From positions 1 to 64,000 of the forward strand of contig MWEK01000014.1 of the NCBI GenBank assembly GCA_002070955.1: 64,000 nucleotides of DNA. Direction: 5' to 3'. Both the position numbers and the translations under genes were made by a program. The notes beneath the pieces were generated by a model. It searched no databases. It was not told where the DNA came from and saw nothing but the letters and a program-made list of their open reading frames with translations. The DNA is from Planctomycetes bacterium ADurb.Bin069. GTDB taxonomy: Bacteria; Planctomycetota; UBA8108; UBA8890; UBA8898. Shown one piece after another: positions 1 through 64,000 of the stretch (the stretch's first letter is position 1; each line of letters begins with the position of its first letter).

Positions 1-928
1 GGCGGCAGGCGGAAGGCAGGTCGCCCGCCGCGAACTGGATCGCATCGAGGTAGAACTGAAGCAGCATCGGATTCCACCAGATCTCGGTCCGGTGCCCGAA
101 GCCCGTGTAGAACACGCGCCCCTTGCCGTGGGCTTTGACCCACGCCTGGGCGAAATCGCCGTCTTTGCGGCGGATCCACTTGACGTTCATGTCGGTCGCG
201 GAGGTGTCGATCGAAAGGAGCACGCGGAGCTTGGCGCGGTCGTAGGGCGGGCCGAACTCGTAGATCTCATCGGCGAGGCGGAAGTCCTTCCCGCCGAAGG
301 CCGCCAGGAGGACGTTGTCGGGCTCCTCGTTGCGCACCCCGACCTCCTCGTTCCACGGGTGGCCGGTGAAGGCCGCGCCGAGCAGCTCCGCGAACTCGGG
401 CCAGTGCCGGTTCGCGCCCGCGGCGAAGTGGTAGGCGACTAGGCCGCCGCCGCCGGCCACGTAGTCAAGCAGGCTTTTTCTGAGGGCCTGCTCCACCGCC
501 GCCTTCGTGTCGCCCAGCGCCGCGAGCTGCGCCATGGCCGCCTCGCCGGGGGTGATCCAGGCGCCGCAGGCGTTGTTGAGCACGATGGCGTCGAAGCGCC
601 CGATGCGGTCGGGGGCGAAGTGCGCGAGGTCGTCGCTCACCACCGGCGTGTAGGCGCCCGTCTTTTCGCCGAGGATGCGCATGGCGCAGGCCCCGTAGGG
701 CACGCAGTAGCCCTTGTGGGGGTCGTCGTCCATGAGATGCGCCGGCGTGCTGAAGATGAGAACGCGGCGCGCCTTCTCCGGCGTGGCGCGGACCCGCGCG
801 GGCGCCGCCGCGCGGATTTGATCCTCGCGGTGCTTGGGGATGCCCTCGGGGGCGAGGGCGGGCTCGGCCGCGCCAAGCGCGCAAGCGGCGAGAAGCGCGG
901 GCAACAGGCCTGCGCGGCAGGCGCTCAT
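1..928 (-). CDS. ThuA-like (trehalose-utilization domain) secreted protein, 3' end cut by window edge
   Basis: The reading frame runs from an ATG at 928 to the window edge without a stop, about 309 codons. It begins with a hydrophobic stretch (MSACRAGLLPALLAACALGA) that looks like a signal peptide. It then has the pattern of ThuA-like class-I-amidotransferase-fold proteins: a strand ending VLIFSTPAH, a KTGAYTPVVSDD segment, FDAIVLNNACG, GGGLVAYHFA and a late YTGFGHRTE. A GGGAGGTGAA ribosome site precedes the ATG. Proteins of this family are common beside Gfo/Idh/MocA oxidoreductases in PVC-type bacteria; their biochemical role is poorly defined and probably linked to sugar-derivative metabolism. 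The next gene upstream, on the same strand, is such an oxidoreductase that ends 14 bases before this start, so the two are probably co-transcribed. Confidence 0.8.
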   Translation of the reverse strand, partial: MSACRAGLLPALLAACALGAAEPALAPEGIPKHREDQIRAAAPARVRATPEKARRVLIFSTPAHLMDDDPHKGYCVPYGACAMRILGEKTGAYTPVVSDDLAHFAPDRIGRFDAIVLNNACGAWITPGEAAMAQLAALGDTKAAVEQALRKSLLDYVAGGGGLVAYHFAAGANRHWPEFAELLGAAFTGHPWNEEVGVRNEEPDNVLLAAFGGKDFRLADEIYEFGPPYDRAKLRVLLSIDTSATDMNVKWIRRKDGDFAQAWVKAHGKGRVFYTGFGHRTEIWWNPMLLQFYLDAIQFAAGDLPSACR

Positions 929-942
929 GGCGTTCACCTCCC

Positions 943-2406
943 TTACAGCGTCCAGCCCGCGCGGTACTCGGGGCGAAGGAGCTTGTCGGCCTCGGCGTTG
1001 TTGACGATCCGGCAGGCGATGGGATCGAAATCGAGGGCCTCCTCGAACTGAGTGGCGACGTTGCCGAGCATCAAGAATTCGTTGAGCGGCGCCGCGTACT
1101 CGAATTCCGCCCAGGCCGGCGCCCCGCCCCGGCAGGCGGCGAACCAGTCGGCCTCGTGCCCGCGGGACGCGGCGACGGACAGGGGCCGGTCGGCGGCGAC
1201 ATCCTTGAACTCCGCCGCGGGAAAGAGGCGGAAGGTCGCGTTGTGGCCGGTGGCGTGCATGCGGCCCTTGTCGCCGACGATGACGGCGCCCGCGTGGTCC
1301 AGCCACTGCTTGTCCTTCTTGTCGCCCCAGTCGAGGTCATCGCCGATGAGGCCTTCCAGGAGGGGCCGGACGCCGGGCTCGGCGCCGTTGTGCCACGTGA
1401 AGACGATGGCGGGGAACTCGGCGCGCGGGGGAATTTCCCAGGTCACCTTCTCCCAGCGCGGGAAGGAGAGGCGGTTCAAGCTCGAGAACTCCGCCTTGAC
1501 GCGAATACGGGGCGGAGACGGTCCGGCGGGGCCGGCCTGCCAGAGCGCGTGGACCTTGAGGGCCATGAAGGCGAGGTTGGCGCTGTGGGGGCCCCAGTTC
1601 CCCAGCGGGTTTGTCCCGAACTCGCGCCACAGGTGGCGCTGCAGCCACTCGCGATGGTACGGGCGCCGGGGCGCCGGCCCGAGCCAGAGTTCCCAGTTGA
1701 ACCCCGCGGGAACGGGCTCGCCGCCCGTGGGCGGCGCTTTCCGATCGGCGCCGCCGCTTGTATTCCACACATGCACTTCCTTGACGGCGCCCAGCGCGCC
1801 GCCGCGGATCAGCTCTAGGGCGCGCCGGAACGGCCCGCTCGCCGTGCCCTGGTTGCCCATGGAGGTGGCGACCTTGTGCGCCCGGGCCAGGTCCCTGAGC
1901 GCGCGCGATTCGCCCACGGTGCGGGTGAGGGGCTTTTCGCAGAAAACGTGCTTGCCGGCTCTGATGGCGGCGGCCGACGCCGTCGCGTGGGTGTGATCGG
2001 GAATGGAGACGATGGCGGCGTCGAGCCCGGCGCCCAGGGCGTCGAACATCGGCCTGAAGTCCTCGAAAGCCTTGACGTTTTCCTCCGTCAGGCGCCTGAA
2101 GGCGGGCGCCGCATCGCGCTCGCTCTTGTGCGGGGAGACCGCGAACTTCCCGGCCAGTTCCTCCCAGCGCTTGAAGCACTGGGCGATCTTGCGGTCATCG
2201 ATGTCGCAGACGGCGGCGACATCCTCCATTCTCGGAATCGTGTCGACAAACCAGGTTCCCCGTCCGCCGACCCCGATGAGGGCGACCCGCAGGCGGGAGT
2301 TGGTCTCGGCGCCCAGGGCCAGACGGCTGTCCTTGAGAAAAAGCGCGGCCGCGCCGCCCCAAGCGGAGCGGGCGAGAAACCGGCGCCGGGAGAGCGCGCG
2401 TCGCAT
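943..2406 (-). CDS. Gfo/Idh/MocA family oxidoreductase with Tat signal
   Basis: Encodes 487 residues. The N-terminus has a twin-arginine signal (RRRFLARSAW followed by a hydrophobic run), so export in folded form with bound cofactor is likely. The NAD(P)-binding Rossmann motif follows as VALIGVGGRGTWF, then AAVCDIDD, the conserved GKHVFCEKPLTRT catalytic-Lys loop, SMGNQGTASG, and a C-terminal EYRAGWTL typical of the planctomycete-type subgroup. The frame stays open further upstream, but ATG 2406 has a good ribosome site (AGGGAGGAAA) and puts the Tat motif at the N-terminus, so I chose it. The substrate is probably a sugar or inositol derivative and cannot be told from sequence. The downstream ThuA-like gene is likely in the same transcript. 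Confidence 0.92.
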   Translation of the reverse strand: MRRALSRRRFLARSAWGGAAALFLKDSRLALGAETNSRLRVALIGVGGRGTWFVDTIPRMEDVAAVCDIDDRKIAQCFKRWEELAGKFAVSPHKSERDAAPAFRRLTEENVKAFEDFRPMFDALGAGLDAAIVSIPDHTHATASAAAIRAGKHVFCEKPLTRTVGESRALRDLARAHKVATSMGNQGTASGPFRRALELIRGGALGAVKEVHVWNTSGGADRKAPPTGGEPVPAGFNWELWLGPAPRRPYHREWLQRHLWREFGTNPLGNWGPHSANLAFMALKVHALWQAGPAGPSPPRIRVKAEFSSLNRLSFPRWEKVTWEIPPRAEFPAIVFTWHNGAEPGVRPLLEGLIGDDLDWGDKKDKQWLDHAGAVIVGDKGRMHATGHNATFRLFPAAEFKDVAADRPLSVAASRGHEADWFAACRGGAPAWAEFEYAAPLNEFLMLGNVATQFEEALDFDPIACRIVNNAEADKLLRPEYRAGWTL

Positions 2407-2442
2407 GGCGGTTTCCTCCCTGTGTCCGAGCTTTCGCAATTG

Positions 2443-2471
2443 ATGATATGCCGCCCGCGGGGCAAGGACAA
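2443..2471 (-). promoter_or_regulatory. Promoter of the Gfo/Idh/MocA gene
   Basis: Read on the minus strand, TTGTCC is followed by a 17-base spacer and TATCAT, about 37 bases before the start codon of the oxidoreductase gene. It fits a housekeeping sigma factor. Prediction by eye only. Confidence 0.5.
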
Positions 2472-2550
2472 TGGCGTCCGAGGCGGTGCGCTCCGGGAAC
2501 GGTGCTTCCGCGCGCGGCATGGGGGAGCCAGCGGGCCGCCGCGGGCTTGA

Positions 2551-2579
2551 TTGACCGCCGGAGAGCGGACGCCTAGAAT
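2551..2579 (+). promoter_or_regulatory. Promoter of the AhpD-like gene
   Basis: TTGACC, 17-base spacer, TAGAAT, about 95 bases upstream of the ATG at 2675. It is back to back with the minus-strand promoter at 2443-2471. The TTGACC box recurs at several other genes in the window. Confidence 0.55.
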
Positions 2580-2674
2580 TCGCGGCGGGCGAAGACGCGG
2601 CCGAAAAAGCCGATTTTCGGTGCGCGGGGCATCGAAGTCTTCGAAGATGACCCGGGCGAAACGGAGGGACCGCC

Positions 2675-3142
2675 ATGATTCCGGCTCAACGGATAGCGCT
2701 TCGCGATGTGGATCCTGAAATCTACAAGGCCGTCGGCGCGCTGAACGCATATGTCCGCAAGGGCACCCTGGGCAAGGGCCTGGTCGCCCTGATCGACATC
2801 CGGGCGTCCCAGATCAACGGCTGCGCGTGGTGTTTGGACATGCACGCCGAGGAGGCTCGGGAAGCGGGGATCGACCGGCGTCGAATCGACCTGGTCGCCG
2901 CCTGGCGCGAGGCCGGCCCGCTGTTCAGTCCCCGCGAGCGGGCGGCCCTCGCCTTCGCCGAGGCCGTGACGCTCATTGCGGAGAGCGGCGTGCCGGACGA
3001 CATCTGGGCCGAGATCAAGGCCGTCTTCACCGACAAGGAGATCGTCGAACTGCTGGCGGCCATCGGCGCCATCAATGTCTACAACCGCATGAACGTGGCG
3101 GCGCGCACCGAACTGGGCCCTGAGCCCTATCGAGTCGGGTGA
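2675..3142 (+). CDS. AhpD-like carboxymuconolactone decarboxylase family protein
   Basis: A 155-residue protein of the AhpD/CMD superfamily. The core motif is C50-A-W-C53 with H57 (CAWCLDMH), the redox CxxC plus histidine that in AhpD relatives reduces peroxides or peroxiredoxin partners. LFSPRERAALAFAEAVT and a terminal AIGAINVYNRMNVA match the helical bundle of this family. It has its own promoter and stands alone between a divergent and a convergent gene. A role in peroxide defence is likely given the oxygen-stress genes elsewhere in the window, but the true electron donor and substrate are unknown. Confidence 0.9.
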   Translation: MIPAQRIALRDVDPEIYKAVGALNAYVRKGTLGKGLVALIDIRASQINGCAWCLDMHAEEAREAGIDRRRIDLVAAWREAGPLFSPRERAALAFAEAVTLIAESGVPDDIWAEIKAVFTDKEIVELLAAIGAINVYNRMNVAARTELGPEPYRVG

Positions 3143-3239
3143 GCGCCGCGGCCGGGACGGATCCCGCCCGGAAGGCGGAGGCCCCGGGGGGGTGAGCGCG
3201 ATCCTCCCGCGCCGCGGGCCGTCTGCGCGCCGCGGAGGC

Positions 3240-3279
3240 GCAACGGCTCGGCGTCGCCCAATCGGCGCCGAGCCGTTGC
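3240..3279. terminator. Bidirectional hairpin terminator
   Basis: A perfect 14-bp inverted repeat (arms 3240-3253 and 3266-3279) with a 12-base loop, placed between two converging genes. There is no U-tract, so this may be a hairpin-only terminator. Confidence 0.6.
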
Positions 3280-3300
3280 CGGCGAAGGGGCCGCGCGCGG

Positions 3301-4734
3301 CTATCGGGCCGCGCCGGCGCCCTGCGCGGCGTTGAACTTCCGCTCGTAGGCGCGGGTCACGAAGGTCAGCGCCGCAGCCGCGAACAGGGCCGCGGCGGCG
3401 ACGAGATAAGCGTTGGCGTAGCTGCCCATGTTGGTCGCGGGATCGAAGGCTTTGTCGTACAGCCAGCCGGCCACTTGGGAAAACAGGTATCCGCCGACGC
3501 CCCAGGCGGTGAAGACGAACCCGTAGTTGACGCCGAAGTTCTTGAGGCCGAAGTAGTCTTTCGTGGCGGAAGGGAATACGGAGAGGCACGCGCCGTAGTT
3601 GAAGCCCATCAGCATGGACACCACCACGAAAGCCGAGAAGTCCGAGAGCCCCGCCCTGAGCACCAGCATGAGGACGGCCTGGAAGACGAAGATCAGGAAC
3701 ATCGTCCAGAGGCGGCCGATGCGGTCGGACAGCATGCCGGCGATGATGCGCCCCGAGGCGTTGCCGATGGCAAGCAGCGCGACCAGCACGAACCCCGCCG
3801 CGATCCCGCCGTCTTTGGCGATGGTCGCCAGGCTCGCGATGATCATCAAGCCGGCGCCCGCGGAGAACGTATACATGATCCAGAGCAGATAGAAAAGCGG
3901 AGTTTTGAGCATGGCGCTGGGCGGAACGTTGATCGCCGCCGCGGCGGCGGGCGCGGCGCCCGGCGCGGCCACGGCCTGCTCGGGCTTGTAGCCCTGGGGC
4001 GGCGCCCGGAGGATTTGAGCCAGCAGGGTGACCAAGATCAGGAAACCGATCCCCAGGATCAGCATGGTGCGGCTGATGCTGCCTTCCTTCGCGGCGAGGA
4101 GCGCCGCGGCCGTCTCGGCCTGCTTGGCCTGCGCCGCGGCCAGCGCGGGTGCGCCTGGCGTCGTGTCCCGGGCGGCCTTCAACTCCCCGGCCGCGGTTTT
4201 CTCCGCGTCCATGAGTTGCGCGAGTTCCGCGCGGGGCTTGCCGGTGTAGTCGTTGCCCGCGAGATAGTTGGCGAGGGGTGAAATGTAAACCGATGCCAGG
4301 CCGAAGCCCGCCACGACCAGGCCCGCTATGAGACCGGTCATTCTGGCGGGAAACCACTTGACGGCGGGCGGCGTGGCCGAGGCATAGCCCAGGCCGATGC
4401 CGGCGCCGGCCAGAACGCCGAAGCCGATGACGTACCACAGAACCGAGGTGGCGAAGCTCGCGACGATGCAGCCCAGCCCGGTGAGGATGCCGCCGGCGGT
4501 TGCCACCCAGCGCGGGCCGATCTTGTCTTGCATGCGGCCCGCGGGCACCATGACGAAGGCGAAAACGAGGCAGGCGACGGAGTAGGGCAGAGCCTTCTCG
4601 GAGTCGGTCCACCCCCATTCGGCGGGGATGGCCTTCTTGATGACGCTCCAACTGTACAGCACCCCGAGCGCGAGGTTGATTCCCGTGCCCGCAAACGTGA
4701 CGGACCACCCGCGGTTTTTAACGGTCTCGGCCAT
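3301..4734 (-). CDS. MFS transporter, oxalate/formate antiporter (OFA) family
   Basis: A 477-residue membrane protein. Early segments such as GINLALGVLYSWSVIKK, the A-like loop GRMQDKIGPRW, and GAGIGLGYASATPPAVKWFP match the OFA group of the major facilitator superfamily, which moves small organic acids such as oxalate, formate or pyruvate. Twelve hydrophobic segments can be traced. A polar, alanine- and lysine-rich insert (roughly residues 170-215, through QLMDAEKTAAGELKAA) separates the two halves and looks like a short coiled coil, longer than usual. The frame can be extended to a TTG at 4758, but ATG 4734 with a GGAG ribosome site is preferred. The substrate is unassigned. Confidence 0.88.
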   Translation of the reverse strand: MAETVKNRGWSVTFAGTGINLALGVLYSWSVIKKAIPAEWGWTDSEKALPYSVACLVFAFVMVPAGRMQDKIGPRWVATAGGILTGLGCIVASFATSVLWYVIGFGVLAGAGIGLGYASATPPAVKWFPARMTGLIAGLVVAGFGLASVYISPLANYLAGNDYTGKPRAELAQLMDAEKTAAGELKAARDTTPGAPALAAAQAKQAETAAALLAAKEGSISRTMLILGIGFLILVTLLAQILRAPPQGYKPEQAVAAPGAAPAAAAAINVPPSAMLKTPLFYLLWIMYTFSAGAGLMIIASLATIAKDGGIAAGFVLVALLAIGNASGRIIAGMLSDRIGRLWTMFLIFVFQAVLMLVLRAGLSDFSAFVVVSMLMGFNYGACLSVFPSATKDYFGLKNFGVNYGFVFTAWGVGGYLFSQVAGWLYDKAFDPATNMGSYANAYLVAAAALFAAAALTFVTRAYERKFNAAQGAGAAR

Positions 4735-4792
4735 GTGACTGAATCTCCGGTTGCTCAAGTCCCGCGCGGGGAATTTGAAAACAAGGTGACTT

Positions 4793-4821
4793 TTTTAACA
4801 CAGGAAGGCGCGGGGTGTCAA
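4793..4821 (-). promoter_or_regulatory. Promoter of the OFA-family transporter gene
   Basis: On the minus strand TTGACA, 17-base spacer, TTAAAA, about 60 bases before the ATG at 4734. A close match to the sigma-70 consensus. Confidence 0.6.
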
Positions 4822-4947
4822 CCGCGCCCGAAAACGGAAATCGGCCGCGCGCGACAGGGCGGCGAGGCGCCGCAGGGGAACGGGCGCGCGCCCGCGCGGA
4901 ACATGCCAGGTTTGTCGGCGGCGTTTCGGAGCGAACGCGGCGTTTGG

Positions 4948-4976
4948 TTGACCTCCCTGATGCGCGGGGATAGCAT
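4948..4976 (+). promoter_or_regulatory. Promoter of the LinD-like gene
   Basis: TTGACC, 17-base spacer, TAGCAT, ending 65 bases before the ATG at 5042. Divergent from the transporter promoter; together the two account for most of the 4735-5041 gap. Confidence 0.55.
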
Positions 4977-5041
4977 CGATCGATGGAGAACACGCGAACG
5001 GCAGAACCGGCGCGTGAATTGCCGGAGGAGCAGCATCCGCC

Positions 5042-6547
5042 ATGACGTTTTGCAGATTCGGCCTGCTTCTGGTCTTGGGCGTTGGGTGCGATTGCGCCCG
5101 GGCCGGCGAAGCGGCGTGGAGCGCGGGGCTTTCGGATCGGGAGTTGGCGATTCAACGGTGGTTCAGCGCGCTGACGTTTCAGGCGGATCGGCGGGCCGAC
5201 CCCTGGCCTGAATGGCACGACGACGGCAAGCAGCTCGATGTGACCAGCCTGCGCTATCAACTGGCGTTTTGCGGTTACGGGTGCGCGGCGATGGCGGCCC
5301 GGACGCCGGCGTATCGGGAGCTGGTGCAGAGACAGCTTCTGGATCTGTGCGAGCGAATGATCGATGTGCGGGTGTGGTATTTCGTCACCAAGTACTGGCA
5401 GTATGGAGACGGTCCGCCCGACCCGTGCCGGTACGAGAACGTGATGTATACGGGGCATTTGACCCAACTCATGTGCCTGTACGAGCACCTGACCGGCGAT
5501 GGTCGGTATTCGACGGCGGGTTGGGATTTCGTCTGGCGCGACGGACGGAAGATCCACTACCGGCTGGAGCGGGCGATCGAAAGGCTGTACCGGCTCAGTG
5601 GGGAAAGCGCCACCGGGGGGATCTGCTGCGAGCCGGGGCTGGTCTTCGCCGACTGCAACAGCCACAGCTCCAATTCGTTCCTCCTGTACGACCTGCTTCA
5701 CGGCACGCGGTACGCGCGGGCCAACGACCGCTGGTTCGGGTGGATGGCTCGGAACTTCCGCAATCGGATGCCTTTTGCGGGGACCTATCTCTATATCGTC
5801 TACCGGACGAAGGACGAAATGTTCCTGCCGGTGGGCGATCCCGGCGCGGATGCCTGGGCGCTGGGCTGGGGCTATCCTTGGTTTCCCGAGCCGGAATTCG
5901 CCGTGAAGGGCTGGCGGTTTCTGCGGGATCACGCGCAATGGATCAGCCCCGAGCCCGACCAACTGTACGTCAAGAACAACCCCGTGGTGGGCTGCTGCGG
6001 CGGCGGCACCTTGCCGGTGAGCAACGCGTTCCTGCCCCTGGCGGGGGTGCAGGCGGAAGGGGCGGAGAGCCCGACGGTGCGCAAGATCCTGAACTGGTTG
6101 GAGGCGAATTACGGCCGCGGGCTGGACCTGGACGGCGACGGCCACGAGGAATGCTATTCCTATCACACCTGCGATGCGCACCGGATCTCGGCGACGGGGA
6201 ATATCGCGGCGGCCCTGGCGACGGACGGCGATTCGCTGCGCCGCCTGTTTCGCACCTCGCGGCGGGACCTTCTGACGGCGCCGGCGGTGGCGCGGGTGGA
6301 TTACCCGAACATCTACGTGCGAGCGGCGGAATATATCGCGCCGGTGCTGCGGTTCGTGGTGACCAAGGGGCGGCCCGGCCACGCGGGGCCGACGGAGGTG
6401 GTGTGCGAGAACATCCCCGGAGCGGCGCAAGTCACCCGCGATGGGAAGCCCTTCGAGCAGGTTCGCCGCGATGGCACGAAGCTGACGATCCGGACCGACG
6501 TGGAGGGCGAACACGTCTTCGAGGTGCGCTTGGCTTCCGGACGATAG
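5042..6547 (+). CDS. Linalool dehydratase/isomerase-like secreted protein
   Basis: A 501-residue protein with a short hydrophobic N-terminus ending near CARAGEA, probably a signal or lipoprotein-like peptide. It shows the layout I know from the linalool dehydratase/isomerase (LinD) of Castellaniella: LRYQLAFCGYGC early, then ENVMYTGHL with His139, then CCEPGLVFADCNS with Cys196 and Cys205, and YDLLHGTRY. In LinD the paired active-site cysteines (C171 and C180) have the same nine-residue spacing and the histidine lies in the same GHL motif. The fold is an alpha/alpha barrel. LinD hydrates, dehydrates and isomerizes monoterpene alcohols; the substrate here is unknown. At about 500 residues it is longer than LinD, with an extra C-terminal beta-rich tail. 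A GGAGGAG ribosome site precedes the ATG. Confidence 0.72.
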   Translation: MTFCRFGLLLVLGVGCDCARAGEAAWSAGLSDRELAIQRWFSALTFQADRRADPWPEWHDDGKQLDVTSLRYQLAFCGYGCAAMAARTPAYRELVQRQLLDLCERMIDVRVWYFVTKYWQYGDGPPDPCRYENVMYTGHLTQLMCLYEHLTGDGRYSTAGWDFVWRDGRKIHYRLERAIERLYRLSGESATGGICCEPGLVFADCNSHSSNSFLLYDLLHGTRYARANDRWFGWMARNFRNRMPFAGTYLYIVYRTKDEMFLPVGDPGADAWALGWGYPWFPEPEFAVKGWRFLRDHAQWISPEPDQLYVKNNPVVGCCGGGTLPVSNAFLPLAGVQAEGAESPTVRKILNWLEANYGRGLDLDGDGHEECYSYHTCDAHRISATGNIAAALATDGDSLRRLFRTSRRDLLTAPAVARVDYPNIYVRAAEYIAPVLRFVVTKGRPGHAGPTEVVCENIPGAAQVTRDGKPFEQVRRDGTKLTIRTDVEGEHVFEVRLASGR

Positions 6548-6616
6548 CCGGCGGAGCCGCCTCGGCGTCGGCGGCGGAAGGCGGCCGGGTCGGCGCGATC
6601 GCCCCGTTGCGCGCGC

Positions 6617-6645
6617 TTGCGGGCCCGGCGGCGCGGTGGTATAAG
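6617..6645 (+). promoter_or_regulatory. Promoter of the second Gfo/Idh/MocA gene
   Basis: TTGCGG, 17-base spacer, TATAAG, ending 65 bases upstream of the ATG at 6711. Confidence 0.45.
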
Positions 6646-6710
6646 GAGACTCGCGCAGGGTTTCGGCGACGGGTGTCGCGCACACCCCGCATTAAGGAGA
6701 AAGGTCCACC

Positions 6711-8093
6711 ATGGCAGACACGAAACAGGCGGTCAAGCGGAGGGACATGCTCAAGGCGGCCGGCGCGGCGGCGGCGCTCACCGTCGTTCCGCGGCACGTT
6801 CTCGGAGGCGAGGGCCGGCTCCCGGCCGGCGAGCGGTTGAACCTGGCGGCGGTGGGTGTCGGCGGCATGGGCGGCAGCAATCTGGCGGCCTGCGCTGGGG
6901 AGAACGTCGTCGCTCTGTGCGATGTCGACGTCGGCGGCTACGCCGCCAAGACCGTCGCCGCGTACCCCAACGCCAAGGTGTACAAAGACTTTCGCGTCAT
7001 GCTCGACCGGCAGAAGGACATCGATGCCGTCATCGTGGCCACCCCCGACCACACCCACGCCGTCGTGGCCCTGGCGGCCATCAGGCAGGGCAAGGATGTG
7101 TTCGTCCAGAAGCCCCTTTCCCACAGCATCTACGAAGCGCGCGTGCTTACGGAGGAGGCCCGCAAGCACAAGGTCATGACTCAGATGGGCAACCAGGGGC
7201 ACTCCGGGGACGGGATCCGGTTGGTGTGCGAGTGGATCGCCGACGGCGCCGTCGGCGCCGTCACCGAGGTTCACTGCTGGACCAACCGTCCGGTTTGGCC
7301 CCAGAGCATCGAGGTCGAGCGGCCCAAGGAGACGCCGCCCGTCCCGTCCACGCTGGACTGGGATCTCTGGGTGGGCCCGGCGCCCATGCGCGCGTACCAT
7401 CCCGTCTATCATCCCGGCACGTGGCGGGCGTGGTGGGATTTCGGCACGGGTTCCCTGGGCGACCTGGGCTGCCACATCATGGACCCCGTCTTTTGGGCGC
7501 TGAAGCTCAAGTATCCCGTCAGCGTCGAGGGCTGCATTTCGACTTACTGGAAGGGCCTTTGGCAGAAGACGGAACCGAAGAACGAGCAGTATCCGCGCTC
7601 GACCATCGTGCGCTTCAAGTTCCCTCCGCGGGAGGGCATGCCCGCGGTCAAGGTGACGTGGTGGGACGGCGGCATGATGCCCGAGCGGCCCGAGATCCTG
7701 GAGAAAGGCCGGCGCCTGGGGGACGATGACGGCGGCGTTCTCTTCATCGGCGACAAGGGCATCTTGATGTGCGGCTGCTACGGCAGGGACCCGCGCCTCC
7801 TGCCCGAAACGCGCATGAAGGAGTACAAGCAGCCCGCCCAGACGCTGCGCCGGGTGCCGGGCGCCGAGCGCGGCCACGAGAAGGATTGGCTCCGCGCCTG
7901 CAAGGACGGCAAGCCGGCGAGCGCCGATTTCGAGTACTCCGGCCCCTTCGCCGAGACCGTCCTCATGGGCAACCTGGCCATCAGGTTCCCCTTCCGGGAG
8001 CTCCTGTGGAACGGCGAGAAGATGGAGATGACCAACGACGCGGAGGCCAACGCGTACGTGCGCAGACAGTACCGGGAGGGCTGGACGCTGTAG
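6711..8093 (+). CDS. Gfo/Idh/MocA family oxidoreductase with Tat signal
   Basis: A 460-residue protein with a twin-arginine-like start (KRRDMLKAAGAAAAL) and cleavage expected soon after VVPRHVLGG. The Rossmann motif reads LAAVGVGGMGGSNL, followed by ALCDVDVGG, the ATPDHTH segment, the catalytic-loop QKPLSHS with Lys, and MGNQGHSGDG. GSLGDLGCHIMD and the final YREGWTL are family hallmarks. An AAGGAG ribosome site lies upstream. It is an exported NAD(P)-dependent dehydrogenase of unknown sugar-like substrate. The LinD-like gene ends about 160 bases before it, but this gene has its own promoter candidate. Confidence 0.93.
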   Translation: MADTKQAVKRRDMLKAAGAAAALTVVPRHVLGGEGRLPAGERLNLAAVGVGGMGGSNLAACAGENVVALCDVDVGGYAAKTVAAYPNAKVYKDFRVMLDRQKDIDAVIVATPDHTHAVVALAAIRQGKDVFVQKPLSHSIYEARVLTEEARKHKVMTQMGNQGHSGDGIRLVCEWIADGAVGAVTEVHCWTNRPVWPQSIEVERPKETPPVPSTLDWDLWVGPAPMRAYHPVYHPGTWRAWWDFGTGSLGDLGCHIMDPVFWALKLKYPVSVEGCISTYWKGLWQKTEPKNEQYPRSTIVRFKFPPREGMPAVKVTWWDGGMMPERPEILEKGRRLGDDDGGVLFIGDKGILMCGCYGRDPRLLPETRMKEYKQPAQTLRRVPGAERGHEKDWLRACKDGKPASADFEYSGPFAETVLMGNLAIRFPFRELLWNGEKMEMTNDAEANAYVRRQYREGWTL

Positions 8094-8129
8094 CGCCTCC
8101 GCCGCCGGGGTCCGGTCCGCCGCGCGCGG

Positions 8130-8969
8130 TCACCCGATTCGGTTGATCACATCCGCCTTAAGCTCGTCGATCAGCCGGGCGACGTAGTCCGACATGGAGA
8201 GCGACTCGTCCGCCGCCAGAGGCGTCAGGTCCATGGCGAAGGTGAGCAGCGTCGCCTTGTCGACGGCGTGGGATTCGAAGAAGGTCGCATTGGCCCGGCG
8301 GCGGCCCATCACCGCGTCATCGTACCGTTTGCCGCCGGTGATCTGCGAATCGAAGACCCCCGAGAGCGCGGCGGCAATGTTGGCGCGGTCGCTGACATCC
8401 AGAACCACCTTGCGGTTGTCCGGCAGCCAATCGAGGTCGCGCCAGATCTCGCAGCCGTAAACCCGGGCGGGGCGCTCGGCGGCCGGGAGAAGACGGATGG
8501 CCGCGATCGTCGCGCGGACGACGGCCACATGGGTGTCATGCTTGTCCGCCGGGCAGTGGGTGTAAACCGTCTCGGGGCGCGCGGCTTGCAGAATCGCGTG
8601 GAGATCGCGCACCACCGCCGCGTTGTCCCGGGCCTTGACCTCCTTGCTGGAGAAGTCCAACTGGAGCATGGCTCCGTAGCGGCCCACCATGGCGGCCGTA
8701 CGCTGTTCGGTGCGGCGGACGGCCCTCATCTCCGCGTCGGTGTAGTCCGCATAGACCCCGGCGCGGGAGCTGCCGGCGCCGTCGGTGCAGGTCACGCCGG
8801 TGAAGGACTTGGCGCTCCGGCCGAAACAGGCGAGGATTCCGTGAATGGCCATGAACTCCAGATCGTCCTGGTGCGCGCCGATGCCCAGGTGGGTCGTGCG
8901 CGCCAAGGCCGCCGCGAGCTCCTTGCCGTCGGGGACGAAAATATCCGCGGTCGGCTTGCTCAGTTTCAT
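8130..8969 (-). CDS. PIG-L/LmbE family deacetylase
   Basis: A 279-residue zinc-dependent N-deacetylase of the PIG-L/LmbE family. The metal-binding motif is GIGAHQDDLE near residue 33, and the second metal histidine lies in ADKHDTHVAV. Substrates in this family are N-acetylglucosamine conjugates and related amino-sugar derivatives. The ATG at 8969 overlaps the stop of the upstream ROK kinase gene by four bases (ATGA), which implies translational coupling. The pair may first phosphorylate and then deacetylate an amino sugar; that pathway is an inference. Confidence 0.88.
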   Translation of the reverse strand: MKLSKPTADIFVPDGKELAAALARTTHLGIGAHQDDLEFMAIHGILACFGRSAKSFTGVTCTDGAGSSRAGVYADYTDAEMRAVRRTEQRTAAMVGRYGAMLQLDFSSKEVKARDNAAVVRDLHAILQAARPETVYTHCPADKHDTHVAVVRATIAAIRLLPAAERPARVYGCEIWRDLDWLPDNRKVVLDVSDRANIAAALSGVFDSQITGGKRYDDAVMGRRRANATFFESHAVDKATLLTFAMDLTPLAADESLSMSDYVARLIDELKADVINRIG

Positions 8970-10354
8970 CGTGCGCCTCCCTTCTGAATCACCGGCAGCG
9001 AGGCCGCCGCCACCGACTGCCCCACCCGCCGCGCTCTCTCGTCGGGCAGGAAAACCTCGACCTGCTCGGCCGTCGCGGGGAAGAGATCGTTGAGGATCAT
9101 GTTCGCGGTCTGGAGGATCACCGTCCCGCCCAGCCCGGAGGTGACGCGGCCCAGGATCATCAGGTTGTCGAAGCCGTAGAACTCCCGGTACCACGGGACG
9201 GAATATCCCAAATAGAGGCCGATTCGCTGGAAGATCTTGAAGGCGATGGCGTTGCCTTCCTGCAGAAGCTCCTGGACCTTCACCAGGCGTTCGGGCAAAG
9301 CCATGTCGTCGGGGAAACGCAGGCCGTTTTTCAGCGCCAGGTGGTTGACCGCCTGCTGGGAGAAGTACATGGCGCCCACGCCGACGTCGCCGGACCACTC
9401 GTCGGCGGGAGCGTCGGGATGCAGGTCGACCGGCGCGAAAGCGAGCTCCGAGAGCCGTCCGGTGAGGCGGCCCTTGCGGTCAATGAAGCCGGCGGCCTGG
9501 CTGGAGCCCATGGCCACGCCGAGGATGCCCTTCTTTCCCAGGGACAGCAGCCCGGCCAACGCCGTGACATCGCCGTCGTTGGCGACCTCGACGGGCACGT
9601 TCCACTCCTTTTGCAGGCGCTGGAACATGGCTTGGGCCTGCGGGTAGCGCGCGGCGGGAATCGCGCGGAAAAGCGAGGCGACTTTGATGCTGTTGTTCAC
9701 CACGACGCCGGCGGTGCTTCCGCCGATGGCATCGACGCGGGGCAGCGCCGCCGCCGCCTTCCGGAGCCCCTCGTTGAGCTTGGCGTAATGATACTCCGGA
9801 TCGGGCTGGTTGCGCGGGTCCCAGGGGAACTCGTCGCTGAACTTGACCTCCCCGTTCTCGACGGCGCTGATCTTGAAGTCGCTGGCGCCGAGGTCGAATC
9901 CCAGGCGGCAGCCGTCGAAGCGGTTGTCCATCTTGAGGGCGCGATCCCGCGCCCGCGGCATCTTCGACAGCGGCAGGCGCTCGACGATCATCGGGCGGCC
10001 GTAGACGCTCTCCATGAGCGTCGCATCGAACTTGCGCGCGCCGGTCTTGGAATACTTTTTCTTGAGCGCCTCGCAGAGTTCCGGCGGCCCCGCGAGCATC
10101 AAGCGCCAGCCGCCGGCCGACCAGAGCAGGAACTTGGCGATGCGCTCCGCCAGCGCCAGGACTTGCGGCGAGTCCGCGCCCCGCGCGGGCAGCGGTAGAT
10201 CGTAGCGCGAGACGCATCCGTCCTCGCGCTCCCAGGCCATGGCAAGGAGCTTGCCGGCCGGCCGCGCGTTGCTCCGCAGCTCCGCCAAGAGCTCGATCGG
10301 CGGTATGAAATCCCTCCGAGTGCGGGTTTTACGACTCTTCCTGACGTCGGTCAT
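8966..10354 (-). CDS. ROK-family (sugar kinase/repressor) protein
   Basis: A 462-residue protein. After about 150 N-terminal residues of uncertain fold comes a ROK-type ATPase core: the phosphate-1 loop GFDLGASDFKISAVENG, the sugar-contact stretch VEVANDGDVTALAG, and GVAMGSSQAAGFID. The N-terminal extension holds no clear helix-turn-helix, so a kinase is likelier than a repressor. The frame continues to a TTG at 10366, but ATG 10354 has a GGAGG site five bases upstream and is the better start. It is coupled to the PIG-L deacetylase. The predicted activity is ATP-dependent phosphorylation of a hexose or amino sugar. Confidence 0.78.
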   Translation of the reverse strand: MTDVRKSRKTRTRRDFIPPIELLAELRSNARPAGKLLAMAWEREDGCVSRYDLPLPARGADSPQVLALAERIAKFLLWSAGGWRLMLAGPPELCEALKKKYSKTGARKFDATLMESVYGRPMIVERLPLSKMPRARDRALKMDNRFDGCRLGFDLGASDFKISAVENGEVKFSDEFPWDPRNQPDPEYHYAKLNEGLRKAAAALPRVDAIGGSTAGVVVNNSIKVASLFRAIPAARYPQAQAMFQRLQKEWNVPVEVANDGDVTALAGLLSLGKKGILGVAMGSSQAAGFIDRKGRLTGRLSELAFAPVDLHPDAPADEWSGDVGVGAMYFSQQAVNHLALKNGLRFPDDMALPERLVKVQELLQEGNAIAFKIFQRIGLYLGYSVPWYREFYGFDNLMILGRVTSGLGGTVILQTANMILNDLFPATAEQVEVFLPDERARRVGQSVAAASLPVIQKGGAR

Positions 10355-10420
10355 GTCGGCCTCCAATCGTGTTCGGTTGGATGTGGGGTTGGATCGGTAC
10401 AGCCGGGTCTTGCGCCATGG

Positions 10421-12538
10421 TTACTCCAGTCGGTCTCGGCGGCGGCGGAAAAATGCGCGGAGTGTTCTCCGCGATGATCGTATGATCCGTGATGGTTTGA
10501 GCGCACCCAGGCGGTAGGCCGCCAGCTTCAGCCGCACGGCCCGGGCAAGCGGCGCGGCAAGCGCCTGGGTGTCGATCTCGCGCCAGATTGAAATCGGGCT
10601 CGCGGGAAGGCCCGGCAGGTCGCGGACGCGGCGGACAAGCTCGGCGTCGTCGACCCGGTCGAGGGCCGGGAACTCGCCGGTGACGCCCAGCGCGCGCAGG
10701 ATGACCAGCGTCCGAACGCATTTTTCGCATCGTCCGCAGTTGAAAAGGTCGGCGCGATTAGCCCAACAAACGCGCAGATGGTTTCGGACAAGCTGGTTTC
10801 CCGCGATAGCCGCCAGTTTCTGCGCGCGGCTGTATTCCGCGCCCCAGTGCACGATGGCGGTGGCCGCCGAGCCGTACAGCGGGTCCGTTTCGGGGTGGGA
10901 CCCCCCGGGCCGGAGGAGGTCTCGGACGCCCGTGCTTGAGATCACGGTTCGGCCGGCTCCCAGGACGTGCCCCGCGGCGGCGAGAGCGCCGCCGTAAACC
11001 CGTATCCACGGCACCGAGGCGAACGCCGGATGCGCGCGGAGGTTCGAACGCATGCGCACCGCCCGCGTTCCCGTCTGCGCCGTGACCTCGGCCAGGCTGC
11101 GATCGAAGGCGTTGACGCGCGCGGCATCGAAGAGCGGGATATCGTATCCCACGAGGAAAAGCAGCCGGTCGGGCCGCGGGGCGCCTTCCGCGAGCAACGT
11201 GTGAAACGAATCGACGCCCCCGGAGAAGCACAAGGTGGTTCCCGCAACCGGCCCGGCAAAGGGCTCCGTTTCCCGGGTGTCTAGGCGTATGGGGACCTCC
11301 GGGTACCGCCACCATGCGCGGAAACGCTGCGCCAGATTTTGCAAATTGCGCGCGAAGACGGCGCAGACCGGGCTGTCGCAGCTCAACCCGCGGCCGGAGT
11401 GAAGGGCCGGAAGCAGGAACGCCGCGACAAAGGCCTCGGGAGCGGCGACAAGCTCGGCGTCGTTCGTCGCGAACCACACCGGGATGCCGTCCACATCCGC
11501 CGCGACACGCAGTCCCGAAGCGCTCGTTTGCTCGATCCTCGTTCGCTCGATCCGAATGGGGTCCGCCTTCAGCGCTTCGCGCGCGGCGGCGCGGTCCACC
11601 GGCGAGCGCCCCAAAAGACGCTCCAGATGGCCTTGCGCCATGCCGAGCCCGCGGTGGCGCCGCAGCAGGCATGCCACGCGCTCGCTCTCGCGGCGCAGCG
11701 CGCGCCACAGCAGCGCCGGCGGAAAACTCCCCGCCGCCAGGAGACACCCGGAAAGCGCGCGCGCGGCCCCTCCCAGGGGCGTCCAGCGTGAATCCATGTA
11801 GGCCCGCGTGCAGGCGTTGCCTCGCGAAAGGGCGCACAAGTACTCCCGCGTCACGTGCCGCGGGCTGATGAGGTGTCCGATGCTCCCGCGGGGCGCGTAA
11901 AAAAGACGCGCGCCCTGGGCCAGGGCGCGCCGCGTGAAATCGATTTCTTCCCCGCCGATGAGCCGCGTTCTCGTGCGGCCCAGGCCGTTTCGGAAGCCCC
12001 CGATGGCGTCGAATACCTCCCGGCGGAAGGAGTAGTTCGCGCCCAAGGCATCGCCGGGACGGAAGAGCTCCTCGATCCGGTCGCCGTGATCGCACAGGGA
12101 GAGCATGCGCTCGAACTTCGTGCGAAACCACGCCGGACGAACCGCGCCGGCCGCCCACCACGGCGTCACGCGGCCCGCGACGAGATCAGCCGGGTGGCCG
12201 CGGTACACCTCCAGCATCCCGGCCAGCCAATCCCGCTCGACGCGCACATCGTCATCGAGCATGAAGATGATCGCGCCGTTCGATTCGGCGCAGCCGCGAT
12301 TCCGGGCCAGGCTTAGATTCGCGAGCGGCTCGGGCACGCAGCGGATCGGAAGACGCCCGTCGCGGGCGAAACGCGCGATGACATCCTCGCTGCCGTCCGT
12401 GCAGGCGTTCGCCACGACGATGATTTCCAGCGATTCGATCCCGTCGGGCCGCGCCGCCTCCCGGAGACTTGCGAGGGTTTCGGCCAGGACCGCGGCGCGA
12501 TTGTGGGTCGGAATCACCACCGAGAGCGTCTCACCCAT
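10421..12538 (-). CDS. Fusion of a family-2 glycosyltransferase with a PP-loop ATPase domain
   Basis: A 705-residue two-part protein. Residues 1 to about 250 are a GT-A glycosyltransferase: LSVVIPTHNRAAVLAETL, the DxD-like MLDDDVRVERDW, and GGEEIDFTRRA. Near residue 440 begins a PP-loop nucleotide-binding motif, CFSGGVDSFHTL, and near residue 600 comes a probable metal site, NCGRCEKCVRT. PP-loop ATPases of this QueC/asparagine-synthetase-like type adenylate a carboxylate or similar group before amination or thiolation. The start at ATG 12538 overlaps the upstream pyruvyl transferase gene by eight bases. A role in polysaccharide or glycan modification is inferred. The single continuous frame argues for a real fusion. 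Confidence 0.8.
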   Translation of the reverse strand: MGETLSVVIPTHNRAAVLAETLASLREAARPDGIESLEIIVVANACTDGSEDVIARFARDGRLPIRCVPEPLANLSLARNRGCAESNGAIIFMLDDDVRVERDWLAGMLEVYRGHPADLVAGRVTPWWAAGAVRPAWFRTKFERMLSLCDHGDRIEELFRPGDALGANYSFRREVFDAIGGFRNGLGRTRTRLIGGEEIDFTRRALAQGARLFYAPRGSIGHLISPRHVTREYLCALSRGNACTRAYMDSRWTPLGGAARALSGCLLAAGSFPPALLWRALRRESERVACLLRRHRGLGMAQGHLERLLGRSPVDRAAAREALKADPIRIERTRIEQTSASGLRVAADVDGIPVWFATNDAELVAAPEAFVAAFLLPALHSGRGLSCDSPVCAVFARNLQNLAQRFRAWWRYPEVPIRLDTRETEPFAGPVAGTTLCFSGGVDSFHTLLAEGAPRPDRLLFLVGYDIPLFDAARVNAFDRSLAEVTAQTGTRAVRMRSNLRAHPAFASVPWIRVYGGALAAAGHVLGAGRTVISSTGVRDLLRPGGSHPETDPLYGSAATAIVHWGAEYSRAQKLAAIAGNQLVRNHLRVCWANRADLFNCGRCEKCVRTLVILRALGVTGEFPALDRVDDAELVRRVRDLPGLPASPISIWREIDTQALAAPLARAVRLKLAAYRLGALKPSRIIRSSRRTLRAFFRRRRDRLE

Positions 12539-13706
12539 TTGTGTTCCTGTTTTCTCTTCGTCCCGCCGCAACCGCCTCGCCGTCGCGCGCGGCGGCGCGC
12601 ACGATCGTCGCCGCTCTTTCGGACGGGTCTCCGGCCGGATCGATTATCACCGTCGTCTCGGGGGCCTGCGCCCTTACGCTCGCCATCTTCGCGGCGTAAT
12701 ACGAGCCCCGCGCGAAAGCGAAGCATGGGATGGCCAGCGCGGCGGCGGCGACCGCCGCGTGAAACCGCGTGGTGACGATCACATTGTGGGAGGCGAGCGC
12801 GCGCGCCGCCTCGCGGAAATCGGCGCACGGCGGGGCCACGAGATCCGCATCGATGCCGGCCCGCAGAAAGGCCGCGCGGGTCGCTTCGTAGTCGGTTCGC
12901 GGATCCGCGTGAAAGCAGAAGCCCCGGATCTCCAGGTCGCGATCGGCGGCGAGCGCCCGCAGAAACGCGTTGCACCACGCCGTCGTCGCGCGGCGCGCCG
13001 CCCCCGGGCCGGAGCCCGCCTGCCGCGAGATGCAGATTCCCACCCGGCGCCCGCGCGGCGCCCGGACCAGGGCCGGCACGACCTCCTTCAGTCGAAAACC
13101 GGAGTCCAAACAGCGCTTCGCCGCCAGTCCGTGCGCGCGGCAGAATTCGAGGGAAACATCGTCGCGCACGCGGAGATCCGCCGCTAGAAGGGCTGCGACC
13201 ACGGCGGCGGCCGCTCGCCGCGACGCGAAAGGGCCGATGCCGAGGGGGTCCGTGCGCACGGGAACGCCTTTGGCGCGGGCAAGCTGTACCGGAAACAGAA
13301 ACGTTTCCACTGGGAACAGATCCGTGAGATACCCGCCGCCCACGAGCACTAGCTCGCGCGCCTCTTCGACCGCGCGGACCCAAGCCGGCCGCGGCGCGCG
13401 CGAACCGGCCGGCAATTGGTCCCGCAGGCGGTACCTGGGCGAGCCTCCGCGCGATCCCCCGCATAAGCTCCGAAGGGCGGCGCGCGCGCGCAGGCACAGC
13501 CGCGCCGGCGGCGGCGGCCTGCGGAGCACGTAGGGGATGCGCGGGATGTCCGGGAACTGGCGCGCGGTGCGGTCCGCGCGCGGGGTGAGAATGGCGACGG
13601 AATCGCCCCAGGCGCGCCGCGCGTCGGCCAGCGCAACGGCGAGCGTCAGATCGTCGCCGACGTTACCGTGGCCGTACCCGCCCCAAAGCACGCAGGAGTG
13701 CTTCAC
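12531..13706 (-). CDS. Polysaccharide pyruvyl transferase family protein
   Basis: A 391-residue protein with the hallmarks of the CsaB/WcaK family: an N-terminal GGYGHGNVGDD loop, a central LVLVGGGYLTD, and the C-terminal donor-site stretch TTRFHAAVAAAALAIPCFAF. Enzymes of this family transfer pyruvate from phosphoenolpyruvate to sugars of surface polysaccharides, forming ketals. It is the first gene of a two-gene unit and overlaps the following glycosyltransferase/PP-loop gene by eight bases, so the two probably act on one glycan. Confidence 0.88.
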   Translation of the reverse strand: MKHSCVLWGGYGHGNVGDDLTLAVALADARRAWGDSVAILTPRADRTARQFPDIPRIPYVLRRPPPPARLCLRARAALRSLCGGSRGGSPRYRLRDQLPAGSRAPRPAWVRAVEEARELVLVGGGYLTDLFPVETFLFPVQLARAKGVPVRTDPLGIGPFASRRAAAAVVAALLAADLRVRDDVSLEFCRAHGLAAKRCLDSGFRLKEVVPALVRAPRGRRVGICISRQAGSGPGAARRATTAWCNAFLRALAADRDLEIRGFCFHADPRTDYEATRAAFLRAGIDADLVAPPCADFREAARALASHNVIVTTRFHAAVAAAALAIPCFAFARGSYYAAKMASVRAQAPETTVIIDPAGDPSERAATIVRAAARDGEAVAAGRRENRNTNG

Positions 13707-13779
13707 GTCGCCTCGCTTTCACCCGCGAGCATCGATCTTCGCGCCGGCGCCGCTCGATCCGCCGGTGCAACGGAACCTC

Positions 13780-13808
13780 ATCATAGAGAGCAACCTCCGG
13801 AGGGTCAA
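13780..13808 (-). promoter_or_regulatory. Promoter of the pyruvyl transferase operon
   Basis: Minus strand: TTGACC, 17-base spacer, TATGAT, about 75 bases before the ATG at 13706. Confidence 0.6.
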
Positions 13809-13911
13809 CTTGCCGGAGCCGCGCGTCCCGGCGCCGCGTCGCCCGCGGAAGCGGCTGCCCCCGAAAGCCGTTCCGGCGCTTCCGTCTGTCGCCTGGAAGC
13901 CGCGAAACTGC

Positions 13912-13939
13912 TTGGACTGAGAGCCCTAAAGGCTATAAT
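13912..13939 (+). promoter_or_regulatory. Promoter of the selenocysteine TlpA-like gene
   Basis: TTGGAC, 16-base spacer and a perfect TATAAT, ending 45 bases before the ATG at 13985. Confidence 0.6.
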
Positions 13940-13984
13940 GGGTTTAAGATTCGGAACACCTTGGGACAGGAGGTTTAGAGGCCC

Positions 13985-15001
13985 ATGAAAGGACGAAGCG
14001 CCGTCTTGGTCGTGAGCGGGCTGATCGCGTGGCAGATCGCCGCCGCGCCGCAGATCAGTTCGATCGGCACCCACATCTTCGGGCCGAAGCTGACGATGGA
14101 TGATCTCAAGGGCCACGTCGTCGTCTTCGAGAACTGGGGGAAAGCCTGAGGCCCCTGCATCGCGGCAATCCCGCACCTGGCCAGTTGGGCCAGGGAATTC
14201 GCCGGCCAAGGTCTTCTCATCATCGGTAACCACTGCCAGCCCGGCACGGAGCAGGAAATCCAGGCGGTGTGCCGGCAGAACCGCGTCAATTACACGATCG
14301 TCCAGGGCGGGCGCGTCTTGGAGGATAACTCGCGCGGCATTCCGCACATGTTCCTTTTCGACCACACGGGCAAGTGCGTCTTCGAGGGGCACCCGAGCGG
14401 CGCGGCCAACGCGGTGAAGACGACGATGGCCGCCGCCCCGCACCCGCTGTTGGCGGATCTGCCCCTCAAGAAGCTTGCCAAACTGGGGCAGGCGCTCAAG
14501 AGCGGTCAGCCCGTCGGCACCGTGCTCAAGCAGGCCAAGAGCAAGACGAACGCCTCGGATGCCGAGACCGCGGCCGAGGCGCAGGGCATCGTCGAGCGCT
14601 GCGCGGCCTATGGCGACAAGGTTATGAAGGAGGCGGAAGAACTGGCGGAGAGCGACCCCTACGAATGCTGCGCGCTCCTCGAGAAGATCAAGAAGGATTT
14701 CGCGGGCACGGACCAGGGCGCCGCCGCGGACAAAAAGCTTGCGGAGCGCAAGAGAGACAAGGCCTTCATGGCGCAGTACGATGCCGGAAAGATCTTCGCC
14801 GAAATCATGAAGGCCGGCGCCGAGCTCAAGGGCGTCGGAACGAAGCCGGTGGATCTCAGCGACAAGACTTGTCTCAAGGCCAATCGGCCCGCGGCGACGA
14901 AGATCGCCGCGGGCATCGCCGCGCTCAAGAAAAAGCACGCCGACACGAAGTATTGCGCCGAAGCGCTCCAGTACGCCAAGACGATCGGCCTCCAGGTGTA
15001 G
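13985..15001 (+). CDS. TlpA-like thioredoxin-fold selenoprotein (in-frame UGA read as selenocysteine)
   Basis: The frame opens at ATG 13985 and runs to TAG at 15001, interrupted only by a TGA at 14147-14149 (residue 55). The context is VVVFENWGKA-[TGA]-GPCIAAIPHL. In TlpA/ResA-type thioredoxin folds that position holds the first Cys of the CxPC redox pair, so the product would carry a U-G-P-C motif. Downstream sequence keeps the family pattern (EFAGQGLLIIGNHC, GIPHMFLFDHTGKCVFEG). The first ~20 residues look like a signal peptide. After about residue 150 comes a helical, lysine-rich C-terminal extension of unknown role. A 7-bp hairpin follows the TGA at the distance expected of a bacterial SECIS. 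Total length is 338 residues with Sec. The alternative is a nonsense mutation with a remnant starting at 14267, but chance placement at exactly this residue is unlikely. Confidence 0.8.
14147..14194 (+). promoter_or_regulatory. Candidate bacterial SECIS element (UGA plus hairpin)
   Basis: The UGA at 14147-14149 is followed 26 bases later by a perfect 7-bp stem (14176-14182 with 14188-14194) closed by the five-base loop AGTTG. A G lies at the second loop position. Known bacterial SECIS elements have a short apical loop with a G in its first two bases, about 16-37 bases after the UGA, and this hairpin fits. Confidence 0.6.
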
Positions 15002-15068
15002 CGGCGGGAGCGGTTCCCTGCGCCTCGGTGCCGCCGGCCGCGCGGCGGAAAGAAAGACGGCGGAACGA

Positions 15069-15668
15069 ATGTCCATGGGCGGCGGAACGATTCGCCCCGG
15101 GGCGGGCGACGCATTGATCCTTGTCGACGTTCAGAAAGACTTCCTGCCCGGCGGCAGTCTGGCCGTGCCCCGCGGCGACGAAGTCGTGCCCGTGCTCAAC
15201 CGCTACCTTGCCGTCTTCCGCTCCCTGGCGCTCCCCGTGGTTGCCACGCGCGACTGGCACCCGCCCGATCACTGCTCCTTCAAGGCGCGGGGCGGGCCGT
15301 GGCCGCCGCACTGCGTCGCCGGCTCGGAAGGCGCGCGCTTCGCCGCCCTGCTGGACCTCCCCGCCGAGGGCCTGATCGTGTCGAAGGGGACGGCGCGGGA
15401 CAAGGAAGCCTACTCGGGTTTCGAGGGTACGGATCTGGACGCCTGGCTGAAGCGCGCGGGCGTCGCGCGGGTTTTTGTCGGCGGGCTGGCGACCGACTAC
15501 TGCGTGCTCAACAGCGTGCGCGATGCGCTCGGGCTCGGCTATGGGGTCTTTCTGCTCCGAGATGCGGCGCGCGCCGTGGAGGCCGCTCCCGGCGACGGCG
15601 AGCACGCCGTCCAGCGGATGCGCCGCCTCGGCGCGGCGACAATCGAATTCTCGGAGCTTGGCTCCTGA
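15069..15668 (+). CDS. pncA: Nicotinamidase
   Basis: A 199-residue isochorismatase-fold amidohydrolase. The catalytic triad is visible as D20 (ILVDVQKDF), K106 (IVSKGT) and C145 (ATDYCV). The metal site is formed by D62, H64 and H68 in TRDWHPPDH. It hydrolyses nicotinamide to nicotinate in NAD salvage. The next gene, nicotinate phosphoribosyltransferase, takes the product and starts 41 bases later, so the two form a salvage operon. A second ATG at 15075 is possible as a start. Confidence 0.94.
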   Translation: MSMGGGTIRPGAGDALILVDVQKDFLPGGSLAVPRGDEVVPVLNRYLAVFRSLALPVVATRDWHPPDHCSFKARGGPWPPHCVAGSEGARFAALLDLPAEGLIVSKGTARDKEAYSGFEGTDLDAWLKRAGVARVFVGGLATDYCVLNSVRDALGLGYGVFLLRDAARAVEAAPGDGEHAVQRMRRLGAATIEFSELGS

Positions 15669-15708
15669 TGCGCGCCGCCTTCCGGGTCGTCCCAAGGGCG
15701 GAAGATCG

Positions 15709-17055
15709 ATGAGCGCGCTGCTCACGGATCTCTACCAGTTCGCCATGCTGCAGGCGTACCACGACGGCGGGATGCGGGGGACGGCGGTGTTCGAGTTTTT
15801 CGTGCGCGCCCTGCCGGAGCGCCGCAACTTCCTCGTCGCGGCCGGGCTCCAGCAGGTTCTGGAGTACCTCGAGGGCCTGCGCTTCACCCCGGAGGAAACC
15901 GCCTGGCTTGCGGGCTGCGGGCGTTTCAAGAGGTCGTTCGTCGATTTCCTGGCCGCGCTGCGTTTCACGGGGGATGTAGCCGCCGTGCCTGAGGGCACCC
16001 CGTTCTTCGCGGACGAGCCGATCCTGCGCGTCGTCGCGCCGCTGCCCGAGGCGCAGCTCGTCGAGACGCGCCTCATCAACCTCTTGCAATTCCAGGTCAT
16101 GGTGGCTTCCAAGGCGGCGCGGGTCAGACTCGCCGCGCCGGGCAAGCTCCTCGTCGATTTCGGCCTGCGCCGGGCTCACGGGGCCGAGGCCGGCCTGTTC
16201 TCGGCGCGCGCGAGCTATCTGGCGGGGTTCGATGGCACCTCCAACGTGTTGGCCGGGCAGCGTTGGGAGATTCCGCTCTACGGCACCATGGCGCACTCCT
16301 ATGTGCAGGTCCACGGCAGCGAGTCCGAGGCCTTCGAGCGCTTCGCCCGTTCGCAACCGGCCGCCGCGACGGTCTTGCTCGACACCTACGACACCGAGGC
16401 GGCCGCGCGCAAGCTGGTCCGGCTGGCGCCCAAGCTTGCGCGCGAGGGGATCGCCGTGGCGGGGGTGCGCATCGACAGCGGCGATTTGGGAGAGCTCGCG
16501 CGCCGCGTGCGGCGCATCCTCGACGACGGCGGGTTGAGGGCCGTCAAGGTTTTCGCGAGCGGCGACTTGGACGAGCACCGCGTGCAGGCCCTCGTCGCGG
16601 GCGGGACGCCCATCGACGGCTTCGGCGTCGGCACGCGCATGAACACCTCGGCGGACGCGCCTTACCTGGAATGCGTCTACAAGCTCCAGGAGTACGACGG
16701 CCGGCCGCGGCGTAAACGATCCCAGGGCAAAGCCACGTGGCCGGGCCGCAAACAGGTGGTCCGCCGCTTCGACGGGCATGGCTTCATGGCGGGCGACGTC
16801 CTCACCACGGCGGACGCGGTCCCGCCGGGAGAAGGCCTCCTGCGGGAGGTGATGCGGAACGGCCGCCGGCTGGAAGCGCCGGAGCCCCTGGAAACCCTTC
16901 GCCGCCGGGCTCAAGACGGCTTGGCGCGCCTGCCCGAATCCTTGCGGAGCCTGTCGGCGGCGCCGCCCTATCCCGTGACGGTCGCGGACACGCTGCGCGC
17001 CTTGGCGGAGGAGGCCGACAGGCGCGCCGCCTCCTCCGAGGCAGAGGACGCTTGA
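15709..17055 (+). CDS. pncB: Nicotinate phosphoribosyltransferase
   Basis: A 448-residue protein that joins nicotinate and PRPP to give nicotinate mononucleotide. It begins LLTDLYQFAMLQAYHDGG, the canonical N-terminus of the family, and carries the conserved LLVDFGLRRAHG with the active-site histidine region, YLAGFDGTSNV, GVRIDSGDLGELAR and GFGVGTRMNTS. The frame extends upstream into pncA, but the ATG at 15709 puts the family N-terminus at the right place and has a GGAAG site. It follows pncA directly. Confidence 0.94.
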   Translation: MSALLTDLYQFAMLQAYHDGGMRGTAVFEFFVRALPERRNFLVAAGLQQVLEYLEGLRFTPEETAWLAGCGRFKRSFVDFLAALRFTGDVAAVPEGTPFFADEPILRVVAPLPEAQLVETRLINLLQFQVMVASKAARVRLAAPGKLLVDFGLRRAHGAEAGLFSARASYLAGFDGTSNVLAGQRWEIPLYGTMAHSYVQVHGSESEAFERFARSQPAAATVLLDTYDTEAAARKLVRLAPKLAREGIAVAGVRIDSGDLGELARRVRRILDDGGLRAVKVFASGDLDEHRVQALVAGGTPIDGFGVGTRMNTSADAPYLECVYKLQEYDGRPRRKRSQGKATWPGRKQVVRRFDGHGFMAGDVLTTADAVPPGEGLLREVMRNGRRLEAPEPLETLRRRAQDGLARLPESLRSLSAAPPYPVTVADTLRALAEEADRRAASSEAEDA

Positions 17056-17062
17056 AGGCGCC

Positions 17063-18382
17063 TCAGGCGGAGCGCGTCTCCCAGCGGCCGCGGGTGAAAT
17101 CGGGGATTTCCTGCGGCGCGCTCCCGGCGCGGAGCGAGGCGGCCGACAGCGGGATGATCGCGCTCCACGCGGCGGCGTCGGCGGCGTCGATCGGCGCGGG
17201 CCTGCCCTCGAGCAGCGCGTCGACGAACTCGCGGATCACGAAAAAGTCGCCCCCCGCGTGGCCGGCCGTGCGGGCTTCCGCGTCCCATTTCTTCCAGAGC
17301 GGGGGCTCGAACTCGGCCGCGTACTTCTCCAGCGGCTCCCAGTCGAGGGCTTGGCTGCGCCCGTCGATCCAGATGCCGTCGATCCGCGAGTCGTAGGAGG
17401 CCGTCACGCCCTGCAGGGCGTAGTAGGTCGTCGAGGAGTGCGGCCGCGCCGAGCAGGTGTCGTAGCGCAGATCGATGCAGACCCCGCGCGCCGTCCGGAT
17501 CAGCGTCGTCGTCGAGTCCCCGACGGCGAACTTCACTCGCGCCGCCCGGTGGTCCGCGCCGAAGCGGCGGAGCGCATAGGCCTCCAGGCCGGCCTGCTTC
17601 GTGTCCATGGCCACCAGCGTGGCCAGGCGATCGCCGCGGTTGATGCCCAACCATTGGGCCACCGGCCCCAGCGAATGGGTCGGATATAGATTGCCCCGGC
17701 CGTCGCGGTTCATCTCGCCGCGCCAGGTCAGCGAACCGTCCGCCGCGAACTGGATCGACCGGCAATCATGGACGTAGCCGCATTCGGCGAAGGTGCAGTC
17801 GCCGAAGAGGCCCGCGCGCAGCATGCGCGCGATCGTCAGGACCGGTTTCCAGTAGCAGCAGTTCTCGGCCAGCATGTAGGTGCGCCCGGACTGCTCGGCG
17901 GCGGCGACGAGGTCCCAGCACTCCTCCAGCGTCGTCGCCGCGGCGACTTCGCTCAGGACGTGCTTGCCGGCGCGCAGCGCCTCGATGGACATGGGCGCGT
18001 GAAGCGGCATGGGCGTGGCGACGAGGACGGCGTCCACATCGTCCCGGGCCAGCAGGTCGCGATAGGCGAAGGGCCCGCCGCCGACGGCGGCGGGCGGCGC
18101 GCCTCGGGCGCCTCGGGCGATCTCCACCGCGCGGGCGAGATTGGCCGCGTTGGTGTCGCAGAGCGCCGTCACCGCGACCTCTTTCAAGCGGAGCGCGCCG
18201 GTCATCAGGTAGGTTCCGCGGCTGCCCGTGCCGATTACGCCGAGGCGGACGGGCGCGGCGACCTTCGCCGGCGCCGCGGGAGCGGCTCTCGCCGCGGGCA
18301 GCGCCGCGGCTAGGGCGCCGGCGGCGATGAAGCCGCGCCGGCTGAGGCCGGAAGAGTCCCGAAAGCGCCGCGTCGCCGTCAT
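17063..18382 (-). CDS. Gfo/Idh/MocA family protein, GH109-like, with Tat signal
   Basis: A 439-residue protein with a twin-arginine signal (SRRGFIAAGALAAAL) and the Rossmann motif LGVIGTGSRGTYL. Unlike the other oxidoreductases here it carries AENCCYWKPVLTIARM, GYVHDC and NLYPTHSLGPVAQWL, which resemble GH109 enzymes that cleave alpha-N-acetylgalactosaminides through a transient NAD oxidation step. The usual EKP triad is replaced by SEVAAATT. It lies 16 bases downstream of the GH106-like gene on the same strand and is probably co-transcribed with it. The GH109 assignment is by motif memory; a plain dehydrogenase remains possible. Confidence 0.82.
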   Translation of the reverse strand: MTATRRFRDSSGLSRRGFIAAGALAAALPAARAAPAAPAKVAAPVRLGVIGTGSRGTYLMTGALRLKEVAVTALCDTNAANLARAVEIARGARGAPPAAVGGGPFAYRDLLARDDVDAVLVATPMPLHAPMSIEALRAGKHVLSEVAAATTLEECWDLVAAAEQSGRTYMLAENCCYWKPVLTIARMLRAGLFGDCTFAECGYVHDCRSIQFAADGSLTWRGEMNRDGRGNLYPTHSLGPVAQWLGINRGDRLATLVAMDTKQAGLEAYALRRFGADHRAARVKFAVGDSTTTLIRTARGVCIDLRYDTCSARPHSSTTYYALQGVTASYDSRIDGIWIDGRSQALDWEPLEKYAAEFEPPLWKKWDAEARTAGHAGGDFFVIREFVDALLEGRPAPIDAADAAAWSAIIPLSAASLRAGSAPQEIPDFTRGRWETRSA

Positions 18383-18398
18383 GACAGCCCCCTTGAAC

Positions 18399-21300
18399 TC
18401 ACCGCGTCTCGCGGGCGCGGAAGACCAACCGCGCTTCTTTCGGCGCGAAAGGCTCGATCACGATGGTGTTCTCGCCGGCCTTGAGGTGCCGCGTCACGTC
18501 GAGCTTGAACGGCGCGCCGATGAAGCCGCCGGCATAGGCGCCGTTGACGCTGACGGCGGCCGCGGCCTCGGGCGCGAGCCCGTCGAGCTCCAGGTGGACG
18601 CGCGCCGCGGCGAGGTCGGCCGCCGGCACCAGGCAGGCGCCCGTGAAGGGATCGGCCTTGACGGGGCTCAAGGTGAGCCGGGCGTGGCCGAGGGCGCCCC
18701 AGGGACCGGCGCCGAAGCGCGCGATCTCCCTTGCCGGCGGCCAGGCGCCGTCGTTGAACTCCGGCGCGGCCCAGCCTTGCGCGTGCTCGGACCACGATTT
18801 CCACGTCGCGTCCACGCGGACGACCAGGGGCGGCCCCTGGGCGAACTCGACGGAGAGCTTGCCGATGAGGCCCGCGGGGTTGGGCTCCGTCGCGCCGTTC
18901 GTGGCCGCAATGGCCAGCGTGTTGACGCCTTCGCGCAGGTACGGCTTGACATCGATGTCGACCGGGCGGCGCCAGCCGTCGTTGCCGGCGTCGCTCTCGC
19001 CCGCCCGCTTCCCGTTGACGAAGAGAACGAAGCTGTTGTCGGCGGTGCCGAAGAAAGCGGCCTTGGCGATGGCGCGGCCGGCGGGCGCCGTAACCTGCTT
19101 GCGGAAGTACCACGTTCCGGGCGGGACGCCGGCGACGGGATCGCCCTCGGGGTGCCACACCCAGGCGCAGTCCTCGAGGGTCCGCGGGCCGCCGCCGGGG
19201 AGCTGAAGGACGGGTTCCGCGGGAGGCGCGACCGGGAGCCGCGTGACGGGGATCGCCAAGCGGACCGCGGCGTGTTCGGGACGGGCCGGCAGGGCGCGCT
19301 TCGCCGGCCGGAAGAGGAGCAGCACGCTCTCGTTAGGTTCCATGTCGAGGACGAGCTCTACATCCTTGCCCCGGCGGGTGTACACGGGCGCGGCGATCTC
19401 GTTGCGCATCGCGTCCCAGAGCTCGGGTTCGCCGGCGGCGGAGATCCTGAAACGGAAGGTGCGCGCGCCGCCGGTGTGATTCTGGTTGGCGATGAAGAAG
19501 ATGTCGCTCCCGGCCTTCACGCGGTGGAGAACGTGCAGCCAGTTGTCGGTACGGCCCTCGATGACCTCGAGGGTCGGGCGAATCCCGGCATCGTCCCCCA
19601 GGACCTGCCGGAGCTGCTCCGGCGTCGGGCGCTGGGGAAGCAGGTAGGAGCGTCCGCCCGCGGGGCTCCGCTTGCACACGGCGAGATCGCTCCGGGCCGC
19701 GCCCCAAATAGCGTCGCGGAGCTCCGCGATGTCCCCGGACGTGCGGCCGAGCGTCGCCGACTTCGACGGCAGAAAACCGTGGCCGATCACCACGCCGCCT
19801 CCGTCGAAGAAGGCCTTGGCCTTGGCGAGCGTCCCGTAGGGGATGACTTCCACGGGCGGCACGATGAGAACCCGGTAGCGCTCATCGCGAAGGGCGAGCG
19901 CGGCGCCCTCCAGGGTCGTGTCGTTCTCGAAGACATCGTAGGGCAGCCAGTCGCAGTCGTAGAGGGCGTCCTGAAGCGCCGCGCTCATGTGCTCCGGCGT
20001 GGCGTGCCGGCCCACGTGGGCGCTGTTCCCCAGGAAGAGCAGCGCCACGGGGCACACGTGGCGGCCGCCCTGGAGCATGAGGCTCAGGCGGCTCGTGTAA
20101 TCGGCGTAGACACGGTAGAGCGGCCAGCGCGGTTCGAAGCCGCCGTTGTAGAAGTACGGCGGGCAGTCGGTGTCGTGCGGCGCGCGGGGGTTGAACGCGT
20201 GCGGGATCATGAAGTTGATGCCCGAGACCTGCATGTGGTCGGTCCACCACTTCATCTCGGGGTAGGTGAGGTCCTGGCCGCGGGCGCCGAAGATTTCCAC
20301 CATGGCCAGATCGTCCCGCTTGCCGTAGGCGTGGCTGATGGAACTGCCGAGCTTCGGGGTTTGCCAGCAAGGGGCGTCGTTGGCGTCGCGCCGTCCCATG
20401 CGAAACTGGGAGTAGACCGCGTCGATGCCGCCCATGGAGCTGTACTTCATCAACTGAAACATGTTGCCGGCGCAGAGATTGCTGTTGAGGTAGCCGTTGG
20501 CGTGCTCGAGGAAGTGGCCGATCGAGAGCACGTTGCGTTCCTCGCACCAGCGCGTGATGCCGCCGTAGAGCGTGCGGCCCCAGGCTTCGGCGTAAGCGTC
20601 TTGGTAGGCGTAGCGCGCCGCCGTCTGCTCCTCGCCCGCCAGACCGAACTTGTAGGCGACCAGGGCTTTTTTCCAGTCCTGGCCCCGCTCGCGCAGCATC
20701 GGAATCACTTCCGTGCCCCAGTCGCCGTGGGTTTCGGGCTCGTCGTAGAAGAAGCCGGCGATGTGCTTCCCGAACTCCTCCTTGAAACGGTCGTAGTGCG
20801 GCTGGTACACAGTCTCAAGGTACCACGCGACACAGTCGCGGCTGGCGCCGTCCACCAGATAGCGCGAGCCGCTCAGGCGGGGGGCCCACGTGAAGAGCAT
20901 GATCTTCCAGGTTCCCTCGGGCACGTCCCAGGCGAGGGTGCCCTTCGCGATGAAGGGCGCCAGGTCGATCAGCGTCGCCCCGTCGATTCCTTCGCCGGTT
21001 TCCTTCCCGGCCACGGCCGCGACGAAGTTCTCCCCGGCGTACCCGGGCGCCGTGAAGCGCTGCGGGCCGGCGACGGCGGCCGCCGCGGCGATGAGACGCT
21101 TGCTCCCGTAGCGCGCGGGCACCTTCCCGCCCACCTCGCCGCTCGGCCACCAGCGCTCATCGAAAATCCACAGGCGCAGATCGTGTCGCTTGGCGGCTTC
21201 CAGGCAGATGGCCAAGTCGCGGAACCAGCCCTCGCCGAGCCAATCGTTGTGCGGCCGCGATTCGGCGGTGAAGCACCCGTTGCCGCCCTCGGCCACCTTG

Positions 21301-21503
21301 GCCACGTAAGCCTCGAGGCGGTCCTTGGCCTCGTCGCCGTGGAGCCAGAAGAGCGGGCCGGTGTGCCTGCGCGCCTCCATGGGCAGATCGCGGAAGCGCC
21401 TCTCGAGCTCCTCCAACGACGCGCCGGCGGCGGAGAGGGCCGGCGCGATTGCCGCGGCGGCGAGCGCCCCGGCGCACAGCGTGTTGCGGATGCGGTTAAA
21501 CAT
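18399..21503 (-). CDS. Secreted GH106-like glycoside hydrolase (alpha-L-rhamnosidase related)
   Basis: A large 1034-residue exported protein with a signal peptide (NTLCAGALAAAAIAPALSAAG). The central barrel has HIAGFFYDEPETHGDW, the type of acidic motif seen in GH106 alpha-L-rhamnosidases, and GHFLEHANGYLNSN. Beta-sandwich domains follow near the C-terminus (WYFRKQV, FVLFVNGKRAGES, VSVNGAYAGGFIG), again like GH106/GH2-type accessory domains. The frame is open beyond ATG 21503, but that start gives the signal peptide and has an AGAGGTG site. It heads a unit with the GH109-like gene. Rhamnose release from plant or algal glycans is the likely role; the exact linkage is unknown. Confidence 0.75.
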   Translation of the reverse strand: MFNRIRNTLCAGALAAAAIAPALSAAGASLEELERRFRDLPMEARRHTGPLFWLHGDEAKDRLEAYVAKVAEGGNGCFTAESRPHNDWLGEGWFRDLAICLEAAKRHDLRLWIFDERWWPSGEVGGKVPARYGSKRLIAAAAAVAGPQRFTAPGYAGENFVAAVAGKETGEGIDGATLIDLAPFIAKGTLAWDVPEGTWKIMLFTWAPRLSGSRYLVDGASRDCVAWYLETVYQPHYDRFKEEFGKHIAGFFYDEPETHGDWGTEVIPMLRERGQDWKKALVAYKFGLAGEEQTAARYAYQDAYAEAWGRTLYGGITRWCEERNVLSIGHFLEHANGYLNSNLCAGNMFQLMKYSSMGGIDAVYSQFRMGRRDANDAPCWQTPKLGSSISHAYGKRDDLAMVEIFGARGQDLTYPEMKWWTDHMQVSGINFMIPHAFNPRAPHDTDCPPYFYNGGFEPRWPLYRVYADYTSRLSLMLQGGRHVCPVALLFLGNSAHVGRHATPEHMSAALQDALYDCDWLPYDVFENDTTLEGAALALRDERYRVLIVPPVEVIPYGTLAKAKAFFDGGGVVIGHGFLPSKSATLGRTSGDIAELRDAIWGAARSDLAVCKRSPAGGRSYLLPQRPTPEQLRQVLGDDAGIRPTLEVIEGRTDNWLHVLHRVKAGSDIFFIANQNHTGGARTFRFRISAAGEPELWDAMRNEIAAPVYTRRGKDVELVLDMEPNESVLLLFRPAKRALPARPEHAAVRLAIPVTRLPVAPPAEPVLQLPGGGPRTLEDCAWVWHPEGDPVAGVPPGTWYFRKQVTAPAGRAIAKAAFFGTADNSFVLFVNGKRAGESDAGNDGWRRPVDIDVKPYLREGVNTLAIAATNGATEPNPAGLIGKLSVEFAQGPPLVVRVDATWKSWSEHAQGWAAPEFNDGAWPPAREIARFGAGPWGALGHARLTLSPVKADPFTGACLVPAADLAAARVHLELDGLAPEAAAAVSVNGAYAGGFIGAPFKLDVTRHLKAGENTIVIEPFAPKEARLVFRARETR

Positions 21504-21567
21504 GGGTGCACCTCTTGCGTCAAGGATCCTCGGTTTGCGCCGCGCGGACTCGAGGCGCGCGCGATTG

Positions 21568-21596
21568 ATGCTATCCGCAGGCGGCGGGAAGGGCAA
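21568..21596 (-). promoter_or_regulatory. Promoter of the GH106-like gene
   Basis: Minus strand: TTGCCC, 17-base spacer, TAGCAT, about 65 bases before the ATG at 21503. It lies just past the GH5-like gene, so this unit can be expressed separately. Confidence 0.45.
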
Positions 21597-21601
21597 TGGC
21601 G

Positions 21602-23161
21602 TCACCGGGCGGGCTTTTCGTTCCGCGCGAACCATTTCATGAGGAGCTGCTGCCTGTCGGTGGGCGCGGCGGCCGGCGCGCGGTCGTTGCGGTCGGGACT
21701 GTGCTCGACGCTCCAGCCGTCCCACTCGCGGAAGGCGTGGTAGCTCCAGTCCCAGCCCTGCGCCTCGAAGATGGAGATGACATCGGCGAGCCAGCGGCAG
21801 GCGCTGCCCGCCGGAGCCCAGCGGATGGCGCTGAACTCGCCGACGTAGATGTGCGCGTTGTAACGGCGTTGAAATTCCACGACGGGGGCTAGCACGGCCT
21901 CCAGCCGCGCCTTGTCCCAATGAGTGCCACCGATGGCGCCGGGATAGGTTCGTCCGCCTTCATTGCCGTGGATCGTTTGATGAGTGAAGGCCGCCGGCGC
22001 GTACATGTGGACGCTGTACACCACCCTGGGGACATCGATGGGCTGGAAATCGCGGAAGCCGTTCGGGCCGCCCCAATCGGGCGGCTCCACGATGAGAAGG
22101 CGCTCCGGGTCGACGGCGCGCACCGCTTTCGCGGCGCGCTCGGCGAGGGCGTGCCAGTCATCGCAGCCTTCCTCGACGAGAGTCTCGACAGGCTCGTTGG
22201 CGAGGTCGAAGCCCCAGATGGCGCCGCACCCCTTGTAACGCGCGGCCATGCGGCGCCAGGCGTCGACGAACTTGTCCTGGGAGGCGCGGTCGGTGAAGAG
22301 CCGGTCGTCCGATCCGATATAACCGCTGGCCGTGGCCTTGCCTCCGGGAGGCGAGTGGAGATCGAGGACGACGAGGAGCCCGCAGCGCCGGCAGTGGGGG
22401 AGCGCGGCGTCGAGTTTCGCCAGTTCGCCTTCCAGCCACGGATCGAACTCCTCCAGCGGAGCGCGTTTTCCCGCGCCGATGTAGCGGATGAGCTGCCAGC
22501 GGATGAGGTTCGCGTTCCAGTCCTTGCCGAGAACCTGCAGGCCGGCGGCATCGATGTCCGGGCTGATCATGGCGCCGCGCAGGCGCGGGAGCGCATGGCC
22601 CTTGAAAGCCGGGCCCGGCGCCGGCGCCGGCGCCGTCGCGGCGGGCGGCTTGGCGATCACGATCGAGACGTCGTCGAACCAAACCTTGCCCGTCACGGCC
22701 TCCAGGCCGAGGAGCAGCGTCAGCGTCTTTACATCAGCGGGAATGCGGGCGTTGAACGCCGCGCGGCGCCAGTGGAAGGATCCCACGGGGATTTCGGCCT
22801 GCGGCCACTCCTTGCCCTCGGGCCCCTCGATGATGAGCATGAACTTGATGCCGTTCCACGGCCGCGGCTTGGCGCTCACGTTCTCGGCCTTGACGCGGGC
22901 GGCGCACAGAAGCGTGTGGCCGCGCAGCGCCTGCGCCGGCAGGGCGATCACGGCGTTGGCGCCGCTTCCGGCGCTCTCCACGGCGAGGGCGCCGGCTTCG
23001 AGACGCCCCGCGCCGCCCCATGCCGCGAGGGCGTCCGCGGCGTCGAAGTGGGCGGCGAAAACGACGTGCCCCTTGGGGAGCGGCGCGGCGTCGCCCGCGC
23101 GGACGGCGCAGCCGAAGAGCAAAGAAGCGGCGGCGGTTCGAAGCGATCGGCGAAGCTTCAC
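21602..23161 (-). CDS. Secreted GH5-like glycoside hydrolase
   Basis: A 519-residue exported enzyme. The start is a GTG at 23161 with a strong GAGGAGG site five bases upstream; it gives an N-terminal signal peptide (RRSLRTAAASLLFGCAV). Residues 30-190 look like a carbohydrate-binding beta-sandwich (GIKFMLIIEGPEGKEWPQAE, VWFDDVSIVI). The rest is a clan-A TIM barrel with the acid/base glutamate in GFDLANEPVE and the nucleophile glutamate in HIYVGEFSAIRWAP. GH5 members cleave beta-glucans and beta-mannans; the substrate here is not determined. It follows the unknown secreted protein by 35 bases. Confidence 0.82.
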   Translation of the reverse strand: MKLRRSLRTAAASLLFGCAVRAGDAAPLPKGHVVFAAHFDAADALAAWGGAGRLEAGALAVESAGSGANAVIALPAQALRGHTLLCAARVKAENVSAKPRPWNGIKFMLIIEGPEGKEWPQAEIPVGSFHWRRAAFNARIPADVKTLTLLLGLEAVTGKVWFDDVSIVIAKPPAATAPAPAPGPAFKGHALPRLRGAMISPDIDAAGLQVLGKDWNANLIRWQLIRYIGAGKRAPLEEFDPWLEGELAKLDAALPHCRRCGLLVVLDLHSPPGGKATASGYIGSDDRLFTDRASQDKFVDAWRRMAARYKGCGAIWGFDLANEPVETLVEEGCDDWHALAERAAKAVRAVDPERLLIVEPPDWGGPNGFRDFQPIDVPRVVYSVHMYAPAAFTHQTIHGNEGGRTYPGAIGGTHWDKARLEAVLAPVVEFQRRYNAHIYVGEFSAIRWAPAGSACRWLADVISIFEAQGWDWSYHAFREWDGWSVEHSPDRNDRAPAAAPTDRQQLLMKWFARNEKPAR

Positions 23162-23196
23162 GGCGGCCTCCTCGCGAATGTGTTTTCCGGCGGGGG

Positions 23197-24465
23197 TCAG
23201 TAAATGAGATACACCCACCAGTTTTTCATGGGCGCGCCTTCGTCGTCCACGCAGCGGTTGTCCAACCCCGGCAGGCATTGGCACCAGAAGAGAACCCAGC
23301 GGCCCATGCAGTCGGGCGCGAAATCCTCGTAGCGCCGGGTGCGCTCTATGCTGAAGCTCTCGACGCGGTCCTTGCCGTCCGGGCCGTTCCTCTGACGCCA
23401 GGCGGTGATGACGCTCTGCACCGCGGCGGGATTGTCCAGGTCGTAGTGATGCCGCCCCCCCGGCGGAAAATGGACGTTGCCGCCGAAGGCGATGTAGGGG
23501 GCGATGGGATATTCCTTGCCGCGGAACTTGACGAGGGCGGCGCCATCGTCGGAGTACGAAACCTTGTCGCCCCGCCGTCCGTCCAGGGCGTAGAACGACC
23601 GGATCGGCAGCCCGTAGCGCGTGTCAAGGTCGAATCCCGCGAACTCCCGCAGGTACTTGGTCAGGGCGCCGATGGCGTTGTGGTGCGCGTAGTTCTCAAG
23701 CAGGTGGCCGTAGTTCTCCATCTGGCAGCCGGCGCCGCGATGGGGATTGAAGAAGTACACCGTGAAGGACCGGCCCGTCCAAGGCATGGTGCCTTTGGTG
23801 CCGCCGTTGCCCGCCGGGCCGTAGACGCCCGGCCGCATTTGTCCGCGCTCGTCGTAATACTGCTTGAGCTCCGCGGCTTCGAAGCCGGGCCAGCCCGTCG
23901 CGTCGTCGTGAATCGCGTAGAACCAGAGTTCGTGGACCAGGCCGGCCTCGATGAGCTCGCGCAGGTTGAGAAAGCGCCCGGCCTGGGCCGGATCGGGGAA
24001 GCCGAGGCGCGGCGCATAGGCATCGGAGAAGAAGGCGTGGTAGTCGCACCAGAAGTCCCGAGGGGCCGGATTCAGGCGCGGCAGGAGGCTCGAGTTCGTG
24101 CGGCGCTTCTCCGGCGGCAAGCCGGCGTCGCGCAGGTCCACGTACTTGACCGCCTGGTACTGGACGCAGGCGGGCGCCTTGGGATCCTCGAAACCATGCC
24201 AGCGCGTGCTCTCGGACTGCGCCTTGATGAATTTCTCCGTCAGGGCGCGGATTTCGTCCATGTCCACGTCGTTGGCGAAGTTGAGAACGAGGACGCGCGG
24301 CTCGATTCTCCGGATTCGATCGTGGTTGGCGACGATCCAGGGCTCGGACTTGCGGAAGCAGACCTTGTTGGGCCAGACGCCGAGGTCCTCGGTCAAGTTC
24401 GGCGCCTCCGCGGCGGCGGCGGCGGACAGGCAAGCGATGGTCAAGAAAACACGCCGCGTATCCAT
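23197..24465 (-). CDS. Secreted protein of unknown function
   Basis: A 422-residue protein with a short signal peptide (RRVFLTIACLSAAAAAEA). I do not recognise the family. It is rich in Trp, Tyr and His (DFWCDYHAFFSDAYAP, HELWFYAIHDD, ENYGHLLENYAHHNA) and ends in FAPDCMGRWVLFWCQ and WWVYLIY. The N-terminal FANDVDMDEIRALTEKFI suggests an alpha/beta fold. It sits between the GH39-like and GH5-like genes on the same strand (49 and 35 bases apart), which points to a part in the same carbohydrate process, but no catalytic motif is recognisable. Confidence 0.7.
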   Translation of the reverse strand: MDTRRVFLTIACLSAAAAAEAPNLTEDLGVWPNKVCFRKSEPWIVANHDRIRRIEPRVLVLNFANDVDMDEIRALTEKFIKAQSESTRWHGFEDPKAPACVQYQAVKYVDLRDAGLPPEKRRTNSSLLPRLNPAPRDFWCDYHAFFSDAYAPRLGFPDPAQAGRFLNLRELIEAGLVHELWFYAIHDDATGWPGFEAAELKQYYDERGQMRPGVYGPAGNGGTKGTMPWTGRSFTVYFFNPHRGAGCQMENYGHLLENYAHHNAIGALTKYLREFAGFDLDTRYGLPIRSFYALDGRRGDKVSYSDDGAALVKFRGKEYPIAPYIAFGGNVHFPPGGRHHYDLDNPAAVQSVITAWRQRNGPDGKDRVESFSIERTRRYEDFAPDCMGRWVLFWCQCLPGLDNRCVDDEGAPMKNWWVYLIY

Positions 24466-24514
24466 CCGGACCCTCGGGAAAACGCGCGCCGCGGCACGAG
24501 CGGCGCGCGGGCTC

Positions 24515-26506
24515 CTATCGATCGTAGCCCTCGCCCGGGAATGCGGCGAGCCTGAACGCCAAGACCGGGCGCCCGGCCGCGCCGAAATCGCCGCGCAGCA
24601 CGACCCACGTGTCGGCGGTCTTGTCGCCCGGGACGCCCTTCGGCCGCCTGACGCGCAGGTCGAGCGGCCGGCGATCGAAGGGCTCGAGCGCCATGCTCCA
24701 CGCGCGCGGCGCCAGGTCCCACCCCGACGGCGCGTGCTCGACCGCGATGGTGCCGGAGGCGGCGCCGGCGCCGAAGTTGTACGCGAAGATGCGCAGATCG
24801 ACGTCCGCCTCCACCGCGATCACATGATCGTATTCCCCCGCCCACTGAACGACCTCGATTTTCTGCCGGGCGTCGCTTGGGACGTGGATTTGCAGGACGA
24901 TCGGCGTCGGCTCGCCCGGCCGCCGCGCCGCCGCCTCGGGCGGCGCTTCCAGGGCGAGCTTCGCGGCGGCGCCGCGCGGCAGCAGGACGAAGATCGGCGC
25001 GGAACCGAGCGTCGCGGGCACGCCGGCGCTCAGCGGCCGGCCGAGATAGTCGTACACGGCGCTGGGAACGACGCCGGCGGGAAGCGACCAGGCGGCGCTC
25101 GTCTTTCCGCGGTCGGGCCAGTCGCTGGGTTTCTCGGCCCACGCAACGAGCACGTCCCCTTCGGCGCCGTCGGGGGCGGCGCGGAAGGCGTAGACGTGAC
25201 CGTGCGGGTCGATGCGCTGCCGGCCGAGAGCGCGCGCGCCCGCCAGGAAGCGTCCGATGGCGGCGAGCGCCGCATAGGCCGGACGGGGCGTGAAGTCGCG
25301 CCGGAGCAGCCCGAACTGCACCCCGTTCCAGTCCTCGGTGTAGTGGCCGAGGATGAAGTGGAAGTGCCGCGAGGCGCCGGCGAAAACGCTGGTGGCGTAG
25401 GACTGGGCCATGAAGTGCGCCTTGAGGATCTCGCCGTGCCGGGGAAGCTCGTGCCACGGAGCGCCGGTCTCGTACTTCATGCCGCGGTCGGCCTCGGTGA
25501 TCCAGAGCGGCTTGCCGCAGGCGGCCTCCCGCGCGGGCGCCCAATTGGCGACGTAGGAGTCCGGCCAGTCGTAGGTGTGGATATTGTAGGTGTCGAAATA
25601 CGGCCAGGTCTCGTTGGCGAGGACGCCCTTGGTGTGGAGCGGAGCGGGGACGCCCGCGTACGCGTTCCACCCGACGATCACCGCGGGATCGCCCGCCTTG
25701 AAACCGAGGTAGGCCGCTTTCTGGAACGCGCACATCTCCGCCGCCGTGTGGCCGCCGAAGGACTCGATGTTCGCCTCGTTCCACGGCTCCCACGCGCGCA
25801 CGCGGCCCGCGAAACGCGCGCCCATGGCTCGGCAGAAGCGGTAAACGTCGCGCAGGTCCCGGGCGAAGCGCCCTCTCTTCTCGGTGGGATCCGCCGCCCA
25901 GGCCGGCGTGTCGTGAAAGACCTGGAGCACGTCGAGGCCGTGCGCGGTTTGGGCCTCGGCGGCCGTGTCGTAGGTGGTGCGCTCGGCGAAGGCGCCCTTG
26001 GAAGGTTCCATGTCCCGCCAGCTCAGCCGGTCGCGCGTCCACGCGACGCCGGCGAGCGCGGCGAGCCGGGCGTGCCGCTCCTGCCCGAGCGGATTGCCCC
26101 GCGCGAACCACGCCACCGCGGTATCGAGACACACGGGCGAATCGCGGGGCACGGGCGCCGCAAGCTTGGCGATGACGGCCGCGGTGGTCCACCCGGCGCA
26201 GCCGCCGTCGCCGTCGAGAAACTCGACGCGGTACCAACCGATGCCGAGGCGGCCGGCGTCGATCGGCTCGCGGCCGGCGGCCGGTCCCGCCGGCGCGCCG
26301 CCGGCCACCGTGGAGCCGCCGTCATCGAGGATGCGCCATGCCGTCGCGGCCGAGGCGGGCGCTTCCCGCGGCCACGCAATCAGCACGGGTGCTCCCTCCA
26401 GAAAAACGTTCGCGGCGGCCTCGCCTCCTATCGGCGCCGCGGCGGACAATGCAAGCGGGGCGGCGCCCGCGAGAACCAGCGTTGCGACTAGCCTCATGCT
26501 GAGCAT
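24515..26506 (-). CDS. Secreted clan-A glycoside hydrolase, GH39-like
   Basis: A 663-residue exported protein (signal peptide LVATLVLAGAAPLALSAAA). After an N-terminal beta domain (to about residue 120) comes a TIM barrel with GVAWTRDRLSWRDMEPSKG, the acid/base motif WEPWNEANIESFGG and the nucleophile region PLWITEADRG, the layout of GH39 beta-xylosidases and related clan-A enzymes. The C-terminal third is beta-rich with no catalytic motif. It lies 31 bases after mgtE and 49 before the unknown secreted gene. Confidence 0.75.
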   Translation of the reverse strand: MLSMRLVATLVLAGAAPLALSAAAPIGGEAAANVFLEGAPVLIAWPREAPASAATAWRILDDGGSTVAGGAPAGPAAGREPIDAGRLGIGWYRVEFLDGDGGCAGWTTAAVIAKLAAPVPRDSPVCLDTAVAWFARGNPLGQERHARLAALAGVAWTRDRLSWRDMEPSKGAFAERTTYDTAAEAQTAHGLDVLQVFHDTPAWAADPTEKRGRFARDLRDVYRFCRAMGARFAGRVRAWEPWNEANIESFGGHTAAEMCAFQKAAYLGFKAGDPAVIVGWNAYAGVPAPLHTKGVLANETWPYFDTYNIHTYDWPDSYVANWAPAREAACGKPLWITEADRGMKYETGAPWHELPRHGEILKAHFMAQSYATSVFAGASRHFHFILGHYTEDWNGVQFGLLRRDFTPRPAYAALAAIGRFLAGARALGRQRIDPHGHVYAFRAAPDGAEGDVLVAWAEKPSDWPDRGKTSAAWSLPAGVVPSAVYDYLGRPLSAGVPATLGSAPIFVLLPRGAAAKLALEAPPEAAARRPGEPTPIVLQIHVPSDARQKIEVVQWAGEYDHVIAVEADVDLRIFAYNFGAGAASGTIAVEHAPSGWDLAPRAWSMALEPFDRRPLDLRVRRPKGVPGDKTADTWVVLRGDFGAAGRPVLAFRLAAFPGEGYDR

Positions 26507-26537
26507 GCGGTCCTCCCTTTCTGCATCATGGAACCGG

Positions 26538-27851
26538 TCACATCAGCTTGTCCTGCCAGAGGGCGGCGAAGCCGAGGAAGGACATGAACCCCGTGACGTC
26601 GGTCAAGGTGGTGAGAAAGATGCCGGAAGACTGGGCGGGGTCGAACCCGAGACGCTTCATGGTCAAGGGAATGAAAGCCCCGGCAAGACCCGCCACCGAC
26701 ATGTTGGCGATCATGGCGGCCCCCAACACGATTCCCAGATATGGATTGCCTTTCCACGCCCACGCCGCCAGCGCGGTCACGATGCCCAGCGAGATGCCGT
26801 TCATGAATCCCACGCAGACCTCGATGAGGACGAATCGCCCGGAGCCCTTGGGCCGCACCTCGCGGGTCACAAGACCGCGGATCATCACGGCGAGCGCTTG
26901 GGTCCCCGTGTTGCCTCCTAGGTTGGCCACGACGGGCAGAAACACCGCCAGCACGACGATGCGGTCGATGACGTCCTGGAACAGCGCCACGACCGAGGCG
27001 GCCAGAAACGTCATCATGAGGTTGATGTAGAGCCAGGGGAGGCGCTTGGAGATCTTGAACCTGATTCGGGATGAGGGGCGTTCCTCGGCGCCCGCGCCGA
27101 AGACGATCTGGAGATCCTCGGTCGCCTCCTCCAGCTCGGTCTGCAGAAGCGATTTGAGGTGCACGATGCCCAGGAGAGTTCCGCGCGCGTCCACGACGGG
27201 CAGGGAAATGTAATGCGTCTTCCGGGCGATGTGCGCCAGCTCCTCGCGGTCGAGGTACGAGGGGGCCGTGGCGATGTCCGTCTTCATGACGGACTGCACG
27301 GCGGCGCCGGGGTCCGCCAGCAGCAGATCGCGCATGTTCAGGACGCCGAGCAGCTTGTTTTCCTCGCCCACCACGTAGGCGTAGGAGGCGGATGACGTCA
27401 GCTTGGGGGCGAGACTCCGCAGGCGCGCGATCACCTCCTGCACCTTGAGGTCTTTGTTGAACGCGAGGAAATCCATCTTCATCAGCCGGCCGGCGCTGTC
27501 CTCGGGATAGGCGAAGCGCTCCAGCAGCTCGCGCCGGCGCTCGGCGGACATCTTTTCGAGCAGCTCCTTGTGAGATTGCGCCGGCAGGGCGCGGACGATA
27601 TCGGCGGCGCAGTCGGTTCCGACCCGTCCGAGGACGTCGCAGGTCGTCTCGGGGTCGAGGAGCTGCAGGAGGGCGGCGGCGGCGGCCGGGTGCATGTACT
27701 CCAGGCAAGCGGCGATCGAGCCGGGAGGAAGGAGCCGAACGACATCCGCCGCTTCCTCGGCCGACATGCTCTCCAGGGAGAGAGCCGCGTGCCGGCTGTC
27801 CACCTCGACGAACTGCCGGAGCATCTCCACGACCGGTTTTTCGACGCTCAT
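26538..27851 (-). CDS. mgtE: Magnesium transporter MgtE
   Basis: A 437-residue protein with the full MgtE layout. An N-terminal superhelical MgtE_N domain spans residues 1 to about 120 (MSAEEAADVVRLLPPG). Two CBS domains follow, with VMKTDIATAPS and HYISLPVVDARG. Five membrane segments come next, including the pore-lining NLGGNTGTQALAVMIRG and the late VAGLAGAFIPLTMKRLG. It takes up Mg2+ under CBS-domain gating. The frame is open further upstream; ATG 27851 with a GGAGAAG site is preferred because it gives the standard N-terminus. It precedes the hydrolase genes on the same strand, possibly by read-through rather than by function. Confidence 0.94.
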   Translation of the reverse strand: MSVEKPVVEMLRQFVEVDSRHAALSLESMSAEEAADVVRLLPPGSIAACLEYMHPAAAAALLQLLDPETTCDVLGRVGTDCAADIVRALPAQSHKELLEKMSAERRRELLERFAYPEDSAGRLMKMDFLAFNKDLKVQEVIARLRSLAPKLTSSASYAYVVGEENKLLGVLNMRDLLLADPGAAVQSVMKTDIATAPSYLDREELAHIARKTHYISLPVVDARGTLLGIVHLKSLLQTELEEATEDLQIVFGAGAEERPSSRIRFKISKRLPWLYINLMMTFLAASVVALFQDVIDRIVVLAVFLPVVANLGGNTGTQALAVMIRGLVTREVRPKGSGRFVLIEVCVGFMNGISLGIVTALAAWAWKGNPYLGIVLGAAMIANMSVAGLAGAFIPLTMKRLGFDPAQSSGIFLTTLTDVTGFMSFLGFAALWQDKLM

Positions 27852-27941
27852 GCTTCTTCTCCGCTCGTTCGCGCCGAAGCGCCGTTCCGCGCGCGTCGGG
27901 TGGCGGCGGCGCCGCCGCCGCGCCGGGAACTCGCGCGGCCA

Positions 27942-27971
27942 AGTATACGCGACGGGCGGAAGCTCCCGCAA
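27942..27971 (-). promoter_or_regulatory. Promoter of mgtE
   Basis: Minus strand: TTGCGG, 18-base spacer, TATACT, about 90 bases before the ATG at 27851. Confidence 0.45.
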
Positions 27972-28052
27972 TCAGCGGAGGGCGCCGCGGCCGCGCCGCG
28001 CCTGCCGGTCTCGGGACCGGCCCCGCCCGATGGCCGGGGCCGTTGCGAGGGG

Positions 28053-29318
28053 CTAGCTTGTTTCCCGGCGGCGCCCGACCCTTTTGCGCGGCGGCGGTTG
28101 CCACCTGGCGCCGCCCCGCGCGCGCAGCCACGCGAACTCGCGCGCCACGCCGGCGGCGACATCGGCCGCGCGCAGCTTTTTGGGAAGGACGCTGAAGGTG
28201 TAAGTTTCGATCTCCAAGTGCGGCGCAACGGCCGAGTACAAAACCCGCATGACACGCTGGTCGAGGAGATCGGCGGTGGAGGACAAGCCCTCGTGCTCTT
28301 CGAAGCCGAGCGGCACGTGAAAGTGAATGCGCCATTCCTCGTCGGGGCGGCGGCCCGTCTCTTTCCAGCGGCGCGTGCGGGCGGCGATGGCGTCGGGCAG
28401 GTCCTTGAAGGCGGCGATGCGTCCCGACGCGGTCTTGACTCTGACCTGGTGCAGGTAGACGGAATCGCAGAACGCGCGGAGGCGCTTGACGCCGGCGGCA
28501 TCGGGGTAGGCGCGCAGGGCGGCGCTCAACTGAACCTTCGGAATGCGGATTCCCGCCCGCGAGAGCTGTTTGAGCGCCAGGCAGGGATGCACGTACTGGA
28601 CGGCCGCGTGCGCCGTGTCGAGGCAGATTCCGATGTGCCTGGCGAGCGCGGCGCGGGCCTTGGCCTTGCCGAAGCGGCGGGTCCCCGCCAGATGCGCCGT
28701 GCCCAGGGCGCGCAACGGCCCTTCGAGGAACGCGATAGCCTCGCCGGCGGTTTCGATGAAGCCGTCTGGCTCGGGCTCCAGCGCGAGCGCGATGTCGGCG
28801 CCGCGGGTCTCGCGGAGGCGGGCGCAGTGCGCGGCGACATCGGCCAGGTTGCGCGCCATCGCGCGAATGTCGGCGTCGGAGGCGATCCAGGCCTTGTAGG
28901 AGCCCGGCACGGTGGAGATGCTGCCCGAACAGCCCTTGGGGACGAGGGCGGCGAGGATATCGACCAGCGCCACCGTGTAGTCGCGCCGCGCCTGCGTGCG
29001 CCAATCGGGGGCGTAGACTTTCTGCTTGATCCTGGCGCCGTGGAACCGCCCGTACGGGAAACCGTTGATCGTGAAAACGTACAGGTTGTGCGCATCCAGG
29101 AAAGCGCGCAGCTCCGCCAAGGCGCGGGGGCGGGCCAGCGCGGCCGCGGCCCGCGCGCTCAGGCGCAGGCCCAAGCCGAACGGCTGGTTCGGGGCGACCA
29201 GATTCCGCACGCGGAGGGCGTCATTCCGGATGGCGGCGAAGTTGTCGCGCCAAGTCTCGCCGGGGTGGATGTTCAGGCAATAGGTGAGGTCGAGGCGGGG
29301 GGCGGATCGAATGATCAT
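28053..29318 (-). CDS. eboE: EboE-like TIM-barrel metabolite-traffic protein
   Basis: A 421-residue xylose-isomerase-like TIM-barrel protein. TYCLNIHPGETWRDNFAAI, PFGLGLRLSA, LYVFTINGFPYGRFHG and GSISTVPGSYKAW match EboE of the ebo cluster as I know it. The ebo genes help deliver secondary-metabolite precursors to the periplasm, for instance the scytonemin monomer in cyanobacteria. The ATG at 29318 overlaps the stop of the upstream eboD-like gene by four bases, so the two are translationally coupled. Metal or sugar-phosphate ligands cannot be assigned. Confidence 0.85.
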   Translation of the reverse strand: MIIRSAPRLDLTYCLNIHPGETWRDNFAAIRNDALRVRNLVAPNQPFGLGLRLSARAAAALARPRALAELRAFLDAHNLYVFTINGFPYGRFHGARIKQKVYAPDWRTQARRDYTVALVDILAALVPKGCSGSISTVPGSYKAWIASDADIRAMARNLADVAAHCARLRETRGADIALALEPEPDGFIETAGEAIAFLEGPLRALGTAHLAGTRRFGKAKARAALARHIGICLDTAHAAVQYVHPCLALKQLSRAGIRIPKVQLSAALRAYPDAAGVKRLRAFCDSVYLHQVRVKTASGRIAAFKDLPDAIAARTRRWKETGRRPDEEWRIHFHVPLGFEEHEGLSSTADLLDQRVMRVLYSAVAPHLEIETYTFSVLPKKLRAADVAAGVAREFAWLRARGGARWQPPPRKRVGRRRETS

Positions 29319-30520
29319 GCGCGCGCGAGCTCCTCAAGTGCGCCGATGCCCTCTTCGTAGAGACGGAGGTCCACCGTGTGCACCTCGACCTTCCGGCCGA
29401 TGCCGTCGGGCAGGGTGATGGTGAGAAGTCCGCCGAGGTGCTCCCGGAGCTGCTCCAGGCCCGCGAACACCGCGGGGCCGCCGTCCGGCTGGCGCACGGC
29501 GAAGAGGGGATGGTAAACGGGCAGCCCGCAGTCCCGGAGGGCCGCGAGGATGCGGTCCAGTTCCAACGGCGTAAGCCGTCCCGTCCGCATGGCGTAGTAA
29601 GAGTCGAGGGCGATGCCGGCGGCGACCGCCTGGCCGTGGCCTTCCGCGCCTCCCGTCATGACCTCGAGCTGGTGCCCGGCCCAGTGTCCGAAATCGAGGG
29701 GCCGCGCGGAGCCGAGTTCGAAGGGGTCGCCGGCGGTTCGGATGTGCTCGAGGTGGATCTCGGCGCAGCGGCGCACCGTCGTTTCCATGGCCGCCTGGTC
29801 GCGGCCGCGCAGGTCGCGGGCGCGCCGCGCCAGGAAGTCGAAGAACTCCGCGTCCTTGATAATCGCCACTTTGAACGCCTCGGCGACGCCGCCGATCCAG
29901 TCGCGGTCGGTCAGGGTGGGAAGCAAGGCGAAGTCGTTGAGCACGGCGAAGGGTGGCGCGAAGGTGCCGGCGAAGTTCTTGCGGCCGTGAATGTCCATGC
30001 CGTTCTTGACGCCGATGCCCGCGTCGCCCTGGGCCAGCGTCGTGCTCGGCAGCCGCACGAATCTGAGGCCGCGGTGGACGAGGGACGCGGCGAAACCGAC
30101 CACGTCGAGCACGGCCCCGCCGCCGACGGCGGCGACGAAGCTCTGGCGGTCGAGGCGCAGCGCGCCGATGGTCGTCATGATGTCCCGGACGACCTCCATC
30201 TCGGACTTGGCGCAGGCGCCGCCTGGGATGATCGCGGGCGGGGCGGCGAGCTGGAAGACGTCGCGAAACTCCTCGGCGCAGGCGGCGATCCGCGCCGCGA
30301 GGCCGGGATGCGCCGCCGCCACGTTGCTGTCCAGATACAGGAGCACGCGGTGGCGGCGCGGCTCCCCGAGTCGGGCGAGGGTGGCGGGAAAGAGCCGGTT
30401 CCCGGGGGCGAAGACATCCCGCGTGAACCACACGGGGTAGTCGAACTCAACCGTGAAGCGCTCGTGCACCACGCCTTCGCGTTCGTGCGGCGCGGACGGT
30501 GGCAGCGCGTCCCGCATCAT
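29315..30520 (-). CDS. eboD: EboD-like protein (3-dehydroquinate synthase family)
   Basis: A 401-residue member of the dehydroquinate synthase superfamily: FVAAVGGGAVLDVVGFAASLVHRGLRFVRLPSTTLAQGD, then GIGVKNGMDIHGRKNFAGTF, GGVAEAFKVAIIKD and a late DFGHWAGHQLE metal-site histidine region. Placed between EboB- and EboE-like genes, it is best read as EboD, a cyclase-like enzyme of the ebo cluster, not as aroB. Tandem ATGs at 30520 and 30517 overlap the upstream stop (four-base overlap from 30520), so coupling is likely. Confidence 0.85.
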   Translation of the reverse strand: MMRDALPPSAPHEREGVVHERFTVEFDYPVWFTRDVFAPGNRLFPATLARLGEPRRHRVLLYLDSNVAAAHPGLAARIAACAEEFRDVFQLAAPPAIIPGGACAKSEMEVVRDIMTTIGALRLDRQSFVAAVGGGAVLDVVGFAASLVHRGLRFVRLPSTTLAQGDAGIGVKNGMDIHGRKNFAGTFAPPFAVLNDFALLPTLTDRDWIGGVAEAFKVAIIKDAEFFDFLARRARDLRGRDQAAMETTVRRCAEIHLEHIRTAGDPFELGSARPLDFGHWAGHQLEVMTGGAEGHGQAVAAGIALDSYYAMRTGRLTPLELDRILAALRDCGLPVYHPLFAVRQPDGGPAVFAGLEQLREHLGGLLTITLPDGIGRKVEVHTVDLRLYEEGIGALEELARA

Positions 30521-31377
30521 GCGGAGTCCCGGGTTCGCGCCGCCCCGGACCAGGCCTGTTCCCGGGGCAGGAGCGGCGCCGGCTTGAACTTCGGGCACTG
30601 GCCGAGGAAGTAGCAGGGGTTGTTGTAGAAGACGGTCTCGATGCGCGCTTCCGGGTGGCCGCGCCGCCGCATCTCGAAGATCGCGTCGTGGAGGGTTCCG
30701 GGGTCGGAGGGCCCCCAGTCGCCCGACGCGTCGACCAGCATGCGGTCGATGCCCCAGATCTCGAGGGCGTCGACGACGCGCCCCGGCGAGTTCTTGGTGA
30801 TGGGGTAGATCGTCATGGCGGCCCAGAAGCCCGCGTCGCGGATCATGCCGAGGGTGTGCTCCTCGGCGTGGTCGAAGCACACGCGTTCGGGGTCGACGCC
30901 GCCGCGGCCCTTCAGGTAGTCGATCATCATGCGCGTGCCGCGGAGTTTGTCCTTGAGGTGCGGCGTGTGGATCCAGATGAGCTCGTTCCGCGCCAGCGCC
31001 AGCTCGACCTGCTCCTGGAAGACCGTCATCTCGTTCTTGGTGTTACGGTTCAGGCCGATCTCGCCGATTCCGAGCACCGTGGGTTTGTCCAGGAACTCGG
31101 GAATGAAGGCGATGACCTCCCGGGCGAGGGCCAGGTCGTCGGCTTCCTTCGGGTTGATGCAGATCCAGGCGTAGTGCTGGATCTGGTACTGGGCCGCCCG
31201 CGTGGGCTCGAACTTGGTGATGTGGGTGAAATAGTCGTGGAAAGCCCGGGCGGAGGTGCGGTCGTAGCCGGCCCAGAAGGCCGGTTCGCAGCAGGCCACG
31301 GTGTGCATGCGGGCCATGCGCTCGTAGTCCTGCGTCGTCCGCGCGATCATGTGGATATGAGGCTCGATTACCTTCAT
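30517..31377 (-). CDS. eboB: EboB-like TatD-family metal hydrolase
   Basis: A 286-residue TIM-barrel hydrolase: VIEPHIHMIART at the start (HxH metal site), LGIGEIGLNRNTKNE, LIWIHTPH, a mid DHAEEHT and a late MLVDASGDWGPSD. This TatD-like type occupies the EboB position in ebo clusters. ATG 31377 begins 10 bases after the small upstream gene. Its role in the metabolite-export function of the cluster is not biochemically known. Confidence 0.82.
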   Translation of the reverse strand: MKVIEPHIHMIARTTQDYERMARMHTVACCEPAFWAGYDRTSARAFHDYFTHITKFEPTRAAQYQIQHYAWICINPKEADDLALAREVIAFIPEFLDKPTVLGIGEIGLNRNTKNEMTVFQEQVELALARNELIWIHTPHLKDKLRGTRMMIDYLKGRGGVDPERVCFDHAEEHTLGMIRDAGFWAAMTIYPITKNSPGRVVDALEIWGIDRMLVDASGDWGPSDPGTLHDAIFEMRRRGHPEARIETVFYNNPCYFLGQCPKFKPAPLLPREQAWSGAARTRDSA

Positions 31378-31387
31378 GGCGTCTCTC

Positions 31388-31648
31388 TCACAAGGGCGGA
31401 TCGGAGAGGGCGGTAAGGATGCGGGCGGCGCGGTCACCGCGCCCGCGCGCGATGATCTCCAGCGCCGCGCGCAGGTTCGCGAGGCGTGGATCGGCCGCGA
31501 CCTGGTCCGCGCCGGCGGCGCGCTCGATGCGGTCCCAGGCGGCGGCGGTCTCAAGCAGCGCCGACCGCATGTCGAGGAAGTGCATGTCGAGAAGCTCCCG
31601 CGCGCTCAGGGGCGACGGGAGGACCGGCGGCGTGTCTCCCTTCGGCAT
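31388..31648 (-). CDS. Small conserved-looking protein at the head of the ebo cluster
   Basis: An 86-residue, soluble, helical protein. The frame can begin earlier, but ATG 31648 with a strong AAGGAG site six bases upstream is preferred. LSARELLDMHFLDMRSALLE and a second helix with LRAALEIIARGRGD are visible. It ends 10 bases before the eboB-like gene and shares its promoter. It is too short for EboA and I do not recognise it with confidence. Confidence 0.65.
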   Translation of the reverse strand: MPKGDTPPVLPSPLSARELLDMHFLDMRSALLETAAAWDRIERAAGADQVAADPRLANLRAALEIIARGRGDRAARILTALSDPPL

Positions 31649-31703
31649 GTCAGGCTCCTTTCGGCGCGCGCGAGCCGCACGGGACGGCCGCGCGTCCGTC
31701 TCC

Positions 31704-31733
31704 ATGATACCGGGAAGCAGCGGGGGATGTCAC
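31704..31733 (-). promoter_or_regulatory. Promoter of the ebo-type operon
   Basis: Minus strand: GTGACA, 18-base spacer, TATCAT, about 55 bases before ATG 31648. Confidence 0.4.
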
Positions 31734-31885
31734 CCTTGACGCCCCCCGCTCTCGAGAAGGGCCGGGGCGTCGCTTTCGCACCTGCGGGCGCACGACCGCT
31801 TTCCGCCGGTTCAGGGAAGGCAGCGGGCGTGTTGCGGATCTGCCCCCGTGCCGTTTTGACGCCGTCGTTCAAAAGCTCCCGGTCC

Positions 31886-31914
31886 TTGACCGGCGGATGG
31901 TTGTCGATTATGGT
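31886..31914 (+). promoter_or_regulatory. Promoter upstream of the glycosyltransferase gene
   Basis: TTGACC, 17-base spacer, TATGGT. The predicted transcript start lies within a few bases of the ATG at 31923. The 31649-32194 stretch otherwise holds only the divergent ebo promoter and a doubtful ORF. Confidence 0.45.
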
Positions 31915-31922
31915 CGCGCCTC

Positions 31923-32198
31923 ATGCGGATGCCGACGAAATTTCTCGCGGGCTGCTTCTCCGGGGAGGCGCGCCGCGCCGGCCGGGGACGGATGATTTCC
32001 CGGGCGAACTGCGCCGCGGTCCCACTTTCATCGCGATTGTCCACCGGCTTGCACACCCTGGCTTTCCGCCTCCTGCGATTTCTTTTCCGGTTCAGGAACC
32101 GCCCGGGCGGAGAGTGTCCGCCGATTTTGCGCGCGGAGCGGTTATGCCTCGGACGCCAAGAAATTGACGCCGCCGCCGGCGCCGGAGCTGCCGGATGA
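31923..32198 (+). CDS. Doubtful small ORF, possibly a leaderless leader gene of the glycosyltransferase
   Basis: A 91-codon frame whose TGA overlaps the ATG of the following glycosyltransferase gene (ATGA). It has no ribosome site, but a promoter lies just upstream, so a leaderless start is conceivable. The product is arginine-rich (RLLRFLFRFRNRPGG) with no known motif. It may equally be an untranslated leader. Confidence 0.25.
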   Translation: MRMPTKFLAGCFSGEARRAGRGRMISRANCAAVPLSSRLSTGLHTLAFRLLRFLFRFRNRPGGECPPILRAERLCLGRQEIDAAAGAGAAG

Positions 32199-33340
32199 GC
32201 CGTCTTTTGATGGTCAGTCCTGAATATCCCTACCCGCAACGATGCGGTTTTACCGTGCGGGTGGGAGACTTGTGCCGGCACTTGGCCGAGCGGGCGGAGT
32301 TGGACTTGTTCCTCTGTCGGTGGTTGGCTGACACGGAGAATCTGCCCGGGCGGCAGATCTTCAAGCAGGTGTCGGCCGCGGAGCGTAGGGAGGAAACCAC
32401 CGAGTTGTCCCTGGCGCGGCGGGTGGTCCGGAGGCTGTTCCCGCCGCATTTCGACGACGCCGTCTACCTGCCGGATGCGGTCGTCGCGCAACTTGCCGGA
32501 CTTCTCGCCCGCAAGCGGTATCGCGCCTGCATCCTTCAAGCTCCGTTCCTGGCCCGCGCCATGCCCGTCATTCCCGACGGTACGCTCAAGATCGTCGATG
32601 CCATTGACCTCTGGCACCAGAAGTATCTCGGATTCAAGGCGCTCGGCTGCGGCCGGTTGCTGGCTCATTTCCGGGATGCCGAACGCGAGTTGGCTTTTTA
32701 TCGCTCCGCCGACCGCGTCCTGGCCATTTCCCGGTACGACCACGAACACCTCCTGGCGAACGAGGTGAATTCCCTTTACACCCCGGTCGCCTTCGCCCCC
32801 GACCCGCTGCCCGCGCGCAATCCCCCGGGCCGGGATCTGTTGATCGCCTCGGGAAGCGGCCCGTTCAACATGGACGCCGTCCGCTTCCTCGTCCGGGATG
32901 TTCTGCCCTTGGTTCGGCGGGAAATCCCCGACGTCCGCCTGAAGATCGCCAATCCCGCTCCTGAAATCGTCCGGGACTACGCCGGGCACCGCCAGGTGGT
33001 TTTCCTTCCCTTCCGCGACCATCCCCGTGACCTCTACGCGGAGGTCGACCTGGCCGTCGCGCCCTTGCGCCACACCAGCGGCCTTAAGATCAAAGTCCTC
33101 GAGGCCTTCGCCTATGGCAAGCCGATTCTGCTCACGCCCGCCGCCGCGCAAGGGATCCCTTGCGGCGCTTATGCCCAGCGGGAGGTGTCCGCCGAGCCGG
33201 ACAAGTACGCCGGCCAGATCGTTCTCGCCCTGCGCGATCCCGGCTATCGGCATGCCCTGATTGAAAGCGGGCTGGCCCTCCTTCGGCGGGAATACGGTTC
33301 TGAACATGCCTACGGTCCGCTGACCGAAGTGCTTGCCTGA
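32195..33340 (+). CDS. Glycosyltransferase, GT4-like (GT-B fold)
   Basis: A 381-residue protein with the family-1/GT4 layout. The N-terminal domain begins LLMVSPEYPYPQRCGFTVRVGDL. The C-terminal domain has VFLPFRDHPRDLYAEVDLAVAPLRHTSG and the nucleotide-sugar-binding KIKVLEAFAYGKPILLTP, whose glutamate contacts the donor sugar. It resembles transferases with the GLKIKVLEAMA motif in exopolysaccharide assembly. No partner genes are adjacent. A hairpin at 33429-33463 probably ends its transcript. Confidence 0.85.
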   Translation: MSRLLMVSPEYPYPQRCGFTVRVGDLCRHLAERAELDLFLCRWLADTENLPGRQIFKQVSAAERREETTELSLARRVVRRLFPPHFDDAVYLPDAVVAQLAGLLARKRYRACILQAPFLARAMPVIPDGTLKIVDAIDLWHQKYLGFKALGCGRLLAHFRDAERELAFYRSADRVLAISRYDHEHLLANEVNSLYTPVAFAPDPLPARNPPGRDLLIASGSGPFNMDAVRFLVRDVLPLVRREIPDVRLKIANPAPEIVRDYAGHRQVVFLPFRDHPRDLYAEVDLAVAPLRHTSGLKIKVLEAFAYGKPILLTPAAAQGIPCGAYAQREVSAEPDKYAGQIVLALRDPGYRHALIESGLALLRREYGSEHAYGPLTEVLA

Positions 33341-33428
33341 CGGCGGCCGGAGCGGCTGACGGAAGGGCGCGGTCTTCCCCGGGACACGCGTGGACACGGC
33401 GGTGATCGGACGGGCGGAGAAGATCAAT

Positions 33429-33463
33429 GCCGGCGGCGCGGTCGACGACCGCGCCGAGCCGGC
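33429..33463 (+). terminator. Hairpin terminator after the glycosyltransferase gene
   Basis: GCCGGC and GGCGCGGT arms pair with ACCGCGCC and GCCGGC around the loop CGACG, with a two-base bulge. No U-tract. Confidence 0.45.
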
Positions 33464-33501
33464 GCCCGGTGGCACGGTCACGGATCGGTGTGTCGGATGT
33501 C

Positions 33502-33531
33502 TTGACCGCGTGTGCCCGTCCTTGGTACAAT
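33502..33531 (+). promoter_or_regulatory. Promoter of DUF1566 cassette 1
   Basis: TTGACC, 18-base spacer, TACAAT. Nearly the same promoter, with the same spacing, occurs in all four cassettes, followed by a conserved leader GGCGTGGTCATTAGGT and the ribosome site. Confidence 0.75.
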
Positions 33532-33570
33532 GAAGGCGTGGTCATTAGGTTCCTGTAAGGATGTGTTGCC

Positions 33571-34317
33571 ATGAGACCCATCGTCCTTGTTGCTGTTGCT
33601 GCTGTTGGTGTTTTGGTCGGCGTCGCTGTTACACTATCCATTCCGCATGGGGCGTCGCAGGTCGTGTACGCGGGTACGCCGTCGGGGAACGGAGACGTGA
33701 ACGGCGACGGCAGGATTGACGTCGCGGATGCGATTTACCTGCTCGGCTACCTGTTTGCGAACGGGCCGAAGCCGGGGGCGATCGCGTGCGACTCGTGCTG
33801 TTTGACTCTATTTGTCAGGAGTCTTCCGGCGACGGGTCAAACGAAGTGCTACGGGGCCGACAGTAAGGGTACGTGGGGAGAGATTCCGTGCGGCAGCGCG
33901 GCTTATCCTGGTCAGGACGGTTACTACCAGGCGGGCTGCGGCGGTGACAATCGGTTCACCGACAACGGTGACGGGACGGTGACGGACAACTGCACGGGGC
34001 TCATGTGGCAGAAGGAGACGCCGTCCCGCTTGTTCACGTGGCAGGGGGCGCTCTGGTACTGCAACGATCTGGACCTCGCGGGGCACAGTGACTGGCGCCT
34101 GCCGAACGTGAGGGAGCTTCAGAGCATCGTGGATTACGGGCGGAAGGATCCAAGCATCGATCCTGTATTCAGCGCGGTGAGGGGGCCTTACTGGTCGTCG
34201 TCTACCTACGTCGTCAATCCGACGAACGCGTGGACCGTCAGCTTCTCCTACGGCTGGGTGGACGACGCCGGTAAGATGGATGCCGACTTTGTGCGCGCCG
34301 TCCGTCGTGGCTCATGA
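33571..34317 (+). CDS. Secreted dockerin-like/DUF1566 (Lcl) protein, cassette 1
   Basis: A 248-residue exported protein. Residues 1-34 are a signal peptide. Residues 41-66 (GDVNGDGRIDVADAIYLLGY) are a single dockerin-type calcium loop plus helix. The rest is a DUF1566/Lcl C-terminal domain of C-type-lectin-like fold: LPATGQTKCYG, RFTDNGDGTVTDNCTGLMW, HSDWRLPNVREL, PYWSSSTY and the ending VRAVRRGS. The scaffold is nearly identical to the other three family members, while the codons between YWSS and VRAVR differ strongly. The N-terminal coding sequence is T-rich (repeated GTT GCT) compared with its GC-rich neighbours, which suggests transfer. A ligand-binding surface protein is the likely role. 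Confidence 0.88.
   Translation: MRPIVLVAVAAVGVLVGVAVTLSIPHGASQVVYAGTPSGNGDVNGDGRIDVADAIYLLGYLFANGPKPGAIACDSCCLTLFVRSLPATGQTKCYGADSKGTWGEIPCGSAAYPGQDGYYQAGCGGDNRFTDNGDGTVTDNCTGLMWQKETPSRLFTWQGALWYCNDLDLAGHSDWRLPNVRELQSIVDYGRKDPSIDPVFSAVRGPYWSSSTYVVNPTNAWTVSFSYGWVDDAGKMDADFVRAVRRGS
34180..34290 (+). other. Hypervariable segment of cassette 1 (candidate DGR variable region)
   Basis: A 37-codon stretch between conserved flanks. Against cassette 2 it aligns without gaps. Over the last 46 codons I count 32 differences at codon positions 1 and 2 and only 4 at position 3. Confidence 0.6.
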
Positions 34318-34447
34318 TCATTCGTTGATTTGAGTGATTTGATTGTTTTCGTTCCGGCCGCGCTTAGCGCGGCCGGACGATTATGAAAACGGCGGCTTGG
34401 GAAGAGGAGGGCGGTCGCCGTCAACGAGGGCGCGTTGGGCGGGAAAA
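34318..34447 (+). repeat. 3' flanking repeat of cassette 1 with GC-rich hairpin
   Basis: A 130-base flank shared with cassettes 2 (35443-35572) and 3 (53873-54002). It contains an 11-bp perfect stem at 34353-34377 (TCCGGCCGCGC, loop TTA). The rest of the gap to 34716 holds only the promoter of cassette 2; I see no gene. Confidence 0.75.
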
Positions 34448-34647
34448 AGGAGGGGTGGGGGTCAGACGGGGGCGCGGTCTGTGCGTGGCGCTCGGCTGCT
34501 CTTTCCTTATCCTGCCGGCTGGCCGACGGCGCGCGGCGCGGGAGATGCGGCCGCCCCGCGTCGCGCCCTTGGCGAGGGGACCATGGCGTTGGGGGACTTG
34601 AAGACCTAGCGGCGGTGGAGCGGAAGAATGACGGGCCCGCCACCTTC

Positions 34648-34677
34648 TTGACCGCGCGTGCCTGTCCTTGGCATAAT
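34648..34677 (+). promoter_or_regulatory. Promoter of DUF1566 cassette 2
   Basis: TTGACC, 18-base spacer, CATAAT; homologous to the cassette 1 promoter. A GAGGAGG ribosome site follows before ATG 34717. Confidence 0.75.
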
Positions 34678-34716
34678 GAAGGCGTGGTCATTAGGTTTCT
34701 GTGAGGAGGTGTTGCC

Positions 34717-35442
34717 ATGAGACCCATCGTCCTTGTTGCTGTTGCTGCTGTTGGTGTTTTGCTTGGTGTCGCGGTCATGCTCGCCATTCCGCATGGGACG
34801 TCGCAGGTCGTGTACGCGGGTACGCCGTCGGGGAACGGAGACGTGAACGGCGACGGCATGATTGACATCGCGGATGCGATCTACCTGCTCGGATACCTGT
34901 TTGCGAACGGGCCGAAGCCGGGGGCGATCGCGTGCGACTCGTGCTGTCTGTCCAAGGGTCTTCCGGCGACGGGTCAGACACTGTGCTACACTACCAGTGG
35001 AGTGGAGATCCCATGTGCGGGTATGTCCGCGTCCGGTCAGGACGGTGTCTACCAGGCTGGCTGCTCGAGTTGGAAGCGGTTCACGGACAACGGTGACCGG
35101 ACGGTGACGGACAACTGCACGGGGCTCATGTGGCAGAACGAGACGGCGCCCGGTGAGTACACGTGGCAGGACGCGCTCAAGTACTGCGAGAATCTGACTC
35201 TCGCGGGGCACAGCGACTGGCGTCTGCCGAACGTGAGGGAGCTTCAGAGCTTCGTGAATTACGGGCGGGAGGATCCAAGCATCGATCCTGTATTCAGCGC
35301 GGTGTCGTCGTGGTACTGGTCGGCGTCTACCTACGTCAGCAGTCCGTCGTTCGCGTGGTGTGTCTCCTTCTACAGCGGCAGCGTGGGCGTCGACGGTAAG
35401 TCGAGTGGCAACTATGTGCGCGCCGTCCGCAGTGGCTCATGA
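34717..35442 (+). CDS. Secreted dockerin-like/DUF1566 (Lcl) protein, cassette 2
   Basis: A 241-residue paralogue of the preceding gene with the same parts: signal peptide (residues 1-34), one dockerin-like loop (GDVNGDGMIDIADAIYLLGY), a short variable linker after CDSCC, and the DUF1566 domain (RFTDNGDRTVTDNCTGLMW, HSDWRLPNVREL, YWSASTY, VRAVRSGS). Up to the variable stretch the DNA of cassettes 1 and 2 is almost the same, including both promoters. The variable region at 35305-35415 is the same length as in cassette 1. No transmembrane or sorting signal is seen; secretion is expected. Confidence 0.88.
   Translation: MRPIVLVAVAAVGVLLGVAVMLAIPHGTSQVVYAGTPSGNGDVNGDGMIDIADAIYLLGYLFANGPKPGAIACDSCCLSKGLPATGQTLCYTTSGVEIPCAGMSASGQDGVYQAGCSSWKRFTDNGDRTVTDNCTGLMWQNETAPGEYTWQDALKYCENLTLAGHSDWRLPNVRELQSFVNYGREDPSIDPVFSAVSSWYWSASTYVSSPSFAWCVSFYSGSVGVDGKSSGNYVRAVRSGS
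35305..35415 (+). other. Hypervariable segment of cassette 2 (candidate DGR variable region)
   Basis: Thirty-seven codons bounded by GCGGTG and GTGCGCGCCGTCCG. Variable codons mostly keep their third base compared with the other family members. Confidence 0.6.
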
Positions 35443-35572
35443 TCATTCGTTGATTTGAGTGATTTGATTATTTTCGCTCCGGCCGCGCGAAGCGAGACCG
35501 GACGATTATGAAAACGGCGGCTTGGGAAGAGGAGGGCGGTCGCCGTCAGCGAGGGCGCCTTGGGCGGGAAAA
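35443..35572 (+). repeat. 3' flanking repeat of cassette 2 with hairpin
   Basis: Homologous to 34318-34447. The hairpin at 35478-35502 has loop GAA and two mismatches in the 11-bp stem. From 35573 to 35699 I see no feature. Confidence 0.7.
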
Positions 35573-35699
35573 TCACTCGTTCGCCGATGAAATCCTCCGC
35601 ATCGTCGGCGGCGCTCCTCGCATGCAGAGGACTCCGCGCGCCGGCTGAAACCCTTGCCGCGCGTTGAAACTCTGGATTCGCGCCGGCGACGCCGTGATC

Positions 35700-35749
35700 C
35701 CCTGGCTCAGGCGCGGCTGGAACGAATTCCAGCCGCGCCTGAGCCAGGG
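35700..35749. terminator. Perfect 23-bp inverted repeat, probable terminator
   Basis: Arms 35700-35722 and 35727-35749 are perfectly complementary around the loop CGAA. It lies 73 bases beyond the stop of hcp on the minus strand and after cassette 2 on the plus strand. No U-tract; a cruciform role is also possible. Confidence 0.55.
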
Positions 35750-35821
35750 CAAAACAGCGTCAAAAGGACCAAACCTGCAAACGGTCGCGACGGCTCACCG
35801 ACGCCCCAGGGAGTCGCGGCC

Positions 35822-37468
35822 CTATGCCGCCAGGATTGCCTGCAGGTCCTGGTCCGGCGTCGTGATCGGCATGACGTTGAACTTCTCCACGAGCACCTTG
35901 AGCACGTTCGGCGTGACGAACGCGGGCAGGGTCGGACCCAGGCGGATGTTCTTGATCCCGAGGGCGAACAGGGTCAGCAGGATTGCCACGGCCTTCTGCT
36001 CGTACCAGGAGAGGATGAGTGAGAGCGGCAAGTCGTTGACGCCGCAGTTGAAGGCGCCGGCCAACGCGACCGCGATCTGAATCGCGGAGTACGCGTCGTT
36101 GCACTGCCCGATGTCCAGCAGGCGCGGAATGCCTCCAATGGATCCGAAATCGAGCTTGTTGAAACGGTACTTGCCGCAGGCGAGGGTCAGGATGACGCAG
36201 TCCCTCGGCACCTTCTCGGCGATCTCGGTGTAATAGTCGCGGCCCGTCTTGGCGCCGTCGCAGCCGCCGATGAGGAAGAAGCGCTTGATCGCACCGGATT
36301 TGACGGCCTCGATAACCTTCCCGGCGACGCTCATGACCGCGTTCCGGCCGAAACCGACCGTGATGGTCTTCTCGGGCACGTCGGCGGCGAAGCCCGGAGC
36401 CGCGAGCGCGGCCTCGATGACCGGGGCGAAGTTGCGGTTGGCGATGTGGACGACGCCCGGCCACGCGACAAGCCCGCACGTGAAGATGCGCGCCTTGTAC
36501 GAATCGCGGGGCCGCTGGATGCAGTTCGTCGTCATTAGGATGGCGCCCGGAAACTCGTCGAACTCCTTGGCCTGGTCCTGCCACGCTCCGCCGTAGTTGC
36601 CGGCGAGATGCCCGTAGGCCTTGAGCTTCGGGTACCCGTGGGCGGGCAGCATTTCACCGTGGGTGTAGACGTTGATCCCCTTGCCCTTGGTCTGCTCCAG
36701 GAGCGCCTCCAGGTCCTTCAGGTCGTGGCCCGAAACGAGGATCGCCTTGCCCTTGACCGGCGTGATGCGGACGGCCGTCGGCACGGGGTGGCCGTAGGCC
36801 TCGGTGTTGGCGGCGTCCAGGAGCTCCATGACCTTCAAATTGAGCTCGCCCGCCGCCAGGCAGCGGCCCACGAGCTCGTCGACCGTGGGGTTCTCCTTCG
36901 TGAGGAAATCGAGGTGATCCTCGAAAGCCGCCATGATTTCGGCGCTCTCCTTGCCCAGGATCTGCGCGTGATCGGCGTACGCTGCGGCGCCTTTCAAGCC
37001 GTACATGAGCAGTTCCTGAAGCCCCGCCGCATCGTCGCCGAGCTTCTCCCTGCGGCTGGGGATGCTGATCGCCTCGCCCTGCTTCAGCATGCCTTCGAGG
37101 GTTGTCTCGAAAACGAGCGCCGCCGGGCCGCCGAGCTTTTCGGGCACGGCGCCGGCCTTCTTACAGGCCTTCTCGTAGAGGTCCTTGGCCTTGTCGCGGA
37201 TCGCAGCGGCCTTGGCGATGAGACCCTGCAGCCTGGCGGGGTCGAAGTTGACGTTCGTGACCGTGGTGAAAAGCGCTTCGAGGACGAAAATGTCGATGGC
37301 GCGGTCGCTCGCGCCCAACGCGCGGGCCCGGTGGGCGTACATCGAGATCCCCTGGGCCGCGTAGAGCAGCAGGTCCTGCAGAACGGCGGTCGTGTGGTCC
37401 TTGCCGCACACGCCGACCTTGGTGCACCCCGTTCCGCGGGCCGTTTGTTCACACTGATAACAAAACAT
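35822..37468 (-). CDS. hcp: Hydroxylamine reductase (hybrid cluster protein)
   Basis: A 548-residue hybrid cluster protein. The N-terminal cysteines MFCYQCEQTARGTGCTKVGVCG bind the cubane [4Fe-4S] cluster of class I/II Hcp. Hybrid-cluster ligands are seen in VSGHDLKDLE, NVYTHGEMLPAHGYP, TNCIQRP, IFTCGLVAWPG, TLACGKYRFNK and DIGQCNDAYSA. The enzyme reduces hydroxylamine or, more likely in vivo, nitric oxide in anaerobes. It follows a ferredoxin-like gene by 32 bases and shares its promoter, which carries a perfect HcpR-type palindrome. It ends before a long inverted repeat at 35700-35749. Confidence 0.96.
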   Translation of the reverse strand: MFCYQCEQTARGTGCTKVGVCGKDHTTAVLQDLLLYAAQGISMYAHRARALGASDRAIDIFVLEALFTTVTNVNFDPARLQGLIAKAAAIRDKAKDLYEKACKKAGAVPEKLGGPAALVFETTLEGMLKQGEAISIPSRREKLGDDAAGLQELLMYGLKGAAAYADHAQILGKESAEIMAAFEDHLDFLTKENPTVDELVGRCLAAGELNLKVMELLDAANTEAYGHPVPTAVRITPVKGKAILVSGHDLKDLEALLEQTKGKGINVYTHGEMLPAHGYPKLKAYGHLAGNYGGAWQDQAKEFDEFPGAILMTTNCIQRPRDSYKARIFTCGLVAWPGVVHIANRNFAPVIEAALAAPGFAADVPEKTITVGFGRNAVMSVAGKVIEAVKSGAIKRFFLIGGCDGAKTGRDYYTEIAEKVPRDCVILTLACGKYRFNKLDFGSIGGIPRLLDIGQCNDAYSAIQIAVALAGAFNCGVNDLPLSLILSWYEQKAVAILLTLFALGIKNIRLGPTLPAFVTPNVLKVLVEKFNVMPITTPDQDLQAILAA

Positions 37469-37500
37469 GACATCGCTCCTTTCTAGAGTGGGGATCCAGT

Positions 37501-38265
37501 TTAGGCCCTTACGTTCGCATCCGCCACATCGGCCAGCACCTCGCCGCGGATGCCTATGACGATTTCATGGAGCGGCACCGGCCGGCCCGCGCGCTGGATC
37601 GCGCCCCTGGCGATGGCGACCAATCCGCCGCAGCAGGGCACCTCCATACGGGCCACGGTGATACTGCGGAGGTTCGATGCGCGGATGATTTGCGCGAGCT
37701 TTTCGGTGTGCGCCGCCGCGTCATCGAGCTTGGGGCAGGCGATGGCGACCGGCCTGCCGCGCAGGAAGCGCCCGTGAAAACCGGCCAGCGCGAAGGGCGC
37801 GCAGTCCGCGGCGAGGAGAAGATCCGCGTTGCGGAGGTAAGGCGCGTTCGGCGGCACGAGCGTGAGCTGGACGGGCCAGTTGATGAGTTCGGACGCGGCG
37901 GCCTCGGCGCGCGGCGCCGCGGCCGCGGCCGCCGGCGGTGTGAGTTGTTGCGCCATGGCGCCGGGGCAGCCGCCGCCGTGGGCGTGGGCGTGCGATGGGC
38001 CTGCGGCCGGCGCCGCGGCCTTCTCGCGCTCGAGGTAGGCGCGGACCTGCGCCTCATCGAAGGCCGGCGCCTCGCGCTCCTCGATCGTGATGGCCCCCTG
38101 CGGGCAGTGCCCGAGGCAAGCGCCGAGGCCGTCGCAGTAGACCTCGCTCACGAGGCGCGCCTTGCCGTCGATCACCTTGAGCGCGCCCTCGGCGCAGGAG
38201 GGGACGCACAGGCCGCAGCCGTCGCACTTGGACTCGTCGATTTTGATTATTTTGCGTTTTGCCAT
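37501..38265 (-). CDS. 4Fe-4S ferredoxin-like protein, electron partner of Hcp
   Basis: A 254-residue protein with two N-terminal ferredoxin cysteine motifs (CDGCGLCVPSC and CDGLGACLGHC), then a His/Ala/Pro-rich linker (AGPSHAHAHGGGCPG) and a C-terminal domain with ADCAPFALAGFHGRFLRGRP and MEVPCCGGLVAIA. This two-part protein is common next to hcp in anaerobes, where it is thought to feed electrons. ATG 38265 has an AAGGAG site; the frame stays open upstream through the promoter region, so I reject the longer start. Confidence 0.9.
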   Translation of the reverse strand: MAKRKIIKIDESKCDGCGLCVPSCAEGALKVIDGKARLVSEVYCDGLGACLGHCPQGAITIEEREAPAFDEAQVRAYLEREKAAAPAAGPSHAHAHGGGCPGAMAQQLTPPAAAAAAPRAEAAASELINWPVQLTLVPPNAPYLRNADLLLAADCAPFALAGFHGRFLRGRPVAIACPKLDDAAAHTEKLAQIIRASNLRSITVARMEVPCCGGLVAIARGAIQRAGRPVPLHEIVIGIRGEVLADVADANVRA

Positions 38266-38344
38266 GGTGGTGCTCCTTTCGCGCCGCGGCCGCCGCTTCC
38301 GGCACCCGGCGGCGGAAGCGGTCACGACCGCAAACGACGTGCCA

Positions 38345-38388
38345 AGCATACGACCTGCGGCGCCGCGCGGCCTTGACCTAGGTCAAGG
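38345..38388 (-). promoter_or_regulatory. HcpR/FNR-type operator and -10 box of the ferredoxin-hcp operon
   Basis: A perfect 18-bp palindrome, CCTTGACCTAGGTCAAGG, at 38371-38388 contains TTGAC-N4-GTCAA. This is the site type I know for HcpR-like NO-responsive Crp/Fnr regulators. A -10-like TATGCT lies at 38345-38350 on the minus strand. If transcription starts near 38338, the palindrome is centred at -41.5, the class II activator position. Confidence 0.65.
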
Positions 38389-38469
38389 AGCGCCGATTTC
38401 TCCTAACTGTCGTCGCAAGAAGGATTTGACGTGCTAAGTCGGGCGGGATTCGCCGGGGCGGGCCGTCTT

Positions 38470-39174
38470 CTACAGCTTCATGCCAGCCGCGAGCGCCTGA
38501 AGCTTCGCCGGATCGAGGATCGTGACGCGGTGCCTGTGGACGCGCACGATTCCGCGCCGCTTCAGCTTGGCGAGGGTTCGGCTCAGCGTCTCGGCGATGG
38601 TCCCCAGGCGGCCGGCGAGCATCGCTTTGGAGGTTTCCAGCTCCACCGTGCGAATGCCGCCCGCGCGCGCCGAGAGATCGAGAAGATGCTTGGCGAGGCG
38701 CGCCGAGACTTCCTTGAGGGAGAGATCGTCGACCAGTTGGACGAGGTGCCGCAGCCGCGTCGAGAGCACTCCCAGCATGGAAAAAAGGATTTCCACCTTC
38801 CGGCGGGCGAGGGCGACGAAGGGCTCCCGCGGAAGAAACAAGGTCCTGACCGGTCCCAGGCACACGGCGTGCGCGGGATAGCCGCCGCCCTGGAACATCG
38901 GAACCTCGCCGCAGGCGTCGCCCGGCCCCAGGAGGTGGACCACCTGTTCCCTTCCGTCGGCGCCGAAGCGGCAGACCTTCACGGCGCCGGCGACGATGAT
39001 GTGAAACCCCACGGCGGCCTCGTTCTCGCGAAAGATAAGGTCGCCGTCGGAATAGACGCGCGCCGCCGCCACGCCCGCCAGGGCGCTCAGGTCCTCGGGC
39101 GCGAGCGCCGCGAAGAGCGGACAGGCGCGTAGGCTCTTGGCCTTGGCGTGCTTGTCGAACGCGACGCGTTCCAT
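38470..39174 (-). CDS. Crp/Fnr family regulator, probably HcpR-like
   Basis: A 234-residue regulator. The N-terminal half is a cyclic-nucleotide-binding-like beta roll (CPLFAALAPEDLSALA, GDLIFRENEAAVGFHIIVAGAVKV, LLGPGDACGEVPMF). The C-terminal helix-turn-helix is ETSKAMLAGRLGTIAETLSR. There is no cysteine set like that of FNR, so an iron-sulfur sensor is unlikely; HcpR proteins can use haem or another ligand to sense NO. It lies directly upstream of the ferredoxin-hcp operon, whose promoter holds the expected palindrome. The frame extends far upstream, but ATG 39174 gives the standard family length. Confidence 0.87.
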   Translation of the reverse strand: MERVAFDKHAKAKSLRACPLFAALAPEDLSALAGVAAARVYSDGDLIFRENEAAVGFHIIVAGAVKVCRFGADGREQVVHLLGPGDACGEVPMFQGGGYPAHAVCLGPVRTLFLPREPFVALARRKVEILFSMLGVLSTRLRHLVQLVDDLSLKEVSARLAKHLLDLSARAGGIRTVELETSKAMLAGRLGTIAETLSRTLAKLKRRGIVRVHRHRVTILDPAKLQALAAGMKL

Positions 39175-39366
39175 GCGAGCAGGTTCCCCGCCTCGGTAAA
39201 GAAGGTGCGGTGACAGGCTCCCGGCCGAGAGCTGTCGAAAGCGTCTCGGGAAATGGGCGCGGCAACGGCGCGCCCGCCGCCTGCGGCGCACATGATATCC
39301 CCGCCGCGCCGGCCCGGCAAGAGCGTCGGTTCGGGGCGAAAAACCGCGTCGTGCCCGGGAGCGTCG

Positions 39367-39394
39367 TTGCCCGCGCGGCCGGCGCCTGTTAAAC
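39367..39394 (+). promoter_or_regulatory. Promoter of rnr
   Basis: TTGCCC, 16-base spacer, TTAAAC, about 75 bases before the ATG at 39468. A weak match, divergent from the regulator gene. Confidence 0.35.
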
Positions 39395-39467
39395 TCGACC
39401 CCTCGGTTGTTCCCGGGCACCGCGGGGAAAGCACCGCCCGGGTGCCCGCGATCACGCAAGGGAATCC

Positions 39468-41693
39468 ATGTCCGAACACTACTCCGATGCGATTTTGAAG
39501 TACCTCGCCGGGCGAGGCTACCGTCCCCTCAAGCAGCACCAACTCGCCCGCCTGTTAGGCGTCGCCGCGGAGCAGTACGGCTCTTTCCGCGACGCGGTGA
39601 AGGCCCTCAGGGATTCGGGTCGAATCGTCCTGGGAGCTGGCAACGCGCTGACGCTGCCCAATCTTCCGGACCGCGTCGTCGGCGTGTTCCGCCAGAATCA
39701 GCGCGGGTTCGGCTTCATCGCCCCCGAAACGCCCGGCGTCCGCGGGGACCTGTACGTGCCCGCCGGAGCCGCCGGCGGCGCCATGACCGGCGACAGGGTC
39801 GAGGCCCGCGTGGTCTCCGAAAAGAAGGGCGCGCGGCGGGTCTACTCGGGGGCCGTGACGCGCGTCATCGAAAGGGGGAGGAACCGCTTCGTCGGCGTCC
39901 TCCAGCAAGCGGGCGCGGCCTGGTTTGTCGTGCCCGAGGGCAAGCAGTTCGTGCGTCCGATCGTCGTGCGCGACATCCCGCCCGCGAGCCGCTCCAAAGG
40001 AAGCAAGGTCGTGGTCGAGATCGCGAACCACGGCGACGAGGGCGAACTGCCGGCGGGCGTCATCGTCGAGACCCTCGGAGCGGCCGGGCAACTGGACGTC
40101 GAGACCGATGCCGTGATCCGCGGCTACGGCCTGCCGTTCCGGTTCAGCGAGCAGGCTCTCGAGGATGCGCGGCGCGCGGCGGCGGCATTCGATCCCGCGG
40201 CATCCCGCGGCCGCGAGGACCTGACCGACGCCGTTGTGGTGACGATCGATCCGCCCGAGGCGCGGGATTTCGACGATGCTCTCAGCCTGAAGCGGGAGCG
40301 CGGGGGCTTGACGACGCTGGGCGTCCATATCGCCGACGTGGCCCACTTCGTCAGGGAAGGCACGCAGTTGGACAAGGAGGCCAAGGAGCGCGCCACGAGC
40401 GTCTACTTCCCCAGGCGCGTCGTGCCCATGCTGCCCGAGATCCTCTCCAATGGCGTCTGCAGCCTGCAGGAAGGCCAGCGCCGTTGGTGCCAGAGCGCTT
40501 TCATCACCTACGACCGCGAGGGCCGCGTGGTGCGCACGCGCGTCGCCGAGACCGTGATCCGCTCCTGCGCGCGGCTCACGTACGCCGAGGCTCAGGCCAT
40601 CATTGACGGCCGGACGGGCGGCCGGCCCCCGGCGGTCGTCGAGACTCTCGGCGGCCTCGACCGGTTGGCTCGCGCCATCGAGAAGCGGCGCACCGCGGCG
40701 GGCATGATCCACCTCGACCTTCCGCAGATGGAGCTGGTTTTCGGCCCCGACGGCAAGGTCGCGGACGCGGTGCCGGCCGACGATGCCTACACGCACACCC
40801 TCATCGAAATGTGCATGGTCGAGGCGAACGAAGCCGTGGCGCGGGTGCTGGAGCGCGCCGGCAGAAAATTCCTGCGGCGCATTCACCCGCCGCCCGACCT
40901 GATCGCGAACGAGCAGCTCAACGCGTTCCTGCGCGCCGCGGGGCACACGCTTTCCAAGGACCTGGGCCGCGGGCAGATTCAGGCGATTCTGCGGAGCGTC
41001 CACGGCAAGCCCGAGAGCTACGCCGTCAACTTCGCCGTGTTGCGGACGTTCCAGCAGGCCGAGTATTCGCCTCGGGCGGTGGGGCACTATGCCCTTGCCA
41101 GCGACGGCTACTGTCACTTCACGAGCCCGATCAGGCGCTATCCCGATCTCACGGTGCAGCGGCTCGTCGCGGCGCTGTGCCGCAAGCGCCTGCGCGAGCT
41201 GCCGCCCGACGACGAGGCGGCGTTGACCGCCCTGGGCGAGCGGATGACCTACGCCGAGCGCCGCGCCGAGGCGGCGGAGTCCGAACTCAGGGAGGTCTTG
41301 ATCCTGCAGTTCCTGGAAGGCAAGGTCGGCGAGGAGCTGGAGGGCGTCATCACCGGCGTCACGAACTTCGGGATCTTCGTCCAGGTGCCGCGCTTTTTGA
41401 TCGAGGGGCTCGTGCACATCGAGGCCCTCGGGGACGACTGGTGGGAGGTGAATCCGCGCTACGGCTTCTTGCGCGGCGAGCGCACGGGACGGACGTTTCA
41501 CGTCGGCCGCCTCGTCAAGGTGCGCATTGCCGCGGTGGACGCGGCGAGGCGCCAGCTCATCCTCGAGCTGGCGAAGCTCCCTGGAGCCGCCTCCGAGGGC
41601 GCGCGGCGGGGAAAAAAAACGGACGTTCGGCGGCGCGAAGGGCCGGTAAAGCGGGAGCGCCGCGGCGGGAAGAAGGGGTCGCGCCGGAGATAA
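39468..41693 (+). CDS. rnr: Ribonuclease R
   Basis: A 741-residue 3'-5' exoribonuclease of the RNB family. The N-terminal winged helix (residues 1-60) precedes cold-shock-like OB domains (VGVFRQNQRGFGFIAPE). The RNB catalytic core has the aspartate cluster DPPEARDFDDALSL and later HYALASDGYCHFTSPIRRYPDL. An S1 domain (LEGVITGVTNFGIFVQVPRFLIEGLVHI) and a basic Lys/Arg-rich tail (RRGKKTDVRRREGPVKRERR) finish the protein. It degrades structured RNA. Confidence 0.95.
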   Translation: MSEHYSDAILKYLAGRGYRPLKQHQLARLLGVAAEQYGSFRDAVKALRDSGRIVLGAGNALTLPNLPDRVVGVFRQNQRGFGFIAPETPGVRGDLYVPAGAAGGAMTGDRVEARVVSEKKGARRVYSGAVTRVIERGRNRFVGVLQQAGAAWFVVPEGKQFVRPIVVRDIPPASRSKGSKVVVEIANHGDEGELPAGVIVETLGAAGQLDVETDAVIRGYGLPFRFSEQALEDARRAAAAFDPAASRGREDLTDAVVVTIDPPEARDFDDALSLKRERGGLTTLGVHIADVAHFVREGTQLDKEAKERATSVYFPRRVVPMLPEILSNGVCSLQEGQRRWCQSAFITYDREGRVVRTRVAETVIRSCARLTYAEAQAIIDGRTGGRPPAVVETLGGLDRLARAIEKRRTAAGMIHLDLPQMELVFGPDGKVADAVPADDAYTHTLIEMCMVEANEAVARVLERAGRKFLRRIHPPPDLIANEQLNAFLRAAGHTLSKDLGRGQIQAILRSVHGKPESYAVNFAVLRTFQQAEYSPRAVGHYALASDGYCHFTSPIRRYPDLTVQRLVAALCRKRLRELPPDDEAALTALGERMTYAERRAEAAESELREVLILQFLEGKVGEELEGVITGVTNFGIFVQVPRFLIEGLVHIEALGDDWWEVNPRYGFLRGERTGRTFHVGRLVKVRIAAVDAARRQLILELAKLPGAASEGARRGKKTDVRRREGPVKRERRGGKKGSRRR

Positions 41694-42040
41694 CGGCCGG
41701 GCGCGCGTTTTCTGCGGATCCGCCCGATTCGAGCGTCCTTTCCGAAAAACATTATCGGCCGTCCGAGGTCTGACGGGCGTCCTGACAGCGGCAGTCCGCC
41801 GGCGAAATCCGCGTTATGAGAATTCTCTGAAAGACGATTCAAAAAACGGCGGGCCAAGGCCTAAAACAACCGATACTACCGTGAGACGAAGCGTTGATGA
41901 CCGACCGCGTGTTCACGGGACGGGCCGGCCTTAGGCGGCGTCCGGCCGTGATGGGCGGCACAAGGAGCGGATGGAGCATGCAGGTAACCGATCCGGCCGA
42001 AATGGGCATCGGCGGCGGCGTTGTCCCCAAGGAAGGTGAC

Positions 42041-44419
42041 ATGGAGAACCCCGATTCTGCGCGGGCGGCCGATGTGCATGTGCTTGTCGTTGAGCCCAGG
42101 CGGGCGCTCTTCCGGCGCGTGAAACGTATTCTCGCCAAACCCTGCGGCCCGATCCGGTTCGCCGCGACCTCGGTCGACGCGCTGGCTGCCGCGGTGGCCG
42201 CATTCAAGGAGCGCAGTTTCGACCTCGTGCTGCTCGAGCTCATGCTCCCGGACAGCGCCGGGCTCGCGACGCTCACCGCCGTCCGGGCCGCCGCCGGGGA
42301 CGTTCCCATCATCGTCTTCACGGAGCTCGACGACGAGGAAATGAGCGTGCGTGCCGTGGCCGAAGGCGCGTTCCAGTACCTGGCGAAGAGCAGGGGCGCG
42401 CGCCGGATGCTGCCGCGCGTCCTGCGGCAGGCTCTGGCGCGCCGGCGTTCGGAGGAGGTGCTTGCAACCGACGCCCGGCGCCACCGCATCGTCGCCGAGG
42501 CCTCCCCCGACTGGGTGTACTGGCGCGGCCCCGACGGCCGGTTTTTGTACATCAGCCCGTCGTGCGCCGCCATGACGGGTTACACCGCAGAGGATTTGTA
42601 CGCCACGCCGGAGCTTCTCCGCGCCATCGTCCATCCCGACGACGCGGCGGCGTGGGCGGCGCACGAGGCCGCCGGCGAGCACGACGAGCCGCGGAGCATC
42701 GTGGCTCGCATCGTCACGCGGCAGGGAGAAGCGCGGTGGATCGCCCATACCTGCCGCGCCGTGCGCGACGCCCGCGGCGTCTTCCGCGGCGTGCGCGCGA
42801 GCAACGTGGACATCACCGCGTTGAAGCTGGCGGAGGAGGAGCTTCGCAAGGCCAAGCAGAAGGCCGAGCAGGCCAGCGGCGCCAAGAGCTCCTTTCTGGC
42901 GAGCATGAGCCACGAGATCAGGACGCCCATGAACGGAGTCCTGGGCATGCTCAACCTGACGCTGGAGACCGAGCTTACCGAGGAGCAGCGGAAGTTCCTG
43001 ATGGTGGCGCTGGATTCCACCAACGTGCTTCTCCGGCTCATCAACGACATCCTCGATTTCTCCAAGGTCGTCGAGCACAAGCTGGAGCTGGACGATATCG
43101 AGTTCAGCCTGCACGACTGCGTGCACGGACTGCTCGGCGTCATGAACCCGATCGCCGACGCCAAGGGGCTGGACCTCGTGCTCATGGTCGAGCCCGAAGT
43201 CGAGGACAATGTGCGGGGCGATGCCGGACGCCTGCGTCAGGTCATCACGAATCTGGTGAGCAACGCGCTCAAGTTCACGGAGCGAGGCGAGGTCGTGGTG
43301 CGCATTTCGCAGGATTCGCGCGCCGGCGACCGAGTCGTTCTCCACGTGGCGGTGCAGGACACCGGCATCGGCATTCCGGCGGACAAGCTGGAAAACATCT
43401 TCAATCCTTACGCGCAGGCCGACCGCTCCGTGGCGCGCCAGTACGGCGGCACGGGCCTGGGGTTGGCGATCTCGGCGGAGATCGTCAGGCTCATGTCGGG
43501 ACGGATGTGGGTCGAGAGCGAGGAGGGCAAGGGAAGCACCTTCCACTTCACGGCCATGCTCCACGTCGCGGCCGTCCGCCTGGCGCCGCGCTGCGTGGCG
43601 CCGGCGCGGCTGCGGGGGGTCCCGGCGCTGGTGGTGGATGACAACGCGACTTGCCGGTTGGTGTTCGAGCACATGCTCAAGCGCTTGGGGCTCGAGGTCG
43701 AGTCGGTGAAAAGCGGCGAGGAAGCCCTTGCCACCCTGGCTTCGGGGCGACGGGAATTCGAGCTGGTCTTCATCGATGCGAAGATGCCCGACATTGACGG
43801 CTTCTCGCTGGCGGCGGAGATCGCGGCGCGGGGCCTGCTTCGCGGAGCCAAAGTGGTCATGCTGACCTACACCGGCTTTCGCGGCGACAGCATCGAATGC
43901 CGCAAGGCGGGCATCTCGGGTTACCTCCAGAAGCCGATCCGGGAGAAGGAACTCCTCGGCATCATGCGGCATGTGCTCGGCCTGTCGGAGATGGAGCATC
44001 AAATCAAGACGCTGGTCACGCGCCACACTCTGCGCGAGAACTCCCGGCGCCATAGAATCCTCGTCGCCGAGGACAACGCGGGCAATCGCTCTTTGATCGT
44101 CTCGCTCCTTCAGAAATGGGGCCACTCGGTCGCCTCGGTCCAAAATGGAAAGGAAGCCGTCGAGAAGCTCAACGAGGAGCATTTCGATGTCGTCCTCATG
44201 GACACCGAGATGCCCGTCATGGACGGCTTGGAAGCGACGCGGGTGATCCGCGAAAAGGAACGCGGGGCGGAACGGCGCCTGCCCATCATCGCCATGACCG
44301 GGGAAGCGGTGGACGGCGATCGCGAGCGGTGCCTGGAGGCGGGCATGGATGAGTACGTGCCCAAGCCTCTGACGCTCGAGCGGCTCTTCCGGATGCTCGA
44401 GCAGTTGACGCACGACTAG
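42041..44419 (+). CDS. Hybrid sensor histidine kinase with degenerate N-terminal receiver and two C-terminal receivers
   Basis: A 792-residue signalling protein starting at ATG 42041 (GGAAGG site; earlier in-frame starts exist). Residues 13-130 form a receiver-like domain in which the usual phospho-Asp is Glu66 ([12 protein letters not shown]) and the acidic pocket is degraded (VVEPRR). A PAS domain follows ([20 protein letters not shown]). The HisKA box is [15 protein letters not shown] with His291, and the HATPase domain has [20 protein letters not shown] and GTGLGLAIS. Receiver 2 has Asp579 ([11 protein letters not shown]) and receiver 3 has Asp721 ([11 protein letters not shown]). No membrane segment is seen, so it is probably cytosolic. 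The output partner is not in the window. Confidence 0.92.
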
Positions 44420-44420
44420 A

Positions 44421-44454
44421 CCGCAGGCTCTAGGCGGCGACCTAGAGCCTGCGG
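44421..44454. terminator. Bidirectional hairpin terminator
   Basis: A perfect 14-bp stem (arms 44421-44434 and 44441-44454) with a six-base loop, between the converging kinase and hsp20 genes. Confidence 0.75.
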
Positions 44455-44471
44455 CCCGGGGTTTGACGCTC

Positions 44472-44843
44472 CTACTTGACCGTGACGGCGATCTTCTGCG
44501 GCTTGCGGGCCTCGACCTTCGCGAGGTTGATCCGCAGAACGCCGTTCTTGATCTCCGCCGTGATGTGGGCCGGGTCGATGTCCTCGCCCACCGTGAAGGT
44601 GCGCCGATAGTCGCCGATCTCGAACTCGCTGAGCACGGGCGAGCCGTATTCGGACCAATCCTCCTGCCGCCCGTGAATCATGAGTTGGCCGCGCTCGTAG
44701 CGCACCTCGAGCGCTTCCGGATTGACGCCGGGCATGTCCGCGATCAGGATGACCTTGTCGCCCTCGTCGTAGATATCGACCGGGGGCGTGAGGTCGACGC
44801 GCCGCTCGTGCCGGACGACCTGTCTCTCGTTTTCCTTCGTCAT
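44472..44843 (-). CDS. Small heat-shock protein, Hsp20/alpha-crystallin family (second copy)
   Basis: A 123-residue alpha-crystallin-domain protein: VDIYDEGDKVILIADMPGVNPEALEV, then YRRTFTVGEDIDPAHITAEIKNGVLRINLAK, the conserved GVLxI/L signature. It ends in ARKPQKIAVTVK rather than the usual IxI tail. It is an ATP-independent chaperone holding unfolded proteins. It lies nine bases after the first hsp20, with a GGAGG site, in one operon. Confidence 0.93.
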   Translation of the reverse strand: MTKENERQVVRHERRVDLTPPVDIYDEGDKVILIADMPGVNPEALEVRYERGQLMIHGRQEDWSEYGSPVLSEFEIGDYRRTFTVGEDIDPAHITAEIKNGVLRINLAKVEARKPQKIAVTVK

Positions 44844-44852
44844 GTCTGCCTC

Positions 44853-45299
44853 CTAGCCCTTCACCGTTATGCTGCGGGGTTTCTCCTCGGGCGCCTTGGG
44901 GAGCCTGACTTCCAAAACGCCGCTCCTCAGGGTCGCCTTGACCTTGCCGGCGTCGACGCGATGCGGGAGGTGCACCGAGCGCCCGAAACGCCCGTGCCCG
45001 CGCTCGCAGCGGTAGTACCGCTCGGGCGGCACGTCGCGATCAGGCTTGCGCGTCCCCTTCACCGTCAAAGTGTCGCCCTCGACCGTGATGTCCAGGTCCT
45101 GCAGATCCACGCCGGGGACTTCCGCCCTGAGGACGGATTCATCCGGCGTTGTGTAGACGTTCACTCGCGGGAACGAGGCGCCGGGTTCCGCCAGAAACGG
45201 GCGGGAGCTGTCGGCGAGATCGAAAACGCGGTTGATCTCGTCCTGCAGCCTGAAAAGCATCTGGTAAGGGTTCCAGTTGCCGCTGAAAAACCGTGTCAT
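44853..45299 (-). CDS. Small heat-shock protein, Hsp20/alpha-crystallin family (first copy)
   Basis: A 148-residue alpha-crystallin-domain protein. The N-terminal arm (FFSGNWNPYQMLFRLQDEINRVFD) precedes the core VNVYTTPDESVLRAEVPGVDLQDLDI, GHGRFGRSVHLPHRVDAGKVKATLRSGVLEVRLPK. The tail EKPRSITVKG holds an IxV-like contact motif. An AAGGAGG site precedes ATG 45299. A sigma-54-like promoter lies 55-69 bases upstream. The two paralogues probably make mixed oligomers. Confidence 0.94.
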   Translation of the reverse strand: MTRFFSGNWNPYQMLFRLQDEINRVFDLADSSRPFLAEPGASFPRVNVYTTPDESVLRAEVPGVDLQDLDITVEGDTLTVKGTRKPDRDVPPERYYRCERGHGRFGRSVHLPHRVDAGKVKATLRSGVLEVRLPKAPEEKPRSITVKG

Positions 45300-45353
45300 G
45301 CGTACCTCCTTCTTGAAAGGGGTTGACTGATATCGAGTTCATTAGGGCTAAAA

Positions 45354-45368
45354 GCAAGATGTGTGCCG
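45354..45368 (-). promoter_or_regulatory. Sigma-54-type promoter of the hsp20 operon
   Basis: On the minus strand, CGGCAC, five bases, TTGC. GG and GC are separated by ten bases, as required of -24/-12 promoters (consensus TGGCAC-N5-TTGC). The first base differs from consensus. The predicted start is about 45 bases before ATG 45299. Confidence 0.45.
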
Positions 45369-45540
45369 TAGGGGTTTCAATATTCTAAGTGCTGCATATA
45401 AAATGACTTATGGAAAAGAGCACCCGCGACAACCCAGGGCCGCTGAAGGCGTGCTGCCATAATGGCCGACATGATTCAACAAAAAGAACCTTCTCCGGCG
45501 GGCCGTGGTGTCAAAACGGCAGTTGGGTCTGAACCGTTTC

Positions 45541-46791
45541 TCACGCAAGGCAGAGAGGGATCAGCATCTCGTCCTTCGTGAGCCCGGAATGGGCGGCGGG
45601 GATAATGTCGGGGTGCATCATGTCGGGCGCGTGGTAAAGAAGCGCCGGTTTTTCCGAGAGCGCCACGAAATCGCCGATCCTAGCGCGGGTGACGGGAGCC
45701 AGCGGCTCGGGGCCGAGCAGGCCGAGACGCTGGACCTCGACGATCGGCAGGAGGACATGCGTCGCTCCGAAACGCTCCCTGAACATGCGCGCGAAGCGCG
45801 CGTGAGCACCCGGCTTGACGTGAAAGCAAGGAACAGCCAGATCGCCGACCGGCTCGTTCCGGAGACAGCCGAGCAGAGGATCCGGCGTCCCGAGGGCGAA
45901 CTGGCGCTCCGGCGGCACGCTCACCAGGCCGTGATCGGCCGATAGGACGAGCCGCGCGGACGCCGGCAGCCGCGCTCTCAGCTCGGCCAGTTCCCTATCG
46001 ATCGTCGCCAGGAGCTTTCCTGCGCGCGCCGGATCGATGCCCCGGCTGTGGCACATGGAATCGAGCTGCGGAAGATAGAGGTAGGTGTAGGTGGGCTCGC
46101 GGGCCTTCGCGACGCGTTCCCTCGCGGCGCGCACGGCCTCGCGAATGTCTTTGTAGCCGTGGCGCGCGGTGTCCCCGGTCGCGTAGCGGGAGTAGACTCC
46201 GGCTGCGAGGCTGTCGGGCAGGATGGCGAGCGGCGCGTGCGTGAAGGCCGGCACGATGCTCGGCAGAGGAAAGGCCTGCTCGGGTTTCAGGCCGAGGGCC
46301 TCGAGGGGTTGCTCGGAGAAGCGCTCCACGTAAGGCAGCACGGTGCCGGTCGCGTTGATTTCGGGAAAACGCACCCACCACCCATAGATGCCGTGCGTCG
46401 CCGGCCAGGCCGCGGTGGCCAGGCTCGTCAGCGCCACGGCGGTCGTCGAAGGGAAGACCGCCAGCAGGCTCTCGACCTGGTTCACGCGGAGAAAGGCGTC
46501 CGGCGGAAGAAAATCGAGGAAGCCCGCGCCGAGCCCGTCCACGAGGATGAATACGTAGTGGTCCGCCGGTCCTATCAGCGCCGCAAGGCGCTTGGCGCCC
46601 GCCTCGGCGGCGCCGGGCGGGCGCGCGCCCGCAAGGTGCGCGATTGCCCTGACGAGATCGAGGAAATTCGGCGCCGCGTGGTCGGGCCGGACAAGGGCGC
46701 CCGTCTCGAACCACGCGCACAACCGCGTGGCATCCGCGGCATCCTCGGCCGTGGCGGCAAGGAGCCCGCCCTCAGCGGCATCGACGGGCAC
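45541..46791 (-). CDS. Alkaline-phosphatase-superfamily phosphodiesterase/nucleotide pyrophosphatase-like protein
   Basis: A 416-residue protein with the type-I phosphodiesterase/nucleotide pyrophosphatase core. The first metal site is YVFILVDGLGAGFLDF, the nucleophile threonine lies in AVFPSTTAVALTSLAT followed by PATHGIYGWW, and a later metal site is LVLSADHGLVSVP. There is no signal peptide, so it is cytosolic. It starts at a GTG (46791) with a GGGAGG site six bases upstream. It lies 69 bases after trxA on the same strand. The substrate is unknown, probably a phosphodiester or phosphonate. Confidence 0.87.
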   Translation of the reverse strand: MPVDAAEGGLLAATAEDAADATRLCAWFETGALVRPDHAAPNFLDLVRAIAHLAGARPPGAAEAGAKRLAALIGPADHYVFILVDGLGAGFLDFLPPDAFLRVNQVESLLAVFPSTTAVALTSLATAAWPATHGIYGWWVRFPEINATGTVLPYVERFSEQPLEALGLKPEQAFPLPSIVPAFTHAPLAILPDSLAAGVYSRYATGDTARHGYKDIREAVRAARERVAKAREPTYTYLYLPQLDSMCHSRGIDPARAGKLLATIDRELAELRARLPASARLVLSADHGLVSVPPERQFALGTPDPLLGCLRNEPVGDLAVPCFHVKPGAHARFARMFRERFGATHVLLPIVEVQRLGLLGPEPLAPVTRARIGDFVALSEKPALLYHAPDMMHPDIIPAAHSGLTKDEMLIPLCLA

Positions 46792-46860
46792 GCAACCTCC
46801 CAGGCACGAGAATCGGAGCGCGCGGCGGGGCCGGCGCCGGCGGCCGTGTGGTGGCCACGC

Positions 46861-47178
46861 CTACAGGGCGCCCTCGACGGCGGCCTGGAGCCTTTTTTGA
46901 TCGGTGACTCCGGTGAAGCGCGCGATCTCGGCCCCGTTCTTCAGGAGCACCATGGTCGGAATGCCCTGCACCTTGAACTGTTGGGCCGTGTCGGGGTTTT
47001 CGTCGACGTTGATCTTGGCGATTTTGGCGCGGTTGCCCAGGGCTTCCGCGAGCTTCTGGAGGATCGGGAGCTGGATTTTGCAAGGGCCGCACCAAGGCGC
47101 CCAGAAATCGACGAGTGCAACGCCGTCGGCGACCTCGTCCGTGAAGTTGCTGTCGGTCAGTTCGGTCACGTGTCCCAT
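46861..47178 (-). CDS. trxA: Thioredoxin
   Basis: A 105-residue classical thioredoxin with WAPWC30GPC33 and the cis-proline stretch VQGIPTMVLLKNG. It reduces protein disulfides and probably serves the peroxiredoxin encoded divergently nearby. The promoter at 47320-47348 is its own. The alkaline-phosphatase-like gene follows. Confidence 0.96.
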   Translation of the reverse strand: MGHVTELTDSNFTDEVADGVALVDFWAPWCGPCKIQLPILQKLAEALGNRAKIAKINVDENPDTAQQFKVQGIPTMVLLKNGAEIARFTGVTDQKRLQAAVEGAL

Positions 47179-47319
47179 GAACGCACCTCTCCTCTCGGGT
47201 GTGACGGTCCGGCGCGCCGGCGTCGGGTAACGCTGATCGCGTGCCGCGGTCGGCGCGCCGTGCGACCGCGGGAGTTCCCGGCGGGGCTGCCGCCGCCGCG
47301 GGCCCGCGCGTGCATACGC

Positions 47320-47348
47320 ATTCTATTGGCTCGGGAGGTGCCTGACAA
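47320..47348 (-). promoter_or_regulatory. Promoter of trxA
   Basis: Minus strand: TTGTCA, 17-base spacer, TAGAAT. Strong match, about 140 bases before the ATG. The 47179-47500 gap also contains the tandem repeat at 47397-47422. Confidence 0.55.
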
Positions 47349-47396
47349 GCCGCGGGAGAATGCGAAAAGGAGGCGTCCGTGGTCGACAAACCCGTT

Positions 47397-47422
47397 CCCA
47401 TGGGATATACCCATGGGATATA
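47397..47422 (+). repeat. Tandem 13-bp repeat upstream of the oxygen-defence operon, possible operator
   Basis: CCCATGGGATATA occurs twice in immediate succession, 78 bases before the desulfoferrodoxin ATG. Each unit holds the palindrome CCCATGGG, and the second lies in a larger near-palindrome (ATATACCCATGGGATAT). TATAGG at 47419-47424 could be a -10 box. No known regulator is assigned. Confidence 0.5.
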
Positions 47423-47500
47423 GGATGTGGAAGCTGGGCGCCGGCCTGTCAGAAAAGCCGGCGCGGTGTGCTCGGGGCGCGGAAAGAAAGGACCAGAGCC

Positions 47501-47878
47501 ATGGCAACGGAAAGACTGCAGGTCTACAAGTGCAAGCAGTGCGGCAACATCGTGGAGGTGCTGCACGCCGGGGCGGGGGAACTCGTGTGCTGCGACGAGC
47601 CCATGACGCTTCTCAAGGAGAACACCGTGGATGCCTCCAAGGAGAAGCACGTCCCCGCCGTCGAGAAGGTCGCGGGGGGCTTCAAGGTGAAGGTCGGTTC
47701 GGTCCCGCACCCCATGGAGGCGGCGCACTGGATCGAGTGGATCGAGATCATCGACGGCGACGCGATCCAGCGCGCGTTCTTGAAGCCGGGCGCGGCTCCC
47801 GAGGCGGTGTTTTCCTCGGCGTCGGCCAAGGTCGTCGCGCGCGAGTACTGCAACCTCCACGGATTATGGAAGGGCTAG
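47501..47878 (+). CDS. dfx: Desulfoferrodoxin (superoxide reductase)
   Basis: A 125-residue two-domain superoxide reductase. The N-terminal desulforedoxin centre has C11, C14, C30 and C31 ([17 protein letters not shown]). The catalytic iron centre has E48/H50 (EKHVP), H70, H76 and C117/H120 (REYCNLHG). It reduces superoxide to hydrogen peroxide with electrons from rubredoxin, which is encoded at the end of the same operon. ATG 47501 fits the family N-terminus; the frame is open upstream. It leads a six-gene + strand operon. Confidence 0.96.
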
Positions 47879-47882
47879 AACC

Positions 47883-48383
47883 ATGCTGAGCGAGAAGATA
47901 CTCAAGGCGTTGAATCGGCAGATGAACGCGGAGAGCGCCTCCGCGTACCTGTACATGGGGATGGCGGCGTGGCTCGACGCGCGCAACCTGCGCGGATGCG
48001 CGGCGTGGATGAAGGCCCAGGCGCACGAGGAGTTCCGCCACGCCATGAAGTTCTACGACTTCATCAACGAACGCGGCGGCCAGGCGGTGCTCGCCGCCAT
48101 CGAGGCGCCCCCCGCCGAGTGGAACTCGCCGCAGGCGGTGTTCGAGGGCGTGCGGGACCACGAGCGGAAGGTGACGCGGGGCATCAACGAGCTTGTCGAC
48201 CTGGCGGCCGCGGAGCGGGACCACGCCACGAGCGCGTTTCTGCAGTGGTTCGTGACGGAGCAGGTCGAGGAGGAGGCCAGCGCCGAGGACCTCGTTCACA
48301 AGATCGGCATGGTGGGGCAGCACCCCCACGGCCTGTATATGCTGGACCGCGAGCTCGGCAAGCGCAAGGTCGACGGAGACTGA
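47883..48383 (+). CDS. ftnA: Bacterial non-haem ferritin
   Basis: A 166-residue four-helix ferritin. Ferroxidase-site residues are visible in LNRQMNAESASAYLYMGMAAWLD, AQAHEEFRHAMKFYDFI and FLQWFVTEQVEEEAS. It stores iron and removes Fe2+ that would react with peroxide. It starts four bases after dfx. Confidence 0.94.
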   Translation: MLSEKILKALNRQMNAESASAYLYMGMAAWLDARNLRGCAAWMKAQAHEEFRHAMKFYDFINERGGQAVLAAIEAPPAEWNSPQAVFEGVRDHERKVTRGINELVDLAAAERDHATSAFLQWFVTEQVEEEASAEDLVHKIGMVGQHPHGLYMLDRELGKRKVDGD

Positions 48384-48386
48384 GCG

Positions 48387-48905
48387 GTGGGAAGCATCAA
48401 ATTCAACGCCGCCGAGGTGCTCCAGATCGCCGAGCAGATCGAGCGCAACGGCGCTTTTTTCTACCGGGCCGCGGCCGAGGCCGTCGCCGACCCCGCCGCA
48501 GCCGCGCTCCTCAAGGAGCTCGCCGACTGGGAGGTGGGCCACGAGAAGACCTTCGCCCGCATGCGCGCGCGCCTGCCCGAGCAGGCCACGCAGTCCGACA
48601 CCTTCGACCCGGACGGCGATGCGGCCAGGTACTTGCAGGCCTTCGCCGACGGGCAGGTGTTCGACGTCAACGCGGGCGATCCCGCGGAGTTCTTCCGGCG
48701 GCCGCGCACGTTGTCCGAGATTCTCAGGGAAGCGCTCGCGCGGGAGCACGACGCGATCGTCCTGTTCACGGCGATGCGTGATGTGGTGCCCGAGAGCCAG
48801 GGCAGGAGCGAGGTCGAGGCCGTGATCCGCGAGGAGGTTCAACACGTCTTCCAGATCACGCGAATGCTATGCGAAGCCGAAACCCGGCCGGGGGAACGGA
48901 AGTAG
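48387..48905 (+). CDS. Rubrerythrin-like ferritin-fold protein without rubredoxin domain
   Basis: A 172-residue protein starting at GTG 48387, three bases after the ferritin stop. Di-iron ligand motifs are EQIERNGAFFYRAAAE, DWEVGHEKTFARM, LAREHDAIVLFTAM and VIREEVQHVFQI, the ExxH pairs of rubrerythrins. The C-terminal rubredoxin zinc-ribbon is absent. A role in peroxide reduction is likely. Its stop lies 29 bases before the peroxiredoxin start. Confidence 0.87.
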   Translation: MGSIKFNAAEVLQIAEQIERNGAFFYRAAAEAVADPAAAALLKELADWEVGHEKTFARMRARLPEQATQSDTFDPDGDAARYLQAFADGQVFDVNAGDPAEFFRRPRTLSEILREALAREHDAIVLFTAMRDVVPESQGRSEVEAVIREEVQHVFQITRMLCEAETRPGERK

Positions 48906-48934
48906 GGGGACGGCGGCGAAAGGACGGCTTGAAC

Positions 48935-49534
<600 letters not shown>

Positions 49535-49584
49535 ACGCGCGGGGCGCCGGGGCATGAGCGCCGGGCGCGGCGCCGAGGAGAGGC

Positions 49585-51126
49585 ATGGATCCCGCGGTCA
49601 CGGCCAGGTTGAGGGTTTGCGTCGAGCTCATGCCCAAGCCCTGCGGCATCGTGGTCTTCGGGGCTTCGGGCGATCTCGCGGGGCGCAAGCTCCTGCCGTC
49701 GCTTTTCAACCTCTGGGTGCGCAAGCTGATTCCCCGGAGCTTCTTCGTGCTCGGGTGCGCGCGCACGGCCATGACGACGGCGGAGTTCCGGGAGCGGGTG
49801 CGCGCGGCGATCGCGCGCCGCTGCGAGGCGCGGCCTGACGAGTGCGAAGCCTTCGCCCGCCGCTGCGCCTACCTGGCCGGCGATTATTTCGATGCGGCGC
49901 TTTACGCGACGTTAGCCCAACGGCTCGCCGCTTCGGCCGCCGAATTCGGGGCGGAGGGCGGCGCCGTCTTCTACCTGGCCGTGCCGCCGGCGCTCTACGG
50001 CCCGGTGGTCGGGCGCTTGAGCGCGGCCGGTCTGCTCCGCCAGGGCGAGGGCGGCGAACCCTGGCGGCGCGTGGTGATCGAGAAGCCCTTCGGCCGCGAC
50101 CTGGCCAGCGCCGCGGCGCTCGGCCGTGAAATCCGCCGCGTGCTCGGCGAGGACCAGATCTACCGCATCGACCACTACCTGGGCAAGGAGACCGTGCAGA
50201 ACATCCTGATGCTCAGGTTCGCCAACGCGGTCTTCGAGCCCTTGTGGAACCGCCGGTACGTCGACCACGTCCAGATCACGGCGGCCGAGTCGATCGGCCT
50301 CGAACACCGCGCGGGGTATTTCGAGGAGGCGGGCCTGCTGCGGGACATGTTCCAGAACCACCTCTTCATGATGCTGGCGCTGACCGCCTTGGAGCCGCCG
50401 GTTTCCTTCGCGGCCGACAGCGTCCGCGACGAGATCGTCAAGGTGCTCCGGGCCGTGCGGCCCTTCACGGCGGAAGACCTCCGCGGCGCGCTGGTGCGCG
50501 GGCAATACGCCGCGGGCGAGGTGGGCGGCAAGGCCGTGCCGGCCTACCGGGCGGAGAAGGGCGTGGCGCCCGAATCGCGCACCGAGACCTACGTGGCGGC
50601 GAAGCTGGGCATCGACAACTGGCGTTGGAAAGGCGTGCCCTTCTATCTGCGGGCGGGCAAGCGCCTGCCGCGGCGGGTGAGCGAGATCGCCATCGCCTTC
50701 AAGAGCGTGCCGCATTCGATCTTCATCCCCCTGCTTCCCGAGCACCTGTCGCCCAACGTGCTGGTCCTCAACGTGCAGCCCGACGAGGGCGTCGCGTTGA
50801 CGATCCAGGCCAAGCAGCCCGGCGCCAAGCTTTGCGTGGGCGACTTGACGATGAGGTTCAATTACCGCGAGGTGTTCGGCGGCGAGCCGCCCGATGCCTA
50901 CGAGCGGCTGCTCCTCGATTGCATGCTCGGCGACCAGACCTTATTCCTCAGGCAGGATGCGATCGAGGTTTCTTGGAGTCTGCTCGATCCCGTCCTGGAC
51001 GCTTGGTCCCGCGGAGGCGAAGAGGAGCGCGCCGGGGCGCTCCACTCGTACCGCGCGGGAACGTGGGGCCCCGAAGAGGCCGAGGCGCTGCTCGGACGCG
51101 ACGGGCGCCAGTGGCGCGAGCCGTGA
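49585..51126 (+). CDS. zwf: Glucose-6-phosphate 1-dehydrogenase
   Basis: A 513-residue enzyme. The coenzyme motif is [19 protein letters not shown], followed by [13 protein letters not shown] and the catalytic [13 protein letters not shown] with its histidine. It oxidises glucose 6-phosphate with NADP to make NADPH. Its place inside an oxygen-defence operon, between peroxiredoxin and rubredoxin, suggests that it supplies reducing power for peroxide and superoxide reduction. No gnd or pgl gene is adjacent. Confidence 0.95.
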
Positions 51127-51151
51127 CCGCGGCGCGCCGGGAGGTTGTTGC

Positions 51152-51319
51152 GTGGAACGTTATCGCTGTCGCATGTGCGGGTACGTGTACGACGAGAAGC
51201 GCGGCGACCCGGTGAACGGCGTTCGCTCGGGCACGCCCTTCGCGGAGGTGCCCGACACATGGGTTTGTCCCGTGTGCGGAGCGCCGAAGTCGGAATTCGA
51301 GAAGATCACGACACCTTAG
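51152..51319 (+). CDS. Rubredoxin
   Basis: A 55-residue protein from GTG 51152 (GGGAGG site). It has the two iron-binding pairs C6-x2-C9 ([10 protein letters not shown]) and C39-x2-C42 ([14 protein letters not shown]), the full rubredoxin signature. It lies 25 bases after zwf and closes the operon led by desulfoferrodoxin, whose catalytic centre rubredoxin reduces. Confidence 0.95.
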
Positions 51320-51404
51320 GCGGGAGAAGCCGGGGCGGAAGCGCGGCTCCGCGGCGGAATCCAGCGCCGCGCGCGGGCGGCGCCGCGCCACGATTCCGGG
51401 TTTC

Positions 51405-51890
51405 CTACTGCTGCCCGATTCCGCTCCACTCCGCGTTCTCGAGATACTGCCGGGGGCCCGACACGAACTCGATGATGTTCTCGAGGACGTCGGCGTGGCG
51501 CTGCTCCTCCACCGCCAGCGCGCGCAGCAGCGCGGCCTGATTCTTGCCCTTCACCTCGGCGGCTTTCTCCTCGTAGAAGGCCTTGGACCGGCGCTCGATT
51601 TCCAGGCCCTGCTTGTAAAGACCCATCTGCGTCGCCTTGGGATCGAGCGTGTGGTCGCGCTCGGCCATCTGCCGGAAGAGATTCTTAACGCCGTCGAGCA
51701 CATCCGTCAGGGTCGTCGTGGGCGGGGTGCCCCGCTTCATGGACTTCACAAGGTCGTAGTGCTCCTGCTCGGCATCGGCCAGCAGATTGAAAACGGCCTG
51801 CAGGCCCTTGTCGCCGCAGCGCGCCGCCGCGTCCTGGTAGAATCGCTTGCCGTCCTTTTCCATCTGCAGGGCGAAGTCGAAGATATCCAT
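51405..51890 (-). CDS. Ferritin-like/rubrerythrin-family protein
   Basis: A 161-residue di-iron helical protein on the opposite strand: DFALQMEKDGKRFYQDAA, LLADAEQEHYDLVKSM, GLEIERRSKAFYEEKA and LAVEEQRHADVLENI give the E...ExxH pairs. The rubredoxin domain is absent. AAGGAG precedes the ATG. It converges on the oxygen-defence operon and probably also deals with peroxide or iron. Confidence 0.87.
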   Translation of the reverse strand: MDIFDFALQMEKDGKRFYQDAAARCGDKGLQAVFNLLADAEQEHYDLVKSMKRGTPPTTTLTDVLDGVKNLFRQMAERDHTLDPKATQMGLYKQGLEIERRSKAFYEEKAAEVKGKNQAALLRALAVEEQRHADVLENIIEFVSGPRQYLENAEWSGIGQQ

Positions 51891-52104
51891 CGGAGCCGCT
51901 CCTTCCGTACGAGGATCAAGCCTGTCGCCGCGCGCCGTGCCGGATGCCCGAGCGTTGTCCGCGGGCGCCTCGGTTTCGATTGGGAATTAGGATACTCAGC
52001 GGCGACGGGGGCGGCAAGGGCGCCGCGGAGTTTTGGAGGGCGACTCGCATGGGGCGCAGAAGCGGCGCGGCGGTTCGGGGCGCTAACGAAGGGCCTCGGT
52101 CCCA

Positions 52105-52385
52105 TCATTGGCAACCGCGCCGCATGCTCTCAGCGATCGCGACGGCCACGTCGCAGCGATAGGTAAGGCGGTGAGCAGCGCCGCGGTCATGTCCTTGGAC
52201 TCGAAGGCTTCGACCCGCCGATCGAACTTCTGATTCGTCGTCACGATCGCCGATTTGCCCGTCATATCGGCGGCACGGGACGCTCCGGAGCAGTTCCCCT
52301 GCGGCGCGATCGAAGGCGGTTTACCCGCGTTCGTCGGCGATCATGGCGTCCACGCGGTTGAGTTCCTTCGTGAAGGCGAGCACTG
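52105..52385 (-). pseudogene. istB: Remnant of an IS21-family istB (ATPase helper) gene
   Basis: Frames on the minus strand together give the IstB C-terminal pattern: VDAMIADERG, a TAA where Tyr is expected, TAFDRAAGELL, then GKSAIVTTNQKFDR, AFESKDMTAALL and, after a frameshift, RLTYRCDVAVAIAES to a stop at 52105. IstB proteins read DxLIxDDLGY, RYERxSTIVTTN and ALLDRLTHR at these places. At least two frameshifts and one stop show it is dead. istA is not seen. The remnant abuts the upstream flank of cassette 3. Confidence 0.65.
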
Positions 52386-52624
52386 AAAATCGCGGAACCG
52401 CAAGTCTTCCCGGAGGTCGGGGGGCAAGCGACAATTCGGGAACGGCGTCGGCCGCCTCTGAAGAGGCGCTTGCGGTCGGTCACTCGGAGGATGCCAAGCT
52501 TTGTGGGCGAGGAGATGCTGTATTGTCACGCCGCCGCGCCCGTCCTGTTTCCTTCTTGACCGCGCGTGTCCGGCGTTGGTAAAATGACAACGTGGTCATT
52601 AGGTTCCAGTCGGGAGGTGTTGCC
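52367..52624 (+). repeat. Upstream flanking repeat of cassette 3
   Basis: A 258-base stretch highly similar to 55793-56052, ending at the start codon. It contains the cassette promoter. Cassettes 1 and 2 share only the last ~70 bases. Confidence 0.75.
52556..52585 (+). promoter_or_regulatory. Promoter of DUF1566 cassette 3
   Basis: TTGACC, 18-base spacer, TAAAAT, homologous to the other cassette promoters. Confidence 0.75.
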
Positions 52625-53872
52625 ATGAGACCCATCGTCCTTGTTGCTGTTGCTGCTGTTTGTGTTTTGGTCGGCGTCGCTGTTACACTATCCATTCCGC
52701 ATGGGGCGTCACAGGTCGTATACGCTGGTACGCCGTCGGGGAACGGAGACATGAACGGCGACGGCATGATCGACATCGCGGATGCGATCTACCTGCTCGG
52801 CTACCTGTTTGCGAACGGGCCGGCGCCGGGGGCGATCGCGTGCGACTCGTGCTGTAGGCCCGTCTGTCCGTCGGAGGGTCTTCCGGCGACGGGTCAGATA
52901 GCGTGCTACGGGTACGTGGGGGAGCAAGACTGGGTAGAGGTTCCCTGCGGCAGCGCGGAGTATCCTGGTCAGGACGGTTTCTGCCAGGCGGGCTGCGGGA
53001 GTGCGGGGCGGTTCACGGACAACGGTGACGGGACGGTGACGGACCATTGCACGGGGCTCATGTGGCAGAAGGAGACGGCGCCCGGCGAATACACGTGGCA
53101 GGAGGCGCTCGAGTACTGCGAGAATCTGAGCCTCGCCGGGCACCGCAACTGGCGCCTGCCGAACGTGAGGGAGCTTGAGAGCATCGTGGATTACGGGCGA
53201 CATTTTCCAAGCATCGATCCTATATTCGGCGCGGTGCTGTCTGATTACTGGTCGTCTACCAACTCTGAAGAACCGTTGTGGGCATGGCTTGTCAATTTCA
53301 TACACGGCTACGTGTACTGGACAGTTAAGGCGGATGGCTTCTCTGTGCGCGCTGTCCGTCTCGGTCCTGTATGTGCGTTCGAGGGTCTTCCGGCGACGGG
53401 TCAAACAGCGTGCCACGATAGTGCTGGAGCACCGATCTCCTGTGAGAGCGTGGAGTGGCCCGGTCAGGACGGTTTCTACCAGGCAGGCTGCCCGAGAGCG
53501 GGGCGGTTCACGGACAACGGGGACGGGACGGTGACGGACAACTGCACAGGGCTCATGTGGCAGAAGGAGACGGCGCCCGGCGAATACACGTGGCAGGAGG
53601 CGCTCGAGTATTGCGAGAATCTGAGTCTCGCGAGGCACGACGACTGGCGCTTGCCGAACGTGAGGGAGCTTCTGAGCATCGTGGATTACGGGCGACATCG
53701 TCCAAGCATCGATCCTATATTCGGCGCGGAGCCGTGGTCGTCTTACTGGTCGTCGTCTACCAGCTTCTACAATCCGGCGTACGCGTGGGGCGTCGGCTTC
53801 TACAGCGGCCACATGGGCAGCGACGATAAGACGGTTGGCCTCTCTGTGCGCGCCGTCCGCAGTGGCTCATGA
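52625..53872 (+). CDS. Secreted dockerin-like protein with two DUF1566 (Lcl) domains, cassette 3
   Basis: A 415-residue protein. The signal peptide and single dockerin-like loop (GDMNGDGMIDIADAIYLLGY) match cassettes 1 and 2. Two DUF1566 domains follow in tandem (about residues 82-250 and 254-415), each with LPATGQ, RFTDNGDGTVTD, CTGLMWQKETAPGEYTWQEAL, WRLPNVREL and a variable stretch before VRAVR. The frame can start at a GTG at 52592, but the conserved ATG 52625 with GGGAGG is the cassette start. The second domain's variable region is closest to those of cassettes 1 and 2. A multivalent ligand-binding secreted protein is inferred. Confidence 0.88.
   Translation: MRPIVLVAVAAVCVLVGVAVTLSIPHGASQVVYAGTPSGNGDMNGDGMIDIADAIYLLGYLFANGPAPGAIACDSCCRPVCPSEGLPATGQIACYGYVGEQDWVEVPCGSAEYPGQDGFCQAGCGSAGRFTDNGDGTVTDHCTGLMWQKETAPGEYTWQEALEYCENLSLAGHRNWRLPNVRELESIVDYGRHFPSIDPIFGAVLSDYWSSTNSEEPLWAWLVNFIHGYVYWTVKADGFSVRAVRLGPVCAFEGLPATGQTACHDSAGAPISCESVEWPGQDGFYQAGCPRAGRFTDNGDGTVTDNCTGLMWQKETAPGEYTWQEALEYCENLSLARHDDWRLPNVRELLSIVDYGRHRPSIDPIFGAEPWSSYWSSSTSFYNPAYAWGVGFYSGHMGSDDKTVGLSVRAVRSGS
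53237..53344 (+). other. Internal hypervariable segment of cassette 3 (domain 1)
   Basis: Thirty-six codons between conserved flanks. Third-base changes are more common here (for example CTT and ATA codons), so this internal copy may be diverging by ordinary mutation. Confidence 0.45.
53729..53845 (+). other. Terminal hypervariable segment of cassette 3 (candidate DGR variable region)
   Basis: Thirty-nine codons, one codon longer near its start than in cassettes 1 and 2. Third bases mostly match those of cassettes 1, 2 and 4, including T-ending codons. Confidence 0.55.
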
Positions 53873-54002
53873 TCATTCGTTGATTTCAGTGATTTGATTA
53901 TTTTCGTTCCGGCCGTGCGAAGCGCGGCCGGACGATTGTGAAAACGGCGGCTTGGGAAGAGGAGGGCGGTCGCCGTTAGCGAGGGCGCGTTGGGCACGAA
54001 AA
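53873..54002 (+). repeat. 3' flanking repeat of cassette 3 with hairpin
   Basis: Homologous to 34318-34447. The hairpin at 53908-53932 has an 11-bp stem with one T-G pair and loop GAA. From 54003 to 54374 I see no gene, only GC-rich sequence. Confidence 0.7.
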
Positions 54003-54374
54003 AGGCGGGGTACGGTCAGACGGGGCGCGGTGGAGCGAGTGATCGAGTTATCGGCGGGTCGTCAGCGAGAGGGGTGTCGGTGAAGCGCTCGGGGCGCCGA
54101 CTCGGGGCTGGCGTCGCGCGCGCGCGAGGGGGCGCGGTCTGTCCGTGGCGCTCGGCGCCCCTGTATCCGGCGCGAGAGGACTGGCTTGCCACGGTCATTT
54201 GGAGCTCGCCGGGGCTTGTATGCGCGCGCCCGTGGCCGGGTGGCGGGCCAAGGTGGCTGCAGGCTCAAGAACGGAGCGCGATGCGCCTGGGGGCGGCCGC
54301 CGGGCGATGTTCGCCCCGGAACATCGCGAATTCGGCGGAAACGGGAACCTTTTGGCACCGGGAGGTAGTAGGCA

Positions 54375-55106
54375 ATGTTGAAATCCGGAACGATTCAGCG
54401 CGTGGCTCTCGAAACGGTTCAAGAGGCATTTCCTCACATGGAAGGCATGCGCGTTCTGGACGTCGGCGCCGGCAAGGGGGATCTCGTCTCAGAGCTGGCA
54501 GGCGCGGGCGCCTGCACGACGGCCCTGGAATTCGCCCCCGCCTCTCTTCCGGGCACGAAGGTTGTCACACACGACCTCAACCTCGGCACGCTTCCCTTCG
54601 ACAGCGGTTCCTTTGACGTTGTCGTGGCCACGGAGGTCCTCGAGCACTTGCGTATGCAATACGCCATCCTGCGCGAGCTGGTGCGCGTGCTCGTTCCGGG
54701 AGGCCTATTGATCCTCACCATCCCGAATTACTGGAATCTGCAGTACAGAATCCGGTACCTGCTGACGGGAAACTTCCAGCGCTCCCTTCTGGACGACCCG
54801 GCCAACAAGGAGGCGTACCTTTCCGGACTGGCGCCCCACATCAATGCCATCCCCTATCCCATCCTCAAGGCAGTCCTGACATGGGAAGGCTGCGTCGATT
54901 TCCGGCTTCGGTCGGCCAAGCGGTTTCGTTGGGGACAGATACTGGTCTACGCACCGTTCTGCATCCTGATCCTGCTCGCGACGATTTTCACGTCTGGGAA
55001 GCGTCGCGCCGCGTTGCTGCTGAACGAGACGAACGGATCGCCCGCCCTGCTCGGGCGGCGTCACATCTTGATCTCATGCCGGAAACAAGCAGCCCCAGCG
55101 CCGTGA
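54375..55106 (+). CDS. Class I SAM-dependent methyltransferase with C-terminal membrane segment
   Basis: A 243-residue protein. The SAM-binding motif I is MRVLDVGAGKGDLVSEL (residues 25-41), with motif II-like PFDSGSFDVVVATEVLEHL and post-motif VLVPGGLLILTIPNYWNL, the UbiE/SmtA-like fold. Near the C-terminus a hydrophobic segment (ILVYAPFCILILLATIF) may anchor it to the membrane. A GGGAGG site precedes the ATG. Substrates could be lipids, quinones or glycans; none is shown. It stands alone between cassettes 3 and 4. Confidence 0.85.
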   Translation: MLKSGTIQRVALETVQEAFPHMEGMRVLDVGAGKGDLVSELAGAGACTTALEFAPASLPGTKVVTHDLNLGTLPFDSGSFDVVVATEVLEHLRMQYAILRELVRVLVPGGLLILTIPNYWNLQYRIRYLLTGNFQRSLLDDPANKEAYLSGLAPHINAIPYPILKAVLTWEGCVDFRLRSAKRFRWGQILVYAPFCILILLATIFTSGKRRAALLLNETNGSPALLGRRHILISCRKQAAPAP

Positions 55107-55489
55107 AATACGCATGCGGCTGCATCAATACGAAAAGGAATGCGCCCGTGATACTGGATCATGTTTACGGGCGCCGCGTGGCTATGGACCGGGATCCTGG
55201 CAACCGACTGGACTTGCGCGGAGGAGTTGGCGCCGGCAACGAATGGGGTTTTCGTCTTGAACGGCTGCGGCTTCTGGCAATGTCACCTCGCGCACCGGCC
55301 GCCGCTCGATGGCGTTGGCGCCAAGTCCAAGCCGGACGCGTAACCGATCACGGTTTTCTTGAGTTTCCGGAAACGAGGCCTTCCACGATCGAGACCGGGT
55401 CGGAGATGCGGCCTACCTGCGGCGGGCGCACCTAGTTCGGATGAAATTCCTGGCCATTGTTCGGTATCCGGCTCCGCGCACGCCGGCGC

Positions 55490-55777
55490 AACGATTCAGT
55501 TGGGAAAAGGGCCGACAGCCGCTTCGCCCTCCTCGCCATGCCCGGTGTCGGGCCCGCCGACAACCTCACCGAGCCGGCGCTTCGGCCCCTGGTTGTCGAT
55601 TAGCGAATCACCCAGGGGGCCCGCAACCAAGCCGGCCGCGGCTGGTGCGAACGCATATGGACCGCGATTGCGGCGTGCCGTCAACAAGGCCGGCGCGCCT
55701 TCAAATACCTTGTCGCTGCGGCCGAAACGCATCTGCATTGTCAGGCGCCTCCATCGCTTCTACCTACGAAACCGTGA
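55490..55777 (+). pseudogene. C-terminal remnant of an IS66-family transposase
   Basis: Reading in one frame to the TGA at 55775: FALLAMPGVGPADNLTEPALRPLVVD, a TAG, then RITQGARNQAGRGWCERIW, IAACRQQGRRAFKYL and APPSLLPTKP-stop. IS66 TnpC proteins end with this pattern (TNNxxERALRPLVI, ITQGTRSEAGxxWCERIWT, CRQQGRSxFxYL, PAPSLLP). The internal stop and missing N-terminal catalytic domain show a dead fragment. The sequence from 55107 to 55489 is without a recognisable gene. The remnant ends just before the upstream repeat of cassette 4. Confidence 0.8.
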
Positions 55778-55792
55778 ACGGTTGGCGAGCTG

Positions 55793-56052
55793 CTTCGCGA
55801 AGGCGAGCACTGAAAATCGCGGAACCGCAAGCCCTCCCGGAGTCCGGGGCGGCAAGCGACAATTCGGAAACGGCGTCGGCCGCCTCCGAAGAGGCGTTTG
55901 CGATGGGTCACTCGGAGGATGTTAACCCTCCGGGGCAACGAGATGCTGTATTGTCACGACGCCTCGCCCGCCCCGCTGCCCTCTTGACCGCGCGTGCCCG
56001 GCCTTGGTAAAATGACGGCGTGGTCATTAGGTTCCAGTAGGGAGGAGTCGCC
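55793..56052 (+). repeat. Upstream flanking repeat of cassette 4
   Basis: A 260-base stretch homologous to 52367-52624. In both places the left edge meets a transposase remnant (istB there, IS66 here), so the repeat edge marks a recombination junction. Confidence 0.75.
55984..56013 (+). promoter_or_regulatory. Promoter of DUF1566 cassette 4
   Basis: TTGACC, 18-base spacer, TAAAAT, homologous to the other cassette promoters; GGGAGGAG follows before ATG 56053. Confidence 0.75.
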
Positions 56053-57297
56053 ATGAGGTCCATCTTCCTGATTGCCGTTGGTGTTTTGGTCGGTATCGCT
56101 GTTACGCTTTCCTTTCCGCATGGGACGTCGCAGGTCGTGTACGCGGGTACGCCGTCGGGGAACGGAGACGTAAACGGCGACGGCAGGATTGACATCGCGG
56201 ATGCGATCTACCTGCTCGGATACCTGTTTGCGAACGGGCCGAAGCCGGGGGCGATCGCGTGCGACTCTTGCTGTACGCCGGTATATCCGTCCCAGGATCT
56301 TCCGGCGACGGGTCAGAGGGAGTGCTACGCTAGCAATGGAGCGCTGGTCCCCTGTGGGAGCGTGGAGTGGCCCGGTCAGGACGGTTTCTACCAGGCGGGC
56401 TGCCCGAGCGCGGGGCGGTTCACGGACAACGGGGACGGGACGGTGACGGACAACTGCACGGGGCTCATGTGGCAGAAGGAGACGGCGCCCGGCACGTACA
56501 CGTGGCAGAACGCGCTCAAGTACTGCGAGAATCTGAGCCTCGCCGGGCACGACGATTGGCGCCTGCCGAACGTGAGGGAGCTTCAGAGCATCGTGGATTA
56601 CGGGCGCAAGAGGCCGCGCATCGATCCTGTATTCGGCGCGGAGTGGTCGTGGCATTGGTCGTCGTCCACCTCCGTCGACGATCGAAGAGCCGCGTTGCTC
56701 GTCAGCTTCGTCGACGACTTCGTGCCCGTCGTTGCTAGCTGGAAAACGGATGACGGCTATGTGCGCGCCGTCCGCCGTGATCCTGGATGTGCGTCCGAGG
56801 GTCTTCCGGCGACGGGTCAGAGGGCGTGCTACGGTTACGTGGGGGAGCAAGGCTGGGTAGAGGTTCCGTGCGGCAGCGCGGAGTATCCCGGTCAGGACGG
56901 TTTCTACCAGGCGGGCCGCCCGAGCGCGGGGCGGTTCACGGACAACGGGGACGGGACGGTGACGGACAACTGCACGGGGCTCATGTGGCAGAAGGAGACG
57001 GCGCCGGGGACGTACACGTGGGAGGACGCGCTTAAGTACTGCGAGGATCTGAGCCTCGCGGGGCACAGCGACTGGCGGTTGCCGAACGTGATGGAGCTTC
57101 AGAGCCTCGTGGATTACGGGTGGTGCGAGTCGAGCATTGATCCTGTATTCGAAGCCGGCGGCTGGTTGTACTGGTCGTCGTCCACCTACGCCGTCAGTCC
57201 GGCGAGCGCGTGGAGCGTCTACTTCGGCTGCGGCCATGTGGTCGTCTACGTTAAGGCGTATGACATCTATGTGCGCGCCGTCCGCCGCGGATCTTGA
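56053..57297 (+). CDS. Secreted dockerin-like protein with two DUF1566 (Lcl) domains, cassette 4
   Basis: A 414-residue protein built like cassette 3: signal peptide (shorter, MRSIFLIAVGVLVGIAVTL), one dockerin-like loop (GDVNGDGRIDIADAIYLLGY), and two tandem DUF1566 domains with CTGLMWQKETAPGTYTW, WRLPNVREL or WRLPNVMEL and YVRAVRR. Domain 1 keeps HWSSST, domain 2 keeps YWSSSTY. Parts of the second domain's first half are nearly the same DNA as cassette 3 domain 1 (GYVGEQGWVEVPCGSAEYPGQDGFYQ-like), which suggests past exchange between cassettes. Its 3' flank loses homology inside the hairpin. Confidence 0.88.
   Translation: MRSIFLIAVGVLVGIAVTLSFPHGTSQVVYAGTPSGNGDVNGDGRIDIADAIYLLGYLFANGPKPGAIACDSCCTPVYPSQDLPATGQRECYASNGALVPCGSVEWPGQDGFYQAGCPSAGRFTDNGDGTVTDNCTGLMWQKETAPGTYTWQNALKYCENLSLAGHDDWRLPNVRELQSIVDYGRKRPRIDPVFGAEWSWHWSSSTSVDDRRAALLVSFVDDFVPVVASWKTDDGYVRAVRRDPGCASEGLPATGQRACYGYVGEQGWVEVPCGSAEYPGQDGFYQAGRPSAGRFTDNGDGTVTDNCTGLMWQKETAPGTYTWEDALKYCEDLSLAGHSDWRLPNVMELQSLVDYGWCESSIDPVFEAGGWLYWSSSTYAVSPASAWSVYFGCGHVVVYVKAYDIYVRAVRRGS
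56641..56760 (+). other. Internal hypervariable segment of cassette 4 (domain 1)
   Basis: Forty codons between GGCGCG and GTGCGCGCCGTCCG; the most divergent copy, with third-base changes and a lost Trp (AALLV in place of AWxV). Confidence 0.45.
57151..57270 (+). other. Terminal hypervariable segment of cassette 4 (candidate DGR variable region)
   Basis: Forty codons before GTGCGCGCCGTCCG. Aligned with cassette 1, T-ending codons are kept (AGT, GTT, TAT, TAT) while first and second bases vary. Confidence 0.55.
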
Positions 57298-57681
57298 TCA
57301 TTCGTTGATTTGAGCGATTCGATTATTCTCGTTCCGGCCGCGCGAAGCGCTCGGCAGCGCCGTCTCGGGGGTGACGTACCGCGCATGCGCGGGGGCGCGG
57401 CGGACGGCGCGCCCGGCTATGTAGGCGCTTCGGCAAGGAATCTCGCCCTGAGCATGAACCCGCGCCTGGCGCTCTCCGAAACGCCCGCCGGCGCCGGGCA
57501 AGAGGTTCCTGGGGAGCGCGACCGGCTCCCTATCAAGAAGCGGGAGTGAGGCCGGGGGCTGCGAATGGTCTTCTCTGCGGCCGGGAGATTCCGCCGTCCC
57601 GGCTGTTGAGGCGGCCCGCCCGAGACGTTAAGATCTTGTCTGCCATCCGGGCGGCATTCCGGATCGCGTCGCGAGAGGCCC
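57298..57681 (+). other. Intergenic region after cassette 4
   Basis: The first ~70 bases resemble the cassette 3' flank, but the hairpin's right arm is lost after GCGCGAAGCGC. No gene is seen. A weak promoter for trkA may lie at 57606-57633 (TTGAGG, 16 bases, TTAAGA). Confidence 0.4.
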
Positions 57682-59016
57682 ATGAATATCATCTGCTGCG
57701 GGGCGGGCACGGTCGGCGTGCAAGCCGCCGAGGCGCTGGTCGCCGCCGGCCACAACGTCACGGTCATCGATCTGAAGGAGGAGCGCCTGCGCGCTCTCGG
57801 AGATCGGCTCGACGTCAAGACGTTCCACGGAAGCTGCGCCCACGCCGATGTCTTGGGCGAGGCGGGCGCCGGGCGCGCCGGCATGGTTCTCGCGAGCACG
57901 AACGCCGACGAGGTCAACCTGCTCACGGCGGCGGTGGGCAAGGCGCTCGGCGCCAAGATGACCGTGGCGCGCGTGCACGGGAGCGGCTTTTTCGAGCACC
58001 GCAACCTGGACTACCGGCGGCTCCTGGGGATCGACCACCTCATCTGCCCGGAGTACTCCACCGCCATGGCCATCGCGTCGTTCCTGCGGAACCCCGGCGC
58101 CATCTGCGTCGAGAGCTTCGCCGACAACAAGATCCACATGCAGCAGCTCGAGGCCGGCGCCTGCGCCGTCGGCGCGACGCTGGCCGAGCTGTCGCTGCCG
58201 CCCGGGCTGCGCCTGGCCGCCATCACCCGCCGCGGCCGCACGTTCCTCCCCAAGGCCGAAACGACCATCGAGTCGGGCGATGTCGTGACGCTGGTGGGCA
58301 ACACCGGCTTGTTCGCCGCCGGTCGCAAGCGGCTGGCGGGCGGCGCCCCGCGGCCGCAGAACGTGGTCATGATGGGCGGAAGCCCTATCGCCGTGTGGCT
58401 GTGCCGGGCGCTCGCCGAAGATGATTTCGAAATTCGCGTCTTCGAACAAGTCCGCGAGCGCGCGGAGAAGCTCGCCTCGCGCCTCGACGGCGTGACGATC
58501 ATCAACGCCGATCCCACCGATCCCGCCGTCTTCAAGGAGGAGCGCCTGGGCGCGGCCGACGTGTTCATCGGCCTTCTGGGCGACGACGAGCACAACATCC
58601 TCGCCTGCGCGTGGGCCAAGAACCGGGGCGTCCGGCAGACGGTCGCCGTCGTGCAGCGGGCGAACTACCTGTATCTTCTCGAACCCATCGGCATCGACCA
58701 TGCCGTAAGTCCGCGCCTCGCCGTTGTCAGGGAGATCGAGCGGCTGCTCGCCGCGGGGGCGTTGCGGCGCGCGGCCGCCCTGGCCGAGGGCAGCCTCGAC
58801 GTCTACGAGGTGCGTGTCGGCGCGGCCTGCGCCATCGCGGACAAGCCGCTCAAGGAGATCCAACTGGTGCCCGACATGGTGATCGCCGCCATCCAGCACG
58901 GCGCGGAGACCTTCGTTCCCGGCGCCGGCGACTGCGTGCGCGGCGGCGACCGCCTCCTCGTCGTGGGCGCGCGCGGCATCGAGCCGGCCCTGCAGCGCCT
59001 TTTTGCCGCGGAGTGA
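57682..59016 (+). CDS. trkA: Trk potassium uptake regulatory subunit TrkA
   Basis: A 444-residue cytosolic protein with two RCK units, each a Rossmann NAD(H)-binding part (MNIICCGAGTVGVQAAEAL; second PQNVVMMGGSPIAVWLCRAL) and a TrkA-C part (ALEAGACAVGATLAELSLPPG-like and EVRVGAACAIADKPLKEI). The second glycine-rich loop is GGSPIA, somewhat degenerate. It gates the TrkH channel in response to nucleotides. trkH follows four bases later. Confidence 0.94.
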   Translation: MNIICCGAGTVGVQAAEALVAAGHNVTVIDLKEERLRALGDRLDVKTFHGSCAHADVLGEAGAGRAGMVLASTNADEVNLLTAAVGKALGAKMTVARVHGSGFFEHRNLDYRRLLGIDHLICPEYSTAMAIASFLRNPGAICVESFADNKIHMQQLEAGACAVGATLAELSLPPGLRLAAITRRGRTFLPKAETTIESGDVVTLVGNTGLFAAGRKRLAGGAPRPQNVVMMGGSPIAVWLCRALAEDDFEIRVFEQVRERAEKLASRLDGVTIINADPTDPAVFKEERLGAADVFIGLLGDDEHNILACAWAKNRGVRQTVAVVQRANYLYLLEPIGIDHAVSPRLAVVREIERLLAAGALRRAAALAEGSLDVYEVRVGAACAIADKPLKEIQLVPDMVIAAIQHGAETFVPGAGDCVRGGDRLLVVGARGIEPALQRLFAAE

Positions 59017-59019
59017 GCC

Positions 59020-60564
59020 GTGGTCAACTTCAGGCAAGTCCTCAACCTGCTCGGGCTGCTGATTGTGGGGCTCGGCGCCATGCTCGCCGCGGCGGCCGCG
59101 TGCTCCGCGGTCATGATGCTGCGGGGGCGGGAGGCGGAGCGCGGCGCGTTCTTGGGCCTCCTGGTCGCGGCGGGCGCGAGCCTTGCGCTGGGAGGCGTTC
59201 TCTGGCGCGCGACCCGGGCGCGGTTCGATATGCTCGGACGGCGCGAGGCCTTCGTGGTGGTGGCCGCCGCCTGGCTTTGCGGCGCGCTCATGGGAGGCCT
59301 GCCCTATTTCGTCTGGGCGTGGATGGCGCCGGACCGCGCCCACGCCTTCCTGAATCCCGTCAACTGCTACTTCGAGGCCATGAGCGGCTTCACGACCACC
59401 GGGGCCACCGTCCTGGAAGACGTGCGGTCCATTCCCGCGGGCCTGCTCCTCTGGCGCGCGGCGACGCAGTGGCTGGGCGGACTGGGCATCATCGTGCTCT
59501 TCGTCGCGGTGCTGCCCATGCTGGGCATCGGCGGGAAGCGGCTTTTCAGCCTCGAAATGCCGGGGCCGGCGCCCGAGGGCGTCAGGCCGCACATCCGCGA
59601 GACCGCCCGCGTCCTGTGGTTGATCTACCTCGGCATGACGGCGATCGAGGCCGTCGCTTTGCGCATCGCGGGGCTTTCCTGGTTCGATGCCGTGTGCCAC
59701 ACCTTTGCTACGGTCGCCACCGGCGGCTTCGCCACGCGCACGACGAGCATCGCCGGCTTCCAATCCGCGGCGGTCGAGGTGATCGTCATCGTTTTCATGG
59801 TGCTGGGAGGCGTCAACTTCGCGCTGTACTACGACCTGATCCGGGGCCGGCGGCGTTCGGTGCTGCGGAACACCGAGGTGCGCTGTTATCTGGCCTTTCT
59901 GGCCTGCGCCGCCGCGGCGGTGACGATCGCGCTCGTCAGCGCCGGGCGGCCCCTGGTGCTGCTGGACGGCGGCGAGGTGCCGGCCACGTGGGGCAATGCG
60001 GCGCGCCACGGCATCTTCACGGTGGTGTCGATCCAGACCTCGACCGGTTTTGCTCTATCGGATTTCGACCTCTGGCCCTTCCTGGCCCGAGGCATCCTGA
60101 TCGCGCTCATGTTCGTGGGCGGGTCGGCGGGATCGACGGCCGGCGGCCTGAAGGTCGTGAGGATCGTCATCTGCTGCAAGGTCATCATCGGCGAGATCGA
60201 ACGCGCGTTCCGCCCGAATGTCGTCCGGACCGTGAAGATCAACCGCGCGGCGATCGATAACAGCATGAAGCTCGAGACCGTCGCCTATCTGCTGATCATG
60301 TTCGCGATGTTTCTGGCCGGGGCCGCGCTGGTGTCCGTGTTCGAACCGGCGTCCAGCGGCTGCGATTTCATCGATGCGGGCACGGCGAGCGCCGCGGCGC
60401 TCTTCAACGTCGGCCCGGGGTTGGGCTTGGTCAGCCCCGCCAAACACTACGGCTGGATGTCGGATGCGAGCAAGCTCGTGCTGAGCCTCCTCATGGCGGT
60501 GGGAAGGCTGGAGTTCTTCCCCTTCGCGGTGCTTTTCATGCCGCGGTTCTGGAAGGCGGCGTAG
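59020..60564 (+). CDS. trkH: Trk potassium uptake membrane subunit TrkH
   Basis: A 514-residue membrane protein from GTG 59020 (GGAG site). Selectivity-filter-like turns are seen as AMSGFTTTGATVL, FATVATGGFATRTTS, SIQTSTGFALSDFD and a less regular fourth (ALFNVGPGLGLV). FVGGSAGSTAGGLKVVRI is the conserved intramembrane loop stretch. It takes up K+ with TrkA. The final membrane helix ends GRLEFFPFAVLFMPRFW as in the family. Confidence 0.94.
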   Translation: MVNFRQVLNLLGLLIVGLGAMLAAAAACSAVMMLRGREAERGAFLGLLVAAGASLALGGVLWRATRARFDMLGRREAFVVVAAAWLCGALMGGLPYFVWAWMAPDRAHAFLNPVNCYFEAMSGFTTTGATVLEDVRSIPAGLLLWRAATQWLGGLGIIVLFVAVLPMLGIGGKRLFSLEMPGPAPEGVRPHIRETARVLWLIYLGMTAIEAVALRIAGLSWFDAVCHTFATVATGGFATRTTSIAGFQSAAVEVIVIVFMVLGGVNFALYYDLIRGRRRSVLRNTEVRCYLAFLACAAAAVTIALVSAGRPLVLLDGGEVPATWGNAARHGIFTVVSIQTSTGFALSDFDLWPFLARGILIALMFVGGSAGSTAGGLKVVRIVICCKVIIGEIERAFRPNVVRTVKINRAAIDNSMKLETVAYLLIMFAMFLAGAALVSVFEPASSGCDFIDAGTASAAALFNVGPGLGLVSPAKHYGWMSDASKLVLSLLMAVGRLEFFPFAVLFMPRFWKAA

Positions 60565-60764
60565 CGGCGCGGGCCGGCGCGCGCCGCCGCGGCCGATGCC
60601 CCCGGAGGCCGTCCACGCTTGGGCCGCGCACGGCCAACCCCAAAACGCGGCGTTGAAGCCGCTCCCCCATGCAACGGCTGAAAGGAACGAGCCGCATTGA
60701 TGCGGCCTTGCCCGCGCCGCGGCGTTTCTCCCCTACACGGTGCGGGCAGGGACGGCGCGGCTGA

Positions 60765-60793
60765 TTGACCGCCCGAAGCCGCGCCGGTATGAT
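60765..60793 (+). promoter_or_regulatory. Promoter of the PQQ-propeller gene
   Basis: TTGACC, 17-base spacer, TATGAT, ending 54 bases before the ATG at 60847. Confidence 0.6.
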
Positions 60794-60846
60794 CACGGCG
60801 AGGAAAAGCGTGTCGCGTACGGGCGGCTTGGAGAGCAGGTGTCCAT

Positions 60847-62106
60847 ATGGCGCGTCTTGTGCTTCGTCCAACGGTCGGCTTCACGCTGGTCGGGTTCATG
60901 TTCGCGGCGGCCGCCGCGCTCCACTCCGCGGCGGCGGGCGATTGGCCCCAGTGGCGCGGAGCCGGCCGCGACGGCGTTTCCACGGAAAAAGGTCTGCTCG
61001 CCGCGTGGCCCGCGGGCGGACCGAAGTTCCTGTGGAAAACCACCGGACTGGGCAAAGGCTTCGGTTCCGTGTCGGTGCGGGGCGATCGGATCTACACCAC
61101 GGGGGAGGGAGCCGAGCACAGCCGCGTGCTGGCGCTGAACGTCGCCAACGGCAACATCCTCTGGACCTCGCCGCCTCTGGGCAAGAAAGGCGGTGATCCC
61201 GTCGGGCCGCAGGCGTCGCCGGCGGTGGACGAGCAAGGCGTCTACGTCCTCAGCCAGTTCGGGGACGTGGTCTGTTTCGAGGCGGCGACCGGCAAGGAGC
61301 GTTGGCGCCGGAGCCTTGTCAAGGATTTCGGCGGGACCGCGCCCAGTTGGGAGTATTCGGAGTCCCTGCTCCTGGACGGGGACAAGATCGTCTGCACGCC
61401 GGGCGGGGGGCGCGGAGCGGTGGTGGCGTTGAACAAACACGACGGCCGGACGCTTTGGCAATCGAAGGACTTCAAGGACCCGGCGCATCACTCATCGCTG
61501 ATCGCGGCGACCATCGACGGCGTGCGGCAATACATCCAACTCACCGCTCAAAGCGTGGCCGGCGTGGACGCCCGCACCGGCGCCCTGCTGTGGCGGGCGC
61601 CGCGCCACGGCGACACCGCGGTGGTGCCCACGCCCATCTATGCGGATCACCACGTCTATGTGACCTCCGGCTACAACAACGGCTGCAATCTGTTCGCGGT
61701 GCGCAAGACGGGGAACCGATTCACGGTAAAGCAGGTTTATGCCAAGGACCGGATCTCCAACCACCACGGCGGCGTCGTCAAGGTGGGCGGCTATGTTTAC
61801 GGACATTGCAACTCGGGCCGCTGGATCTGCCAGGAGTTCCTGACCGGGCGGATCGTCTGGGAGCACAAAGGCGTGGGCAAGGGCTCCGTCGTTTACGCCG
61901 ACGGCCATCTGTACTGCCGCGGCGAAGACCGCAAAGGCACCGTGGCCTTGGTGGCGGCCACGCCCGAAGGCTACGTCGAGAAAGGTCGGTTCGATCAGCC
62001 GGATCGAAGCCGGGAGCAAGCCTGGGCGCATCCCGTGGTGGCCGGCGGCCGGCTTTACTTGCGCGACCAGGATATCCTCCTCTGCTACGACGTGCGCGCG
62101 CGGTGA
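60847..62106 (+). CDS. Exported PQQ-type beta-propeller repeat protein
   Basis: A 419-residue secreted protein with an N-terminal signal (VGFTLVGFMFAAAAALHSAAAG). It begins GDWPQWRGAGRDGVS and has repeated blades such as VLALNVANGNILWTSPP, VVCFEAATGKERWRRSL, VVALNKHDGRTLWQSKDF and VAGVDARTGALLWRAP. These match the PQQ-like/outer-membrane-assembly propellers that are abundant in Planctomycetota. PQQ binding itself is not shown; most such proteins are scaffolds of unknown role. It has its own promoter. Confidence 0.9.
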   Translation: MARLVLRPTVGFTLVGFMFAAAAALHSAAAGDWPQWRGAGRDGVSTEKGLLAAWPAGGPKFLWKTTGLGKGFGSVSVRGDRIYTTGEGAEHSRVLALNVANGNILWTSPPLGKKGGDPVGPQASPAVDEQGVYVLSQFGDVVCFEAATGKERWRRSLVKDFGGTAPSWEYSESLLLDGDKIVCTPGGGRGAVVALNKHDGRTLWQSKDFKDPAHHSSLIAATIDGVRQYIQLTAQSVAGVDARTGALLWRAPRHGDTAVVPTPIYADHHVYVTSGYNNGCNLFAVRKTGNRFTVKQVYAKDRISNHHGGVVKVGGYVYGHCNSGRWICQEFLTGRIVWEHKGVGKGSVVYADGHLYCRGEDRKGTVALVAATPEGYVEKGRFDQPDRSREQAWAHPVVAGGRLYLRDQDILLCYDVRAR

Positions 62107-62160
62107 AGGAGCCCACCGCGCGAGCCCTTCCCGGCCGCGCGCGCGGCGTGCCGGGGGCGA

Positions 62161-62189
62161 TTGACGGTTTCCGGCCGGCCAGTTAGCAT
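62161..62189 (+). promoter_or_regulatory. Promoter of the tricorn-type gene
   Basis: TTGACG, 17-base spacer, TAGCAT, about 160 bases before ATG 62352. No other feature is seen in 62107-62351. Confidence 0.45.
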
Positions 62190-62351
62190 CCTCAGAGAGG
62201 AAGAAGCGAACGGGAGCTCCCTGCGTCCCTCAAAAACCGGCCCGGGAGGAGCTCCACGAGGCCCGGCCGGAGTCGATTGTCCCGTTCCGCCGCGATAGAC
62301 CGGCGCGGGACGATGCGCGCCGAATTTGGTCCTGATTGACGAGGAATCGAC

Positions 62352-64000
62352 ATGAGAGGCATGACAACCCTGGGCCTAATGGGTTTGCTGAGCTTCGTTC
62401 CGGCTTTCGGGGAAACGGAGGCGCGCCTGCTGCGTTTCCCGGCGATTTACGAGGACCAACTGGTTTTCACCTACGCCGGAGACCTCTATAGCGTCAGCGC
62501 CCGGGGCGGGACCGCGCGCAAACTCACGAACGACGCGGGTTTCGAGATGTTCGCCCGGTTCTCCCCCGACGGCAAACTCATTGCCTTTACCGGCCAATAC
62601 GATGGCAACACGGAAGTCTACGTGATGCCCGCCACAGGCGGCGTGCCCCGGCGGCTTACCTATACGGCCACGCTCGACCGTGATGATGTCGCCGATCGGA
62701 TGGGGCCGAATAACATCGTGATGGCGTGGACCCCGGACGGCAAACGCGTCATCTTCCGGTCGCGGATGCGCTCCTTCAATGCCTTTATCGGGCGGTTGTA
62801 TTCCGTGGCGCTCACCGGCGGCCTCCCCGAGGAACTGCCCCTGCCGCGGGCCGGTTTCTGTTCCTTCTCGCCCGACGGCGGCAAGCTGGCCTACAACCGC
62901 GTTTTCCGCGAGTTTCGCACGTGGAAACGTTATCGCGGCGGCATGGCCGACGACGTCTGGGTCTACGACTTCGCGGCCAAGACCACCGAGAACATCACGA
63001 ACAACAGCGCCCAGGACATTATGCCGATGTGGAGCGGCGACCGGATTTTCTTCCTCTCGGATCGGGGCGCCGACAAGCGCATGAACCTGTTCGCCTACGA
63101 CACCCGCTCGAAAGAGACGCGGCAACTTACGGATTTCTCCCAGTTCGATGTGAAGTTCCCCTCCTTGGGCAAGGATGCCGTCGTGTTCGAAAACGGCGGC
63201 TATATCTACCGCTACGACATTTCGGCCGGACTCTGCGCCAAGGTGGACATCCGCATCGACGATGATCTCCGGGGCGGCCGCGGCGGGCTGGTCGGCGTGG
63301 CCGACAAGGTGACGAACTTCGAGATTTCCCCGGACGGCAAGCGCGCCTTGTTCGGCGCGCGGGGCGATGTGTTTACGGTTCCCGCCAAGCGCGGCATCGT
63401 CCGCAATCTGACCGCCTCGCCCGGCGTTCACGAGCGCAACGCCAAATGGTCGCCCGACGGCCAATGGATCGCCTACATCTCAGATGTCTCCGGCGAGGAC
63501 GAGATCTGGGTGGCGCCGCAAGCCGGCGGCGGACCCGCGCGGCAGGTCACCAAGGGCGAAGCGGTCTACAAATACCGGATCGCGTGGTCGCCCGACAGCC
63601 GCAAAATTATCTGGGCCGACAAAGCTCTGCGGCTGCGCTTCGTCAACGTCGAAACCGGCGTGATCACCGAGGTTTGCCAGGGCGAGAAGTGGGAGTTCAG
63701 CCAGTACGCCTGGTCGCCGGACAGTCAGTGGATCGTGTATGCCAAGCCCGAGGCGGAGTGCCTGAGCAGGATTCACCTCTATTCGCTCAAGGACCGGACC
63801 ACGCACGAGCTGACCGACGGCTGGTACGATTCGTCGAATCCCGTTTTCAGCTCGGACGGCCGTTTCGTCTTCTTCGTCTCCGACCGGGATTTCGATCCGA
63901 TCTACAGCCGGACCGAGTGGAATCACGCCTATCGGGACATGGCGCGCATTTACCTGATCACCCTGGCCAAGGAGACGGAATCTCCCTTCAAGCCTCGAAG
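62352..64000 (+). CDS. Tricorn-protease-like exported protein, 3' end beyond the window
   Basis: The frame runs from ATG 62352 to the window edge without a stop, 549 codons. A signal peptide (LGLMGLLSFVPAFG) is followed by TolB/WD40-like propeller repeats: FARFSPDGKLIAFTGQYDGNTEVYVMPATGG, FEISPDGKRALFGARGDVF, NAKWSPDGQWIAYISD and FSSDGRFVFFVSDRD. This matches the N-terminal propeller of bacterial tricorn homologues, which continue into a PDZ domain and an S41 serine protease. The protease part would lie outside the window, so a TolB-like protein without protease is not excluded. Confidence 0.85.
   Translation, partial: MRGMTTLGLMGLLSFVPAFGETEARLLRFPAIYEDQLVFTYAGDLYSVSARGGTARKLTNDAGFEMFARFSPDGKLIAFTGQYDGNTEVYVMPATGGVPRRLTYTATLDRDDVADRMGPNNIVMAWTPDGKRVIFRSRMRSFNAFIGRLYSVALTGGLPEELPLPRAGFCSFSPDGGKLAYNRVFREFRTWKRYRGGMADDVWVYDFAAKTTENITNNSAQDIMPMWSGDRIFFLSDRGADKRMNLFAYDTRSKETRQLTDFSQFDVKFPSLGKDAVVFENGGYIYRYDISAGLCAKVDIRIDDDLRGGRGGLVGVADKVTNFEISPDGKRALFGARGDVFTVPAKRGIVRNLTASPGVHERNAKWSPDGQWIAYISDVSGEDEIWVAPQAGGGPARQVTKGEAVYKYRIAWSPDSRKIIWADKALRLRFVNVETGVITEVCQGEKWEFSQYAWSPDSQWIVYAKPEAECLSRIHLYSLKDRTTHELTDGWYDSSNPVFSSDGRFVFFVSDRDFDPIYSRTEWNHAYRDMARIYLITLAKETESPFKPR

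Follow-up and report, generated by a model that had tools for sequence, protein, structure and literature searches.

A predicted TlpA-like selenoprotein with a C-terminal helical domain in a Planctomycetes bacterium with two SelB factors

Overview

We analysed a window of 64,000 nt (contig MWEK01000014.1, positions 1 to 64,000) from Planctomycetes bacterium ADurb.Bin069, and found a gene whose product is almost certainly a selenoprotein, a TlpA/ResA-like thioredoxin that is probably exported and has selenocysteine at UGA codon 55. At the sequence level, this is supported by a frame that remains intact over the TGA, by the location of this TGA at the redox site, by the selenocysteine machinery of the genome, by TGA conservation in relatives from across the phylum and by a hairpin of the bacterial SECIS type. 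A selenoprotein interpretation had been proposed earlier from the letters of the window and a list of its open reading frames (hereafter, the sequence-only reading), and it is well supported by our results.

The reading frame is continuous over an in-frame TGA at the redox site

The gene occupies positions 13985-15001 of the forward strand, and its 338-codon frame, from the ATG at 13985 to the TAG at 14999-15001, contains a single internal stop, the TGA at 14147-14149 (codon 55), in the context ENWGKA-U-GPCIAAIPHL. The predicted selenocysteine 55 would be the first residue of a U-G-P-C motif, of which Cys58 (TGC, 14156-14158) is the putative resolving cysteine and is invariant in our family alignment (alignment A2). 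The sequence-only reading had located the TGA where the first redox residue of a WGKA-U-GPC motif is expected, with the frame and the family pattern running on past it, and this agrees with the open frame as far as the TAG and with a Pfam match that spans codon 55. It had also anticipated that an ordinary gene caller would start at 14267. Indeed, GTG 14267 is the first in-frame ATG, GTG or TTG past the TGA and opens a truncated ORF of 244 aa (14267-15001, forward strand), the expected output of a standard gene caller.

The gene is preceded by a ribosome-binding site, AGGAGG (13968-13973, forward strand), situated 11 nt 5' of the ATG, and GGAGGTT is also found 5' of the corresponding gene in the sister genome, Planctomycetes bacterium UBA4800. 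Reading by eye suggested a probable promoter on the same strand (13912-13939), composed of TTGGAC (13912-13917), a 16-nt spacer and TATAAT (13934-13939). It was absent from the list of a consensus scanner because the -35 match is weak; its core, GCTTGGA...GGCTATAATG, is retained in the sister genome despite divergent flanking DNA. The gene upstream is different in the sister genome. Downstream, two ORFs of the forward strand (15069-17055), judged by their translations alone, resemble a nicotinamidase (15069-15668) and a nicotinate phosphoribosyltransferase.

A thioredoxin domain joined to a C-terminal helical domain

The product is predicted to comprise a TlpA/ResA-like thioredoxin domain (residues ~24-150) and a C-terminal helical domain (~165-333). 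Its N-terminus, MKGRSAVLVVSGLIAWQIAAAP, reads as a positively charged stretch plus a hydrophobic segment, probably an export signal. The Pfam domain AhpC-TSA (PF00578) spans the redox motif with 27.9 bits (cutoff 26) and was matched by 22 of 22 aligned family members. Residues G43, W51, the redox pair 55/58, P120 and G129 are invariant in alignment A2. Pro120 (CCG, 14342-14344, forward strand), the conserved proline of a GIP(H) loop, is presumably the cis-Pro of the thioredoxin fold. An AlphaFold model (pLDDT 90.6, low for residues 1-17) showed a thioredoxin domain followed by an all-helical domain from around residue 165, and its top Foldseek match was ResA (E 7e-7, TM 0.76). The protein thus has the features of TlpA/ResA-like oxidoreductases (AhpC-TSA/Redoxin, cd02966), namely the fold with the family insertion, a UxxC motif and the conserved proline.

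According to the model, the closest named folds are those of ResA/TlpA/DsbE-type thiol-disulfide oxidoreductases, here joined to the C-terminal helical domain. ResA (Bacillus, PDB 1st9/4nmu) and TlpA/DsbE/CcmG share the fold and the CxxC-type redox site with the window protein, although they have Cys instead of Sec, lack the C-terminal helical domain and show only ~20% identity. The closest solved sequence is PDB 28db, a 161-aa 'Redoxin domain protein' (E 2e-21 over residues 26-146), which, unlike the window protein, is a Cys homologue with CPPC and has only the thioredoxin domain in its chain. The ResA subfamily model of NCBIfam, NF002854, scored 28.1 bits, below its curated cutoff of 170. 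The TxxU or UxxT motif of peroxiredoxin/glutathione peroxidase selenoproteins is absent, the motif being UGPC, and the GSHPx match was below its cutoff. No curated NCBIfam model reached its cutoff with the window protein, and for this reason the catalytic end of the protein and of its relatives goes missing in standard annotation.

The TGA is conserved among relatives across the phylum

In the sister genome, the protein is 81% identical and has a TGA at the same codon 55. Comparison of both genes 3' of the TGA yielded dN 0.10 and dS 0.40, indicating purifying selection. Homologues were found in 52 of 59 genomes of the phylum. We read 44 that contain an in-frame TGA, drawn from 36 genomes, and in every one it occupies the first position of UxxC. 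Their motifs are UGPC, UPPC, UPGC, UVGC and UIGC, and those of the Cys homologues CGPC, CPTC and CPPC; residue 55, whose alignment the sequence-only reading had suggested as a check, is therefore Sec (TGA) or Cys. The TGA is conserved in these relatives far beyond chance.

The distribution of TGA homologues followed that of the selenocysteine machinery: of 49 genomes in which SelB or tRNA-Sec exceeded the cutoff, 38 had such homologues, versus one of 10 with neither (Fisher p 1e-4, for related and hence non-independent genomes). The tRNA-Sec tally included strong matches only, since weaker, near-cutoff ones resemble the tRNA-Ser matches of the host. Conversely, 38 of the 39 TGA-bearing genomes have tRNA-Sec or SelB; for the single exception (G015), with neither above cutoff, the assembly is fragmented and 80% complete.

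A full-length paralogue in the host genome (C40:28419-29387, reverse strand) has lost both redox residues (VGFEGAER-TAAAIP) and is retained in the sister genome (its contig C154); it is perhaps a non-catalytic partner. A search of a plasmid collection returned only partial, weak matches to the TlpA domain.

A hairpin of the bacterial SECIS type follows the TGA

The TGA is followed by a candidate SECIS hairpin of 7 bp, CCUGGCC-AGUUG-GGCCAGG (14176-14194, forward strand), with arms CCTGGCC (14176-14182) and GGCCAGG (14188-14194) enclosing the loop AGTTG (14183-14187). The loop starts 34 nt past the UGA, leaving 33 nt between them, and its second base, followed by U, is a G (14184) placed 35 bases past the TGA. 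The hairpin is present in the minimum-free-energy fold of 14147-14210, and its loop, stem length and spacing match the published bacterial SECIS model (bSECIS, PMC13188914).

We evaluated how often chance would generate a hairpin of at least 7 bp, with a G among the first two loop bases, at +16 to +40. In the window, an equally good hairpin followed 21 of its 1334 TGA trinucleotides; among synonymous recodings of the gene, 1.6% contained one (14.8% under a looser score); the fold energy of the whole region was unexceptional (z -1.33). Because these TGAs and recodings do as well, the hairpin taken alone is weak to moderate evidence. The sequence-only reading was accurate about its 7 bp, its AGTTG loop and the G at 35 bases, but gave it slightly too much weight, considering the recodings that match it. 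The hairpin of E. coli fdhF lies further downstream and has another sequence than that of the window gene.

The relatives provided additional information. Among 39 distinct TGA homologues, the best hairpins of the model type exceeded those of synonymous recodings (combined p 3e-9, from relatives that are not phylogenetically independent). Three distant homologues (in genomes G052, G041 and G054) share this hairpin and its distance from the TGA, with 34 of 35 cells paired and one compensatory pair; stem covariation over five sequences amounted to this one pair (C-G to U-A) and did not exceed the shuffle control. Additionally, a hairpin of matching design, GGCGCA-GGUCU-UGCGCC, occurs in a TGA-containing SelD of the host genome (see below), at +33 as compared with +35.

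In families f2 and f4 (loci L023-L043), most TGA homologues have no hairpin of the usual model at +16 to +40, yet their genomes have the selenocysteine machinery, and the SECIS of these relatives may be of another class. The idea that the clade of SelB sets the position of the hairpin (+35 in one clade, +19 in the other) was rejected because genomes G041 and G029, each with one SelB above cutoff, have hairpins at both positions.

The host genome contains a complete set of selenocysteine genes

The sequence-only reading had proposed searching the genome for selenocysteine genes, and its assembly (4.55 Mb, 156 contigs, 88.5% complete) contains selA, selB, selC and selD, with tRNA-Sec, SelA, SelB and SelD all exceeding curated cutoffs. 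The tRNA-Sec, with anticodon UCA, is located at C2:30187-30278 (77.1 bits) and is directly followed by a first SelB (C2:30338 region, forward strand of L108:2674-4728). Contig C10 contains SelA (C10:90193; 519 bits, cutoff 268), a first SelD (C10:91756, forward strand of L107:5592-7247), whose C-terminus is extended by a fused carboxymuconolactone decarboxylase/AhpD-like domain bearing the motif CEPC, and a second SelB (C10:93319 region, forward strand of L107:7266-9272). The second SelD (C25:25340-26269, reverse strand; L109) has one in-frame TGA, in GUGSK, and is itself a selenoprotein. Profile scores were 280 and 252 bits for the two SelB (cutoff 242), and 348 and 345 bits for the two SelD (cutoff 125). 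A second tRNA-Sec was also sought in the host genome and discarded, with the other Rfam matches examined by ARAGORN being tRNA-Ser, -Leu, -Trp or -Gly types. The genome also contains RF2 (490 bits), and UGA is therefore also a normal stop elsewhere in it.

Alternative readings of the UGA

An in-frame TGA could also stem from an error in sequencing or assembly, or from a nonsense mutation that arose recently: TGA and TGC differ by one base and the assembly is fragmented and of metagenome type, so that the true codon might be TGC or the gene might be dead. Nevertheless, the same TGA is present in the sister genome, which was assembled separately, the codon recurs at the first UxxC position throughout the 36 genomes cited above, and purifying selection persists 3' of it, leaving this explanation next to no probability. 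In particular, TGC as the true codon at 14147-14149 is very unlikely because the independently assembled sister genome and dozens of other genomes have TGA. Were UGA read instead as an ordinary amino acid genome-wide, through a variant genetic code (table 4 or 25, for example), the local picture would be identical, with the frame open through the TGA. However, the genome has RF2 and the full selenocysteine machinery, the aligned residue in homologues is Cys rather than Trp or Gly, and other high-scoring TGA bridges in the window read as ordinary gene boundaries, such as the TrkA-like/TrkH-like junction at 59014, all of which makes a variant code scarcely credible.

Alternatively, the UGA could be a real stop, separating a short upstream peptide from an independent gene starting at GTG 14267, where an ORF of 244 aa does exist. 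Nonetheless, the thioredoxin fold needs both halves, the structural model and the Pfam match cross codon 55, the Cys homologues are continuous and no homologue among those read is split at this codon; we regard a real stop as very improbable. Insertion of selenocysteine at UGA 55 is by far the most probable reading.

We also screened the window for other TGA-bridged genes. The 273 candidates were ranked according to the GC3 on either side of the TGA, and no redox motif could be read in those that scored as high as the window gene. Of these, the two longest resemble ordinary gene junctions, at 59014 and at 48381, the latter before a rubrerythrin-like start.

With selenocysteine at UGA 55, SelB and Sec-tRNA-Sec would bind the hairpin and insert the residue, and the N-terminal hydrophobic segment would drive export of the protein. 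Outside the cytoplasm, U55 could attack disulfides or take electrons from a membrane thiol reductase, C58 would resolve U55 through a selenenylsulfide, and the C-terminal helical domain might contact a partner or substrate. The inferred function is periplasmic disulfide reduction.

Two divergent SelB factors with one tRNA-Sec

The two SelB of the host are only 31% identical and belong to different clades, and only one tRNA-Sec was found in the genome. Both keep the EF-Tu-like GTPase and the SelB winged-helix domains. In the SelB phylogeny, the C2 copy grouped with that of the sister genome and the C10 copy with the SelB of relative G046, the latter grouping being fully supported although its branch is long. 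The C10 copy lies in the order selA, selD, selB and a 4Fe-4S membrane protein gene, and the matching SelB of G046 in a cluster of tRNA-Sec, selA, selB and a 4Fe-4S membrane protein gene. This relative has two tRNA-Sec genes and two SelB (L115/L125, L121); a different anticodon on its second tRNA-Sec was ruled out, both being UCA. In the open-access literature searched, we found no description of a bacterium that has two SelB.

Relationship to known selenoproteins and significance

Published lists of selenoproteins include Prx-like thiol:disulfide oxidoreductases (PF00578 AhpC-TSA, UxxC/UxxU; for example, WP_010940744.1) and a 'thiol-disulfide isomerase-like protein' (cd02966, UxxC) (PMC9312934, PMC13188914). 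Since AhpC-TSA/TlpA-like UxxC selenoproteins are thus already listed, our protein belongs, by its sequence, to a known kind, the UxxC thiol:disulfide oxidoreductase selenoproteins. It shares with those listed the AhpC-TSA domain, the UxxC motif, the TlpA-like thioredoxin fold and the status of predicted selenoprotein. The window protein also has a probable N-terminal export segment and a helical domain of ~170 residues at its C-terminus. The TlpA disulfide reductase family selenoprotein MDE0950781.1 (cd02966; PMC13188914) likewise combines a TlpA-type thioredoxin fold with Sec, although its motif is UGC instead of UxxC. As in the system of E. coli fdhF, which requires a UGA, a downstream hairpin inside the coding region and SelB/SelA/SelC/SelD (PMC13188914), the window gene has its hairpin within the coding region and its genome SelA, SelB, SelC and SelD, but here with two SelB and two SelD. 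Selenoproteins of planctomycetes have been described earlier (PMC4807772), whereas no description of the two-domain group (TlpA-like plus C-terminal helical) was found in the open-access literature searched.

It is conceivable, if rather doubtful, both that these proteins constitute a selenoprotein subfamily of two domains (an exported TlpA-like one and a C-terminal helical one), so far uncatalogued (motifs UGPC/UPPC/UPGC/UVGC/UIGC) that is common in Planctomycetota and that selenocysteine insertion is possibly split between two divergent SelB with one tRNA-Sec. The two SelB genes offer an opportunity to examine whether selenocysteine insertion is shared out between two factors within a single organism.

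If UGA 55 is read as selenocysteine, ordinary annotation would therefore cut off the working end of the protein. Few selenoproteins are mentioned for uncultured Planctomycetota in the open-access literature searched, and dozens of relatives recode UGA in the same way as the window gene; extracytoplasmic redox chemistry that depends on selenium is probably widespread among these bacteria.
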